From IMG/VR virus record IMGVR_UViG_3300036859_000658, positions 1 to 40,508 of that record: a stretch of DNA of 40,508 nt. One strand, 5' to 3'. This document shows, one piece after another, positions 1 through 40,508 of the stretch. How positions within the stretch are numbered: the first letter of the stretch is position 1; each line of letters opens with the position of its first letter. Source of the DNA: a virus. The position numbers and the translations under genes are program-made. Under the pieces are notes generated by a model that saw only the letters and a program-made list of their open reading frames with translations, was not told the origin of the DNA and did not search any database.

Positions 1-879
1 GCGCTTGTGCTGTATGGCCCAGCGGCGAAGTTGCCGGCCGTTGTAATGCCATAGAGCCTCATCCTTCACGTTTATAGCCGTGAGCAAATTCTGTGGCGTG
101 ATGCGCACGCGTAACACACCCTGAGCCTCCTGCGGGACCGCGGGACGGGGTAGCCACGCTACCAGCTTCACCATCAGATTCTTGCCGCGCTGGTAGACCG
201 CCGCCTCGGCGCGGACCGCTTCCCCGCGGGCGATCTGGCGGAACTGCTGGTATTGGCGATGGAGCTGGGGGTTGTTTTTAAGCCGCAGCTCGATGCGGCC
301 GGTGCCTACCGGCAGGCTCACGATGGGATGATCCTCCTCCATCCGGGCGTGCCAGACCGCCCCGGGAATCGGCAGGGGCGTGGGGTAGCGGTAGTTCGGC
401 AATGCACTGCGCGAAGTCCAGATGACCTCGTAGCGCACCGCGCGGTATTTGCGCTGGCAGGTTTGCTCGAGGGCCGCGACTGTGGTTGGCGGCAGGTGCG
501 GGAACTCAGTGCGCAACTCCGGATACAGATAGACACGCGGCATGGGCGGCATCTTCTCGTCGCTGTCTTTGCGCCGGACGTCGCGTGCATAGCATTCGGT
601 CATGATGCGGTTGGCTGCAGCGGTGGTCTGCCGCCACAGCAATTTCAACTGCGCGCGGAGTTCTTCCCATGTGCCCTCGAGCGGCGCCGCAACCGGGATG
701 GTGATGGCGCGCAGCAGGTAACGCTTATGCCAGCAGGTGCTGCAGAAATACTCGTCCTGGTGATGTTTCCAGCCGGCGGGTGTGCGCGGCTGATTCTTTG
801 GTGTCAGCTTGACGGCGCGTTCGGTATTGCATCCGGCACAAGTAATCACTGGTGGCGGGGTAACGGCGGTAGTGCCCAT
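1..879 (-). CDS. miniature type V-like (Cas12/TnpB-family) CRISPR effector, N-terminal 293 residues
   Basis: Seen: an open frame from an ATG at 879 runs off the left window edge. It continues in the same frame at 40281-39943 because bases 1-227 overlap 40282-40508, giving a 405-residue protein. An in-frame TGA lies two codons before this ATG, which fixes the start, and AGAGGA precedes it. Residues C14, C17, C46 and C49 form a CX2C-X28-CX2C zinc finger. Residues 60-160 are helical and basic. Residues 254-268 (VLRVRITPQNLLTAI) align with the RuvC-I strand of TnpB/Cas12 (GIDLGVKNLAT-like), but Arg or Thr stands where the catalytic Asp should be. Known: TnpB is about 400 residues and Cas12f about 400-550, so this is among the smallest. 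Inferred: an RNA-guided DNA-binding protein without RuvC cutting. The start overlaps the preceding Cys-rich ORF by 34 bp, which suggests translational coupling. A divergent TnpB-derived protein of another role is the main alternative. Confidence 0.72.
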   Translation of the reverse strand, partial: MGTTAVTPPPVITCAGCNTERAVKLTPKNQPRTPAGWKHHQDEYFCSTCWHKRYLLRAITIPVAAPLEGTWEELRAQLKLLWRQTTAAANRIMTECYARDVRRKDSDEKMPPMPRVYLYPELRTEFPHLPPTTVAALEQTCQRKYRAVRYEVIWTSRSALPNYRYPTPLPIPGAVWHARMEEDHPIVSLPVGTGRIELRLKNNPQLHRQYQQFRQIARGEAVRAEAAVYQRGKNLMVKLVAWLPRPAVPQEAQGVLRVRITPQNLLTAINVKDEALWHYNGRQLRRWAIQHKR

Positions 880-998
880 TTGTCATCCTCTTCCGCGTCG
901 AGATCACAGTCATGCAGGCAGTCGTCTGGATCGTCCCACCACGTATCCTCCAGATCGCAATAGCACGCTTGACCGCAGGTTGGACATTCATGCGCCAT
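846..998 (-). CDS. 50-residue Cys-rich acidic zinc-binding-like protein
   Basis: It starts MAHECPTCGQACYCDLED and continues with DDCLHDCDLDAEEDD. Six cysteines and two histidines lie in 32 residues, with a strongly acidic centre. The gene ends 34 bp inside the effector gene, so the two are probably translated together. Small phage proteins with this CPxCG...CxC...CxHxC spacing are common and uncharacterised. Its position directly before the effector makes it a candidate partner or regulator of that protein, but nothing in the sequence proves this. Confidence 0.65.
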   Translation of the reverse strand: MAHECPTCGQACYCDLEDTWWDDPDDCLHDCDLDAEEDDKWALPPLPRHQ

Positions 999-1003
999 GA
1001 TAC

Positions 1004-1054
1004 TCACTGGGTGCTGAATTTCTTGAGTGCGTCGCTATAGCGGAGTTGTGGCAT
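1004..1054 (-). CDS. 16-codon ORF with a strong ribosome site
   Basis: It encodes MPQLRYSDALKKFSTQ. GAAGGAG sits 6 nt before the ATG, one of the best ribosome sites in this operon, and the stop lies 5 nt before the next ATG. It may be a leader peptide that couples translation into the Cys-rich gene and the effector, or a small phage peptide. No family is recognised. Confidence 0.45.
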   Translation of the reverse strand: MPQLRYSDALKKFSTQ

Positions 1055-1057
1055 CAG

Positions 1058-1306
1058 TTACTCCTTCGGCAGCACCGCTATCGGCACCACCATCCCGGAC
1101 GGATCCGTGCCGATGCGGAAGAACCGCTGGTTGACGTCAGGCTCGTCCAGGAATTCGATTTCGATCATGTGTTTGGCGGGGAGACGATTCTTGTGGCCGC
1201 TCACTAGCGCCGGGATCACCCGGTCGAGCTCGCCCGCAGCGAAACTCGCGGGTTCGGCGAACACCAGCCGGCCGCCGGCGAAACCGCGGATCATCAGGTT
1301 CGTCAT
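1058..1306 (-). CDS. hypothetical protein, 82 residues
   Basis: I chose the ATG at 1306 because it overlaps the stop of the upstream gene as ATGA, the usual sign of coupling in this operon; an upstream GTG or ATG would run into that gene. The product begins MTNLMIRGFAGGRLVFAEP, is soluble and mixed alpha/beta in character, and carries no cysteines. I do not recognise a family. It belongs to the leftward operon that ends in the effector and CRISPR array. Confidence 0.6.
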   Translation of the reverse strand: MTNLMIRGFAGGRLVFAEPASFAAGELDRVIPALVSGHKNRLPAKHMIEIEFLDEPDVNQRFFRIGTDPSGMVVPIAVLPKE

Positions 1307-1494
1307 GGGATGTCCTGAGTCGCGCCGCAACGATTGCATGGTTGTAGTGCGTCGTTAGCAATTTTCCGTATCACACAGCCCTCAGGCACTGGCTGATGAA
1401 GCGCGCATTCGTCGCACAGGGCGAACGGTTCGCCGTCCTTAGATTGTTCCCAGTTGTAGAAGCGGTAGAGGCGAATGATCGGCACTATTTTCAT
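1303..1494 (-). CDS. small zinc-ribbon-like protein, 63 residues
   Basis: The C-terminal half holds CDEC and CNRC pairs about 30 residues apart, with a histidine between them, as in a small zinc ribbon. The frame is open up to 1644, but residues before the ATG at 1494 are arginine-rich and overlap the upstream gene, so the shorter start is preferred. The ribosome site for it (GGGG) is poor, leaving the start uncertain. Function unknown. Confidence 0.5.
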   Translation of the reverse strand: MKIVPIIRLYRFYNWEQSKDGEPFALCDECALHQPVPEGCVIRKIANDALQPCNRCGATQDIP

Positions 1495-1624
1495 CCCCGT
1501 TCGATCCCTACCGGGTGCGGCCCCGTCCTGGGCACGGCCCGCTCCACTACATCGGCCAGATGCAGTGTGCTCCGTAAGGGCCGTGCTCAGACGATTTGCT
1601 CTGGCTATTCTCCGCGCCCTCCTT

Positions 1625-1927
1625 TCATAAACTGGTTTCATCAATCTTCTCCCTTTTCACGAGGTGCCGCGCATACCTTTCCAGCAATTCCCGCGCTTCG
1701 GCTTCGGTGGGCATGCTGCCTTTACATTCCCCACGTAGCCACATCGACCAACCCGAATCGCTCCGGCGCCCCCTTGTCACCGCGCCGAGATAGCGATACC
1801 CGTAGTACAAATTGCCGTATTGATTCCATGTGAGTCCGGATGGCTCAGTGATCCTTCGCCTCGTCGGTACAGGCCACGCATTCGGATGGTCAGCCATCAG
1901 GCGGTTCACTAAATCAAGCCAATCCAT
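1625..1927 (-). CDS. hypothetical protein, 100 residues
   Basis: The start ATG at 1927 follows GGAAG and lies next to the stop of the upstream gene (1930); an earlier in-frame ATG at 1972 would overlap that gene. The product begins MDWLDLVNRLMADHPNAW, is rich in Tyr and Trp in the middle (NQYGNLYYGYRYLG) and ends in a charged helix. I do not recognise the family. It is an operon member between two zinc-binding proteins. Confidence 0.6.
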   Translation of the reverse strand: MDWLDLVNRLMADHPNAWPVPTRRRITEPSGLTWNQYGNLYYGYRYLGAVTRGRRSDSGWSMWLRGECKGSMPTEAEARELLERYARHLVKREKIDETSL

Positions 1928-1929
1928 TT

Positions 1930-2256
1930 TTATTCTTCCGCTTCGGGATGCAATCTCATATCGTGCTCCCAAACGGGCTGCGAGTCCAACTCTGAGTAAG
2001 CCGCACGTCCGTCTATATAGTTCTTTGGCCCATCCGGTTTGCAGAAGAACTTCAATTGCTCCGTCACGTGTTCCTTATGCTTGCGGAAGCATCGATCGCA
2101 GACAATAGCCGTCGCCCCTTCCAAAGCCAGTCCACATTGCACACAGCCCCAACCCTGACCATAGGGTGACCGTTTTGGGAGCATCAAAATATTCCGAACG
2201 GTGGAGTCTTGCCGCTCGCAAATGCAACAGGGGCCGTAATCGACTTCATGGCTCAT
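1930..2256 (-). CDS. zinc-finger-like phage protein, 108 residues
   Basis: Three cysteine pairs (CCIC near residue 10, CVQC near 38, CDRC near 53), with nearby histidines, suggest two bound zinc ions in a treble-clef or ring-like fold. The start could also be the ATG 6 nt upstream. It lies immediately downstream of the HTH regulator in the same direction. No catalytic motif is visible and the role is unknown. Confidence 0.6.
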   Translation of the reverse strand: MSHEVDYGPCCICERQDSTVRNILMLPKRSPYGQGWGCVQCGLALEGATAIVCDRCFRKHKEHVTEQLKFFCKPDGPKNYIDGRAAYSELDSQPVWEHDMRLHPEAEE

Positions 2257-2271
2257 CAGCATGATCCGTTT

Positions 2272-2826
2272 TTACCGCAACTCTTCCAATACTGCCTTGC
2301 AGATCCGCCAACGGCCGCCGCGCCGGCCGGCACCCACGTCCCTGGCCTTCAGTTCGCCGGTCTCGATCATGTGGACTAGTATTGCCCTCGGAAGCCCGCT
2401 GTAGTCCACTGCCTCGTTCAGCGTGAGCCATAGACTGAGACCTGTCTCAGAGGTGAGAGTAAAATAGCGGGACGTCTCAGTCAGCGCCTCACGAGCCTTT
2501 ACTGCGGCTGCCAAGGCATCGAGTATCTGATCTGCTGAGGAGGGCCGTACCGATAGAGTTTGACTGGGGGGATTGTTCGCTGTCACGGAGAACGGCGAGA
2601 GCCCCGGGATGACGAAGGTTTCCGTCGTCAGGTTGCGATCCTTTGCGATCCGTTCCACATCGTCAGGATGGCATACCACGATCGGCGTGCCTCCCGTGGG
2701 ACGCTTCCACTTCCTGACTTGGATCTTCTTCTCCTGTGCCCAGCGCTCTATCTGCTTGGTATGGACGCCTATAGTCCTGGCTGCGTCTTGCTTCGTAATC
2801 CACGTAGAATAATCGACTTGCGCCAC
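2272..2826 (-). CDS. two-domain HTH (MerR/excisionase-like) DNA-binding regulator
   Basis: The 184-residue product starts at a GTG with GAGAGG 8 nt upstream. Residues about 8-60 (WITKQDAARTIGVHTKQIERW) form a winged-helix MerR-like HTH. Residues about 130-184 (LTLNEAVDYSGLPRAILVHMI, then GELKARDVG and RRGGRWRI) match the excisionase/MerR pattern a second time, with a Ser/Pro-rich linker between. Such proteins direct excision or repress early genes. It is divergent from the integrase across a short intergenic region with AGAC/GTCT repeats, and it heads the leftward operon leading to the effector. It could therefore be the excisionase, the operon repressor, or both. Confidence 0.75.
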   Translation of the reverse strand: MAQVDYSTWITKQDAARTIGVHTKQIERWAQEKKIQVRKWKRPTGGTPIVVCHPDDVERIAKDRNLTTETFVIPGLSPFSVTANNPPSQTLSVRPSSADQILDALAAAVKAREALTETSRYFTLTSETGLSLWLTLNEAVDYSGLPRAILVHMIETGELKARDVGAGRRGGRWRICKAVLEELR

Positions 2827-2828
2827 CT

Positions 2829-2866
2829 TTTAGACCTCTCAGACAAGTCTAATTGATGTCTCAGTG
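2829..2866. promoter_or_regulatory. putative operator upstream of the HTH regulator
   Basis: Between the regulator and integrase genes the motif AGAC/GTCT recurs: AGACCTCTCAGACAAGTCT with a symmetric AGACAAGTCT at 2841-2850, then ATGTCTCAG. A 7-bp-arm palindrome, CTGAGACCTGTCTCAG, lies inside the regulator gene at 2435-2450. The pattern fits autoregulation by the adjacent HTH protein. No good -35/-10 pair was identified for the leftward promoter. Confidence 0.45.
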
Positions 2867-3107
2867 TTGACGCTATTTATATCGGTACTGCTCATTTTCC
2901 GCCTTGATTTGTGGCGAGCTAGTGACAGAACTTTGCCACATTGTAGGCAAGTTTCCGGCCCCCCTTTGTGTGTGCGATTTGTGTGCGATAAAACCCCGCC
3001 CCGCCGCCGCCCGCCGCGCGCGTGGAGCGAATAAATTTTCACTCAACTTCCGACTTTTTGAGCGCAACATTACTAACGAGTCAGACGGCAGCAATATACT
3101 CAAGTTC

Positions 3108-3767
3108 ATGGGGAAAACGCAGAAAAAAATGCCGCGAGCGCAACATAATATCTATTCTGTTGCTCTCCGAAAAACCTCAAAAAAGCCAATAAAACGGCGT
3201 GTGCGCAACCTCCCGCCCTACCTCACAGTGCCCGAAAAAGACCGGTTTTTCCGCGTCTGCACCGATGTCCGCGATCGGGCGATCTTCAAGCTGCTGTACT
3301 TTTGCGGCCTGCGGGCCAGCGAGATCGGCAAACTGCAGATGTCCGATTACCGGCAGGGATCTTCCCTCAACCTAGACCGGTTGATGATCCGCCGGCTGAA
3401 AGGATCGGTCTCCGGAGAGACAGCCCTGGTTCCCGCGGCTGCTCAGGCCCTCAGAGCCTGGGTCAGAAAACGTGGCATTCAACCAGGCTGCTTGTTTCCC
3501 TCACGGCAGAAAGGGCCGATCTCCCGATCGCGCATTTTCCGGCTGATGCAACGTTACTGCAAACTCGCCAACATTCCGCCCGAGAAAGCTCACCCCCACA
3601 CCTGGAAGCATACGACCTGCGTGCATCTGCTGGTCGATAAGAAAGAAGGGTTGCTCGATATTCAAAAACATGTCGGTCACGCGTCCGTTGCAAGCACCAT
3701 GAAATATTTGTCGCTTACAAGCGAATTCGACGAATCGAGGATCCGCCGATTGAGTGAATGGAAATAA
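3108..3767 (+). CDS. tyrosine integrase, catalytic-domain-only
   Basis: Using the ATG at 3108 (219 residues; the frame is open further upstream but of unlikely composition), the tyrosine-recombinase residues are Arg69 in CGLRASEI, Lys98 in RRLKGS, His164 and Lys167 in HPHTWKHTT, His191 in VGHAS and Tyr200 in STMKYL. The second catalytic Arg of the usual HxLRH box is a Lys, a variant found in some phage integrases. The N-terminal part is short (about 45 residues) and shows no full SAM-like core-binding domain, so this resembles small invertase-type enzymes. Role: site-specific integration of the phage genome. No attP core was identified. Confidence 0.88.
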   Translation: MGKTQKKMPRAQHNIYSVALRKTSKKPIKRRVRNLPPYLTVPEKDRFFRVCTDVRDRAIFKLLYFCGLRASEIGKLQMSDYRQGSSLNLDRLMIRRLKGSVSGETALVPAAAQALRAWVRKRGIQPGCLFPSRQKGPISRSRIFRLMQRYCKLANIPPEKAHPHTWKHTTCVHLLVDKKEGLLDIQKHVGHASVASTMKYLSLTSEFDESRIRRLSEWK

Positions 3768-3793
3768 AACTGACAATTCTAAACATCGAACTC

Positions 3794-3821
3794 TTGACAT
3801 GTTTTGGTGTGTTTTTATATT
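3794..3821 (+). promoter_or_regulatory. near-consensus sigma-70 promoter
   Basis: TTGACA (3794-3799) is followed after 16 bp by TATATT (3816-3821). The predicted transcript start, about 7 nt downstream, falls within a few bases of an in-frame GTG at 3832, so a leaderless mRNA is possible. The promoter lies 27 bp after the integrase stop and reads rightwards. Confidence 0.7.
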
Positions 3822-3831
3822 CTGCACCCCT

Positions 3832-4398
3832 GTGAGCATCCAAGCAGTTTGCAGTCTGGAAAGCCTCAGCCCTCTTTCTTTCTCTAAACATTACGTCGTT
3901 CCCAAACTCCAGAAAGAAAGCCCCGCTGATTACGAGACACGTACCTGGAAGGAGAGAATGCACGTTGACGATAACGGCTTCATCTTCATCCCTCCAATGG
4001 CCTTCAAACTTTGTGTCGCGGACGCTGCGCGTTACTTGGGAACCAAGATCCCAGGCAGGCGCAATGCGACCTACACCAAACACTTTGAATCGGGAGTGTT
4101 GGTGCTCGATGCATTACCACTCGGCATCAAAAAAGAGGACGTCAAGGGCGAATGGCTGTTCGTACCAAGTGATGGTAAGCGGGGTGGCGGATCGAGGGTC
4201 GACAAATGCTTTCCGTTGATTCCGAAATGGTCTGGTGAAGTGACCTTCCATATCCTGGATCAGACGATTACCAAAGATATCTTTGAATTGACATTGAGGG
4301 AATCCGGCAACTTCATCGGTATCGGTCGATTCCGACCGCGGAACAATGGATTTTATGGACGATTCCTTCTTAAGAAATTGGATTGGATTGTTTCATAA
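3832..4398 (+). CDS. conserved-looking phage protein of unknown function
   Basis: The frame is open from 3754, but the promoter at 3794-3821 makes the GTG at 3832 the likely first start (188 residues). A second candidate is the ATG at 3958, with a strong AAGGAGAG site. The sequence SLSPLSFSKHYVVPK, then ETRTWKERMH and DDNGFIFIPPMAFK, and the C-terminal GIGRFRPRNNGFYGRF resemble a widespread phage protein group, recalled from memory, with a Gly-Arg-rich end. I do not know its function. It is not a recognisable Cas protein, although the terminal GxGRFRP loop looks nucleic-acid-binding. Confidence 0.7.
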   Translation: MSIQAVCSLESLSPLSFSKHYVVPKLQKESPADYETRTWKERMHVDDNGFIFIPPMAFKLCVADAARYLGTKIPGRRNATYTKHFESGVLVLDALPLGIKKEDVKGEWLFVPSDGKRGGGSRVDKCFPLIPKWSGEVTFHILDQTITKDIFELTLRESGNFIGIGRFRPRNNGFYGRFLLKKLDWIVS

Positions 4399-4399
4399 A

Positions 4400-5240
4400 A
4401 AAGCTCGACAGGGCCCGGTCTGGTGGGGCAGGGAATGGCAGGTTGAGGTAAGACAATGTCCGGCCGGGCAAGGTAAGGCAAGGATTATTTGTTCGATCGA
4501 TCTCGGGTCAGGCTGGGCTTGGTAGGGCAGGGCTCGGCTGGGTCGGGTTGGGCGTGGCTTCGTCTGGTTGGGCTAGTCGTCGCACGGTTCGGCATGGCAG
4601 GGCGAGGCATGGCAAGGAATTTTGATTTTCACGGTGCGGTCTAGTATGGCAGTGCGCGGCAGGACTACGTGGGGCAACGTCAGGTTCGGCTGGGTATGGC
4701 AAGGATCTTGATTTTCTACGGTGCGGTGCGGCTCGGCAGCGCATAGCATGTTGGGGCTGGGTCAGGCACGGCCCGGTCAGGTTGGATGAGGCGAGGAAAA
4801 GATTTTGGTCCGGCTGGGTTCGGCATGTTGCGGCCAGATTTGGTCAGACCAGGCAGGACTAGGTTCGGTGAGGCAAGGGAATTGATTCCTAGGCTCGGCC
4901 CGGTTTGGCATGGCCAGGTAGAGCACGGCTGGGCAACGCCGGGTGCGGCAGGATAAGGCAAGGATTATTTTTGATTTTCATGACTCGGCAAGGCGGCGCG
5001 GGGTTGGGTTCGGCAGCGCCGGGTAGGGTCGGGTTAGGTAAGGCGAGGCGAGGGCATTTTTCAGGGCGTGGTCCGGCTCGATCGGGTTGGGCAGCGCTGG
5101 GCATGGTCCGGCTTGTCAAGATCGGGCAAGGTTTGGTAAGGCAAGGGTTTTAATTTAGGGCTTGGTGGGGCTCGGTGCAGTTCGGCGTGACTGGGCGGGG
5201 CTTGGTATCGCAAGGTAAGGCAAGGAATTCTCTACGAGGT
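4400..5240. repeat. degenerate tandem array, about nine units of about 90 bp in a GGYNN pentamer rhythm
   Basis: The plus strand is written largely as GGYNN pentamers (GGCAA, GGCTG, GGTCG, GGCAT) for over 800 bp. Each unit closes with GGCAAGGAWT or a close variant plus a short T-rich stretch such as TTTTGATTTT. Unit ends are near 4478, 4612, 4700, 4790, 4874, 4958, 5047, 5140 and 5221, mostly 82-93 bp apart. GG every 5 bp makes two-tier G-quadruplex or helically phased structures possible. Open frames across it on either strand are low-complexity artefacts. It separates the integrase region from the early genes. A replication or partition site, a structured RNA or a packaging signal are all possible; none is shown. 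Confidence 0.85.
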
Positions 5241-5248
5241 TCCTTCCT

Positions 5249-5806
5249 ATGATTGGTGCAGTATCCCGCTTTCCAGAATGGAAAGCTCTTTATGATGCAA
5301 TTCTGCCGCTAATTCAAGGCGGCCAAACAGCTTTTGGTTACGAGGAACTCGACGCATTATCCGGGCTCGATATCCGTAGTGATCGAGGCCGCGGCCAGTT
5401 CTACCGCTTCCGCCGCGAGCTGCTCAAGGTTCATCAGCTCTGGATGGAAAACATTCCGGGATCCGGCTACATCATTATTGATGCCAAGGATCAGCCGCAT
5501 GCTGCGTTTAAACGGGTCAGATCGGCGCGTCGCAAAGTCAACATGGCGCGCGCCATCAATAGCAATGTCCGGATCGAGGACCTCACACCGGAACAACGTC
5601 TCCTCCAGGCCGCTACCTCCGCGGTCCTGCATGAGCTGTCCAAGACCTTCCACTCCGTTGGCCATAAGTTCCACCTGGCAAGCAAAGAAGCCCTGAAGCT
5701 TCCAGTCGATTTGCCGAAACTCATAGAGTCAATCGCCAACAATAAGGAGCCAGAGAAACCCGCAAGGAAAGATGCCATCATAGTCCGCAAGGAGGGGCCA
5801 ACGTGA
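5249..5806 (+). CDS. hypothetical protein, 185 residues
   Basis: The ATG has GAGG about 11 nt upstream and is the first start after the repeat block. Residues 1-70 look like a winged-helix-type domain (ALYDAILPLIQGGQTAFGY, then ELDALSGLDI and QFYRFRREL). The middle (KRVRSARRKVNMARAIN) is basic and the C-terminus is charged. It could bind DNA or have a role in replication or regulation. No named family is recognised. Its stop overlaps the next start by 4 bp. Confidence 0.7.
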   Translation: MIGAVSRFPEWKALYDAILPLIQGGQTAFGYEELDALSGLDIRSDRGRGQFYRFRRELLKVHQLWMENIPGSGYIIIDAKDQPHAAFKRVRSARRKVNMARAINSNVRIEDLTPEQRLLQAATSAVLHELSKTFHSVGHKFHLASKEALKLPVDLPKLIESIANNKEPEKPARKDAIIVRKEGPT

Positions 5807-6066
5807 GCCCGGAGAAGCACCAGGACACTGGCAGCATGCTGGATGAAGCCATATACAGGTTCCGCCAGGATGAGCAGTTGTTCCCCTCTCATATCGTGCT
5901 GATCCGGGTCCACTTAAGGAATTGGATCGATGCGCCGGCCCTGGACCGGAGCATCGAACGGACGATGCTGGATGCATTGCGGAGGGACGTGCGGAGGATC
6001 GAGGATAAGGAAGGGATTTCTCTGTGGTTGTCGCGGGCCGAGGAGTTTGGTCTCGACCCGCTCTGA
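5803..6066 (+). CDS. hypothetical helical protein, 87 residues
   Basis: The GTG start overlaps the preceding stop as GTGA, so the two genes are coupled. The product is charged and helical (SIERTMLDALRRDVRRIEDK) with no recognisable domain. It converges on the leftward gene ending at 6070. Confidence 0.6.
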   Translation: MSPEKHQDTGSMLDEAIYRFRQDEQLFPSHIVLIRVHLRNWIDAPALDRSIERTMLDALRRDVRRIEDKEGISLWLSRAEEFGLDPL

Positions 6067-6069
6067 AGC

Positions 6070-6288
6070 TTATTTCTGGAAACGTACACTCGCCATATCC
6101 GCGGTATCTTCCACGTTCATGACCGTGAGAACCTCGGCCGCGGCGTCCGGCGGATCCTCCCGCGCCAGAATCCCCTCCGCGATCTCTAGTGCCTCCTGCG
6201 CGCCATCTGCCTCTATGGCCTCTCCACCCTCGTACAGGCCGGTCTTGATGCCTCCGGCCCATGCCACTACTGCCTTATAAATTGCCAT
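6070..6288 (-). CDS. hypothetical small phage protein, 72 residues
   Basis: It starts MAIYKAVVAWAGGIKTGLY, has an acidic centre, and its start overlaps the end of the HNH-like gene. It looks like the small alpha/beta proteins common in phage accessory regions. Function unknown. Confidence 0.6.
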   Translation of the reverse strand: MAIYKAVVAWAGGIKTGLYEGGEAIEADGAQEALEIAEGILAREDPPDAAAEVLTVMNVEDTADMASVRFQK

Positions 6289-6673
6289 CTTCCCCCCTCT
6301 TAGCCTTGAACCAGAGCCGATTTAGCCGTTGTACCAAATCCGCGAACGGGACATTACGACAGACTTCGAAATCCACTTTTCCGTCCCGATGGTAGGCGCC
6401 AGGCCCCAGCCTATGGCAGTCGCTGCATAAAGGAACGCAACTGTAGTCTGAAGGCTTTTGCGACATGCCCCCATCGGAGCCCGTGTGTGCCGCCTCTCCC
6501 GCCGGCTCCAGGCCACAACCAGCGCACGGAAGGGTGCGGATCCAGGCCCGATACTTCCAATCCCGTGCCGGAGGCTTGCCGAGTGCCGAGTAGGCCTTCT
6601 TTGGGGCTTTGCGTGGGAGATCCACAGCGTGGACCTCCTTCATCAGCCAGCGCTTGAGTTGATGATTATTCAC
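6275..6673 (-). CDS. HNH-like (DUF968-type) nuclease or recombination protein
   Basis: The 132-residue product holds LPCAGCG near residue 50, EAAHTG near 60 and VPLCSDCHRLGPGAYHR near 80-96. This is the C-x2-C, H, C-x2-CH arrangement of phage HNH proteins that lack a canonical His-Asn-His core. Related phage proteins act in recombination or DNA processing. The terminal segment is basic. It is the middle gene of a leftward cluster (7184 to 6070) facing the 7221-7299 operator. Confidence 0.7.
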   Translation of the reverse strand: MNNHQLKRWLMKEVHAVDLPRKAPKKAYSALGKPPARDWKYRAWIRTLPCAGCGLEPAGEAAHTGSDGGMSQKPSDYSCVPLCSDCHRLGPGAYHRDGKVDFEVCRNVPFADLVQRLNRLWFKAKRGEDGNL

Positions 6674-6947
6674 TTTTGACCCTGGCGTCGAAGCCCTGGC
6701 CTTCTGTCGGATCCAGCCAGACGTCCCACCGGTTGCCGGGACGCAGCGATCGCTTGCAGATGAAGAAGCTTTGCCCAGGCTGGATATCCATTACCGAAAT
6801 CGTGTCCGCGACCGTTGGCGGCACGAACATCACCCGGCCGTCCATGAGGCTGTACATCACGCTGCCGTTTGACACCTGCTTGCCCGTGCGGTACTTGATT
6901 GCTACCTGCTGGGGAACGTTCAATGGGAACCTCACCGCTTTGGCCAT
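6666..6947 (-). CDS. hypothetical phage protein, 93 residues
   Basis: A predicted beta-rich protein (PQQVAIKYRTGKQV, VMFVPPTVADTISVM, PGQSFFICKRS). The end overlaps the HNH-like gene by 8 bp. No catalytic residues are recognised. It belongs to the leftward cluster controlled from the palindromic operator region. Confidence 0.6.
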   Translation of the reverse strand: MAKAVRFPLNVPQQVAIKYRTGKQVSNGSVMYSLMDGRVMFVPPTVADTISVMDIQPGQSFFICKRSLRPGNRWDVWLDPTEGQGFDARVKSE

Positions 6948-6950
6948 CTG

Positions 6951-7184
6951 CTAGCGCTTTCCCCTGCGTTCGTACTCGGCCTTCAGCTCGTCCAACAAAC
7001 CGGCATCCAGCGCAAACAGAAACGGGAAACGGGCCAATTCGTTAGAGGAAAGCCGGGTAAAGAACTCAGCTTTCCAGCGATCCAGTCCGCATCGGGCATG
7101 CGCGTAATGCCGTGGTCCGTAGCGGAGAACGACGCCATTGCCGTTGTTCTCCTTCCAGCCGCCACACAGCCGGCAGGTATTCAT
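6951..7184 (-). CDS. small zinc-binding phage protein, 77 residues
   Basis: It starts MNTCRLCGGWKENNGNG and continues YGPRHYAHARCGLDRW. CX2C plus H and C could bind one zinc. It is the first gene of the leftward cluster; its ATG is 36 bp from the first palindromic operator site, so it is probably repressed or activated by whatever binds there. Function unknown. Confidence 0.65.
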   Translation of the reverse strand: MNTCRLCGGWKENNGNGVVLRYGPRHYAHARCGLDRWKAEFFTRLSSNELARFPFLFALDAGLLDELKAEYERRGKR

Positions 7185-7220
7185 GCGAGCACCACCTGTT
7201 TCAAGCTCATGAATTCCATT

Positions 7221-7299
7221 ATGCTTTCGAAAGCATCACATGTCAATGCTTTCGAAAGCATGATACTATCGAAAGCACGACTGGTGCTTTCGTAAGCTA
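7221..7299. promoter_or_regulatory. four-site palindromic operator between divergent genes
   Basis: ATGCTTTCGAAAGCAT occurs perfectly at 7221-7236 and 7246-7261. Imperfect copies are centred at about 7270 (TATCGAAAGCAC) and 7291 (TGCTTTCGTAAGCT). Centres are 25, 17 and 21 bp apart. The cluster fills the gap between the leftward start at 7184 and the rightward start at 7313, so one dimeric repressor could control both. No dedicated repressor gene is adjacent. Confidence 0.85.
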
Positions 7300-7312
7300 T
7301 GATGTAGGTGAA

Positions 7313-7441
7313 ATGGCGAAGAAGAAGAACCCAGTGGCCCAGGCTTTAACGGCAATGCGGAATAAGAAGCTGAGTGCCGCCAAGCGCAAAGAAATAGCTA
7401 AAAAAGCGGCCGCCGCCCGTTGGGGGAAGAAAGAGAAATGA
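7313..7441 (+). CDS. 42-residue highly basic protein
   Basis: AGGTGA lies just upstream of the ATG. The product is Lys/Ala/Arg-rich (MAKKKNPVAQ, then KKAAAARWGKK), a probable helical nucleic-acid-binding peptide of a type common in phages. It is the first rightward gene after the operator and is coupled by ATGA to the next gene. Confidence 0.65.
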   Translation: MAKKKNPVAQALTAMRNKKLSAAKRKEIAKKAAAARWGKKEK

Positions 7442-7749
7442 CTATAGAGGAACGATTCGAGCGCATGGAGCGAACGCACGCTGAGCACGTCGAACTGGCA
7501 CGGCAGGACCGGGCCGCGCACATCGCATGGAAACGTGAGATGGAGAGCCAGGTCAAGGCAACGTGGGTTGCAATCGAGCGCGATGCCGAAGAGAACCGCA
7601 AGGGATTTGCCGAAAGCCGGAAGCAGTTCGATGAAGGTATGGCCGAGATGCGGAAAGAGATGGCCGCACGGGATCAGATCATGGATAAACGCATCGCTGA
7701 TCTGGTCACAGCCATTGGACGGCTGATTCAACGCATGGACGAAAGATGA
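7438..7749 (+). CDS. coiled-coil protein, 103 residues
   Basis: The start ATG overlaps the previous stop. Almost the whole chain is a charged heptad-like helix (ERFERMERTHAEHVELARQD, later MAEMRKEMAARD and LIQRMDER), predicted to be an oligomeric coiled coil. No family is assigned; a structural or regulatory accessory role is possible. Confidence 0.65.
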   Translation: MTIEERFERMERTHAEHVELARQDRAAHIAWKREMESQVKATWVAIERDAEENRKGFAESRKQFDEGMAEMRKEMAARDQIMDKRIADLVTAIGRLIQRMDER

Positions 7750-7770
7750 CCCGCCTAACGAGGAATCAGT

Positions 7771-8106
7771 ATGAACAATTCAAATTTGATCGAGGCTCCA
7801 TTCGAAATGGCAAATTTGTTCCCGAAGCATACCGGCCTTCCGTTTGTGGTCTGGATTTCCGTGCGTGCTGCCGACGGTCATGGCATATATGTCAGCGTGT
7901 CGCCCAGGGGCATGGCCATACCAATGGAGATGACCACGGTCGCGATCTGGCCAGAGGTTCACCTCATCGACGAAGAAGACAAAATGGATGCGCGCGCGTT
8001 CGCTCTGCTGAAACACTGGATCGAGTTAAATCGCGTTATTCTCGTCTCCTACTGGAAAGGCGAGATCGATACGCAGGATGCATTGGAAGCACTGACTAAG
8101 GTGTAG
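7771..8106 (+). CDS. hypothetical protein, 111 residues
   Basis: GAGGAA precedes the ATG by 7 nt. Motifs TGLPFVVWIS, MTTVAIWPEVHL and LLKHWIELNRVILVSYWKGE suggest a small alpha/beta protein similar to conserved bacterial and phage proteins of unknown function, sometimes near toxin-antitoxin genes. No active site is recognised. Confidence 0.65.
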   Translation: MNNSNLIEAPFEMANLFPKHTGLPFVVWISVRAADGHGIYVSVSPRGMAIPMEMTTVAIWPEVHLIDEEDKMDARAFALLKHWIELNRVILVSYWKGEIDTQDALEALTKV

Positions 8107-8109
8107 TAA

Positions 8110-8454
8110 ATGAACAAGCATCAACGCGAGGGACTCGCTGCTGTGTGGGGCTTCTACCGCATAATCCTCCTTGCTATGGCCGCTCTCGCCGTAATAGCCG
8201 GCATCGGCTTCCTGGTCTATCGGATCTCTGGTTCACCCATGTGGGCTGCCATCATCGCGATATGCATTATGATTGGTGGAATTTACGGCTATATTACGGT
8301 AGATACCTACCGCACCGCAGTCCGGAGATCACGGAGTGAGGAACTCTCCGAAATTGAGAGGCAGGCCAGAAAGCTACAGTTCGAGCAGGAAACAGAGAGG
8401 GAATTAGCTAGACTCGAACGGACGAAAAAGATGCTTGGTAAGAAGGACGAATGA
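8110..8454 (+). CDS. two-TM membrane protein, 114 residues
   Basis: Residues 17-37 (IILLAMAALAVIAGIGFLVY) and 44-64 (MWAAIIAICIMIGGIYGYI) are transmembrane helices; the tail from residue 72 is a charged coiled coil. The topology is holin- or superinfection-exclusion-like, but that is inference. It is coupled by ATGA to the DUF29 gene. Confidence 0.65.
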   Translation: MNKHQREGLAAVWGFYRIILLAMAALAVIAGIGFLVYRISGSPMWAAIIAICIMIGGIYGYITVDTYRTAVRRSRSEELSEIERQARKLQFEQETERELARLERTKKMLGKKDE

Positions 8455-8870
8455 GCAACAAGGAAAATGACCGATACCAATGGATGCGCGAAACCGCAGA
8501 GCATTTGCGGGCTGGCGAACTCGGGGACATCGACCCAGTTGCCGTTGCCGACTGGTTTGACGAAGTGAGCAACTCTGACCGAAGGGAACTGATCAGCCGC
8601 TTGCGCTGCATCATTGAGCATCGCCTGAAGCTCGATTACGTGCAGGGCGGGGAGTGGGAGCGAAACCGGCGCGGGTGGCAGTTGACCGTGGGAGAACAGA
8701 GATCGCAGATCGATATCCTGCTGGAGGAGAGTCCCACTTTACGGAATCGCCTCACCCCGGAAGTGCTGGATAAGGCTTATCACGCTGTCGCGTGCAACGT
8801 GGCAGACGCCTATGGCGTTACACTCCCCGGCGAGTGCCTGTACAGCTATGATGAATTGCTGTTGGGGTAA
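8451..8870 (+). CDS. DUF29 family protein
   Basis: The 139-residue product follows the DUF29 pattern: an N-terminal YQWMRETAEHLRAGELGDID, the middle SDRRELISRLRCIIEHRLKL, and the W-x-T-x-x-E-Q-R-x-x-I-x-x-L-L-E-x-S-P-x-L stretch. DUF29 proteins are helical, common in cyanobacteria and phages, and of unknown function. The start overlaps the membrane protein stop. Confidence 0.75.
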   Translation: MSNKENDRYQWMRETAEHLRAGELGDIDPVAVADWFDEVSNSDRRELISRLRCIIEHRLKLDYVQGGEWERNRRGWQLTVGEQRSQIDILLEESPTLRNRLTPEVLDKAYHAVACNVADAYGVTLPGECLYSYDELLLG

Positions 8871-8877
8871 ATGACCA

Positions 8878-8997
8878 ATGAGAGAGCGTGTCGTCTGCGG
8901 GATGTTATGGCTGATGATTGCTGGGGGTTACGCAATCTGGGGGTTTCTGGCTCTAGCCGGGGCCAGAGATATCGCGCAGTTCCTGATCAGACCGTAA
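8878..8997 (+). CDS. 39-residue one-TM protein, possibly cut by a stop codon
   Basis: It encodes one hydrophobic helix (MLWLMIAGGYAIWGFLALAG). After the TAA at 8995 the same frame stays open to 9102 and encodes a second hydrophobic segment (TVLFAGVIGLLAVSPG) without its own start. This suggests a former two-TM protein with an in-frame stop, or a very short membrane peptide. A different frame from 8871 is open to 9131 but has poor composition. Confidence 0.45.
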   Translation: MRERVVCGMLWLMIAGGYAIWGFLALAGARDIAQFLIRP

Positions 8998-9155
8998 ACC
9001 GTACTATTTGCGGGCGTTATCGGCTTGCTGGCGGTTTCTCCGGGCGTCCGGTGCGGGTGGAGAAACGCAATGTTGCCAGAGGAAGGAAGGCTAAACCGGT
9101 AGCAGCAGTGCAAACCAAGATGTGGGAATGACTAACGGCGGAGAGAAAAAAGACG

Positions 9156-9314
9156 ATGGCATCCATTTACGTATATAGCAACGAGACCGGCGAGCAGGTG
9201 GGGCACTATACTGCGGACACATTTGCAGAGTGTCTAGCTTGGGCTGAGGCCAATTGGTGCAGTAACGATTTCCATTATTCAGAGGTCGATATGCCGCGGT
9301 CGAACGCAGTTTAA
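9156..9314 (+). CDS. hypothetical protein, 52 residues
   Basis: It starts MASIYVYSNETGEQVGHYTA, followed by ECLAWAEANWCSNDFHYSEV. GGAGAG lies 12 nt upstream of the ATG. It ends 6 bp before the convergent structural block. No family is recognised. Confidence 0.55.
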   Translation: MASIYVYSNETGEQVGHYTADTFAECLAWAEANWCSNDFHYSEVDMPRSNAV

Positions 9315-9320
9315 AGACCT

Positions 9321-12300
9321 TTATTTGCGTTTGATATAAGCGACTACTTTGGGTTTTACAATGACCGCTTCGCCCGGGTCCATCGTCATCACATCGCGGC
9401 TTGCGGGATCACCAACAAGTACGGCGATATAATCCGTCCCGCCATATTTGCTGACTTTTCCCAATGCGAACTTGATCTTTTCGGGCTCCGGATAATCATA
9501 AATCCGATCACCAATAAGATCGATCGCACTGGTGCCGGGAAGCCGCTCATTGTAGCCCTCTAGTGTGCTGCGTCTTGGAATCTTGTTGAGTTCTTCACTC
9601 CAAATTCCGCGCAATCCTACCGAAATCCCGTGTTTATCTGTGAGCAGATTGCCGATATCTTCCCAAAGACTGGACGGCTCATTCATGTACTGCTCAACGG
9701 TCTTTGGGAGTACAGGAAAGCGTGTTGGAGCCTTCACACTACCCTCTTCCTCCTCATAGATCCTCTTGAGACCCTCTTTGATCCTTGACCCTATTCCGCC
9801 CCCTCCTGCTGGAGATGGCATCACCTTTGCCTGCGTGGCGATCTCGGCGGGTAGCTCCACGTTTTGATGGAACCCCTGAGCAATGGACTGGTCAGGCCAA
9901 CCCGGTTCGACCAGCGGATGATCGGTGGGAATATCGACATAGTGGACTACGCCACCCGCTTTGTTGGCGTAGCCTTGGGCATATCTGAGATCGCTGGTAA
10001 ACCAGCGGGGGCCGTCAATCGGCGCTTCTACACCTCCGTGATACATGCGGGTGTAGCCACGGGCAAGAGGAGGTGCAGAAGAAGGCCCTCCTCCGGTGGG
10101 AGGGCCTTCTTCAAAAGGGGATTTCGGTGGTTCCTCTGGCGGCTTTCGGGTGAATTGCAGCATCTCCTTCCCGATGCGTTGCCAGAGCGATTCCATGAGA
10201 GGAGAGCCTTGCTTGATGCCATTCATGCGGAGGAGCAGATCTCGGCCCTTGACCGTGGTAAGGAGCCCTCGTGCCGCTGCAATGACTGCCAGACCGGTTC
10301 CCGCCATGAATGGATGCTTTATGGCCGCTGGGATTGCCGATGCAGCCCCACCCGCCACCAGATACGGAATCACCCGCTGTCCGGTGGGCGGATTCTCCGC
10401 GTATTGACCTGCTCTGGTGACGTGCCCCATCAGGTTCTTGAATCCCTGAATCTCCGCTTTGTCCTTTGCGGTGAAGAACACCCCGTAAGCATCATCGAGC
10501 TTGTCCACGGCAGTGAAGAACTTCTGGGGGCTAAAGATGCCGCTCTGCGGGTTGATGGAGTCGTCTACCGCTTTCGCCACCATGTTGTACCGCACCGCGG
10601 CCTTGCCTCGATCATCCAGTGCGGAGTAGAAGTTCTGAGCACGGTCTTTCTTGCCGGCCTTGATGAACTGCTGGAAGATCTGGTCTGGCTCGTTGCTGGT
10701 TGCGGCCGCGGCCAGCATCCCGTTCTTATAAGGCACTCGGGCCGATTTGTAGTATTCGTCCGCGATCTTTCCGGCTTCGACAATCTCCGGAACGCCGCTG
10801 TTTTGGGCGTAGTTCCGCATGTCGTCTTCCAGTGCGTTATTGACCCGCTCGAGGTATCCGACCCCCTTCTCTCCGATTAAGGCGTTGTTGCCCTGGTAGT
10901 ATTCGCGGATGCGCTCGCCCAGATCGGAATGGAGTTGCCGGATCAGTGCGTAGGTATTGTTCGGGCTTACCGGCTTCCCTTCCGCATCCAGTAACGGATT
11001 CCCTTCTGAATCCAGCTTGGGAGAGATACTGTCTTTGACTTCCTGGAGAAGCCGGATGACCTCCTTGTTCGGGAGTTTCGCGGGACGCAGTTGCTGGAGG
11101 GAAGAGCCTATGGCCTTACCTGTGGTGTTCAGCGGCACGTCCCCCAGGTTGTGCTTTTCGGCTAAATCCTGGACCTTGTCGTAGAGTTCGGTCGCCTTTT
11201 GCCGGGTAGTCCAGTCCCCCAGACCGATGGATGCCTGGATGACCCGGTCAGGATCGTTCCCGGCCTGGGTCATTTTCTCCAGGACATTGCGAGCCCGCTC
11301 ATCACCCTTCTCGGCCGCGGCTCGGAGGTCGTCAAGCGCAGACGGTTCGGCATTAATGAGAGCGTCCTCGTATTGCGATCTGACGTTGCCGGCGGCGGCC
11401 TTGGCTTCGATCTGCTGCTTCTCGCGGAAGCCTTCCATTCCTATTCCGGGGATCTTCTCCGCACTGACCTCGATGTTTTTGAGCGTTGGTTTCTGGCTGA
11501 TATCGCCGGCACTCAGACGGACCCCGTACTTCCTGCCTTGCTCTTTTACCTCCTGAGCCGCTGCGTAAGCTTGCGATCCCGGCGGAACATAGGCTGATCC
11601 ACCCGGCTGGCGGCCCTCGACTTCTTGCAGACGCTGCATCAGTGCGTCCGCTTGCGCCTTGGCGGCGGCGCGATCCATCGGGGTGGCTTGCGGGTCCTGC
11701 GCCCTGCGTACGGCTTCCTGTAGCCGCATCTGGATCTCGTTCCCTTCGCGAAGATAGGGAAGGTTGGCGAGCCCACGCAGTTTGGCGTGCGCCCAACCGG
11801 CACCAAACAATCCGATGAGATCGCTCCCCAGAGCCGAGTATTCCTTGGGCACTCCCAGCGCATTCAACGTGGTTTCAGTGCCGTGGGTGAGGCCCATGCC
11901 GGTGCCTAGCGTTATCGCGGTAGCGAGCGGGGCTCCAGCGAAGGCGCCCGGGAGAAGAGGGGTTGCCGCCTCGAGCCCGCCGCGGATCATCTCGGAACCG
12001 CCGCCGGCCACCTCGCGCAACCATGGCTCGAACCCGCGCGATGTTGGGGCGTGCTGGATCCGCTCGACGCCCCCTATCATCCCCACCGTCCCGGTAAACG
12101 GTGCGTCAAGCAGAGGAACTGTGCCTATGGCTGGAGTCTGGATATACTCGCCCGTTCTTGGATCGATGTTGCGTGCAATATGCTCCGGCTCGCCACCCAG
12201 GCCCGCCGGAAGCGGCGGTTTTGCCGGTGCCGGAGGAATCCCGAATACCGGCTTGCCCTGTGGGTCAGGGCCCTGAAACACCGGCTCTGCCGGCCGCGGG

Positions 12301-12440
12301 TAGACGTCGATTGAATAAACCGGCATTCCGTCCCGGTAACCGATGGGCTCCAGCGTGCCCCCCTCGACCGGCTTACCTCCGAATTGCGAACTGCCGCCGG
12401 ATGGCGCGCTCACGAGAATGCCACCGAATTGTGAAGCCAT
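9321..12440 (-). CDS. large internal virion/ejection-type protein with C-terminal ART-like domain
   Basis: 1039 residues, the last and largest gene of the leftward structural operon. The N-terminus is Gly/Pro-rich, then comes a hydrophobic Ala/Gly region (about 160-210), long charged helices (about 230-660) and a second hydrophobic stretch (about 690-730, YLVAGGAASAIPAAIKHPF). After a Pro-rich linker at about 770-795, residues about 795-890 (GYTRMYHGG, RWFTSDLRYAQGYA, VVHYVDIP, GFHQNVELP) resemble phage-borne ADP-ribosyltransferase-like folds. Known: in P22-like phages the large ejection protein is injected with DNA. Inferred: this one may deliver an ART-like domain into the host. A 14-bp perfect hairpin at 10078-10112 encodes part of the linker. 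Catalytic competence is unproven. Confidence 0.7.
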   Translation of the reverse strand: MASQFGGILVSAPSGGSSQFGGKPVEGGTLEPIGYRDGMPVYSIDVYPRPAEPVFQGPDPQGKPVFGIPPAPAKPPLPAGLGGEPEHIARNIDPRTGEYIQTPAIGTVPLLDAPFTGTVGMIGGVERIQHAPTSRGFEPWLREVAGGGSEMIRGGLEAATPLLPGAFAGAPLATAITLGTGMGLTHGTETTLNALGVPKEYSALGSDLIGLFGAGWAHAKLRGLANLPYLREGNEIQMRLQEAVRRAQDPQATPMDRAAAKAQADALMQRLQEVEGRQPGGSAYVPPGSQAYAAAQEVKEQGRKYGVRLSAGDISQKPTLKNIEVSAEKIPGIGMEGFREKQQIEAKAAAGNVRSQYEDALINAEPSALDDLRAAAEKGDERARNVLEKMTQAGNDPDRVIQASIGLGDWTTRQKATELYDKVQDLAEKHNLGDVPLNTTGKAIGSSLQQLRPAKLPNKEVIRLLQEVKDSISPKLDSEGNPLLDAEGKPVSPNNTYALIRQLHSDLGERIREYYQGNNALIGEKGVGYLERVNNALEDDMRNYAQNSGVPEIVEAGKIADEYYKSARVPYKNGMLAAAATSNEPDQIFQQFIKAGKKDRAQNFYSALDDRGKAAVRYNMVAKAVDDSINPQSGIFSPQKFFTAVDKLDDAYGVFFTAKDKAEIQGFKNLMGHVTRAGQYAENPPTGQRVIPYLVAGGAASAIPAAIKHPFMAGTGLAVIAAARGLLTTVKGRDLLLRMNGIKQGSPLMESLWQRIGKEMLQFTRKPPEEPPKSPFEEGPPTGGGPSSAPPLARGYTRMYHGGVEAPIDGPRWFTSDLRYAQGYANKAGGVVHYVDIPTDHPLVEPGWPDQSIAQGFHQNVELPAEIATQAKVMPSPAGGGGIGSRIKEGLKRIYEEEEGSVKAPTRFPVLPKTVEQYMNEPSSLWEDIGNLLTDKHGISVGLRGIWSEELNKIPRRSTLEGYNERLPGTSAIDLIGDRIYDYPEPEKIKFALGKVSKYGGTDYIAVLVGDPASRDVMTMDPGEAVIVKPKVVAYIKRK

Positions 12441-14252
12441 TTAAGGTTTCCTGTAGGTATTGCCGTTCTGCTCTTTGTACAGAGTTCCGGACGGCAGCTT
12501 GTCGTACTGCTCTTTGGTTGTGATCAGAGGCAGGGTTCCGCCGGCCTGCTGTTGCCTTCCCAGTACCCGGTCCCGTTCCGCCAGGGCTTCCGGACGGAAT
12601 AAATGGCCTTTCTGCTGGCCCTTGCCGGATGTACCTTGCTCGTATTGGTACTCCAGGCCCTTTCTCTGCTCGTCCGCCAGATGCATCAACGTCTTGATAT
12701 TGCCCGACCGCTGTTTATACCCCAGGTTGCTGCTGTACGATAAAGCCTTTTCCTCGCGCTCCCCCTGACTTCCTCCGGTTGCTAAAAACGCTTTGGAAGC
12801 TTCATCTTTTACGAACTTTGCGATGCCGTCGTAAGTGGTTTGCAGGTCTCCACCTGCTGCCGTACCCAATGTGTTGGCTATCCGTTGCAGCAATGGAAGG
12901 TCTTTTTTCCCGAGTGCCTCGCTGGCATCCCAGAGCAAACCGCCGTGGCCCATCAGATTGCCAAAGGACCGGACCATCTGAGCTTCCTGATCCGTCGCAA
13001 ACTTCTTCTCCGTGTCCTCCCACGTCTTGAATTTGGCGTCCAGTCCAGCCAGACTGAATGGTTGCCCCTGCGATGCCGCATACTGTCTGGCTCTCTCAAC
13101 AACCTTGGGCCAATACGAAATCCTGCCCGTCTTAAACTCTGCGTACTGCGAGGGGGCGATATCGAGGTTGAAGAGATCCTTGCCCAACTGATCGAGTTCC
13201 TTGTCGCTGGGCAGTGACGAGAGTTGTGCCCGTCCCAACTGCTCCTGGATTCCCTTGTTGCTAACCAGCAGAGCCCGTATGGCCGGGTCCTGCGTCAATT
13301 CCGCATACTTGCTGAGGGCCTGGTTGAATTCCTCAGGGCTAAGAGGTTCTCCCGGCGCCTTCCTTAGGCCACGCGCATACTGCATCAGGAACTGATCCCA
13401 CTTTTCGTTGCCCAATAAACCGAGTTCCAGTTGCCGCCGCTTGATGTCGAATTCCGGCTGCTTTTCGACTGCCACGCCGGTACGGATGAACCTAGCTGTG
13501 GATGCAGCGGTCCAAGGTCCCAATGGTAATTTGTAATTGGGATGGCCTTTTTGAATCTCTGCTATAGCGGCTGGTGTGGGGCCTCCGGTTTCGGGATCGA
13601 TAGGCGCTGTCTCGATCTCCTTAATCACCTGCTGGCGCTCTCCCTCTAATACCTTCTGCCCCGCTTCTTTAGTCTGTGCTTTCTCCCGCTCTATCGTGGC
13701 CTGCTTTTCTTGTTCCGCAAGTATTTGCGAGTGGGTCGCCAGACCATTACTGTACGCAGTCAGATGTTCTGGATCACTGAATGCAGTGAACCGGGGGATC
13801 TTGGGATTGATGCCCAACTCTTTGGCTGTGACGTTGGCCGCATCCAGGTCCTGCTGGGTCTTCGCGCTCGCAATCAACCCGCGGTAGCGGTCGATATCCG
13901 TCGCGATATTCTTTCGCGTGAGTTCATCCAAGCCAGCCGCATCCTTGGCCAGGTTCATTTTGTGTTGCTGGAACGATACCAGATCATCCGGCAGCACCTT
14001 ACCGCTTTGCACGGCATGCTTATATGTTTCGTCCGGATCTCCATTGCCCTTCACGAAGGCCTGGAGCAGCGCTTGCTGCGATTCTATCTTTTGCCGGTGT
14101 AGATCGAGTTGCGCCTGCGCAGTCTGGCGTTGCAGTGTCTGGTTGCGTAGCTGCCCTATTTCAGCGAGAGTTTGCAATGGATCGGTATATTGCGGCGGTT
14201 GGATATTGAATCCCTGAACTTGCGCTTGTGGTGGTGCGAATTCAATAGGCAT
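12441..14252 (-). CDS. ejection/internal virion protein, 603 residues
   Basis: I chose the ATG at 14252 (MPIEFAPPQAQVQGFN), with GGAGA upstream, over an earlier in-frame ATG at 14318 that overlaps the neighbour. The protein is almost all Gln/Lys/Glu-rich helix with extended coiled coil (RNQTLQRQTAQAQLDLHRQK). Its length and place between the short Gly/Ala-rich ejection protein and the giant protein match the P22 gp20/gp16 position. Role: probably carried in the capsid and ejected with DNA. Confidence 0.65.
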   Translation of the reverse strand: MPIEFAPPQAQVQGFNIQPPQYTDPLQTLAEIGQLRNQTLQRQTAQAQLDLHRQKIESQQALLQAFVKGNGDPDETYKHAVQSGKVLPDDLVSFQQHKMNLAKDAAGLDELTRKNIATDIDRYRGLIASAKTQQDLDAANVTAKELGINPKIPRFTAFSDPEHLTAYSNGLATHSQILAEQEKQATIEREKAQTKEAGQKVLEGERQQVIKEIETAPIDPETGGPTPAAIAEIQKGHPNYKLPLGPWTAASTARFIRTGVAVEKQPEFDIKRRQLELGLLGNEKWDQFLMQYARGLRKAPGEPLSPEEFNQALSKYAELTQDPAIRALLVSNKGIQEQLGRAQLSSLPSDKELDQLGKDLFNLDIAPSQYAEFKTGRISYWPKVVERARQYAASQGQPFSLAGLDAKFKTWEDTEKKFATDQEAQMVRSFGNLMGHGGLLWDASEALGKKDLPLLQRIANTLGTAAGGDLQTTYDGIAKFVKDEASKAFLATGGSQGEREEKALSYSSNLGYKQRSGNIKTLMHLADEQRKGLEYQYEQGTSGKGQQKGHLFRPEALAERDRVLGRQQQAGGTLPLITTKEQYDKLPSGTLYKEQNGNTYRKP

Positions 14253-14256
14253 TTGC

Positions 14257-15189
14257 TTATCTCCAAATGGAGCCCAGATTCTTTCCGATGTTGCCGAAAT
14301 TCCAACCGCCGCCAGCACCGAAGCCCGCCATCAATGCCGTATTGCCCGCAGCCCCGATCCCGCTCAACATATTGTTCCATTGGGACGCTGCGCCCAGGTC
14401 TCCTTGCGCCAATGCCTGCTGTGCCCCTATCTGCGTATTCGCCAAATAGTTTGCGCCCGATAGGGTATTGGATGAAGCAAGGTTGCGGGCGTTGATATTC
14501 TGCCCTCCGGCCCACTGCGTTGTGCCCATGCCTGCGTTGCCGGCATACTCCGCTGCACTGGTCCCGAGAGTACCCGCATATTTCGCGGCATCCAGGCCTG
14601 CCTGTCCGCTCGTGGTAGCCGCCGTCTGGCCCATATTCGCCAGTGTGGAGAGGCGATTGAAGTCCTGGTTATAGAGTCCCGCCGCTCGCTCGAATGCCGT
14701 GCCGGCATAGTCCTGCGTGTAGCGGTTCAGGGATTTCATGGCGCCGCCGGATCCGGTAAGCCCTGCGGCCGCAGCGGCGCGATTGGCGGCCTGCTGGCCC
14801 TGCTGAAGCTGAAACTGATAGGCCGGACTGTATTGCGCCATCATCGATGCCGTGAATGGCTTGGCAGCACCAGGCAATTGCTCCGCGGCGCCCGCTCCCG
14901 CCTGCATGTAGGGCGAGAGCAGATTCGTCAGATTCTCCGCGGCTGATGTGGCTCCTGCGGCTCCCTGTTGCGCTGCCTGAGTGGCTCCGGTACCGGCGGC
15001 CTGTCCTGCCGCGACGACATCCTGACCGGCCTGTCCGGCCGTCGCCAGGATTTCTGGATTGACCTGGTTGACCGCATTGGTCACGGTCTGGCCGGCCTGA
15101 CCGTAGCCCTTAGCAATCTTCTCGCCGGCATGATGGGCCGCTCGAGATCCTTGGATTCCGCCTATGACCGAAGTGACCAAACTCGGCAT
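14257..15189 (-). CDS. DNA transfer/ejection protein, Ala-Gly-rich
   Basis: 310 residues. After an N-terminal hydrophobic segment (SLVTSVIGGIQGS) follow Ala/Gly/Gln repeats. Then comes the motif YSPAYQFQLQQGQQAANRA...GLTGSGGAMKSLNRYTQDYA, characteristic of phage ejection proteins. It is the first of three probable ejection-protein genes in order. It probably helps form the conduit for DNA entry across the envelope. Confidence 0.75.
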   Translation of the reverse strand: MPSLVTSVIGGIQGSRAAHHAGEKIAKGYGQAGQTVTNAVNQVNPEILATAGQAGQDVVAAGQAAGTGATQAAQQGAAGATSAAENLTNLLSPYMQAGAGAAEQLPGAAKPFTASMMAQYSPAYQFQLQQGQQAANRAAAAAGLTGSGGAMKSLNRYTQDYAGTAFERAAGLYNQDFNRLSTLANMGQTAATTSGQAGLDAAKYAGTLGTSAAEYAGNAGMGTTQWAGGQNINARNLASSNTLSGANYLANTQIGAQQALAQGDLGAASQWNNMLSGIGAAGNTALMAGFGAGGGWNFGNIGKNLGSIWR

Positions 15190-15193
15190 AACT

Positions 15194-15655
15194 TTAACCT
15201 CCTATGGCCCGCCCCAGCAGGACCAAGTCCCGCAGTACGCCGTCCTTCAGAAACGCTTTCTCCTGCCTGCCCACATAATGCATGCCGAGCCCATGCGTAC
15301 CGTACACAATTGCTCGCTGGTTGTGCGCCGGAACCGCGGCCGTCAGACGCATGCAGTCGGTATTCTTGGCCAACCACGGCACCAGCTCGCGCGCCGATGC
15401 CCATCGCTCATGCGTCCTGGCCCACGGAAACATCACCACATGCACCTGCCAGCAGATCGCGTTTTCAGGAATTAATGAGAACATCCCTACGAAAGCAAAT
15501 GTGCTGTTCACGGCCACATACCAGATATCCGGATGATCGTTCGGGGTGAACTCCTCCGGGTCCGGCGCGAAATCATCCCGGATCAAATCGTAGACGGACG
15601 GATGGGTCAAGCACTTGTATACACAGTCCAGATCTCTGATTCGATGGAAGGTCAT
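15194..15655 (-). CDS. GNAT-like acetyltransferase fold protein
   Basis: 153 residues. WYVAVNSTFAFVGMFSLIPE provides the central strands. TAAVPAHNQRAIVYGTHGLGMHYVG fits the GNAT pattern of N/R-x-x-A followed by a late GFxxxG turn. Small GNAT-like proteins sit at this place in many P22-like phages (DUF2824 group). Substrate unknown; it may modify a virion or host protein. Confidence 0.7.
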   Translation of the reverse strand: MTFHRIRDLDCVYKCLTHPSVYDLIRDDFAPDPEEFTPNDHPDIWYVAVNSTFAFVGMFSLIPENAICWQVHVVMFPWARTHERWASARELVPWLAKNTDCMRLTAAVPAHNQRAIVYGTHGLGMHYVGRQEKAFLKDGVLRDLVLLGRAIGG

Positions 15656-15909
15656 TGCCCTGGCTGTACCGCCATCGGCGTCCCTGTCACGCGCTGCAAT
15701 TCCTTCCCATTCTCAGCCAATGTCCACTTACCCTGCAGCTTTTGCTGCCTGCAGAAGAGTTTCAGCGCTCCGTTCATCTCGGAAGTGATCTGTCCGATTT
15801 GCTTGATCCCTTGGGCGAACATCTCGATCGCGACTTCATCCAGCGGGTAGAAGTTATCCGGCTGCTCCTTGTGGCTCTCTTGATTTGCGATGTTGTTTTC
15901 ATCTTCCAT
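15652..15909 (-). CDS. hypothetical protein, 85 residues
   Basis: It has an acidic N-terminus, then a helix (LDEVAIEMFAQGIKQIGQI) and a basic patch (LKLFCRQQKLQGKW). The stop overlaps the GNAT-like start. There is no recognised family; given its place it may be a small virion component or chaperone. Confidence 0.6.
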   Translation of the reverse strand: MEDENNIANQESHKEQPDNFYPLDEVAIEMFAQGIKQIGQITSEMNGALKLFCRQQKLQGKWTLAENGKELQRVTGTPMAVQPGQ

Positions 15910-15957
15910 ATGGATTGCTCCGTTCAGATCAGTTTCTCCCTTCTTCTCCGCTATCAG

Positions 15958-17541
15958 TTACCTTAGTTTTTCTTCCAGGGTCCGCACACGCTGAGCCAGT
16001 TGCTCCACCACTCCAGCCGTAACGACTACTGGCACTCCATTGACCCGATACTCTCCGGTGATGTTGCAGTCGCCTACAATATCCATGGCATAAGCCGGAA
16101 ATTCATTATTAATGCCTACTAAGCCGCTCTCTAGAACCGACAAGGGATGGATAGTATTATCCGCACTTGAGACTTTAAATAGACCGAATACCTGCATGAA
16201 TTGGTAATTGTAAGTGTACCCATTCGCAATAGTCATTTGCCCAGCACCTGAGGCAATAGATACTCCTGTATCACCTCGCAGGAAGAGCGCAGCACCTAAT
16301 GCATGCACATCCCCCCCACTAGGCGACCTGAACAACACGGCAGCTATATTATCGAGGGTGTGATTTGCTCCGTCGATGTCACTTAACCATGGTGTCTGTG
16401 ACCCAGTGCTGATCGGTACCCCGTTCACTCGATACACGCCAGTTATGTTCACATCTCCCGCAACATCGAGCGGATAAGCTGCAGTTAGCCCGATTCCTAG
16501 ACCAGTAACCGTGAGCCGCATGCGCTCCGTAAGGCTCGCACCTACGCCAAAAATCACATCCCGCGTGCTAAGTAGGAAAGTCATCCGCCGCAGATTGGTG
16601 CTAGGGATCAGCGAGCCTCCGAGCCCGAACTGCACCAGATCGTTCTGATCGTTTTGCAGCACCGTGCCCAGGGTGGCCAGCGGACTCGTATTAGTGGCCG
16701 CGATATCGAAACTGTTAACTATGCCGCTCTGGATCGTCAAAGCTCGGGTAGTGGCAGCCGTACCTACGCCAATATGACCCGCGTTGTTCAGATTGAACTC
16801 AGCCCCGTCGATATCCTGCAACCATGGCGTCTGATAAGTGCTTATTGGAGGCGGTCCCGCTACGCTAATGGTGCCGTCCGGTTGCACATTGACATTGGCA
16901 CCGATCTTGACTCCACCCAGCACCGTGGCAGTCGCTGGAATAATTGGTCCTGGAGGGCCTTCCGGCCCTGTCGGTCCCTCAGGACCAGGAGGGCCCTGCG
17001 GACCAGCAGGTCCCGTCCCTGTTCCATTTCCGCCGCCGCCGCTTCCATTTGAGGTTGCGCCATCGAAAGGGATCCATTCGATGGTAAGAGTCGCAATTCC
17101 ATCCGTGTCAGAACTCGAATCCGACGCAAGGATGCTGGGGATCAGGACGTCGAGATCTTCGAAGGTGATATGCGAGAGGTCCATCACCACGTCCGTGGCT
17201 GTCGCTGTACCTGCCGGGAACGTGAAGGTGAATAGCGGCGTCGTCTCATCGTTGCGGCTGATCGCGATCACCAAGTCTGCACTGATGGGCAAACGGAGCA
17301 CGCCAATGGCGCGGACTGCCGGACCTGGTTGATAGATGGGAACAAACGGCGCGATCGCGGCCCCTGGCGTCACGTCGAACAGATCGAGCGTCCTGATATA
17401 CGGACCCGATATGCCGACATTCTGGAGCTGCTCGAGTAGAAGCTGACCGGATCGTGTAACCGTGCCGTCCGCATTGACGATCCGCATCGTGCGCGGGACG
17501 ACCGGTATCGGCTCCTGCTTGCGGTTATAGCGGTTGATCAT
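15958..17541 (-). CDS. tail fibre/appendage protein with collagen-like segment
   Basis: 527 residues from the ATG at 17541, next to the gp10-like stop (an upstream ATG at 17652 would overlap that gene). Residues 175-205 are Gly-Pro-x collagen repeats (GPAGPQGPPGPEGPTGPEG). Then follow repeats of the type TPWLSDIDGANHTLDNIAAV, which recur near residues 245, 390 and 490 along with ITGVYRVNGVPI, as in trimeric beta-helical fibres. The C-terminal 20 residues form a short coiled coil (VEQLAQRVRTLEEKLR). Role: probably host recognition. Confidence 0.8.
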   Translation of the reverse strand: MINRYNRKQEPIPVVPRTMRIVNADGTVTRSGQLLLEQLQNVGISGPYIRTLDLFDVTPGAAIAPFVPIYQPGPAVRAIGVLRLPISADLVIAISRNDETTPLFTFTFPAGTATATDVVMDLSHITFEDLDVLIPSILASDSSSDTDGIATLTIEWIPFDGATSNGSGGGGNGTGTGPAGPQGPPGPEGPTGPEGPPGPIIPATATVLGGVKIGANVNVQPDGTISVAGPPPISTYQTPWLQDIDGAEFNLNNAGHIGVGTAATTRALTIQSGIVNSFDIAATNTSPLATLGTVLQNDQNDLVQFGLGGSLIPSTNLRRMTFLLSTRDVIFGVGASLTERMRLTVTGLGIGLTAAYPLDVAGDVNITGVYRVNGVPISTGSQTPWLSDIDGANHTLDNIAAVLFRSPSGGDVHALGAALFLRGDTGVSIASGAGQMTIANGYTYNYQFMQVFGLFKVSSADNTIHPLSVLESGLVGINNEFPAYAMDIVGDCNITGEYRVNGVPVVVTAGVVEQLAQRVRTLEEKLR

Positions 17542-17542
17542 G

Positions 17543-19528
17543 TCAATTCCAGCTAGCGTCGGCGTACTTGAGGTATGCGTTGGCCAGATTGACCTCGACG
17601 GTTGGATCGAGAGACTGCGTGTACATCCGATGGAAGGTTTGCGCCCGGTCATCGGAAAACCCGAGAGTCAATGTCGCGCCCTCGGTTTCCGAATTCTGGA
17701 TACAATCCATCAGCCAGATGCGGTCCCGGCCATTGCCCAGGCGATTCCAGAAGATTCGTTGCTGCCCCAACCGGTCACAGTCAATTTCGAATCTCGCGTA
17801 AAACCTGCGCTGGTTCTCCACTGTCATGTGCGGCGCCAGCCGGCGTCGGATCATGGGCCATCCGTCGTCTGTCTTGTACTGCGTCGACATGATGTAGATC
17901 TTGCCGTTCTCCCAGTCGCCCCCGTAATGCTGTTCGCGAGTGCCGCCGAGAGAAACCACACAATGCACCCATACCCGGATACGGTCCCACCATTGGATCG
18001 TCTGACTCCAATAGCCTCGCTGATGCCACCATCCCGTCTGGATGTCGTAAACCCATGTCGCATTCGCTGCCGGGAAATTGATCACCCAGCACTCGTGTCC
18101 CTGATCCGATTCGGTGAACGCCACCGCATCCGAGACGTCGTCGTACTGCGCCCACATGGCTTCCACTGCCGGTGTCGAGATCACTACCGGGTTGTAGCCC
18201 GTCGCGTGATAGGCCCGGCGGGCGCCGCGGCGCACATCCTGGCCCACCCAGGCCACGCCATTGCCTAAGCGGACCACAGAGAACGGCGCCTGCACGCCGT
18301 AATGCATCACAGCTCCGGGATCCGGCGCAAACGGATTATCCGCGTTGCCTACATCCCTCCAGACTTGCGTCGATTCGAGATCCCCGAATGTATAGAGTTC
18401 CTGGTGGTCGCTGAACAAAGCCGCGACATTGTCCGGATAGTTGGCCTTCACGAAGAAGTCCAGGGGATTCCACAGATTGCCCTCATTGATTGCGGAGTAA
18501 TAGACCGTCTTGGTGCGGGGGAAAGGAACCACAAAGAAATATCCATCCAGAAACGCTCCCTGGCTCGCTGTTACGTTCATTGAAGGGATAGAGCCTGTGC
18601 CCCCGGTCGCTCCGGCCGTGCCCGCATTGGGTTGCAGGATCGCATCTCCGGTCGGATTGCCGGTCGCGTCGTATACCAGTCCGGTGATGGTATACGTGCC
18701 TGGAGTCCATCCCGTGCCGCTGGTAATGGTCAGTGAGGCCCCAATCTCAGAGGGTCCGAAGACACGGGTAGGAGAGTGGACGATGAACGGCGTAACCAGC
18801 TCGAGATCGGTAAAGGAAATATTCCCCAGCCATTCGATGCCGGTGCCCAGACCGGATCCCGGCACGCCCCATGCGCTCGCGCCAATGGCTGCTCCCGAGG
18901 AATCCACACTGACGATGGGCTGCGCGATCAGATTGAATCCGGATCCTCCCGTGATCTGTACCGTTTTCCCTACGTCCGATGGATCGAAGATTCCTCCTGT
19001 AGGTGTAGTCAGCGTCTTGCCTGTGGCGTCGTCCGGATCGATCAATAGATCGGTGAGAGGATCCGAGAATTGACAGGGCACCGGCCCGTTGCCGTTGTCG
19101 AGATACGCCTGGCCGGCCGAGATGATCAACACCTGAGGCCCGTTGAAGAAGGCCTGCACCGGCCGGCCGTCATTGCCGATCGGTCCTCCCGCCGGACCTT
19201 GCCCGCTCGAGCCAGGGAATCCAGGGACTGAGCGATCGGTAAAGGTGCCGTCCTGGAAGACTTCGAAGAAATGATTCCCGGCCGCAGCGAACAAGCGGAA
19301 CTCGCCAGGAAATACGCCACGCACCGGGGAGAGGGGAAGCGTAGTGAACGTCTTGAGCCCTGGCGTGCGGATCAACGAGCACCGGACGTTCTTATCCGTG
19401 AGATTCGTGCCCATGTCGTTGACGGAGATCGGATTTCTCTCCGGCAACCAGTTCATGGTCAATTCGCTGGTGATATTGGGGGATACAGAAGTATTCGACG
19501 GACCTGTAAAAGCGTCGAAACGGGGCAT
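17543..19528 (-). CDS. P22 gp10-like DNA stabilisation / tail hub protein
   Basis: 661 residues of predicted beta-propeller type. The opening (FDAFTGPSNTSVSPNITSE, then TMNWLPERNP, RTPGLKTFTTLP) and the later LFSDHQELYTFGDLESTQVW and VRLGNGVAWVGQDVRRG are typical of the gp10 family, which plugs the portal and supports the needle and fibres. It lies directly upstream of the fibre gene. No ribosome site is obvious before the ATG at 19528; a later start at about 19456 (MNWLPERN) is possible but would lose conserved residues. Confidence 0.75.
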   Translation of the reverse strand: MPRFDAFTGPSNTSVSPNITSELTMNWLPERNPISVNDMGTNLTDKNVRCSLIRTPGLKTFTTLPLSPVRGVFPGEFRLFAAAGNHFFEVFQDGTFTDRSVPGFPGSSGQGPAGGPIGNDGRPVQAFFNGPQVLIISAGQAYLDNGNGPVPCQFSDPLTDLLIDPDDATGKTLTTPTGGIFDPSDVGKTVQITGGSGFNLIAQPIVSVDSSGAAIGASAWGVPGSGLGTGIEWLGNISFTDLELVTPFIVHSPTRVFGPSEIGASLTITSGTGWTPGTYTITGLVYDATGNPTGDAILQPNAGTAGATGGTGSIPSMNVTASQGAFLDGYFFVVPFPRTKTVYYSAINEGNLWNPLDFFVKANYPDNVAALFSDHQELYTFGDLESTQVWRDVGNADNPFAPDPGAVMHYGVQAPFSVVRLGNGVAWVGQDVRRGARRAYHATGYNPVVISTPAVEAMWAQYDDVSDAVAFTESDQGHECWVINFPAANATWVYDIQTGWWHQRGYWSQTIQWWDRIRVWVHCVVSLGGTREQHYGGDWENGKIYIMSTQYKTDDGWPMIRRRLAPHMTVENQRRFYARFEIDCDRLGQQRIFWNRLGNGRDRIWLMDCIQNSETEGATLTLGFSDDRAQTFHRMYTQSLDPTVEVNLANAYLKYADASWN

Positions 19529-19582
19529 GACGTGGCTACAATAGAAGTGAGCCGGACGCTATCCAGCTAGGAGAACAACCCT

Positions 19583-19783
19583 TTGACCGAAACTCAAATA
19601 TTGACCCTGACGATTGCGATCGTCTTTCCTGTGCTTGGCGTAATAGGAGCTATCGTTGCCGTGATCTACTCGAACAAACGGATTGATGACCTGGGGAAAC
19701 ATCTGGACGAAAAACTGGATCATGGCTTTGAGCACATGGCCCTTCTGCTCAAACTGCACGAGGCTGAGCACCACAAACCTTGA
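19583..19783 (+). CDS. small one-TM protein on the opposite strand within the virion block
   Basis: It starts at TTG with AGGAG 10 nt upstream. Residues 5-29 (ILTLTIAIVFPVLGVIGAIV) form one TM helix, followed by YSNKRIDDLGKHLDEKL and a His-rich end (LLLKLHEAEHHKP). A TACAAT -10-like box lies near 19537. The product resembles small one-TM soil-bacterial and phage proteins that precede a short coiled coil. A lysis or membrane role is possible but not shown. Confidence 0.6.
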   Translation: MTETQILTLTIAIVFPVLGVIGAIVAVIYSNKRIDDLGKHLDEKLDHGFEHMALLLKLHEAEHHKP

Positions 19784-19870
19784 TCTTCCGCGAAGTGCTA
19801 CTCCGCATAAGCGGGAGCGTTTGGGGTCGCGCCCAGCATGGCAGATACGTTAAGGCTGCCAATCTCTCCC

Positions 19871-20005
19871 TCATGTGATCAATAAACTGAGTACCCACAG
19901 TGCCAACCCGAGGCCTGTGAGGTTTATCCGCGTCTGCACGTTTACCGCTGCGCCGATGAACGCCACCAGCGCCAATATCAGCAAGATGAGCCGTAAGCTA
20001 ACCAT
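19871..20005 (-). CDS. 44-residue two-helix membrane peptide
   Basis: A strong GGAGG precedes the ATG at 20005. The product (LRLILLILALVAFIGAAVN, then GLGLALWVLSLLI) has two hydrophobic segments separated by a short polar turn, as in very small holins. It overlaps the preceding gene by a few bases, so it is coupled. Confidence 0.6.
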   Translation of the reverse strand: MVSLRLILLILALVAFIGAAVNVQTRINLTGLGLALWVLSLLIT

Positions 20006-20168
20006 GCGATTCCTCCTTTGGCGGCATGCCTGTGGTGTAGTCGAAGTCCGGACGATTCTCTTGCATCCGCTCTTGCAGTCGCCGCATTGCGATCACACAC
20101 AGATTGAGCCTGGTGAGCGATTCTTCGATATGCTCGAGCGTGGCCCGGAATTCCTGCTCGAACGTCAT
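19998..20168 (-). CDS. hypothetical helical protein, 56 residues
   Basis: The ATG at 20168 overlaps the stop of the gp4-like gene (ATGA). The sequence MTFEQEFRATLEHIEESLTR and RRLQERMQENRPDFDYTT is amphipathic helical. It includes the ribosome site for the membrane peptide that follows. No family is recognised. Confidence 0.6.
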   Translation of the reverse strand: MTFEQEFRATLEHIEESLTRLNLCVIAMRRLQERMQENRPDFDYTTGMPPKEESHG

Positions 20169-20911
20169 AGATTCGGAATTGTGCCTGTCTCGTAGTTGAA
20201 ATCTGGAGCGCCGGCACGCGAGAACGTTCCCCAGTCCGCGGTCGCAATCCGCGGCGGTAGATTATTGTTGCTCTGCAGAGCCTCTCGCGCTTTCATGGCC
20301 CGCCGCGCCAGATTCCCCGGCATCTCCGTGCCCCAGATATCCACCAACTCCTCGGCCAAGGTGAGTGTCAACGCTGCCTGATAGGCCTGCGGTGCGATGA
20401 AGTCCTGATCGAGTGACGTGAATTCTTGGAGCAGTACGTTGCCTTCAAGACGCACCCCATAGGGATAGCTGGGTACTGGCCAGAAGTACAGTTCGCCGTT
20501 AGGATAGTTCGTTTGGTAGTAAAGATCCGTGGGCACATTGCTGGTAATGGTTTTCGTGCGGTTGGCGGCCCACCATGCGTTATCCCGGATATTCATCGGC
20601 ACGTCGACCGGCGGGTTGGTGGTGTCCAGAATCACGCTGCCCGATACGATCCGCGTGGGCCGCATGCCTACGCTGTCGAAGTCCGGCGCGGTGAGTCCCG
20701 GCCCGATCAATGTGGGATGGTGATTTGCAGTCAGCTTATAGGCCGTAAATGTGGTGGTCCACGCATAGCAGTCCCTGGCTGCCCAATAGTTGATCTGTTG
20801 GTTGAGGAAGATGAGGCCGTCCTGCAGTTCGTTGTCGCTATTGAGCGCTTGCGGCCGTTTCAAGACCCTGGATTCGCGGAAAGAGATGTAGAGAAGATCA
20901 CGGCATTTCAT
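20165..20911 (-). CDS. gp4-like tail adaptor protein, second copy
   Basis: 248 residues. The N-terminal helices (ELQDGLIFLNQQINYWAARD), the strand FTAYKLTANHHPTLIGPG, and the middle TDLYYQTNYPNGELYFWPVP follow the same plan as the gene at 22152-22853. Such proteins sit under the portal in P22-like phages (gp4 or head-tail connector). The carboxyl end includes a helix of late coat-contact type (LTLAEELVDIWGTEMPGN). It is a paralogue by arrangement; sequence identity looks low. Confidence 0.65.
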   Translation of the reverse strand: MKCRDLLYISFRESRVLKRPQALNSDNELQDGLIFLNQQINYWAARDCYAWTTTFTAYKLTANHHPTLIGPGLTAPDFDSVGMRPTRIVSGSVILDTTNPPVDVPMNIRDNAWWAANRTKTITSNVPTDLYYQTNYPNGELYFWPVPSYPYGVRLEGNVLLQEFTSLDQDFIAPQAYQAALTLTLAEELVDIWGTEMPGNLARRAMKAREALQSNNNLPPRIATADWGTFSRAGAPDFNYETGTIPNL

Positions 20912-20912
20912 A

Positions 20913-22148
20913 TTAGTAGAAGGCGTTGCTGAGTGCTCTCGAGGGTGGGGCGCCGCCAGGATTCTTCAGCATGTAATAGGCGATAGCGGTAGAATCGATC
21001 TCCCCAAAGATGCCGATATCGTCCACCCCGCCGCTGGCTCCCAGATCCGTTACGGAAAAGAAATCCTGCATTTGCCAGGAAGGCCAGTAATCGAAGAACA
21101 GAGTGGGCGTGCTCCATGTTGTCCCGTTGGTGCTGTTGGTCCGGTACAGTTCCTTGCTGTATGCGTAGTCGTCTCCCCATGGGCCGATTACCCAGATGAA
21201 CAGCACAGTCAATTGCGTGCCGCTTGCCGATACCAGACCGATTAGATCCTGATCGTTGCCGGAACCGTCCGGTGCGAAGTCCGGACTGGGCGCATCCGCA
21301 ATAAAGACTTCGGTGAACGATGTGGGCAGCGATGCGGGACTGCCCACCTTGGCGTTGTATGACGTGCCCCGTAACATCCATACGTAGACTGAGCCGCCGA
21401 AAAATGTTAAGGGCAGGCCGAGGGCCAAATCGACCCGCCGGTCCACCATCGTGTCCAGAGTCGTTATGGCGCCGAGCGTAAGATCCGCTTGCAGCACGCG
21501 ATGATAAAAGCCTATCGGTGGATTGAATGCCGTGTCGGAGTGCGAGTACAGCACGTGGATATTCTGACTGGCTGTTTCGATCGCCGCGCCCCGGAACTCG
21601 TTGCTGCCTCCACTCGTCACGTTGTCCGCAACGAGCACGGGCGCAGACCATGTCGAGCCGTTCCAGCGGCTGTACATCGTTCGCTGGTCGCTGGTCCCTA
21701 ACAGACCGGCAAAAAAAAGAACCCGGTCTCCATTCGCCTTGTTGACCAGACCGGCTGTACTCATGCGTGCAGGGGGCCCGCTGGCTGCATACTCCGCGCC
21801 CCACAGGTTGGTTGCCGTATCGAAGTCTCTCAGCCTTAGGACCGCGGTCGAGGAAGTACCCAGTACATACGCCACGGTGATGATGCCGCTCGCCGGATCG
21901 AACGCAGCACGCGGACGGTTGTAAGCGCCCAACAGAGTGTTGGCTGGATCCATCTGCTGCCAACTCTGCCCGTCGTCCATTGATCGCCATACGTTTGCCG
22001 CTGAAGCTGCGTTGGCCCAGAGAAACGCATAGAGTGCCGCCCCTACCTTCCAGGGACCGTAGTGGTTGCCGTGCGGAGACATAGAAAAGCCGGGATTGCT
22101 TGTTGAATCCACCTCCGGCAATTCGACCTGAAAGTAAAAGTCCGGCAT
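20913..22148 (-). CDS. sialidase/BNR-like beta-propeller virion protein
   Basis: 411 residues. Asp-box-like motifs appear as SMDDGQSWQQMD and in weaker form as SRWNGSTWSAPVL, STNGTTWSTPTLF and ATNLWGAEYA. Repeats of this kind make six-bladed propellers in sialidases and glycan-binding proteins. Sandwiched between two gp4-like adaptors, it probably decorates the virion and binds carbohydrate. No clear catalytic Arg triad or Tyr was identified, so binding is more likely than hydrolysis. Confidence 0.65.
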   Translation of the reverse strand: MPDFYFQVELPEVDSTSNPGFSMSPHGNHYGPWKVGAALYAFLWANAASAANVWRSMDDGQSWQQMDPANTLLGAYNRPRAAFDPASGIITVAYVLGTSSTAVLRLRDFDTATNLWGAEYAASGPPARMSTAGLVNKANGDRVLFFAGLLGTSDQRTMYSRWNGSTWSAPVLVADNVTSGGSNEFRGAAIETASQNIHVLYSHSDTAFNPPIGFYHRVLQADLTLGAITTLDTMVDRRVDLALGLPLTFFGGSVYVWMLRGTSYNAKVGSPASLPTSFTEVFIADAPSPDFAPDGSGNDQDLIGLVSASGTQLTVLFIWVIGPWGDDYAYSKELYRTNSTNGTTWSTPTLFFDYWPSWQMQDFFSVTDLGASGGVDDIGIFGEIDSTAIAYYMLKNPGGAPPSRALSNAFY

Positions 22149-22151
22149 TCA

Positions 22152-22853
22152 CTAGGTAGTTCTCTGCGCTGGAGGTGAAGTAGGGCCAGGTCCCTGCGGA
22201 GGAGGAGCCGGAGCATCGAACAGCTCCGCATTCAATTGCTGAATGACGGATTTCGCCTGCGCCTCAGCTTCCGCCAAGTCAGGCGTCAAAGGCCGCTGGA
22301 ACGCGATACACAGGTCCTTTGCCGCTATCTTGAGGATCGCTTCGTAATACCCGGGCGCCAGATCTATGTTGCCGGTCTCGTTAGGTAATTGCGGAATCGC
22401 CTCGAACGTCCACAGGATTGCATTGCCGGCCGCCGGCATCGGCGTTACCCAGATGTTGCCCGCGGGAAATCCGTTGTCGTAGAACAAATCCTCGATGTAG
22501 ATCCCCGTGCGCGTCTTATCCGGGATGGCGGCCCACCGGTCAGCAGTAGGCAGGTTGCACTCCTTCTCTACGCCATTGGCAGCTACTACCGATGCGCTCT
22601 TGATCTTGATCGGTCTATTGGTCGCATTCCAGTTCAAACCGGGACCAAACGTGTAATTTGGCTGGCCGCTCAACGGATAGGCAGCCCGCTTCATCCCGAT
22701 CATGGACAGCTTTTCCGCAGACATGGAATCGAGTTTGCGGTTGATGGCGCGGAACGCGAGCGACATGTCGTCCGTGTTGGGCGTCTGACCTTGCGCGTAT
22801 GCCCCCACATATACGAGCGAATCGGTGAGTAGGGTCGGAATGGAAACATTCAT
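22152..22853 (-). CDS. gp4-like tail accessory (portal-adaptor) protein
   Basis: 233 residues. The start (IPTLLTDSLVYVGAYAQGQT), helix LAFRAINRKLDSMSAEKLSM, and the strand NYTFGPGLNW leading to RPIKIKSASVV match the common phage gp4-like pattern (helix pair then YTxGPG and RPxxI). Role: head completion and tail attachment. The C-terminus is a Pro-rich tail. Start and stop of neighbouring genes touch or overlap. Confidence 0.75.
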   Translation of the reverse strand: MNVSIPTLLTDSLVYVGAYAQGQTPNTDDMSLAFRAINRKLDSMSAEKLSMIGMKRAAYPLSGQPNYTFGPGLNWNATNRPIKIKSASVVAANGVEKECNLPTADRWAAIPDKTRTGIYIEDLFYDNGFPAGNIWVTPMPAAGNAILWTFEAIPQLPNETGNIDLAPGYYEAILKIAAKDLCIAFQRPLTPDLAEAEAQAKSVIQQLNAELFDAPAPPPQGPGPTSPPAQRTT

Positions 22854-23143
22854 CAGAGAATCCCCGCTCTGATGGCAATCGTGCCGGTCTGATCGGTGAT
22901 GACGCCCAGACCTTGCGTGCCGGTCACGTCGACCTGATTGTCCGACATGTTGGGCGGCAGAGTGAGGCTGGACGGATCTCCCACAGTAGGATCGCCGTCT
23001 GCCTTGTAATACAGGGTTCCGGGGCCAAGATTGAGAATGTTCATGTAGTAGTGGCCCGACACCGCAGCCACCAGCCGCAGTGGTGTATTCGCCGTCAAAG
23101 AGACGGTGTTATAGCCGGATAGTACGAATTGTGCGGTTGCCAT
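22853..23143 (-). CDS. small beta-rich virion protein, 96 residues
   Basis: Its Gly/Thr/Val-rich sequence (FVLSGYNTVSLTANTPLRLV, then NILNLGPGTLYYKADGDPT) looks like a beta-sandwich decoration or head-protein fold found next to coat genes in many phages. It is preceded by a good leader and its stop overlaps the next gene. Confidence 0.6.
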   Translation of the reverse strand: MATAQFVLSGYNTVSLTANTPLRLVAAVSGHYYMNILNLGPGTLYYKADGDPTVGDPSSLTLPPNMSDNQVDVTGTQGLGVITDQTGTIAIRAGIL

Positions 23144-23201
23144 AGAAGTTAAGCCTCAAGCACTGCGAGGGTTTTTTATATGCCATAGCTCTCCTTCTTA
23201 T

Positions 23202-23798
23202 CTATAGGAAAGAAATGATCATACCCTGCATGCCGATATTCAAAGTGAATGCCGTAGCGGGCGCGCCAGATACCACAAGCTGAAAACGAATTTCGTTGAG
23301 AATAGCTGGATCATAGTGAAAGATACGGGAGCTTCCGGGACTGCTGGCCCCGCCCCGGTAGAGGCTATCGGGTGCGGTAAAAGCAGCTCCAGGCAGGTTG
23401 GAGCAAGTGACCCATGCTGTCCCATCCCAGACCTGACAGCTATAGCTCCCACTTGGCGTTCCGGTAGTTCCTAGATTTGTGCCGAAGAATGTTCCGTAAC
23501 CGCTGCTCTGGATGATCCAGTTAAATACCTGATTGGGCAACGCGCTGGCCGGAATGATATAGGAAGCCACTACCGCGCCGCTGGACTCGGTGCCGAGAAT
23601 ATTCATCGGCGGCGTTCCCGTGAAAGTGAAAAGCGTTGTGTTGCTTGTGGCCCATTGGGTAGCGTAATCGACGTCGCTGGCCTTGACCATGATCTCCCCG
23701 GTGGTGCCGCCCGCCGCCACGCCCGGTCCCGGAGGGCCTGCTGGTCCCGGTGCGCCGCCTCCACCTCCACCAAATCCACCGCCGCCAAACCCAGTCAT
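23202..23798 (-). CDS. Gly-rich, collagen-tip structural protein, 198 residues
   Basis: Residues 1-25 are nearly all Gly with a short Gly-Pro-x stretch (APGPAGPPGPG). The rest is a beta-rich domain with a carboxyl end IGMQGMIISFL. It resembles a head fibre or small appendage with a trimerising collagen segment. The stop overlap with 23795 couples it to its neighbour. Confidence 0.6.
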   Translation of the reverse strand: MTGFGGGGFGGGGGGAPGPAGPPGPGVAAGGTTGEIMVKASDVDYATQWATSNTTLFTFTGTPPMNILGTESSGAVVASYIIPASALPNQVFNWIIQSSGYGTFFGTNLGTTGTPSGSYSCQVWDGTAWVTCSNLPGAAFTAPDSLYRGGASSPGSSRIFHYDPAILNEIRFQLVVSGAPATAFTLNIGMQGMIISFL

Positions 23799-24109
23799 GA
23801 TTTCTTCTTAACCGGTTCGGGTGCCGGACTCGAAGGTGTCGATGTCTTCTGCGTTTGGCTCAATTCCCCGAGTTTGGCTAGAGCCTTGGCAGCTTTGGCC
23901 AGCAGAGCCTGCAATTGCGTTACTTCTTCCTGCGTCAACGCATCGGGCGATACCGGCGGCAGAGGCTCTTCGACGAACCCTTCTTTGGCGAGCTTGTCCT
24001 TTTCCTCCTGATCGCGAGCTGATTTGCTTATCCTCGTCTCGTGGTTATAAAGCAGCATCGGAAATTCCGGATGCTCTACAGTAAATACGGGTTGTTCCGT
24101 GGTTGCCAT
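23795..24109 (-). CDS. hypothetical virion-region protein, 104 residues (duplicate motif A)
   Basis: It shares with the next gene the motif FPMLLYNHETRISKSARDQE, then KEGFVEEPLPP, and ends in a Lys-rich tail. The second half is a coiled coil (EEVTQLQALLAKAAKALAKL). These short proteins between coat and appendage genes may bind the capsid. The motif matches no family I can name. Confidence 0.65.
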   Translation of the reverse strand: MATTEQPVFTVEHPEFPMLLYNHETRISKSARDQEEKDKLAKEGFVEEPLPPVSPDALTQEEVTQLQALLAKAAKALAKLGELSQTQKTSTPSSPAPEPVKKKS

Positions 24110-24547
24110 TTATGCTCTCCTTTTCTTCACTAACTTGTTGTCGATCTCCTGGGCCTCCAGGCGTTCCTCTGCGCTCAACTCGACTTCGGTAGCCGCCGGC
24201 GGCACTGGATCCTCGCTCCAACCCTCGGTCAGCAGTCTTTGCCGCTCGTCGTAATTGCGAGCCGATCGCGTAGTGCCGAGATCGTGGTGGTACATCAGGA
24301 ATGGATATTCGCGGAATACGTAGGGAGGAACCGGCGGCTTGTTCAGATCGAAGGTCTTCATCCCGCCGGCTTCTTTCTGGTCGAGTTTATCGAGTGCCCG
24401 CCGTAATGCGATGCGTTCCTCGTAAGAAAGATCTGTAGTAGGCGTCATGGGTTCCTTTTCCGCCAGGCCATACACTTCCTTCATGGCCTCGCGTTGCTGT
24501 TGCGGCGTCAGATTGCTGGGCCGCGCCAAATGTTCATTGATGGGCAT
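24110..24547 (-). CDS. hypothetical virion-region protein, 145 residues (duplicate motif B)
   Basis: I chose the ATG at 24547 (MPINEHLARPS); an in-frame ATG at 24580 would overlap the hairpin region. FREYPFLMYHHDLGTTRSAR, then TEGWSEDPVPP, repeats the motif of the preceding gene. This suggests tandem duplication of a capsid-associated module. No ribosome site is clear. Confidence 0.6.
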   Translation of the reverse strand: MPINEHLARPSNLTPQQQREAMKEVYGLAEKEPMTPTTDLSYEERIALRRALDKLDQKEAGGMKTFDLNKPPVPPYVFREYPFLMYHHDLGTTRSARNYDERQRLLTEGWSEDPVPPAATEVELSAEERLEAQEIDNKLVKKRRA

Positions 24548-24560
24548 ATGCGCTGAATAC

Positions 24561-24603
24561 GGAGGACTGGAAGCCCACACAGAGAAAAGCCTGCCAGTCC
24601 TCC
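24561..24603. terminator. 10-bp perfect inverted repeat, possible attenuator
   Basis: GGAGGACTGG (24561-24570) pairs perfectly with CCAGTCCTCC (24594-24603) around a 23-nt loop. It lies between the decoration-type gene ending at 24624 and the next gene start. There is no T tract, so it may be an mRNA processing or attenuation element rather than a full terminator. Confidence 0.45.
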
Positions 24604-24623
24604 CAGTTCGCGATGAGCAAAAT

Positions 24624-25061
24624 TCAGAACGGGCCTGCGGCTCCGGCGTATAGGGTGTACGCTACCTGTCCCGGAGTTACGTTGGTGAATACTACCGTAT
24701 AGGTGCGCGTGTTGAGCTGCGCCACGCTGGTGGCCGCGGGATTGAGCGTGACCCCGGTGCCGGCCGCCAGGGTGATAGCGTTAGCTGCGCCGGAGGTATT
24801 GCGCAATTCGAATTGGAACGAGGTTCCCACCATGACTCCCTGGATCTGTGCGGCCAGCGATGATGCGCTAGGAAGCGTATCGGTGCGCGCGCCGCCATTG
24901 GTGTCCCGCAGAATCATTCCTCCCTGAAGTTGCTGCGGAGTGTAGGTTACGTTGCCCGCGGTGTTGATCACCGTGGGAACGATCATCGGATAGACCAGCG
25001 ATTGGAAGCGCGGATCCTGTAACCCAAAATGTACTGAGAGTGGAGTTGTTGGTGTTGCCAT
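24624..25061 (-). CDS. head decoration-like protein, 145 residues
   Basis: Thr/Val/Ala-rich beta protein (NTAGNVTYTPQQLQGGMILR, then SGAANAITLAAGTGVTLNP). It is directly downstream of the coat gene, the usual place for decoration proteins. No specific family is recognised. Confidence 0.65.
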   Translation of the reverse strand: MATPTTPLSVHFGLQDPRFQSLVYPMIVPTVINTAGNVTYTPQQLQGGMILRDTNGGARTDTLPSASSLAAQIQGVMVGTSFQFELRNTSGAANAITLAAGTGVTLNPAATSVAQLNTRTYTVVFTNVTPGQVAYTLYAGAAGPF

Positions 25062-25073
25062 CGAATTTCCTCC

Positions 25074-26315
25074 TTACGCTCCAAGCACCGCCACGGCGCC
25101 GTTCTGCTGATACAGGTTGCCGAATCCAATCAGCGAGTCATATCTGTTGACCTGCATGCTGCGCACCGGATCCCAGGCGATTACCTTGCGCAGGGCAATG
25201 CCCGATTCCGGATCCTGCTGCTGGGCCGAAGACTCGACCGCTTTGGGCAAATACAGCTTGCCGCCTACTAAAGCGAATGCTTCTTTCGAAAGCGCCAGAC
25301 CTACCGTCCCGGTCTTTCCGTTGGGGCTCGAGGTTCCGGGCCAGAGTGTCAACGCTGCGTTGTTCTGCGGCAGAGCGTCCACATTCGCATATTGCGATCC
25401 AGGCCCATAGATGGGGGGCAGAATCGGGATCGTATCCGAGCCGCCGGTTAAAACCATCTGGCTGGCGCTGGCATAGGTGAACGTACGCAAGGTTGCCGGA
25501 CCCGCCGATCGCCGGGTCATCGGGTTGACCATGTTTACCGCTGCGATGTTGAATTTGTCGCCCGGATTGATGGTGCTTCCTGCTGTCCCAGTGATGACGA
25601 GTTGGCCGCCGGACTGATTGCTTCCCACAACCGTCACAGCCCCAGTCCAGGTTCCCGCGGTCTGCGTATACAGCGAATTCGATTCGTAGAAATCGAAGGC
25701 CGCCAGGATCCCGATGTTGCCCTGCTTCCACATGCGGGTAATCTGATCGGATGGGTTGAATACGTTGGTGATGTTACTGCCGAGCGAGACCATCATGTTG
25801 GTCGAGATCAGCATGCATCGGCGGCCTGGCATGCAGGCTTCTTTCTCGAGCAGAGCCCGTGCTTGGTAGTAGGTCTGTACGGTAGTGGGATCCGTACCGA
25901 GCACACCCACGTAGTTGCTCGCATTGATGCGCCCCCAGTTGGCGGCGCGGGAATCGATCTCCTGGGCGATCGCCGCGCCCGCGGGATGCCAGTAGTTCTC
26001 CCGCAGCTCTTCTTCTGAGCGTTCCAGTTTTACGGCACGTTCATAGTCGTCCCATTCAAATGGCACCTGGATCCACTGATCCAGGGAGACCGTGGTGGTG
26101 ATGCGATTGATGCCTTGCGGCGCATACCCCATGCCGTCGACCGTCAGCAAGCGTTGCGGGAATTTGATCTGTATCGTGGAGCCTGGGGCGAATTCCTTGT
26201 TGAAGTCCTTCTCCCAGTTCCGGTTGAAATACTCGGAACAGACCAGTCTGTTCACGAGCAACCTCAGGATCTCCATCGAGACCCAGTTGGTGTTGACGAA
26301 ATTGTTCTGTGGCAC
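25074..26315 (-). CDS. major capsid (P22-like coat) protein
   Basis: 413 residues, close to the P22 coat size of 430. The N-terminal arm (WEKDFNKEFAPGSTIQIKFP), the E-loop-like PFEWDDYERAVKLERSEEE and the backbone helix IAQEIDSRAANWGRINA fit the HK97-fold coat. Residues 230-330, with LVITGTAGSTINPGDKFNIA and VNMVNPMTRR, fit the insertion (telokin-like) domain of P22-type coats. It is the central virion gene, after the scaffold. Confidence 0.85.
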   Translation of the reverse strand: MPQNNFVNTNWVSMEILRLLVNRLVCSEYFNRNWEKDFNKEFAPGSTIQIKFPQRLLTVDGMGYAPQGINRITTTVSLDQWIQVPFEWDDYERAVKLERSEEELRENYWHPAGAAIAQEIDSRAANWGRINASNYVGVLGTDPTTVQTYYQARALLEKEACMPGRRCMLISTNMMVSLGSNITNVFNPSDQITRMWKQGNIGILAAFDFYESNSLYTQTAGTWTGAVTVVGSNQSGGQLVITGTAGSTINPGDKFNIAAVNMVNPMTRRSAGPATLRTFTYASASQMVLTGGSDTIPILPPIYGPGSQYANVDALPQNNAALTLWPGTSSPNGKTGTVGLALSKEAFALVGGKLYLPKAVESSAQQQDPESGIALRKVIAWDPVRSMQVNRYDSLIGFGNLYQQNGAVAVLGA

Positions 26316-27386
26316 TTATTGCCCTCGGTAGCGCAGCAAGTCCTTGCGGTCACGATCATGCTTGAACGCACGGAAATCGCCGCTATGGGCCGCACGCTCG
26401 CTCTCATCTCCGGGAGGGGAAGCATTGCCGTTCAATTCGACGGGAGGCGCGGGTGCAGATTTTTTGACCGGTTTCTCCGGCAGGAATTTTCCGTCAGGGC
26501 CCCGCGGAGGAGCTCCGGCAGATTCGGCCTTGGGGGCTGCCTTGCCGCTGAGTTCCTCCTTGACCAGACCTTCCACGGTGAACCATTTGCGCAGGGCTTC
26601 CAGAGGATCCTTCTTCGCGAGATCGAGGAATGCGGAGAATTCCTTCGCATCCGAGCCCATCACGTACAACGCATCAACCAGAACCTCCGACCTGCCGAGA
26701 GCCGTCTTGATGGCCGGAGGGACGCCGGCATCGCTGAAAATAGTCTTGGCCGTCTCGGTGATCTTGGGCTCGGCTTCCTCGCCGTAACGTTCCCTGGCTG
26801 CATCCAGGCGCTGCTGCATCTCACGCTGGGTGGCTTCCTGACGCTGCCGCTGGGTATGCTCCTCGATGCGGGCGGCGGCTTTAAAATCCGCCAGATCCTC
26901 GAGGTACTTATCCTGTGCAGCTTCGAAGGCGTCCCAACTGTCGAATTCGTCCTGTTTGGGCTTTACCGGCCGCTTCAGGGCTTCGGGTGCGTGCGCTTCC
27001 GGTGCGGTGGACGATTCCGCCTTTACGTCCTTTTTACCGGGCGCCACGTCCTGGCGCAGTTGTTCGCGCATGGCGAGCAGCTCTCGGATTTCGCGATTCA
27101 GCTCCTCTTTACGGGTATCCGCATTGGTTCGTTCCTGCCGTTTCCCTTTACCGGCTTCCGAGGCCGGGGCAGCTTTTCCTGACTCATCGTCAGCGGATGA
27201 TTTGGACGGTGCCGACTCGTCCTTTGACGGCTTGGGATCACCGGGCAGCTTCCCGGTGTTTCTCCATTCGGCATAGGCCGCCGGATCCTTCGGAATCGAA
27301 AAATCCTGCGACTGTTCTGTCTGAGGAGATGGGGTATTACTGGCCGCGGGTGACGATTCCGCAGCGGGGGTTTCTACGTCTGCCAT
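26316..27386 (-). CDS. scaffolding protein
   Basis: 356 residues with no cysteine in the core and long charged coiled coils (KEELNREIRELLAMREQLRQ, then EATQREMQQRLDAARERYGE). The N-terminus is disordered and acidic; the C-terminus is basic (FKHDRDRKDLLRYRGQ), like P22 gp8, whose basic C-terminal helix-turn-helix binds coat. It sits between portal and coat, the canonical scaffold position. A GPDGKFLPEKP stretch lies in the linker. Confidence 0.8.
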   Translation of the reverse strand: MADVETPAAESSPAASNTPSPQTEQSQDFSIPKDPAAYAEWRNTGKLPGDPKPSKDESAPSKSSADDESGKAAPASEAGKGKRQERTNADTRKEELNREIRELLAMREQLRQDVAPGKKDVKAESSTAPEAHAPEALKRPVKPKQDEFDSWDAFEAAQDKYLEDLADFKAAARIEEHTQRQRQEATQREMQQRLDAARERYGEEAEPKITETAKTIFSDAGVPPAIKTALGRSEVLVDALYVMGSDAKEFSAFLDLAKKDPLEALRKWFTVEGLVKEELSGKAAPKAESAGAPPRGPDGKFLPEKPVKKSAPAPPVELNGNASPPGDESERAAHSGDFRAFKHDRDRKDLLRYRGQ

Positions 27387-27389
27387 AAA

Positions 27390-29627
27390 TTACTCCGCAG
27401 CCGGTTTGTTGGCCGCCTCTAAAGCCTGTTGCAGATATTCCTGCCGCACCATCTGCAGATCATGATCGTGCTCCTTATCGAGCAGGCTAGCCTCATGGAC
27501 CTGCTCTCTCGACTGCTTGTACATCTCATCCAGCGCTGCAATGCGCTCGTTGACGATCTGCGATTTGGTTTGGACCTCGGCGGTCGCGATCTGGGCGTCG
27601 ACCTTCAATTTCTCGATCAGCAGGTTGGCGTCGGTGCGCATCTTTTCGGTGAGCACCTTGTACTCGCCTTCCACTACCTTGGCCTGGCGTTCGATGGTCA
27701 GCCGCTGTACTTCTGCCTGCAGCATCTGAATCAATGCGGCTTGCTGTTGCAGTTGCCCTTGCGCCGCCTGGAGTTGTTGCAGGCTTTGATCCGGGCTGCC
27801 CTGGCTGGGCGAGATGATTTCGGCCATCTCGTCGCCCCGCGGGCCCATGTTTTTCATCTTGATGGCCAGACTCAACAGTTGCGCGGCCTGCGGAGGACTG
27901 ATCGGCAGATTGGGCAATTGCCCGATCAAGGATTCAAGGAAACTGTCGACTGCTTCCCGCTGCGAGTGATAGCTGGGCCCGGTCGAGACCGATATGGCAT
28001 GGTCGACCTCCTCCACCGGATACTGCACCAGATTTCCCGGATTCCGCTCGTCCGGATAAGGCTCAGACGTATTCAGCTTGAGCAGACGATAGCTGTCGTC
28101 CGGTTTGCGGACATGCATCGGCCGCTCGATGCCGTACACCGAAGGCATCCACTGATCAATCACCTTGCCGGCGAGACGCAGAGATCTGTCGTATCCGTCG
28201 ATGAAGTGGAAGCTCCCAATCGCTTCCAGGTTCTCGATCCGTTCCATGGCCACGCCCGATTTTTCGTTGGACCGCTGCATCGCGGTCGGCAATGGCGTGA
28301 TCCCCATGGCTGCCTGAATGGCCCGGCGGCAGGAGTCTTTGGCAATCTCGTAGCTTTGGAAATTGGGAGTGAACGGAATCCGGGTCGGTAATGGCGGAAC
28401 CTGTCCCGCCGGCCAGTTCTCCGGGATATCTGATTCGAGAAAGGCATACGCCCATTTGGTGCAGTTCAGCCACATTTCCCGGTTGCTGTCGAACTGCCCC
28501 TTGTAGCCCAACCAGGGGCTCTTGGGTGACAGGCCGGCCTCTTCCATCTCCTGGGAATTCAGGTAGGCGAGCGACATTTGCGGGTCCCGCGCCAGGCGCA
28601 CTAGACTGAACAGCACACGCCGGCTGGATCCTCCCTCATCCAGATAGCGCTGCAGCCCGATCATGGGAATGATCGGCAGGATGGATCCGGGCTCCGGCTC
28701 ATCGCTGCGCTGCAGGATCTCTACGCCATTGGTGATGTACTGCATCACTTTCTTGACCTGCAGCGTGCGCTTTTTGCCGGCCTTCTGGCCCGCCGGCAGG
28801 CTGTCCACTACCTCCCCGCTATCCAGCAGGTAGATGGTCTTGTCCTGCAATTCGACGCGCCAGTATTCGGCCGTCAGGACGTCGTCTTCGTAGATCCAAT
28901 CGCCGGCCATCTGGCCGTGTTCCCAAGTGAAATCGGTGACTTGCGCTTTCGGCCAACGCCGTTTGAATTCCTTCTTCGGAACGCGCTCGAGCACGAAACA
29001 GGCTTTGGCGTCCGACCAGTCCGGCTCCTTGCAGTTGGGATCGAACAGGACGCTGTTGGGGTTGCCAATCGGCTTGATGACGATTTCCTGATGGAATAGC
29101 GATTGATTCCTGGCCTGCAGATCGAATGGTCCGCCAGACGGTCCTGCTTCCGGCTGTGGCGGCGCATAATGATCGGAGACATATCTCCGGCTGATGCGGA
29201 AGAAGGCAAAGCTGCCCTCGACCATCTGTTGGAATGCATCGGCATAGATCGAGGGACCATCGCAGTCGGTCTCAATGGTGCGGATGATGTCCTGCCTCAG
29301 TAAGGCGCTCTGCTCGCTCGAGCCATATCCCCGCGGATCCGCCTTGATGCCGCGCTTGTTCTGCCGGACCGAGTTCACACACTGATTTACGTATTGCCCG
29401 AGTTCATCGTGATTGATGCAGGGCCGGCTGGCGTCCTCGCGAGCCTTGCGGTCCTTCGGATCCCAGGGATCCCCGCAGATGTACCGCAGATCGATATTGC
29501 GCTCCTGCCGCACCTTCTGCCAGACCGTCTCCCAGCTCTTGTAGCGATCGCGAATCTCGCACAACAGCTCGTCATCGGCATCCGAAACGCGTGATCGCGG
29601 CGTATCGGCGTAGGCGGTATCGATCAT
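27390..29627 (-). CDS. P22-like portal protein
   Basis: 745 residues, matching P22 gp1 (725). It opens with RYKSWETVWQKVRQERNIDL and INHDELGQYVNQCVNSVRQN. The helix region near 460-500 includes GVAMERIENLEAIGSFHFID, and a long C-terminal coiled coil (QQLQAAQGQLQQQAALIQML, then AEVQRLTIERQAK) forms the barrel typical of P22-like portals. It forms the dodecameric DNA gate and docking site for terminase. The start overlaps the upstream stop by ATGA. Confidence 0.85.
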   Translation of the reverse strand: MIDTAYADTPRSRVSDADDELLCEIRDRYKSWETVWQKVRQERNIDLRYICGDPWDPKDRKAREDASRPCINHDELGQYVNQCVNSVRQNKRGIKADPRGYGSSEQSALLRQDIIRTIETDCDGPSIYADAFQQMVEGSFAFFRISRRYVSDHYAPPQPEAGPSGGPFDLQARNQSLFHQEIVIKPIGNPNSVLFDPNCKEPDWSDAKACFVLERVPKKEFKRRWPKAQVTDFTWEHGQMAGDWIYEDDVLTAEYWRVELQDKTIYLLDSGEVVDSLPAGQKAGKKRTLQVKKVMQYITNGVEILQRSDEPEPGSILPIIPMIGLQRYLDEGGSSRRVLFSLVRLARDPQMSLAYLNSQEMEEAGLSPKSPWLGYKGQFDSNREMWLNCTKWAYAFLESDIPENWPAGQVPPLPTRIPFTPNFQSYEIAKDSCRRAIQAAMGITPLPTAMQRSNEKSGVAMERIENLEAIGSFHFIDGYDRSLRLAGKVIDQWMPSVYGIERPMHVRKPDDSYRLLKLNTSEPYPDERNPGNLVQYPVEEVDHAISVSTGPSYHSQREAVDSFLESLIGQLPNLPISPPQAAQLLSLAIKMKNMGPRGDEMAEIISPSQGSPDQSLQQLQAAQGQLQQQAALIQMLQAEVQRLTIERQAKVVEGEYKVLTEKMRTDANLLIEKLKVDAQIATAEVQTKSQIVNERIAALDEMYKQSREQVHEASLLDKEHDHDLQMVRQEYLQQALEAANKPAAE

Positions 29628-29776
29628 TTCTTTCTCTTGAGAGCCTTCGAGCCTTTTACGGCATGGCCCAGGGACGGGTTGGCTGCCAGTTCAGCCTTCA
29701 TCTTTTCTTTCTGCTCAGGCGTTAGCGGAGATTTGGGCCCGAGGAGTTTAGTTACCTGTTTCGGTGTCCATGGCAT
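29624..29776 (-). CDS. small basic protein, 50 residues
   Basis: It starts MPWTPKQVTKLLGPKSPLTP and ends KGSKALKRKK. The product is Lys-rich and helical, similar to short phage proteins found just upstream of portals. It is coupled to both neighbours by overlaps. Function unknown. Confidence 0.6.
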   Translation of the reverse strand: MPWTPKQVTKLLGPKSPLTPEQKEKMKAELAANPSLGHAVKGSKALKRKK

Positions 29777-30278
29777 TAGGGATCTCCTCCAGACATTTCG
29801 TACACAGATGCCTGCGCTCGATCGATTCGTCCCAGGCCCAACCCGCATTACGCCCATTGGCGATCGCATCGGCCTGGTTGCGGCCGAGGAAGATGGCAAG
29901 CGTCGCACACCGCGAACATGCGACATACAACTCGAAGGCAGCCATTTGCTGGAGAAATACCTGGGGCATCGAATACGCCTTCAGGTTGCCCTGCGTATCC
30001 ATGACCAGAAGTTCGCCGGCTTCGGCCTGCTCTTTGGCTCGAATGATGTAGTCGTCTAACGGCAATGCGGCAAACCGCAGGTGCGGCCGCATGGCCTCGT
30101 ACATCTCGCGCCGCAGTGCAGGCTCGCATGCCCGCAGGAGTTCGGTGAAGTGCTGATGATCCTCGACCATGCCGGCGAGATGCGCGACTGCTCCCGGTTT
30201 ATCGAGCGTCGGCAGACCGCGGGTTCGCAGCACCCGGTTGATTGCATTGTCGTCCTGCGGACTCCGCGAGTTAAACAT
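29748..30278 (-). CDS. hypothetical zinc-binding protein, 176 residues
   Basis: CSRC near residue 120 and CTKC near 160, with intervening His, suggest a zinc site. The N-terminal part is helical (FTELLRACEPALRREMYEAM, RPHLRFAALPLDDYIIRAKE). It lies in the leader half of the structural operon. No specific family is recognised. Confidence 0.65.
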   Translation of the reverse strand: MFNSRSPQDDNAINRVLRTRGLPTLDKPGAVAHLAGMVEDHQHFTELLRACEPALRREMYEAMRPHLRFAALPLDDYIIRAKEQAEAGELLVMDTQGNLKAYSMPQVFLQQMAAFELYVACSRCATLAIFLGRNQADAIANGRNAGWAWDESIERRHLCTKCLEEIPNAMDTETGN

Positions 30279-30282
30279 TACG

Positions 30283-30489
30283 CTATTCCTTAGCCAGCAT
30301 CGCGTTCGCTTTTTTCCGGATCTTGGCCGCGGATGCCGGCGAGAGTTTCCCCTTGGTCACCATTTGCGTTGCCCTGGCCTTGGCGTTCGCGGCGTGAGCA
30401 CGGTCCGGCATCGGGTACTTGCGCGGTCCCGGCAGACCGAACTCGATGTCCGGCAGCTCCTCACGCGCACTGGGCTTCAATAGGGCCAT
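30283..30489 (-). CDS. small basic phage protein, 68 residues
   Basis: An AAGGAGG site lies 7 nt before the ATG at 30489, which fixes the start. The product MALLKPSAREELPDIEFGLP, then KYPMPDRAHAANAKARATQM and a basic C-terminus, matches a widespread small phage protein pattern (PGxRKYPMPDxxHAxNAKAR). It may bind nucleic acid or the capsid. Function unknown. Confidence 0.75.
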   Translation of the reverse strand: MALLKPSAREELPDIEFGLPGPRKYPMPDRAHAANAKARATQMVTKGKLSPASAAKIRKKANAMLAKE

Positions 30490-30832
30490 AATGAGAACCT
30501 CCTTTTCGGGGTGATTGCTTGTGTTGGTATCGGAGACGATGTTGGGAACACCGGAATATCCACATCTCCCCAACCGTTGTGGCTTTGCTGCCCGCACTTT
30601 TCACTGTCCAACCGGCTTCATGTAACTGAGCCAAAGCTTCGTTTTCCGTCGGCGCCCAGAAAAAAGCATTTGCACCGCATCCGCGGCAAATAGCCCAAAT
30701 CTCCCATTTGTCGCTACCACATCCGGTACACCATAAGTACAGTTGCCTCCCCGCTGGAGCCTCAAATCCCGCACGGTGAAACTCTTCGTACATCTTCTGC
30801 TGGCGATCAGGGTTCATGCAGTTACAAGGCAT
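30461..30832 (-). CDS. zinc-finger-like protein, 123 residues
   Basis: It opens MPCNCMNPDRQQKMYEEFHR; CTGCG and CRGCG in the middle could make a zinc ribbon. The last 9 codons overlap the following gene, which leaves the C-terminus doubtful. Function unknown. Confidence 0.55.
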   Translation of the reverse strand: MPCNCMNPDRQQKMYEEFHRAGFEAPAGRQLYLWCTGCGSDKWEIWAICRGCGANAFFWAPTENEALAQLHEAGWTVKSAGSKATTVGEMWIFRCSQHRLRYQHKQSPRKGGSHYGPIEAQCA

Positions 30833-30844
30833 CGAAGTTGCTCG

Positions 30845-31009
30845 CTATCCTCCTCTCAGCTCTTTGGCTCGCTGGGTGATCCTGGCCAGCTTGCGTCGAT
30901 TCTTTTCGCTGAGTTTGAATCGTGGCTTGCCGGCGGCTCTTTCCGTGCTTGAGGCGAAATGCCGCCTCAGGAAGTCTGCAAAATCCTGAGGCGGCTTCTC
31001 GTTAGGCAT
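30845..31009 (-). CDS. small basic protein, 54 residues, with a hairpin in its first codons
   Basis: It starts MPNEKPPQDFADFLRRHF, one base after the upstream TAA. A perfect 12-bp inverted repeat (GCCGCCTCAGGA / TCCTGAGGCGGC, 30961-30995, 11-nt loop) covers codons 5-16. The C-terminus is basic (LSEKNRRKLARITQRAKELR). The hairpin may limit its expression. No family is recognised. Confidence 0.5.
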   Translation of the reverse strand: MPNEKPPQDFADFLRRHFASSTERAAGKPRFKLSEKNRRKLARITQRAKELRGG

Positions 31010-31010
31010 T

Positions 31011-31454
31011 TTATTTGGGCATCGGCTGCGGAGGATTGGTGGAGGGAGGAGGAACGTGATACCAGTGGATCTTCCACCCTCCTTCTCCGATTACCAGGAT
31101 GGCTACGTACTTTCCTGATAGTTCCGGAGCCAATGGAGGGTAGACCTCTCCAGGCGGCACTACGATTGGGTTTTCCGGTTCCGGCTCGATGTAGATCGGA
31201 TGCGATGGATGTTCCGGAAAAGCGATTTGTGGAGGGACCGGCAGAGGCTGTACGGGCACTCCCGGTTTCGGCCAGATCCCCGGCAGAGGCGGCAGGGCTA
31301 TCGGCGGAACCGGCCGGCCAGTGCCAGGAAGGCCCTGGTCCGGATACCCTCCATCTTCGCCACCAGGCAAGCTGTTATCGGGCGCTTCACCACCACCCGG
31401 CAAGCTGTTATCGGGGCGGCCGCCCCGGAGAAATCGAATGAACGCAAATGGCAT
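31011..31454 (-). CDS. Pro-rich repeat protein, 147 residues
   Basis: It opens MPFAFIRFLRGGRPDNSLPG with PDNSLPGG twice and PDQGLPG once, then a Pro-rich body (IALPPLPGIWPKPGVPVQPL) and a beta-like end (KYVAILVIGEGGWKIHWYHV). Such Pro-rich DNSLP repeat proteins recur in uncultured phage genomes, recalled from memory. It is probably a structural or cell-wall-interacting protein; the role is unproven. Confidence 0.6.
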   Translation of the reverse strand: MPFAFIRFLRGGRPDNSLPGGGEAPDNSLPGGEDGGYPDQGLPGTGRPVPPIALPPLPGIWPKPGVPVQPLPVPPQIAFPEHPSHPIYIEPEPENPIVVPPGEVYPPLAPELSGKYVAILVIGEGGWKIHWYHVPPPSTNPPQPMPK

Positions 31455-31647
31455 CGTTTATTTCCTTTTCATCAAGTTGTTTGCTGGTTTGTTTCTTGGC
31501 GCGGTTAGTCCGCGGAATCACTATGCCGGCGCCAAATCGGGCGTTCGACACGAAGCCTCGCCCACATGCCGAGCCCCACTCTTCCATAGGCCAGATTCCT
31601 GTCTCAGGATCGATGTGCTTGTCCGGCCGGTTGGGATCCTGCTCCAT
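31408..31647 (-). CDS. hypothetical protein, 79 residues
   Basis: It starts MEQDPNRPDKHIDPETGIWP with GAGGAAG 9 nt upstream. A Gly/Arg segment and a Lys-rich region follow. It overlaps its downstream neighbour. No family is recognised. Confidence 0.5.
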   Translation of the reverse strand: MEQDPNRPDKHIDPETGIWPMEEWGSACGRGFVSNARFGAGIVIPRTNRAKKQTSKQLDEKEINDAICVHSISPGRPPR

Positions 31648-31789
31648 GAAATGCTTCCTCTGCAATGAGATCCCGCGCCCCGAGGCACTGTCGACCCAGC
31701 AGCGTGGTCATTGGAAGATCGAGTTCATCCGCCGGGAAGGCAGGCTCTTCCGGTGAGCCACCCTCTGTGTTAGCTCCAGGCACTCGCAT
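31604..31789 (-). CDS. hypothetical protein, 61 residues (uncertain)
   Basis: The ATG at 31789 lies inside the end of the terminase gene. The product MRVPGANTEGGSPEEPAFPA, then LDLPMTTLLGRQCLGARDLI, is plausible but has no family and no clear ribosome site. It overlaps the next gene by 44 bp. Confidence 0.35.
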   Translation of the reverse strand: MRVPGANTEGGSPEEPAFPADELDLPMTTLLGRQCLGARDLIAEEAFHGAGSQPAGQAHRS

Positions 31790-33047
31790 ACTGCTTTTGC
31801 CGCTGCTCTTCCCTGTCGCGTTCTTTCTGCGGCTGGCGGATACTGACCGCCATCGTCCGAAACGCATCGGCCGGATGAGATGAAACATCGTGCAAGGGCT
31901 CACGCGTCGGCCCTTCGAAACTCTTCATCTCTCCATAGCGGTACATGCGAAGCGAACGCAATCCGGCTGCAGTATGCTCCTCATCGAAGTAGCACAAGGG
32001 CAGAATCGTGCGGACCATGTTGATGCCGTCTACAACCGGCAGCTTCGGCGCCACCCGGACCTTGCGTCCCGCGGCCTTCATCAACTCTGCGATCGACTTA
32101 CCGGTCCCGAGCTGCCCCAGGCCTCCGTCCCAAGGCAGATGGTCCGTGCCCCACATGTATGGACGCCGCTGCAACGATGCGATGTAATCCGATATCGGCA
32201 GCCGGACGCCGGCCTCGTAATCGATGATCCGCAGTTCCATCGGGAAAAACTGGAACATCCAGATACTGACCATGTCCCCGAATCCCAGATCCCAGGCTGT
32301 ATCTACCGGCTTTGAAGGATCATATGGGACGCGCCGGATACGCCCTTCCACGTCGACCGCCCGCAATTCGTTGGCGTAGATGGCATTGGCCAGTGTGTTG
32401 ATGCAGCAGCCTTCCCAGATGTGGTTGTACTCATCGATGTTCAGCCGCCGCGCGTTCTCTAGCTGGGCTTTCAGTCCGGGCGGGAACCAGGGATTGTCGC
32501 GCCAGGTCAGCTTGACCACTGCGGCGCCGTCAGGCGGATGGACGACGAATCGCTGGTAAGTGTCGTCGCCCTCCAAATCCGGATTGAAGCTTACCCACAG
32601 CTCGCAATTCGGCACGCGGAACAACGTGGGGATCAATTTGTCCCAGGAAGCTTTGGTCACCACCTGCGCCTCTTCCACCCAGCAGATGTTGATGGCCTCC
32701 ATGGACTTGATGTTGTCCACGTTATGCTTGAGCCCGGCGAAAAGGATCTCCGTGCCATTGGAGCCGTAAATGGCGCTCTTCTCGATCCGGTAGAAGGCGT
32801 CCAGTTCCAGAGCCTTGATCTGCTCCTCCAGGAGCTGATGGACCGAGTCCCGGATGGACTTCATGGTCTCGCGGGCGCACAGGATCCTGAGTTTTGCTTG
32901 GGTACCGAGAATCAATAGCGCCCGGGCGAAGTTCCAGGACTTCGCTGCCCCGCGGCCGCCATACGCCACCTTGTACGCAGCTTTGCTGAAGAGAAAATTC
33001 AGGCTCTCCGGGAAGTGGGCCCTGGTGGCTAATTCAGGAGACATCAT
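31770..33047 (-). CDS. terL: terminase large subunit (PBSX/Terminase_3-like)
   Basis: 425 residues. Walker A is GGRGAAKSW at 30-38, Walker B INICWVEEA at about 119-127, and the coupling motif is VSFNP near 152-156. The nuclease domain begins with Asp253 in TAWDLGFGD and ends with HPADAFR near 405. It powers DNA packaging and cuts the concatemer. It lies immediately after the small subunit with 10-bp spacing, as usual. Length is typical for the family. Confidence 0.92.
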   Translation of the reverse strand: MMSPELATRAHFPESLNFLFSKAAYKVAYGGRGAAKSWNFARALLILGTQAKLRILCARETMKSIRDSVHQLLEEQIKALELDAFYRIEKSAIYGSNGTEILFAGLKHNVDNIKSMEAINICWVEEAQVVTKASWDKLIPTLFRVPNCELWVSFNPDLEGDDTYQRFVVHPPDGAAVVKLTWRDNPWFPPGLKAQLENARRLNIDEYNHIWEGCCINTLANAIYANELRAVDVEGRIRRVPYDPSKPVDTAWDLGFGDMVSIWMFQFFPMELRIIDYEAGVRLPISDYIASLQRRPYMWGTDHLPWDGGLGQLGTGKSIAELMKAAGRKVRVAPKLPVVDGINMVRTILPLCYFDEEHTAAGLRSLRMYRYGEMKSFEGPTREPLHDVSSHPADAFRTMAVSIRQPQKERDREEQRQKQYASAWS

Positions 33048-33049
33048 TT

Positions 33050-33068
33050 AGACATGTCTCAGACGTCT
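33050..33068. promoter_or_regulatory. AGAC/GTCT palindromes at the terminase junction
   Basis: AGACATGTCT (33050-33059) and AGACGTCT (33061-33068) are perfect palindromes lying at the junction of the two terminase genes (the second covers the small-subunit stop). The half-sites AGAC/GTCT also make up the candidate operator in front of the regulator gene (2829-2866). They could be late-gene operators or packaging-recognition sites. Confidence 0.4.
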
Positions 33069-33553
33069 GACTGATGGTCTGATTTGACGAAAACGACCTC
33101 GATTTTGGCTTGTACCGGTGAGCCGGCGGGACCGGTAATCTCCGTCTTCGACCCGTATACCTGCGGCTTTAGTCCCCTCAGTAAGAGCTGCATTAATCCG
33201 CCATCAAACCGGCGCACCGTGCCACATTGCTCACCCTGGTAGAACACCGGCTCGAGCCAACCATCGGTAGCTCGCTCGATCGCCATGGCCTCCAGGTAAT
33301 CCGCGGCCCATTCTTTCGCCCTGGCGAATGCCTTGGCATAGTTCGGCCGGGTTTCCTTCCAGTCGTAGTGCGTGCGGCGGGCGATCTGAGCCCGCCTGGA
33401 GGCCCACAAGATATTGCAACTCTCCGCATACGCGCTCAGAAACTCATCCATCCGCTGCTGGGTGGTTCGATTGTCGGGTTGCTTTTTCTTCCCGGTCTTC
33501 TTGGTCTTACCGGTCTTCTTCGGCTTGCTGTCTTTTCGTTTTTTGGGAGCCAC
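33059..33553 (-). CDS. terminase small subunit-like protein
   Basis: The frame extends to 33694, but that region overlaps the well-supported gene at 33627-33938, so the GTG at 33553 (VAPKKRKDSKPKKTGKTKK) is a tentative start without a clear ribosome site. A very basic N-terminus is followed by an HTH-like region (MDEFLSAYAESCNILWASRR and THYDWKETRPNYAKAFARAK). It fits a phage small terminase that reads packaging sites. The place just before TerL supports this. Confidence 0.7.
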   Translation of the reverse strand: MAPKKRKDSKPKKTGKTKKTGKKKQPDNRTTQQRMDEFLSAYAESCNILWASRRAQIARRTHYDWKETRPNYAKAFARAKEWAADYLEAMAIERATDGWLEPVFYQGEQCGTVRRFDGGLMQLLLRGLKPQVYGSKTEITGPAGSPVQAKIEVVFVKSDHQSDV

Positions 33554-33626
33554 TAAAGGGAGGATATTTACCAATTGGGGAACCGTTGCCCCAGTGACCT
33601 TAACTGGGAAGAGAAGGCCAACTGAT

Positions 33627-33938
33627 TCAACGATCCCCCACCGGGTGCTGCTCAGTTTCACGCGCCGGCAGCACTCTCTTGAAAGCCCAGACATGGGGGG
33701 GATTGGTATCCGTTTCCCAGTTATACGTAAGCTTCAATGAATTGCTATTGTGTGACTGGAGTCGCGAATCATCCCCGGATTCGAGAAGGTGGATCTCAAC
33801 AATTGCCTGGGTTTTCCGTTTTCTGACTACCTGGGCGTTGCGGGAGGCGGCCAGACACTCTGCGCGGGCCTGGTCCGCCACCTCGATGCACCGCGAGCCC
33901 GCAAAAATGGGCACACGACCGTCCGTATGGTTGAACAC
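33627..33938 (-). CDS. hypothetical protein, 103 residues
   Basis: AGGAG precedes the ATG at 33938 by 4-5 nt. The product MFNHTDGRVPIFAGSRCIEV, then RNAQVVRKRKTQAIVEIHLL, is basic and beta/alpha. It is likely an early gene of the packaging operon. No family is recognised. Confidence 0.6.
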   Translation of the reverse strand: MFNHTDGRVPIFAGSRCIEVADQARAECLAASRNAQVVRKRKTQAIVEIHLLESGDDSRLQSHNSNSLKLTYNWETDTNPPHVWAFKRVLPARETEQHPVGDR

Positions 33939-33994
33939 ATAGAACTCCTGCGATTACTACGCGCCGGAGTAATTTGAGTCCCCCCGCGGAACGG

Positions 33995-34429
33995 TTAGGC
34001 GGCAGGCGAGGCTGCGGCGGATTTCACCCTCACCACCCGGAGGTGTCGAGGGCCGATGTGTGATTGTACGGTATACAACCCATCACCGTCTTCGGGATCA
34101 GGTAAAGACTTCAGAAAAATATGAGCTTTGGCGAGGAAGTCTTTCTGACCCCATAACTTAAATAATTTCCTTTTGCCCGGTTCCGTTACTGTACGCAACC
34201 GGTCCCTTGCCGATATTAAGATATCGCAACCCGCGCCGGAAAGCGTAAGTTCTTCGTCCCCAGCAATTCCTGGATGCCAGTCCAGAATGATCTGCCGGAG
34301 TTTTTCGTACCGAAGCAATTTAGGTTTGAAATCCGCTACTTCCCGGTCGAGTTGTATGTACTCGTCCAGGAGCTTCTTGCGCTGATTCCATTGGCCACCG
34401 GCGAGTTGAGGCTTTCCTTTTAGGGCCAT
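33995..34429 (-). CDS. hypothetical protein, 144 residues
   Basis: It starts MALKGKPQLAGGQWNQRKKL, with a helical N-terminal half (LLDEYIQLDREVADFKPKLL) and a basic centre. It is the first gene of the leftward structural operon. The rest (KDFLAKAHIFLKSLPDPEDG) shows no known domain. Confidence 0.65.
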   Translation of the reverse strand: MALKGKPQLAGGQWNQRKKLLDEYIQLDREVADFKPKLLRYEKLRQIILDWHPGIAGDEELTLSGAGCDILISARDRLRTVTEPGKRKLFKLWGQKDFLAKAHIFLKSLPDPEDGDGLYTVQSHIGPRHLRVVRVKSAAASPAA

Positions 34430-35270
34430 AGCGAATAAGTCGGGAATTGTCCTGATCTCTTAGCAAAAGGGATCAGACTTAACCAGCGACTATAACAGGA
34501 CTCCATGATTCTACAGTGGTTGTAGCACGAACTAAAGCGGGAATAACAACAATGAAAAAAGAGGTTTCCGCGGACCTAGGTGGGGGATAGAATAATTCAC
34601 GGACGCAGCGAACGATGATCGAGACGGAAAATCAGCCAGAGAGCCGTTGAACGAGGTTTACCGTAGAGGCTCGCCAAAGCCACCCCTCTTCCCAACGGCA
34701 TCCCTGGCGACAACCACTTGAGCATCCTTCAAAGCGTTTAGGGCCGAGCAAGCCATTAAGCCGGAAAGGATGCAACCATGTTGCAAAGACATCGTATCAT
34801 CGCGGTCTCCAGCATTACAAGATTTCCAGAGTACCGGAAAACGTCTTCAAGTACCTGCCAATCCCACCGAAATTATACACAGGTTGCAATCCGTGAAGAC
34901 AAGTGTCATAGTCTTAATGATTTGGGGGCTGCGGGCCGGTCCACTGTCTTGGTGGAATGCAACCCGGACCGCACCCCCAGACGCCCCAGTTGCATGGGGA
35001 TTTTCCCTACATTATCGGCAAATGGGCAAGAAAAAGGCCGCCTTTCAGCGGCCTTTCTGGAGTTGAATACGAACCTAAACGAGAAAACGAAACCGCCTCC
35101 GCAGCGTCAGCGATCTTCTGATTCCTACATCTGTCAAATGTAAGGACCAAGGGACCGCACAGAGACGGGCACCACAGTTCCTAGGGCTTTAAAGGTGACA
35201 TACCAAGGAGCACAGGAGTATGGGCAGCTTTATTATCACTTGCCCACGCTCCTGAATCAACAGGAGTTTT
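34430..35270. other. non-coding stretch upstream of replication genes
   Basis: It separates the leftward structural operon from the rightward replication genes. A 121-codon rightward frame (34778-35143) opens after AAAGGA but has no clear composition or family, so I do not call it a gene. The stretch contains the terminator at 35033-35056 and an AGGAG site for the next gene. It may also hold the divergent promoters for both operons and part of an origin; no precise -35/-10 pair is proposed. Confidence 0.6.
35033..35056. terminator. bidirectional stem-loop terminator
   Basis: AAAGGCCGC (35033-35041) pairs with GCGGCCTTT (35048-35056) with a 6-nt loop. A5 precedes and TTTCT follows, so it can stop transcripts from either side. 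It lies in the non-coding region before the replication genes. Confidence 0.75.
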
Positions 35271-36356
35271 ATGACGGGCCAATCTCAGCAAATCCAAACT
35301 CCACCGAAATTAAATTCGCTCGAGCCAATTCCTGTGTTACGGCCGCCTTCCGACTGGAAGGCTCCAGGCTATATCCGGATCGACCGTGATCATCTATACG
35401 CCCTGGCGCGACGTTGCTCCGGCCAGATGCTCGCCATGGCCCTGCTGATTGAGGACCGGAGCCGCTCCTTTCCGGGTTCGCCGGAATGGGCGGAAATCTC
35501 CAACCAGGAATGGAGAGCCTTGACCGGATCTTCCGACCGGGCGAACGAACTAAACCTCAAGCGTCTGGAATCCAGCGGTATCATGGCCCGCCAATCGGAT
35601 AAGCGAGGGCACCGCGGCGGATACCGGCTCCGTTATGAAAACTTCGAGTCCTCCCCACTGCCGGCGCCACGAACGCATGAGTGTAAACCACGAGGCTCTA
35701 CCGCGGAACTCCGCGAGCAAATGCCTGTTGCTGCTCTATATAGCGAGCGAGCGAAATTAATTTCGGTCGAGACGGCGGATGGTCGAGCGAATTTAATTTC
35801 GCTCGACGCGAATTCCGATGCGGTCAAACAGGCGATGAATTGCGCTCAACCGGGTGGCTGTCCTTTACTTTCTTTAGCAGGTAACAGTGGTATCAGTCAG
35901 TCAGTCTCCAGCGAAAGAGAACCACCTAGACCGACTGACACTTCTCCTCCCCACGAACCAGAACCGGATGATGGGCTGGATGCACTCATTGAGAGGGTGG
36001 CGCAAAAAATCCGGCCAAAGAACGCCGACATACCTGCTGAACAGCCGGGGCCTAAACTGCGCCCCATGATTCGCATCGCACTCGCCCGTACTCCCCTGCA
36101 TCGTCTGGAATATCTGGCACAGCAACGCATGAAGCCGGGGGACTCTCTCGGCCTTTTGATCAAACTCGCAGAAGAAGCCAATCAGGTTTTCAATCAACAA
36201 CAACGGCAGATCGAACTTGCCGAACAATCCACAGAGCAGAAGAAAATCGAAGGCTGGAAGGAATTGATCGATAGCAACGCTGAGACGCCGGAAGCCAAAA
36301 AGATCGCGCGAGAATGCTTACGAAACCGGGGAATCGAGTATCCTTTCCTGGAATGA
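35271..36356 (+). CDS. replication initiator-like protein with internal iterons
   Basis: 361 residues; AGGAG is 4-5 nt before the ATG. Residues 30-125 (WKAPGYIRIDRDHLYALARR, then WRALTGSSDRANELNLKRLE and GYRLRYENF) look like a winged-helix domain of phage replisome organisers. A Pro/Ser-rich linker and a helical C-terminal domain follow. Palindromic iterons within the gene (35304-35324, 35749-35806) imply that it binds DNA inside its own coding sequence, as lambda O does. Family assignment is by resemblance only. The stop overlaps the next start by ATGA. Confidence 0.65.
   Translation: MTGQSQQIQTPPKLNSLEPIPVLRPPSDWKAPGYIRIDRDHLYALARRCSGQMLAMALLIEDRSRSFPGSPEWAEISNQEWRALTGSSDRANELNLKRLESSGIMARQSDKRGHRGGYRLRYENFESSPLPAPRTHECKPRGSTAELREQMPVAALYSERAKLISVETADGRANLISLDANSDAVKQAMNCAQPGGCPLLSLAGNSGISQSVSSEREPPRPTDTSPPHEPEPDDGLDALIERVAQKIRPKNADIPAEQPGPKLRPMIRIALARTPLHRLEYLAQQRMKPGDSLGLLIKLAEEANQVFNQQQRQIELAEQSTEQKKIEGWKELIDSNAETPEAKKIARECLRNRGIEYPFLE
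35304..35806. repeat. palindromic iterons inside the initiator gene
   Basis: Related copies occur at 35304-35324 (CCGAAATTAAATTCGCTCGAG), 35749-35770 (GAGCGAAATTAATTTCGGTC and flank) and 35783-35806 (arms TCGAGCGAA and TTCGCTCGA around TTTAAT). The third is the best symmetric site. They are in frame and code for RAKLIS and RANLIS. They are a candidate origin of replication bound by the encoded protein. Confidence 0.7.
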
Positions 36357-36577
36357 GCCGGAATACGATGGATAACCATATTCGGGACGCTGAATTAATC
36401 GGAATGTTTGCGGACGCAATTAAGCAGGATGGAATAGTAACCGTGTTGGCCTGTCTCTGTGATGGAATGAATGTTGTCAGTGTGCTGCGCTCCGCTGGCG
36501 AACCCACAGACAGGCGAATGATAATCGCTCATTACTTGTTGCTCGAAACCCTAAGCAAAATCGAGAACGCAGCATGA
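36353..36577 (+). CDS. hypothetical helical protein, 74 residues
   Basis: It starts with overlapping ATGA at the initiator stop. The product (MSRNTMDNHIRDAELIGMFA, DAIKQDGIVTVLACLCDGMN) is predicted helical, amphipathic, and of unknown function. It belongs to a run of coupled plus-strand small genes. Confidence 0.6.
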   Translation: MSRNTMDNHIRDAELIGMFADAIKQDGIVTVLACLCDGMNVVSVLRSAGEPTDRRMIIAHYLLLETLSKIENAA

Positions 36578-36777
36578 GTGCAATTGATTCCTGCCCTGCC
36601 TGCGTTGAGAAACGCCTTCATACCGGTGCGGATTGGGATTTCCATCCTTTCGCCGGCCACGGCTATCAGGCAGGGACCGGCTGGACGCATCCCGATTTGC
36701 GAGTACAGTATGAAGAGTCTGATTCGCCTCAACCCGCCGGGACTGGAACCTCGCTAAATCTCGGGGGAGGTGAGTGA
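36574..36777 (+). CDS. hypothetical small protein, 67 residues
   Basis: Coupled by ATGA. SCPACVEKRLH at the N-terminus and a His-rich middle suggest one metal site. No known family. Confidence 0.5.
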   Translation: MSAIDSCPACVEKRLHTGADWDFHPFAGHGYQAGTGWTHPDLRVQYEESDSPQPAGTGTSLNLGGGE

Positions 36778-37021
36778 TGTTGTGGTCCCGGCAATGCCTC
36801 CCATAAAGCCAATTCATTTGTTCCGGGGTGCTCCCAGCGTCCGCTCTTGGTCGAAGTATCAGGAGACGGTCCAGTCTTGGACGCTCTGTGGAATACCGCG
36901 TAACAATGCCGCGCGGCTCGCTGAGGCCACCGAAGACCCCTCCGAGGTACTTTGCCCTTACTGCCGGCAATTGATGCGTCCTACGGGCGTACGCCGGGCC
37001 AAGGAAGCCACAGCCTTATGA
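36770..37021 (+). CDS. zinc-binding small protein, 83 residues
   Basis: GTG start at 36770, overlapping the previous gene; an ATG at 36795 is the alternative. The product carries LCPYCRQLMRP in its C-terminal part and IHLFRGAPSVRSWSK in the N-terminal part. It is probably a metal-binding small phage protein. Function unknown. Confidence 0.5.
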   Translation: MSDVVVPAMPPIKPIHLFRGAPSVRSWSKYQETVQSWTLCGIPRNNAARLAEATEDPSEVLCPYCRQLMRPTGVRRAKEATAL

Positions 37022-37218
37022 TCCTGCTGGTAAATCCTCCCGTCGAACGTCTCCACTGGATATGCCCGTGCTGCGGTTTAGAGCACGATCCTGGGGCTCA
37101 TGACCTCGAGAGATGCTCGTGGGCCTTCCATCAGCTTCTCGTTGATACAATCGCCTCTGATGACGCCCTACGGCTATCGGTGGCGAGCACAGGCCAGGCC
37201 GCGGATCCTCGAACGTGA
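37018..37218 (+). CDS. zinc-finger-like small protein, 66 residues
   Basis: The ATGA overlap at 37018 with the previous stop gives the start. The product contains CPCCGLEHDPGAHDLERC, a C2-type site. It continues the run of coupled small genes. Confidence 0.55.
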   Translation: MILLVNPPVERLHWICPCCGLEHDPGAHDLERCSWAFHQLLVDTIASDDALRLSVASTGQAADPRT

Positions 37219-37245
37219 TCGGTACTGCGTGGAAGAGGCCGGTTG

Positions 37246-37512
37246 ATGAGCATTAACAATTTCGACGTCATGAAGGCGATGTGTGAGGCAAATGGAAAAA
37301 TCCAGATCGCCCCGCTCAAAAACATCCTGAACATGCGAAAAACGAAGCGCGGCACGCTGGTGACGATCGGAATCCATGGCGACTTCTTCGGTGGCGATGT
37401 CCTGATGGGCTTGCTGGAGGGTAACTATATAGGCGGCCTGATCCTTTGCGACAAAGCAGAGTTTGAGAACACCGCGCGAGCCATTGAAGTTCAGGCAATA
37501 CGAGATTCCTGA
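37246..37512 (+). CDS. hypothetical protein, 88 residues
   Basis: The ATG at 37246 has AGAGG about 8 nt upstream. A mixed alpha/beta protein (FDVMKAMCEANGKIQIAPLK, KRGTLVTIGIHGDFFGGDVL). No family is recognised. Its end overlaps a truncated HNH-like frame. Confidence 0.6.
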   Translation: MSINNFDVMKAMCEANGKIQIAPLKNILNMRKTKRGTLVTIGIHGDFFGGDVLMGLLEGNYIGGLILCDKAEFENTARAIEVQAIRDS

Positions 37513-37681
37513 TGCCGATCGTCACAACCCACCGAACGATTCGGACGACAATCTGAAGGCATACTGCAACACTTGCCATCGGCGCCATGATTACCTGACC
37601 TGGCGGGAACGAGCTCGATCTACCCGATGCGCTCGCAAGGATCGATCCAGGCCTATACTCGCTCTGGTGATGACTGCATGA
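37463..37681 (+). pseudogene. truncated HNH nuclease-like fragment
   Basis: Residues DADRHNPPNDSDDNLKAYCN, then TCHRRHDYLTWRERARSTRC, match the C-terminal half (HxPxNDxxxNLxAxCxxCHxxxD) of phage HNH nucleases. The N-terminal CxxC half is missing and only a TTG start inside the preceding gene is available. It is probably a remnant of a whole HNH gene. Confidence 0.55.
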
Positions 37682-37764
37682 ATAATCCCTGCGAAACCTG
37701 CGCGTTTGGAAAAAATGGAGCCGCACTCGAAGCACACAACCAGAAAGAGAAAAGGCGTCTATGA
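37678..37764 (+). pseudogene. 28-codon remnant of a small Cys-rich phage protein
   Basis: It starts with overlapping ATGA. NPCETCAFGKNGAALEAHNQ resembles the beginning of a common short phage protein (CxTCAF then a PFxCH tail), but the tail is lost. Uncertain; it might be a functional short peptide. Confidence 0.4.
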
Positions 37765-37898
37765 TCACCGCGGAAGAGTTCGAACGACAGTACGCTGAAC
37801 GATGTTTGTTATCCAAACCACCGTTCCAGATCTGCTTTGATCTCGTCATCCATGAGGCGCAATCTCAATGCCGTCAATTCCTCCAGTTTGCAGCGTAA
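37761..37898 (+). pseudogene. truncated phage gene at the module boundary
   Basis: The first 14 residues (MITAEEFERQYAER) resemble the start of common phage proteins beginning MxxEEFxxxYAERSGV. From about 37803 the frame turns into antisense of the minus-strand gene at 37809-38042. The frame stops at 37898. This supports a recombination junction between the replication and CRISPR modules at about 37800. Confidence 0.4.
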
Positions 37899-38042
37899 TT
37901 CCATCAGCGAACTGACGCCAAAGCTTACGCCTACCCCTACCAGGATGCCCGCCGTCTCCTGCACCCATTTTGGAGGCATGATCTGGATCACCAGCACTGC
38001 CAGCAACCCGCTCAATGCGCCGATGCCGTAGGTTTTTATCAT
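37809..38042 (-). CDS. small two-TM protein, holin-like
   Basis: Residues 6-22 (GIGALSGLLAVLVIQIM) and 30-46 (AGILVGVGVSFGVSSLM) are hydrophobic, followed by a charged coiled coil (LEELTALRLRLMDDEIKADL). The topology resembles small holins, but none of their sequence families is recognised. It is the last gene of the minus-strand CRISPR module. Confidence 0.65.
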   Translation of the reverse strand: MIKTYGIGALSGLLAVLVIQIMPPKWVQETAGILVGVGVSFGVSSLMELRCKLEELTALRLRLMDDEIKADLERWFG

Positions 38043-38054
38043 GCTCCGGACAGT

Positions 38055-38285
38055 CTACCGCACGCGTTGCTGTGCCGTGCGTTGCTGTGCCGCTTCGGCT
38101 GCCTTCCGCCAGGGCATTGGGCACTGCGCGAACTGCCGGTCGAGGCGGGTAAAAAAGAATTCGCCATTGAGCGTAGCTATCCGCAACAGGCCGCATTTTT
38201 CGCAAGTCTCAACGTTGGCATGCGGCCCGAAGGCAGTAAATATCCAGGTATGGAGCTGTGGTTCGTCGCTAGAGATCTGTGCCAT
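38055..38285 (-). CDS. small Cys-pair protein next to the array trailer
   Basis: 76 residues. HANVETCEKCGLLRIATLNG forms a C2 zinc knuckle start; the C-terminus is Gln/Ala/Arg-rich. The ATG at 38285 lies 38 bp from the last, decayed repeat of the CRISPR array. It may be transcribed with the array. Function unknown. Confidence 0.55.
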   Translation of the reverse strand: MAQISSDEPQLHTWIFTAFGPHANVETCEKCGLLRIATLNGEFFFTRLDRQFAQCPMPWRKAAEAAQQRTAQQRVR

Positions 38286-38322
38286 CGCATTTCAGGCTAG
38301 CGCATTCCCAGGCAGGCTTGAC

Positions 38323-39605
38323 GCCGAAACGCCCTTGAGGTTCCCCGCGCTCGCGACTTGCACGCCGAGACGACCCTCAGAGCATTCGCCCGCTGCGACC
38401 TTGAGCCGCACGAAGTCAATTGTCTCCGAACCAAACGCCGAAACGACCATTCACCCCAGGGCGAGGGGACCGAAACGATCCTGAGACTATCTACCCGCTG
38501 CGACGCGACCAGGACTTACCAATCACTATGTCGCCGAAACGACCCTGAGATTCCCTGCCCACTTTGACGATGCTTATGTAGCCGAAACGATCCTGAAACC
38601 ACTCGTCCGCGCATGAACGCTCCCCGCCGAGACGACCCTAAGAGCATCCTCCGCCCGCTGCGACTCCTGACGTAGACGTGGCCAAGCTCATGGGCTAATT
38701 GCCGAAACGACCCTGAGGTTCTCTGACCCCTGCGACAAGCCGTCGATGTACGTACCGTGGTGCGTGATGTACACGCCGAAACAACCCTGAGATTCTCTGC
38801 CCGCTGCGACACTCCATGGGATACGGCGAAGTAATCGTTCGTCCGACCGAAACGACTTTGAGATCCTCCGCCCGCTGCGAGGTAATTTGCAAGTCCCAGC
38901 CGGGCCAGGCGGCACCGCCGAAACAACCCAGAGGTTCCCCGCCCGCTGCGATCTTTTGGATCTCCGATGTACCGGTCAAATCCGGCGCCGAAACAACCCA
39001 GAGGTTCCCCGCCCATTGCGACCGCGCCTCGGCATTACGCACCCGTACCTGGTACAACTCGCCGAAACAACCCCAAGGCTCTCCGCATACTGCGACATGG
39101 AGCGTAACACCCAACGCGAAAAGGTCCGCCCTCGCCGAAACAGCCCTAGGATTCTCCACATGCTGCGACTCAATGCGACTCGGCACAACCTTTTTGATGC
39201 TTTCCGTGCCGAAACAGCCCTAGGATTCTCCACATGCTGCGACGCCTCAAAGATGCCCATTCCTGCGCCCGCATCGGCTGGCCGAAACAGCCCTAGGATT
39301 CTCCACATGCTGCGACAATGTCTGCCCCACCGTGGACATGGCCTCATCGGTGCCGAAACAGCCCTAGGATTCTTCGTGCACTGCGACCAGAGCGGCTTAC
39401 CAGGCCGGCGCCCTGCTTGGGCCGCCGAAACAGCCCTAGGATTCTTCGTGCACTGCGACCCGCCAGAGTTCGCAATCACTACCGGCAGCAGCGGGCGGCC
39501 GAAACAGCCCTAGGATTCTTCGTGCACTGCGACCAGTTTTCGATATTTGCGGATCCATATTTCTATCTTGCCGAAACAGCCCTAGGATTCTTCGTGCACT
39601 GCGAC
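38323..39605 (-). CRISPR. CRISPR array of about 20 repeats with graded repeat decay
   Basis: Repeats are 36 bp. Read on the minus strand they begin GTCGCAG and end GTTTCGGC. Starts on the plus strand are 38323, 38364, 38437 (remnant), 38469, 38533, 38581, 38626, 38701, 38775, 38846, 38917, 38987, 39061, 39134, 39208, 39281, 39352, 39424, 39498 and 39570. Spacers from 38665 rightwards are 34-38 bp; left of that several are cut to 6-28 bp. The last four repeats are identical and the three before them form a second identical block. The older ones diverge mainly in the middle and then lose bases, so the leader lies on the right (39606 onward) and transcription should run leftwards, in the same direction as the effector gene. 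The terminal 11 nt of each repeat can fold as a 4-bp stem with a UUU loop touching the spacer. No adaptation genes are visible, so acquisition would have to rely on host Cas proteins. Confidence 0.95.
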
Positions 39606-39942
39606 AGTCTGGCCGCCCAACCCATGTGTCATCATTACGATCCGGCTGGTCTTGCGAGAGGTGCCTCAAGAATCGAATTGGTCACCAGCCAACGGGCCTG
39701 CAATTTCATCGTAAAGTCATTGATCCTGCAGGCCCGCGAGCGCCTCCCGGAGGATAGACGCCATCTGGGCGCTCGCAGCAGCGCGAAATATCAAGGGTCG
39801 TCGCCAGGACGATATACACTGCGCATCGCACCTATCCCAGCCGTTTGGGTGCGCGCTTATCATCTTCGGGGCATTTTCCCGGCCGGTAAACGTGCCTGGC
39901 TCTTGGCCCCCTGCGCTTGTCGGTAGCGCTAGGATCATGATC
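39606..39942 (-). ncRNA. leader and possible tracr-like RNA region between effector and CRISPR array
   Basis: These 337 bp hold no convincing ORF. A perfect 9-bp inverted repeat (GCGAGCGCC at 39736-39744, GGCGCTCGC at 39768-39776, 23-nt loop) overlaps a stretch at 39772-39790 whose plus strand reads TCGCAGCAGCGCGAA. This resembles the 5' half of the repeat (TCGCAGTGCACGAA), so a leftward transcript would carry a partial anti-repeat (6 + 4 bp pairing around an internal loop). A second repeat-like scrap, GATCCTAGCGC on the minus strand, lies at about 39926-39936, just past the effector stop codon. A leader is expected here from the array polarity. A tracr or scout RNA is only a suggestion, because the pairing is short. 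Confidence 0.4.
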
Positions 39943-40508
39943 TTAGCTTGGGTTCTCAGGCTCCGTCAACTTTTCCTCAGGTGTCAACTCTTCCTCAGGT
40001 GGTCCATGCACCGTCAGTTCGATTCCGGCCTGATCGCATTTCTGAGCGAGCAGAGCACGCAGCTTGAACCACGGCAAATCCCATTCGCCCCGTTCATTAT
40101 CGTCGTATTCGATGGCAGCGAAACGGCGGCGCGAGGCATAGCCCACCAACTGCATGGTGATCTCATGCATGGCGCTGTCCATGCGGTCGCGGAACTTGCG
40201 CACGGCGGCCCGCCGGCGCGCGGCGAAGGAGGGAACGGGCCGGTTCTCGTATTTCGCATCGTCGCCCCACTCCTTGAGCCAGCGCTTGTGCTGTATGGCC
40301 CAGCGGCGAAGTTGCCGGCCGTTGTAATGCCATAGAGCCTCATCCTTCACGTTTATAGCCGTGAGCAAATTCTGTGGCGTGATGCGCACGCGTAACACAC
40401 CCTGAGCCCCCTGCGGGCCCGCGGGACGGGGCAGCCACGCTACCAGCTTCACCATCAGATTCTTGCCCCGCTGATAGATCGCCGCCTCGGCGCGCACTGC
40501 TTCCCCGC
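39943..40508 (-). CDS. miniature type V-like effector, C-terminal part (residues from about 218 to 405)
   Basis: This is the right-hand end of the gene that begins at 879 and overlaps it by 227 bp. After the RuvC-I-like strand comes an Arg/Lys-rich helical stretch (residues about 277-345; AARRRAAVRKFRDRM), like the bridge and RuvC helices of TnpB. It is followed by FAAIEYDD with Glu351 at the RuvC-II position and by LPWFKLRALLAQKCDQAGIE, which closely follows the family pattern FPWxxLRxLIxYKAxxAGI. The protein then ends in an acidic, proline-rich tail (PPEEELTPEEK). It has no CX2C ribbon and no RuvC-III NADxNAA segment. Two of the three RuvC acidic residues are therefore absent. The stop at 39943 lies 337 bp from the first CRISPR repeat on the same strand. 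Three residues differ from the left-edge copy (V/I, V/G, E/G). Assignment rests on motif order and CRISPR linkage. Confidence 0.72.
   Translation of the reverse strand, partial: GEAVRAEAAIYQRGKNLMVKLVAWLPRPAGPQGAQGVLRVRITPQNLLTAINVKDEALWHYNGRQLRRWAIQHKRWLKEWGDDAKYENRPVPSFAARRRAAVRKFRDRMDSAMHEITMQLVGYASRRRFAAIEYDDNERGEWDLPWFKLRALLAQKCDQAGIELTVHGPPEEELTPEEKLTEPENPS
40282..40508. repeat. terminal overlap with bases 1-227 (contig closes on itself)
   Basis: The first 127 bases are identical to bases 1-127. The remaining 100 carry about eight substitutions and no gaps. An exact match of 127 bp is a common assembly k-mer length, which points to circular closure with strain variation beyond it. Both versions keep the effector frame open. 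A true diverged second copy of the gene just outside the window is the less likely alternative. Confidence 0.8.

Follow-up and report, generated by a model that had tools for sequence, protein, structure and literature searches.

What function does a long stretch of GG-rich pentamers serve in a phage genome when it carries no protein-coding frame? We address this question for the window, by which we mean the whole 40,508 nucleotides of the IMG/VR record IMGVR_UViG_3300036859_000658, and in particular for the block at 4404-5232. A sequence-only reading had described this block as a non-coding run of GGYNN pentamers in about nine units of about 90 bp, all on one strand, and had suggested selection for a physical property such as stacked G-quadruplexes or phased protein contacts, not for a code.

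Rhythm and layout of the block

The 5-bp rhythm is real. The lag-5 identity of 0.468 in 4404-5232 lies 11.8 standard deviations above 500 dinucleotide-preserving shuffles, and the GG-to-GG spacing at lag 5 gives z = 11.6. All multiples of five from 10 to 40 are raised, with z = 7.8-10.4 at lags 10, 15, 20 and 25. Near 90 there is no sharp autocorrelation peak in the block (z = 1.9 at lag 92). A phase-aware parse resolves nine units of NNGGY pentamers with T-rich breaks between them. The length of 90 bp is approximate only: the unit ends are spaced by about 81-92, in one case by about 133, and the phase is not carried over from one unit to the next. The figure of 90 bp is therefore a unit length and not a period. 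The block starts at about 4404-4410, directly after the preceding gene's stop codon, rather than at 4400. The units contain 14-17 pentamers, with 23 in U2, and a T-rich break of about 7-19 nt comes after each of them. The boundaries of U1, U6 and U7 were placed by eye; the parse merged U6 and U7, and we put the split at the T-rich break. The units, labelled by the role that we argue for below, are as follows.

4410-4484, plus strand: putative vrRNA unit U1, 15 pentamers (parse)
4504-4618, plus strand: putative vrRNA unit U2, 23 pentamers (parse), possibly two fused or overlapping guides
4631-4705, plus strand: putative vrRNA unit U3, 15 pentamers (parse)
4718-4797, plus strand: putative vrRNA unit U4, 16 pentamers (parse)
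4805-4879, plus strand: putative vrRNA unit U5, 15 pentamers (parse)
4890-4964, plus strand: putative vrRNA unit U6, 15 pentamers (parse)
4980-5054, plus strand: putative vrRNA unit U7, 15 pentamers (parse)
5063-5147, plus strand: putative vrRNA unit U8, 17 pentamers (parse)
5157-5226, plus strand: putative vrRNA unit U9, 14 pentamers (parse)

Across the nine units GG is present in 113 of 145 pentamers and GGY in 103 of 145. The column entropies are 1.92, 1.97, 0.64, 0.60 and 1.33 bits for N, N, G, G and Y: both Gs are almost invariant, the fifth position is chiefly C or T and the other two are near-random. At their 3' ends the units carry one to three pentamers with AA or GA as the free dinucleotide. 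There is thus a constant type of ending, as had been noticed, with GGC(A/G)AGG(A/G) as the actual last pentamers and not always GGCAAGGAWT. The T-rich tails are partly alike, with TTGATTTTC shared by U2, U3 and U6. Neither the block nor its tails matched an Rfam family, and BLAST of the block against annotated phages returned no match. A coding role was ruled out by 5-10 stops per frame in all frames of both strands, in agreement with the earlier description.

The genes beside the block and the VIPR system

The block lies between two genes on the same strand and downstream of a near-consensus promoter candidate.

3794-3821, plus strand: near-consensus sigma-70 promoter, predicted for the vipr operon (TTGACA-16-TATATT, 11/12 in a consensus scan)
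3832-4398, plus strand: vipr gene, GTG start, 188 aa, RAMP fold, G-rich loop GIGRFRPRNNGFYGRF; start set by homologues
5249-5806, plus strand: vap (vipr accessory) gene, 185 aa, helix-rich, N-terminal half winged-helix-like; family of the SUSP1 accessory protein ALH47068

The promoter ends only 10 bases 5' of the vipr GTG (window 3794-3834), so the predicted vipr mRNA may be leaderless.

These gene names are taken from VIPR (Viral Interference Programmable Repeat), first reported in a bioRxiv preprint of April 2026 (PMC13142463). As described there, the system is made up of Vipr, which is a RAMP protein encoded by the phage, the accessory protein Vap and a set of guide RNAs called vrRNAs, and is directed at rival phages and satellites. 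Each vrRNA is described as having 9-16 YNNGG repeats followed by a 3' tail; GGY is conserved and NN hypervariable, and it is the NN pairs that bind DNA, with one target base skipped (PMC13142463). The features listed there as characteristic are a Vipr of about 20 kD with an RRM core, a G-rich loop and a thumb, a structured conserved 3' tail, and arrays that adjoin vipr in long intergenic stretches (PMC13142463). The system of Escherichia phage SUSP1, which gave target-specific and reprogrammable repression, is classed there as type II with a vap1-type accessory gene (PMC13142463).

The protein encoded upstream of the block fits this description. Its AlphaFold2 model has a mean pLDDT of 92.9, and the best PDB fold matches found with Foldseek are a type VII Cas7 (E 3.6e-8) and Csm3 (E 6.8e-7). 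Judged by the modelled fold, the window Vipr is a RAMP protein, and such proteins line up on guide RNAs. Its family aligns to the SUSP1 Vipr with E 1.9e-10 over 168 columns (hhalign), and a family HMM built without SUSP1 matches the SUSP1 Vipr with E 6.1e-14 in a one-sequence search. The G-rich loop is conserved across the homologues. A tblastn search with the window Vipr gave no match. For the downstream protein, a family HMM that likewise left out SUSP1 matches the SUSP1 Vap with E 2.1e-14 (one-sequence search), placing the accessory gene in the same family as that of SUSP1; a PDB fold search returned weak winged-helix matches only.

Sequence pattern, gene homology, fold, operon order, strand and linkage were all observed in this analysis. 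The window combines a RAMP protein of the 20-kD class (188 aa) carrying a G-rich loop, YNNGG tracts, an array beside vipr and a vap gene, and SUSP1 (KT454805) shows the same pattern adjoining its vipr. Since pattern, protein, accessory gene and layout all agree, we assign the block to VIPR as an array of vrRNAs, and we are highly confident of this assignment. Two features sit less easily with it. U2 with 23 repeats, and also U8 with 17, exceed the published range of 9-16, and the window tails, at 7-19 nt, are short and resemble one another only in part, as against the structured tail of SUSP1.

Both phages have a Vipr RAMP protein with a G-rich loop, a Vap of the same family and, within the same operon, intergenic sense-strand YNNGG guide tracts with 3' tails. 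They differ in layout, the window having nine packed units with short T-rich tails between vipr and vap, whereas SUSP1 has one unit upstream, three downstream and long structured tails. The two Vipr proteins are only remotely similar, and the loop of the window Vipr has an insert (RPRNNGFYGRF, compared with RPRFGRF in SUSP1). With the backbone proteins of class 1 CRISPR systems (type VII Cas7, type III-A Csm3) the window Vipr shares the RAMP fold, the glycine-rich loop and, by homology, the lining of an RNA guide. Unlike them it is one small protein without a surrounding cas operon, and its guide has no CRISPR repeats and is gapped every 5 nt. The block resembles a CRISPR array in lining up variable guide tracts that are flanked by constant parts, but its constant element is a 3-nt core within each pentamer and not a separate repeat.

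Linkage of arrays to vipr and variation of the core

The search for the same rhythm in other phages, which had been proposed as a check, was productive. An exact scan of IMG/VR for eight consecutive GGYNN pentamers found more than 119 stretches, the longest of which are diverse arrays like the window block and not simple repeats. Many of these arrays have a same-strand neighbour gene ending in G(I/V)GDxRPxxGRF or a close variant, and 3832-4398 is its counterpart in the window. A pattern scan of genome contigs was dominated by simple pentamer repeats, nearly perfect and lying in long open frames, and we did not use it as evidence. With the window Vipr as query we found 62 relatives, and a core-free detector of the 5-nt rhythm, calibrated on 162 other places in those contigs (threshold, 99th percentile), finds a pentamer array adjoining vipr at 60 of the 63 homologue loci. 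The vap family lies within 3 kb of vipr in 50 of the 63. In the nearest relative, L241 (80% Vipr identity), the array has the same form and no unit has more than 40% of its NN pairs in common with the window. In some other relatives (L004 597-1232, L284 4824-7000, L270 5500-8000) conserved spacer repeats with apparent hairpins, seen by eye, part the units, so that each guide there would be a constant part plus a variable tract.

The strand specificity that had been noticed in the window extends to the family: GGY blocks within 1.5 kb of vipr number 50 in the sense and 0 in the antisense orientation, and they are 35-fold denser there than elsewhere (0.254 against 0.0072 per kb). Arrays restricted to the sense strand are expected of an RNA, and we therefore reject the helical-phase DNA element that the earlier reading had entertained. 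The same evidence bears on whether phased DNA-binding sites make the block an origin, a partition site or a packaging site. Such a site would suit the position of the block between the integrase and the early genes, and the distant location of a replication-O-like protein (35271-36353) was also counted in its favour. Strict sense-strand linkage to vipr, arrays on both sides of vipr in many phages and a core that varies among phages all oppose it, and we give this explanation hardly any credence.

Within the Vipr subfamily the core is GGC/GGY at 39 loci, GAC at 7, CGC at 7 and CTC at 3, with a few unclear. Examples of arrays beside Vipr homologues with a core other than GGY are as follows.

GAC core: L256, L257, L279, L287
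CGC core: L269, L288, L293, L297
CTC core: L290, L294

These variants decide against stacked two-tetrad G-quadruplexes, or another selected property of a G-rich strand, as the reason for the rhythm. G4 prediction does find 85 overlapping two-tetrad pattern matches in the window block, but where the core of a homologous array is GAC, CGC or CTC the 5-nt rhythm persists, and the motif occurs in 0 of 17 such arrays (70-nt segment tested). A G-quadruplex is thus excluded as the property that the arrays share, and as an account of the block it is extremely improbable. What is borne out from the earlier reading is selection for the 5-nt rhythm, and the block probably does make phased protein contacts.

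The first base of the core may be set by two Vipr residues. Position 111 is V in 35 of 35 G-core proteins and L, M or C in 8 of 8 C-core proteins, and position 127 is F in 35 of 35 and Y in 7 of 8, respectively; L262 was put in the C class and L286 in the G class by eye, with L264 left out, and some overfitting has to be allowed for since both positions were chosen as the best of all columns. The best tree needs six changes, and the sister pair L297/L299 (SH-aLRT 100) differs in the core and in both residues. Only two changes are forced by well-supported branches, so a sign test is not significant. We see an even chance that in this subfamily, whose members share 44-80% identity with the window protein, the core switched several times, with its first base set by residues 111 and 127 flanking the conserved loop. 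The correlation is a lead and not a result. For some of the seven VIPR types the preprint speaks of "a related consensus" (PMC13142463).

Proposed mechanism, targets and significance

By analogy with the published system, RNA production, binding, the skip rule and repression may be expected of the window system too (PMC13142463), the skip rule and the repression coming from this single preprint. The unit of vipr, array and vap would probably be transcribed from the promoter at 3794-3821, and each NNGGY tract of about 70-85 nt with its T-rich tail would become, or be cut into, one guide RNA. Copies of Vipr would line up on this RNA, each gripping one pentamer by its GGY; we infer one copy per pentamer ourselves. 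The two free bases of each pentamer would then pair with double-stranded DNA matching NNxNNxNN, one target base being skipped at each step, and the complex would sit on and repress a gene belonging to a rival phage or a satellite, with Vap strengthening the repression. The statement that the block was selected "not for a code" runs contrary to the preprint, where the hypervariable NN pairs themselves form the code (PMC13142463).

We searched for targets in several ways. For U1, U3, U4, U5, U6 and U9, exact seeds of 8 pairs (16 bases) under the one-skip rule gave no target in IMG/VR, and the matches extend no further than chance. No target was found for any of the nine units within the window phage or the collected loci. 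A comparison of 411 units with 2.6 Mb of these loci at skips of 0-3 gave nothing above shuffles except mostly self-matches at skip 3. Target scores for U3 and U6 were discarded, as the loci had been chosen by their own seeds, and a match of 20/28 for U9 in the integrase of the same phage loses significance once the number of tests is taken into account.

If the skipped base falls on the wobble position of a codon, the NN pairs are predicted to resemble codon positions 1-2. In the linked loci (n = 1574; both strands mixed, handle pentamers left out) the NN spectrum correlates with codon positions 1-2 at r 0.70, with 2-3 at 0.41 and with 3-1 at 0.06, and bootstrap intervals of the likelihood differences exclude 0. 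The window's own spectrum (n = 109) has no preference for positions 1-2, so this support holds for the family and not for the window array.

The codon signal also bears on whether the array might be a mere binding platform for the RAMP protein, a sponge or autoregulatory leader in which the NN pairs drift freely and read nothing. The lack of a natural target for the guides searched and the location of the arrays within the vipr operon, beside its genes, would both suit such a platform. A freely drifting NN spectrum is expected to be neutral, whereas that of the linked loci follows codon positions 1-2 of phage genes, and repression by the SUSP1 system is target-specific and reprogrammable (PMC13142463). 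We consider the platform very unlikely, and prefer the guide array.

The same genome carries a second system of interest. A CRISPR array at 38364-39605 (minus strand) contains a 36-nt repeat (GTCGCAGTGCACGAAGAATCCTAGGGCTGTTTCGGC, with variants) no fewer than 16 times, with spacers of mostly 34-38 nt, and its repeats decay toward the low-coordinate end. Beside it a Cas12f/Cas12u3-like effector is split over the contig ends at 1-879 and 39943-40506 (both minus strand), and the 1-879 piece matches the PADLOC Cas12f with E 2.9e-8. The contig ends 1-227 and 40282-40508 overlap with 219 of 227 bases identical, which points to a genome that is probably either circular or terminally redundant, its join varying between strains. 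Two RNA-guided systems, VIPR and a small type V-like CRISPR system with its Cas12f-like gene and array, are therefore found in one 40-kb genome.

VIPR as a kind of system has been known since April 2026 (PMC13142463). New here are a member with nine packed units, a clade that is widespread in uncultivated phages, the family-wide codon-position signal in NN and the presence of a Cas12f-like gene and CRISPR array in the same phage; the correlation between residues and core base may also be new. The gene content and array form of VIPR are thereby supported independently, from the raw sequence of a different phage group. If the relation between residues and core is true, the core grammar of VIPR would itself be evolvable and could yield orthogonal systems.
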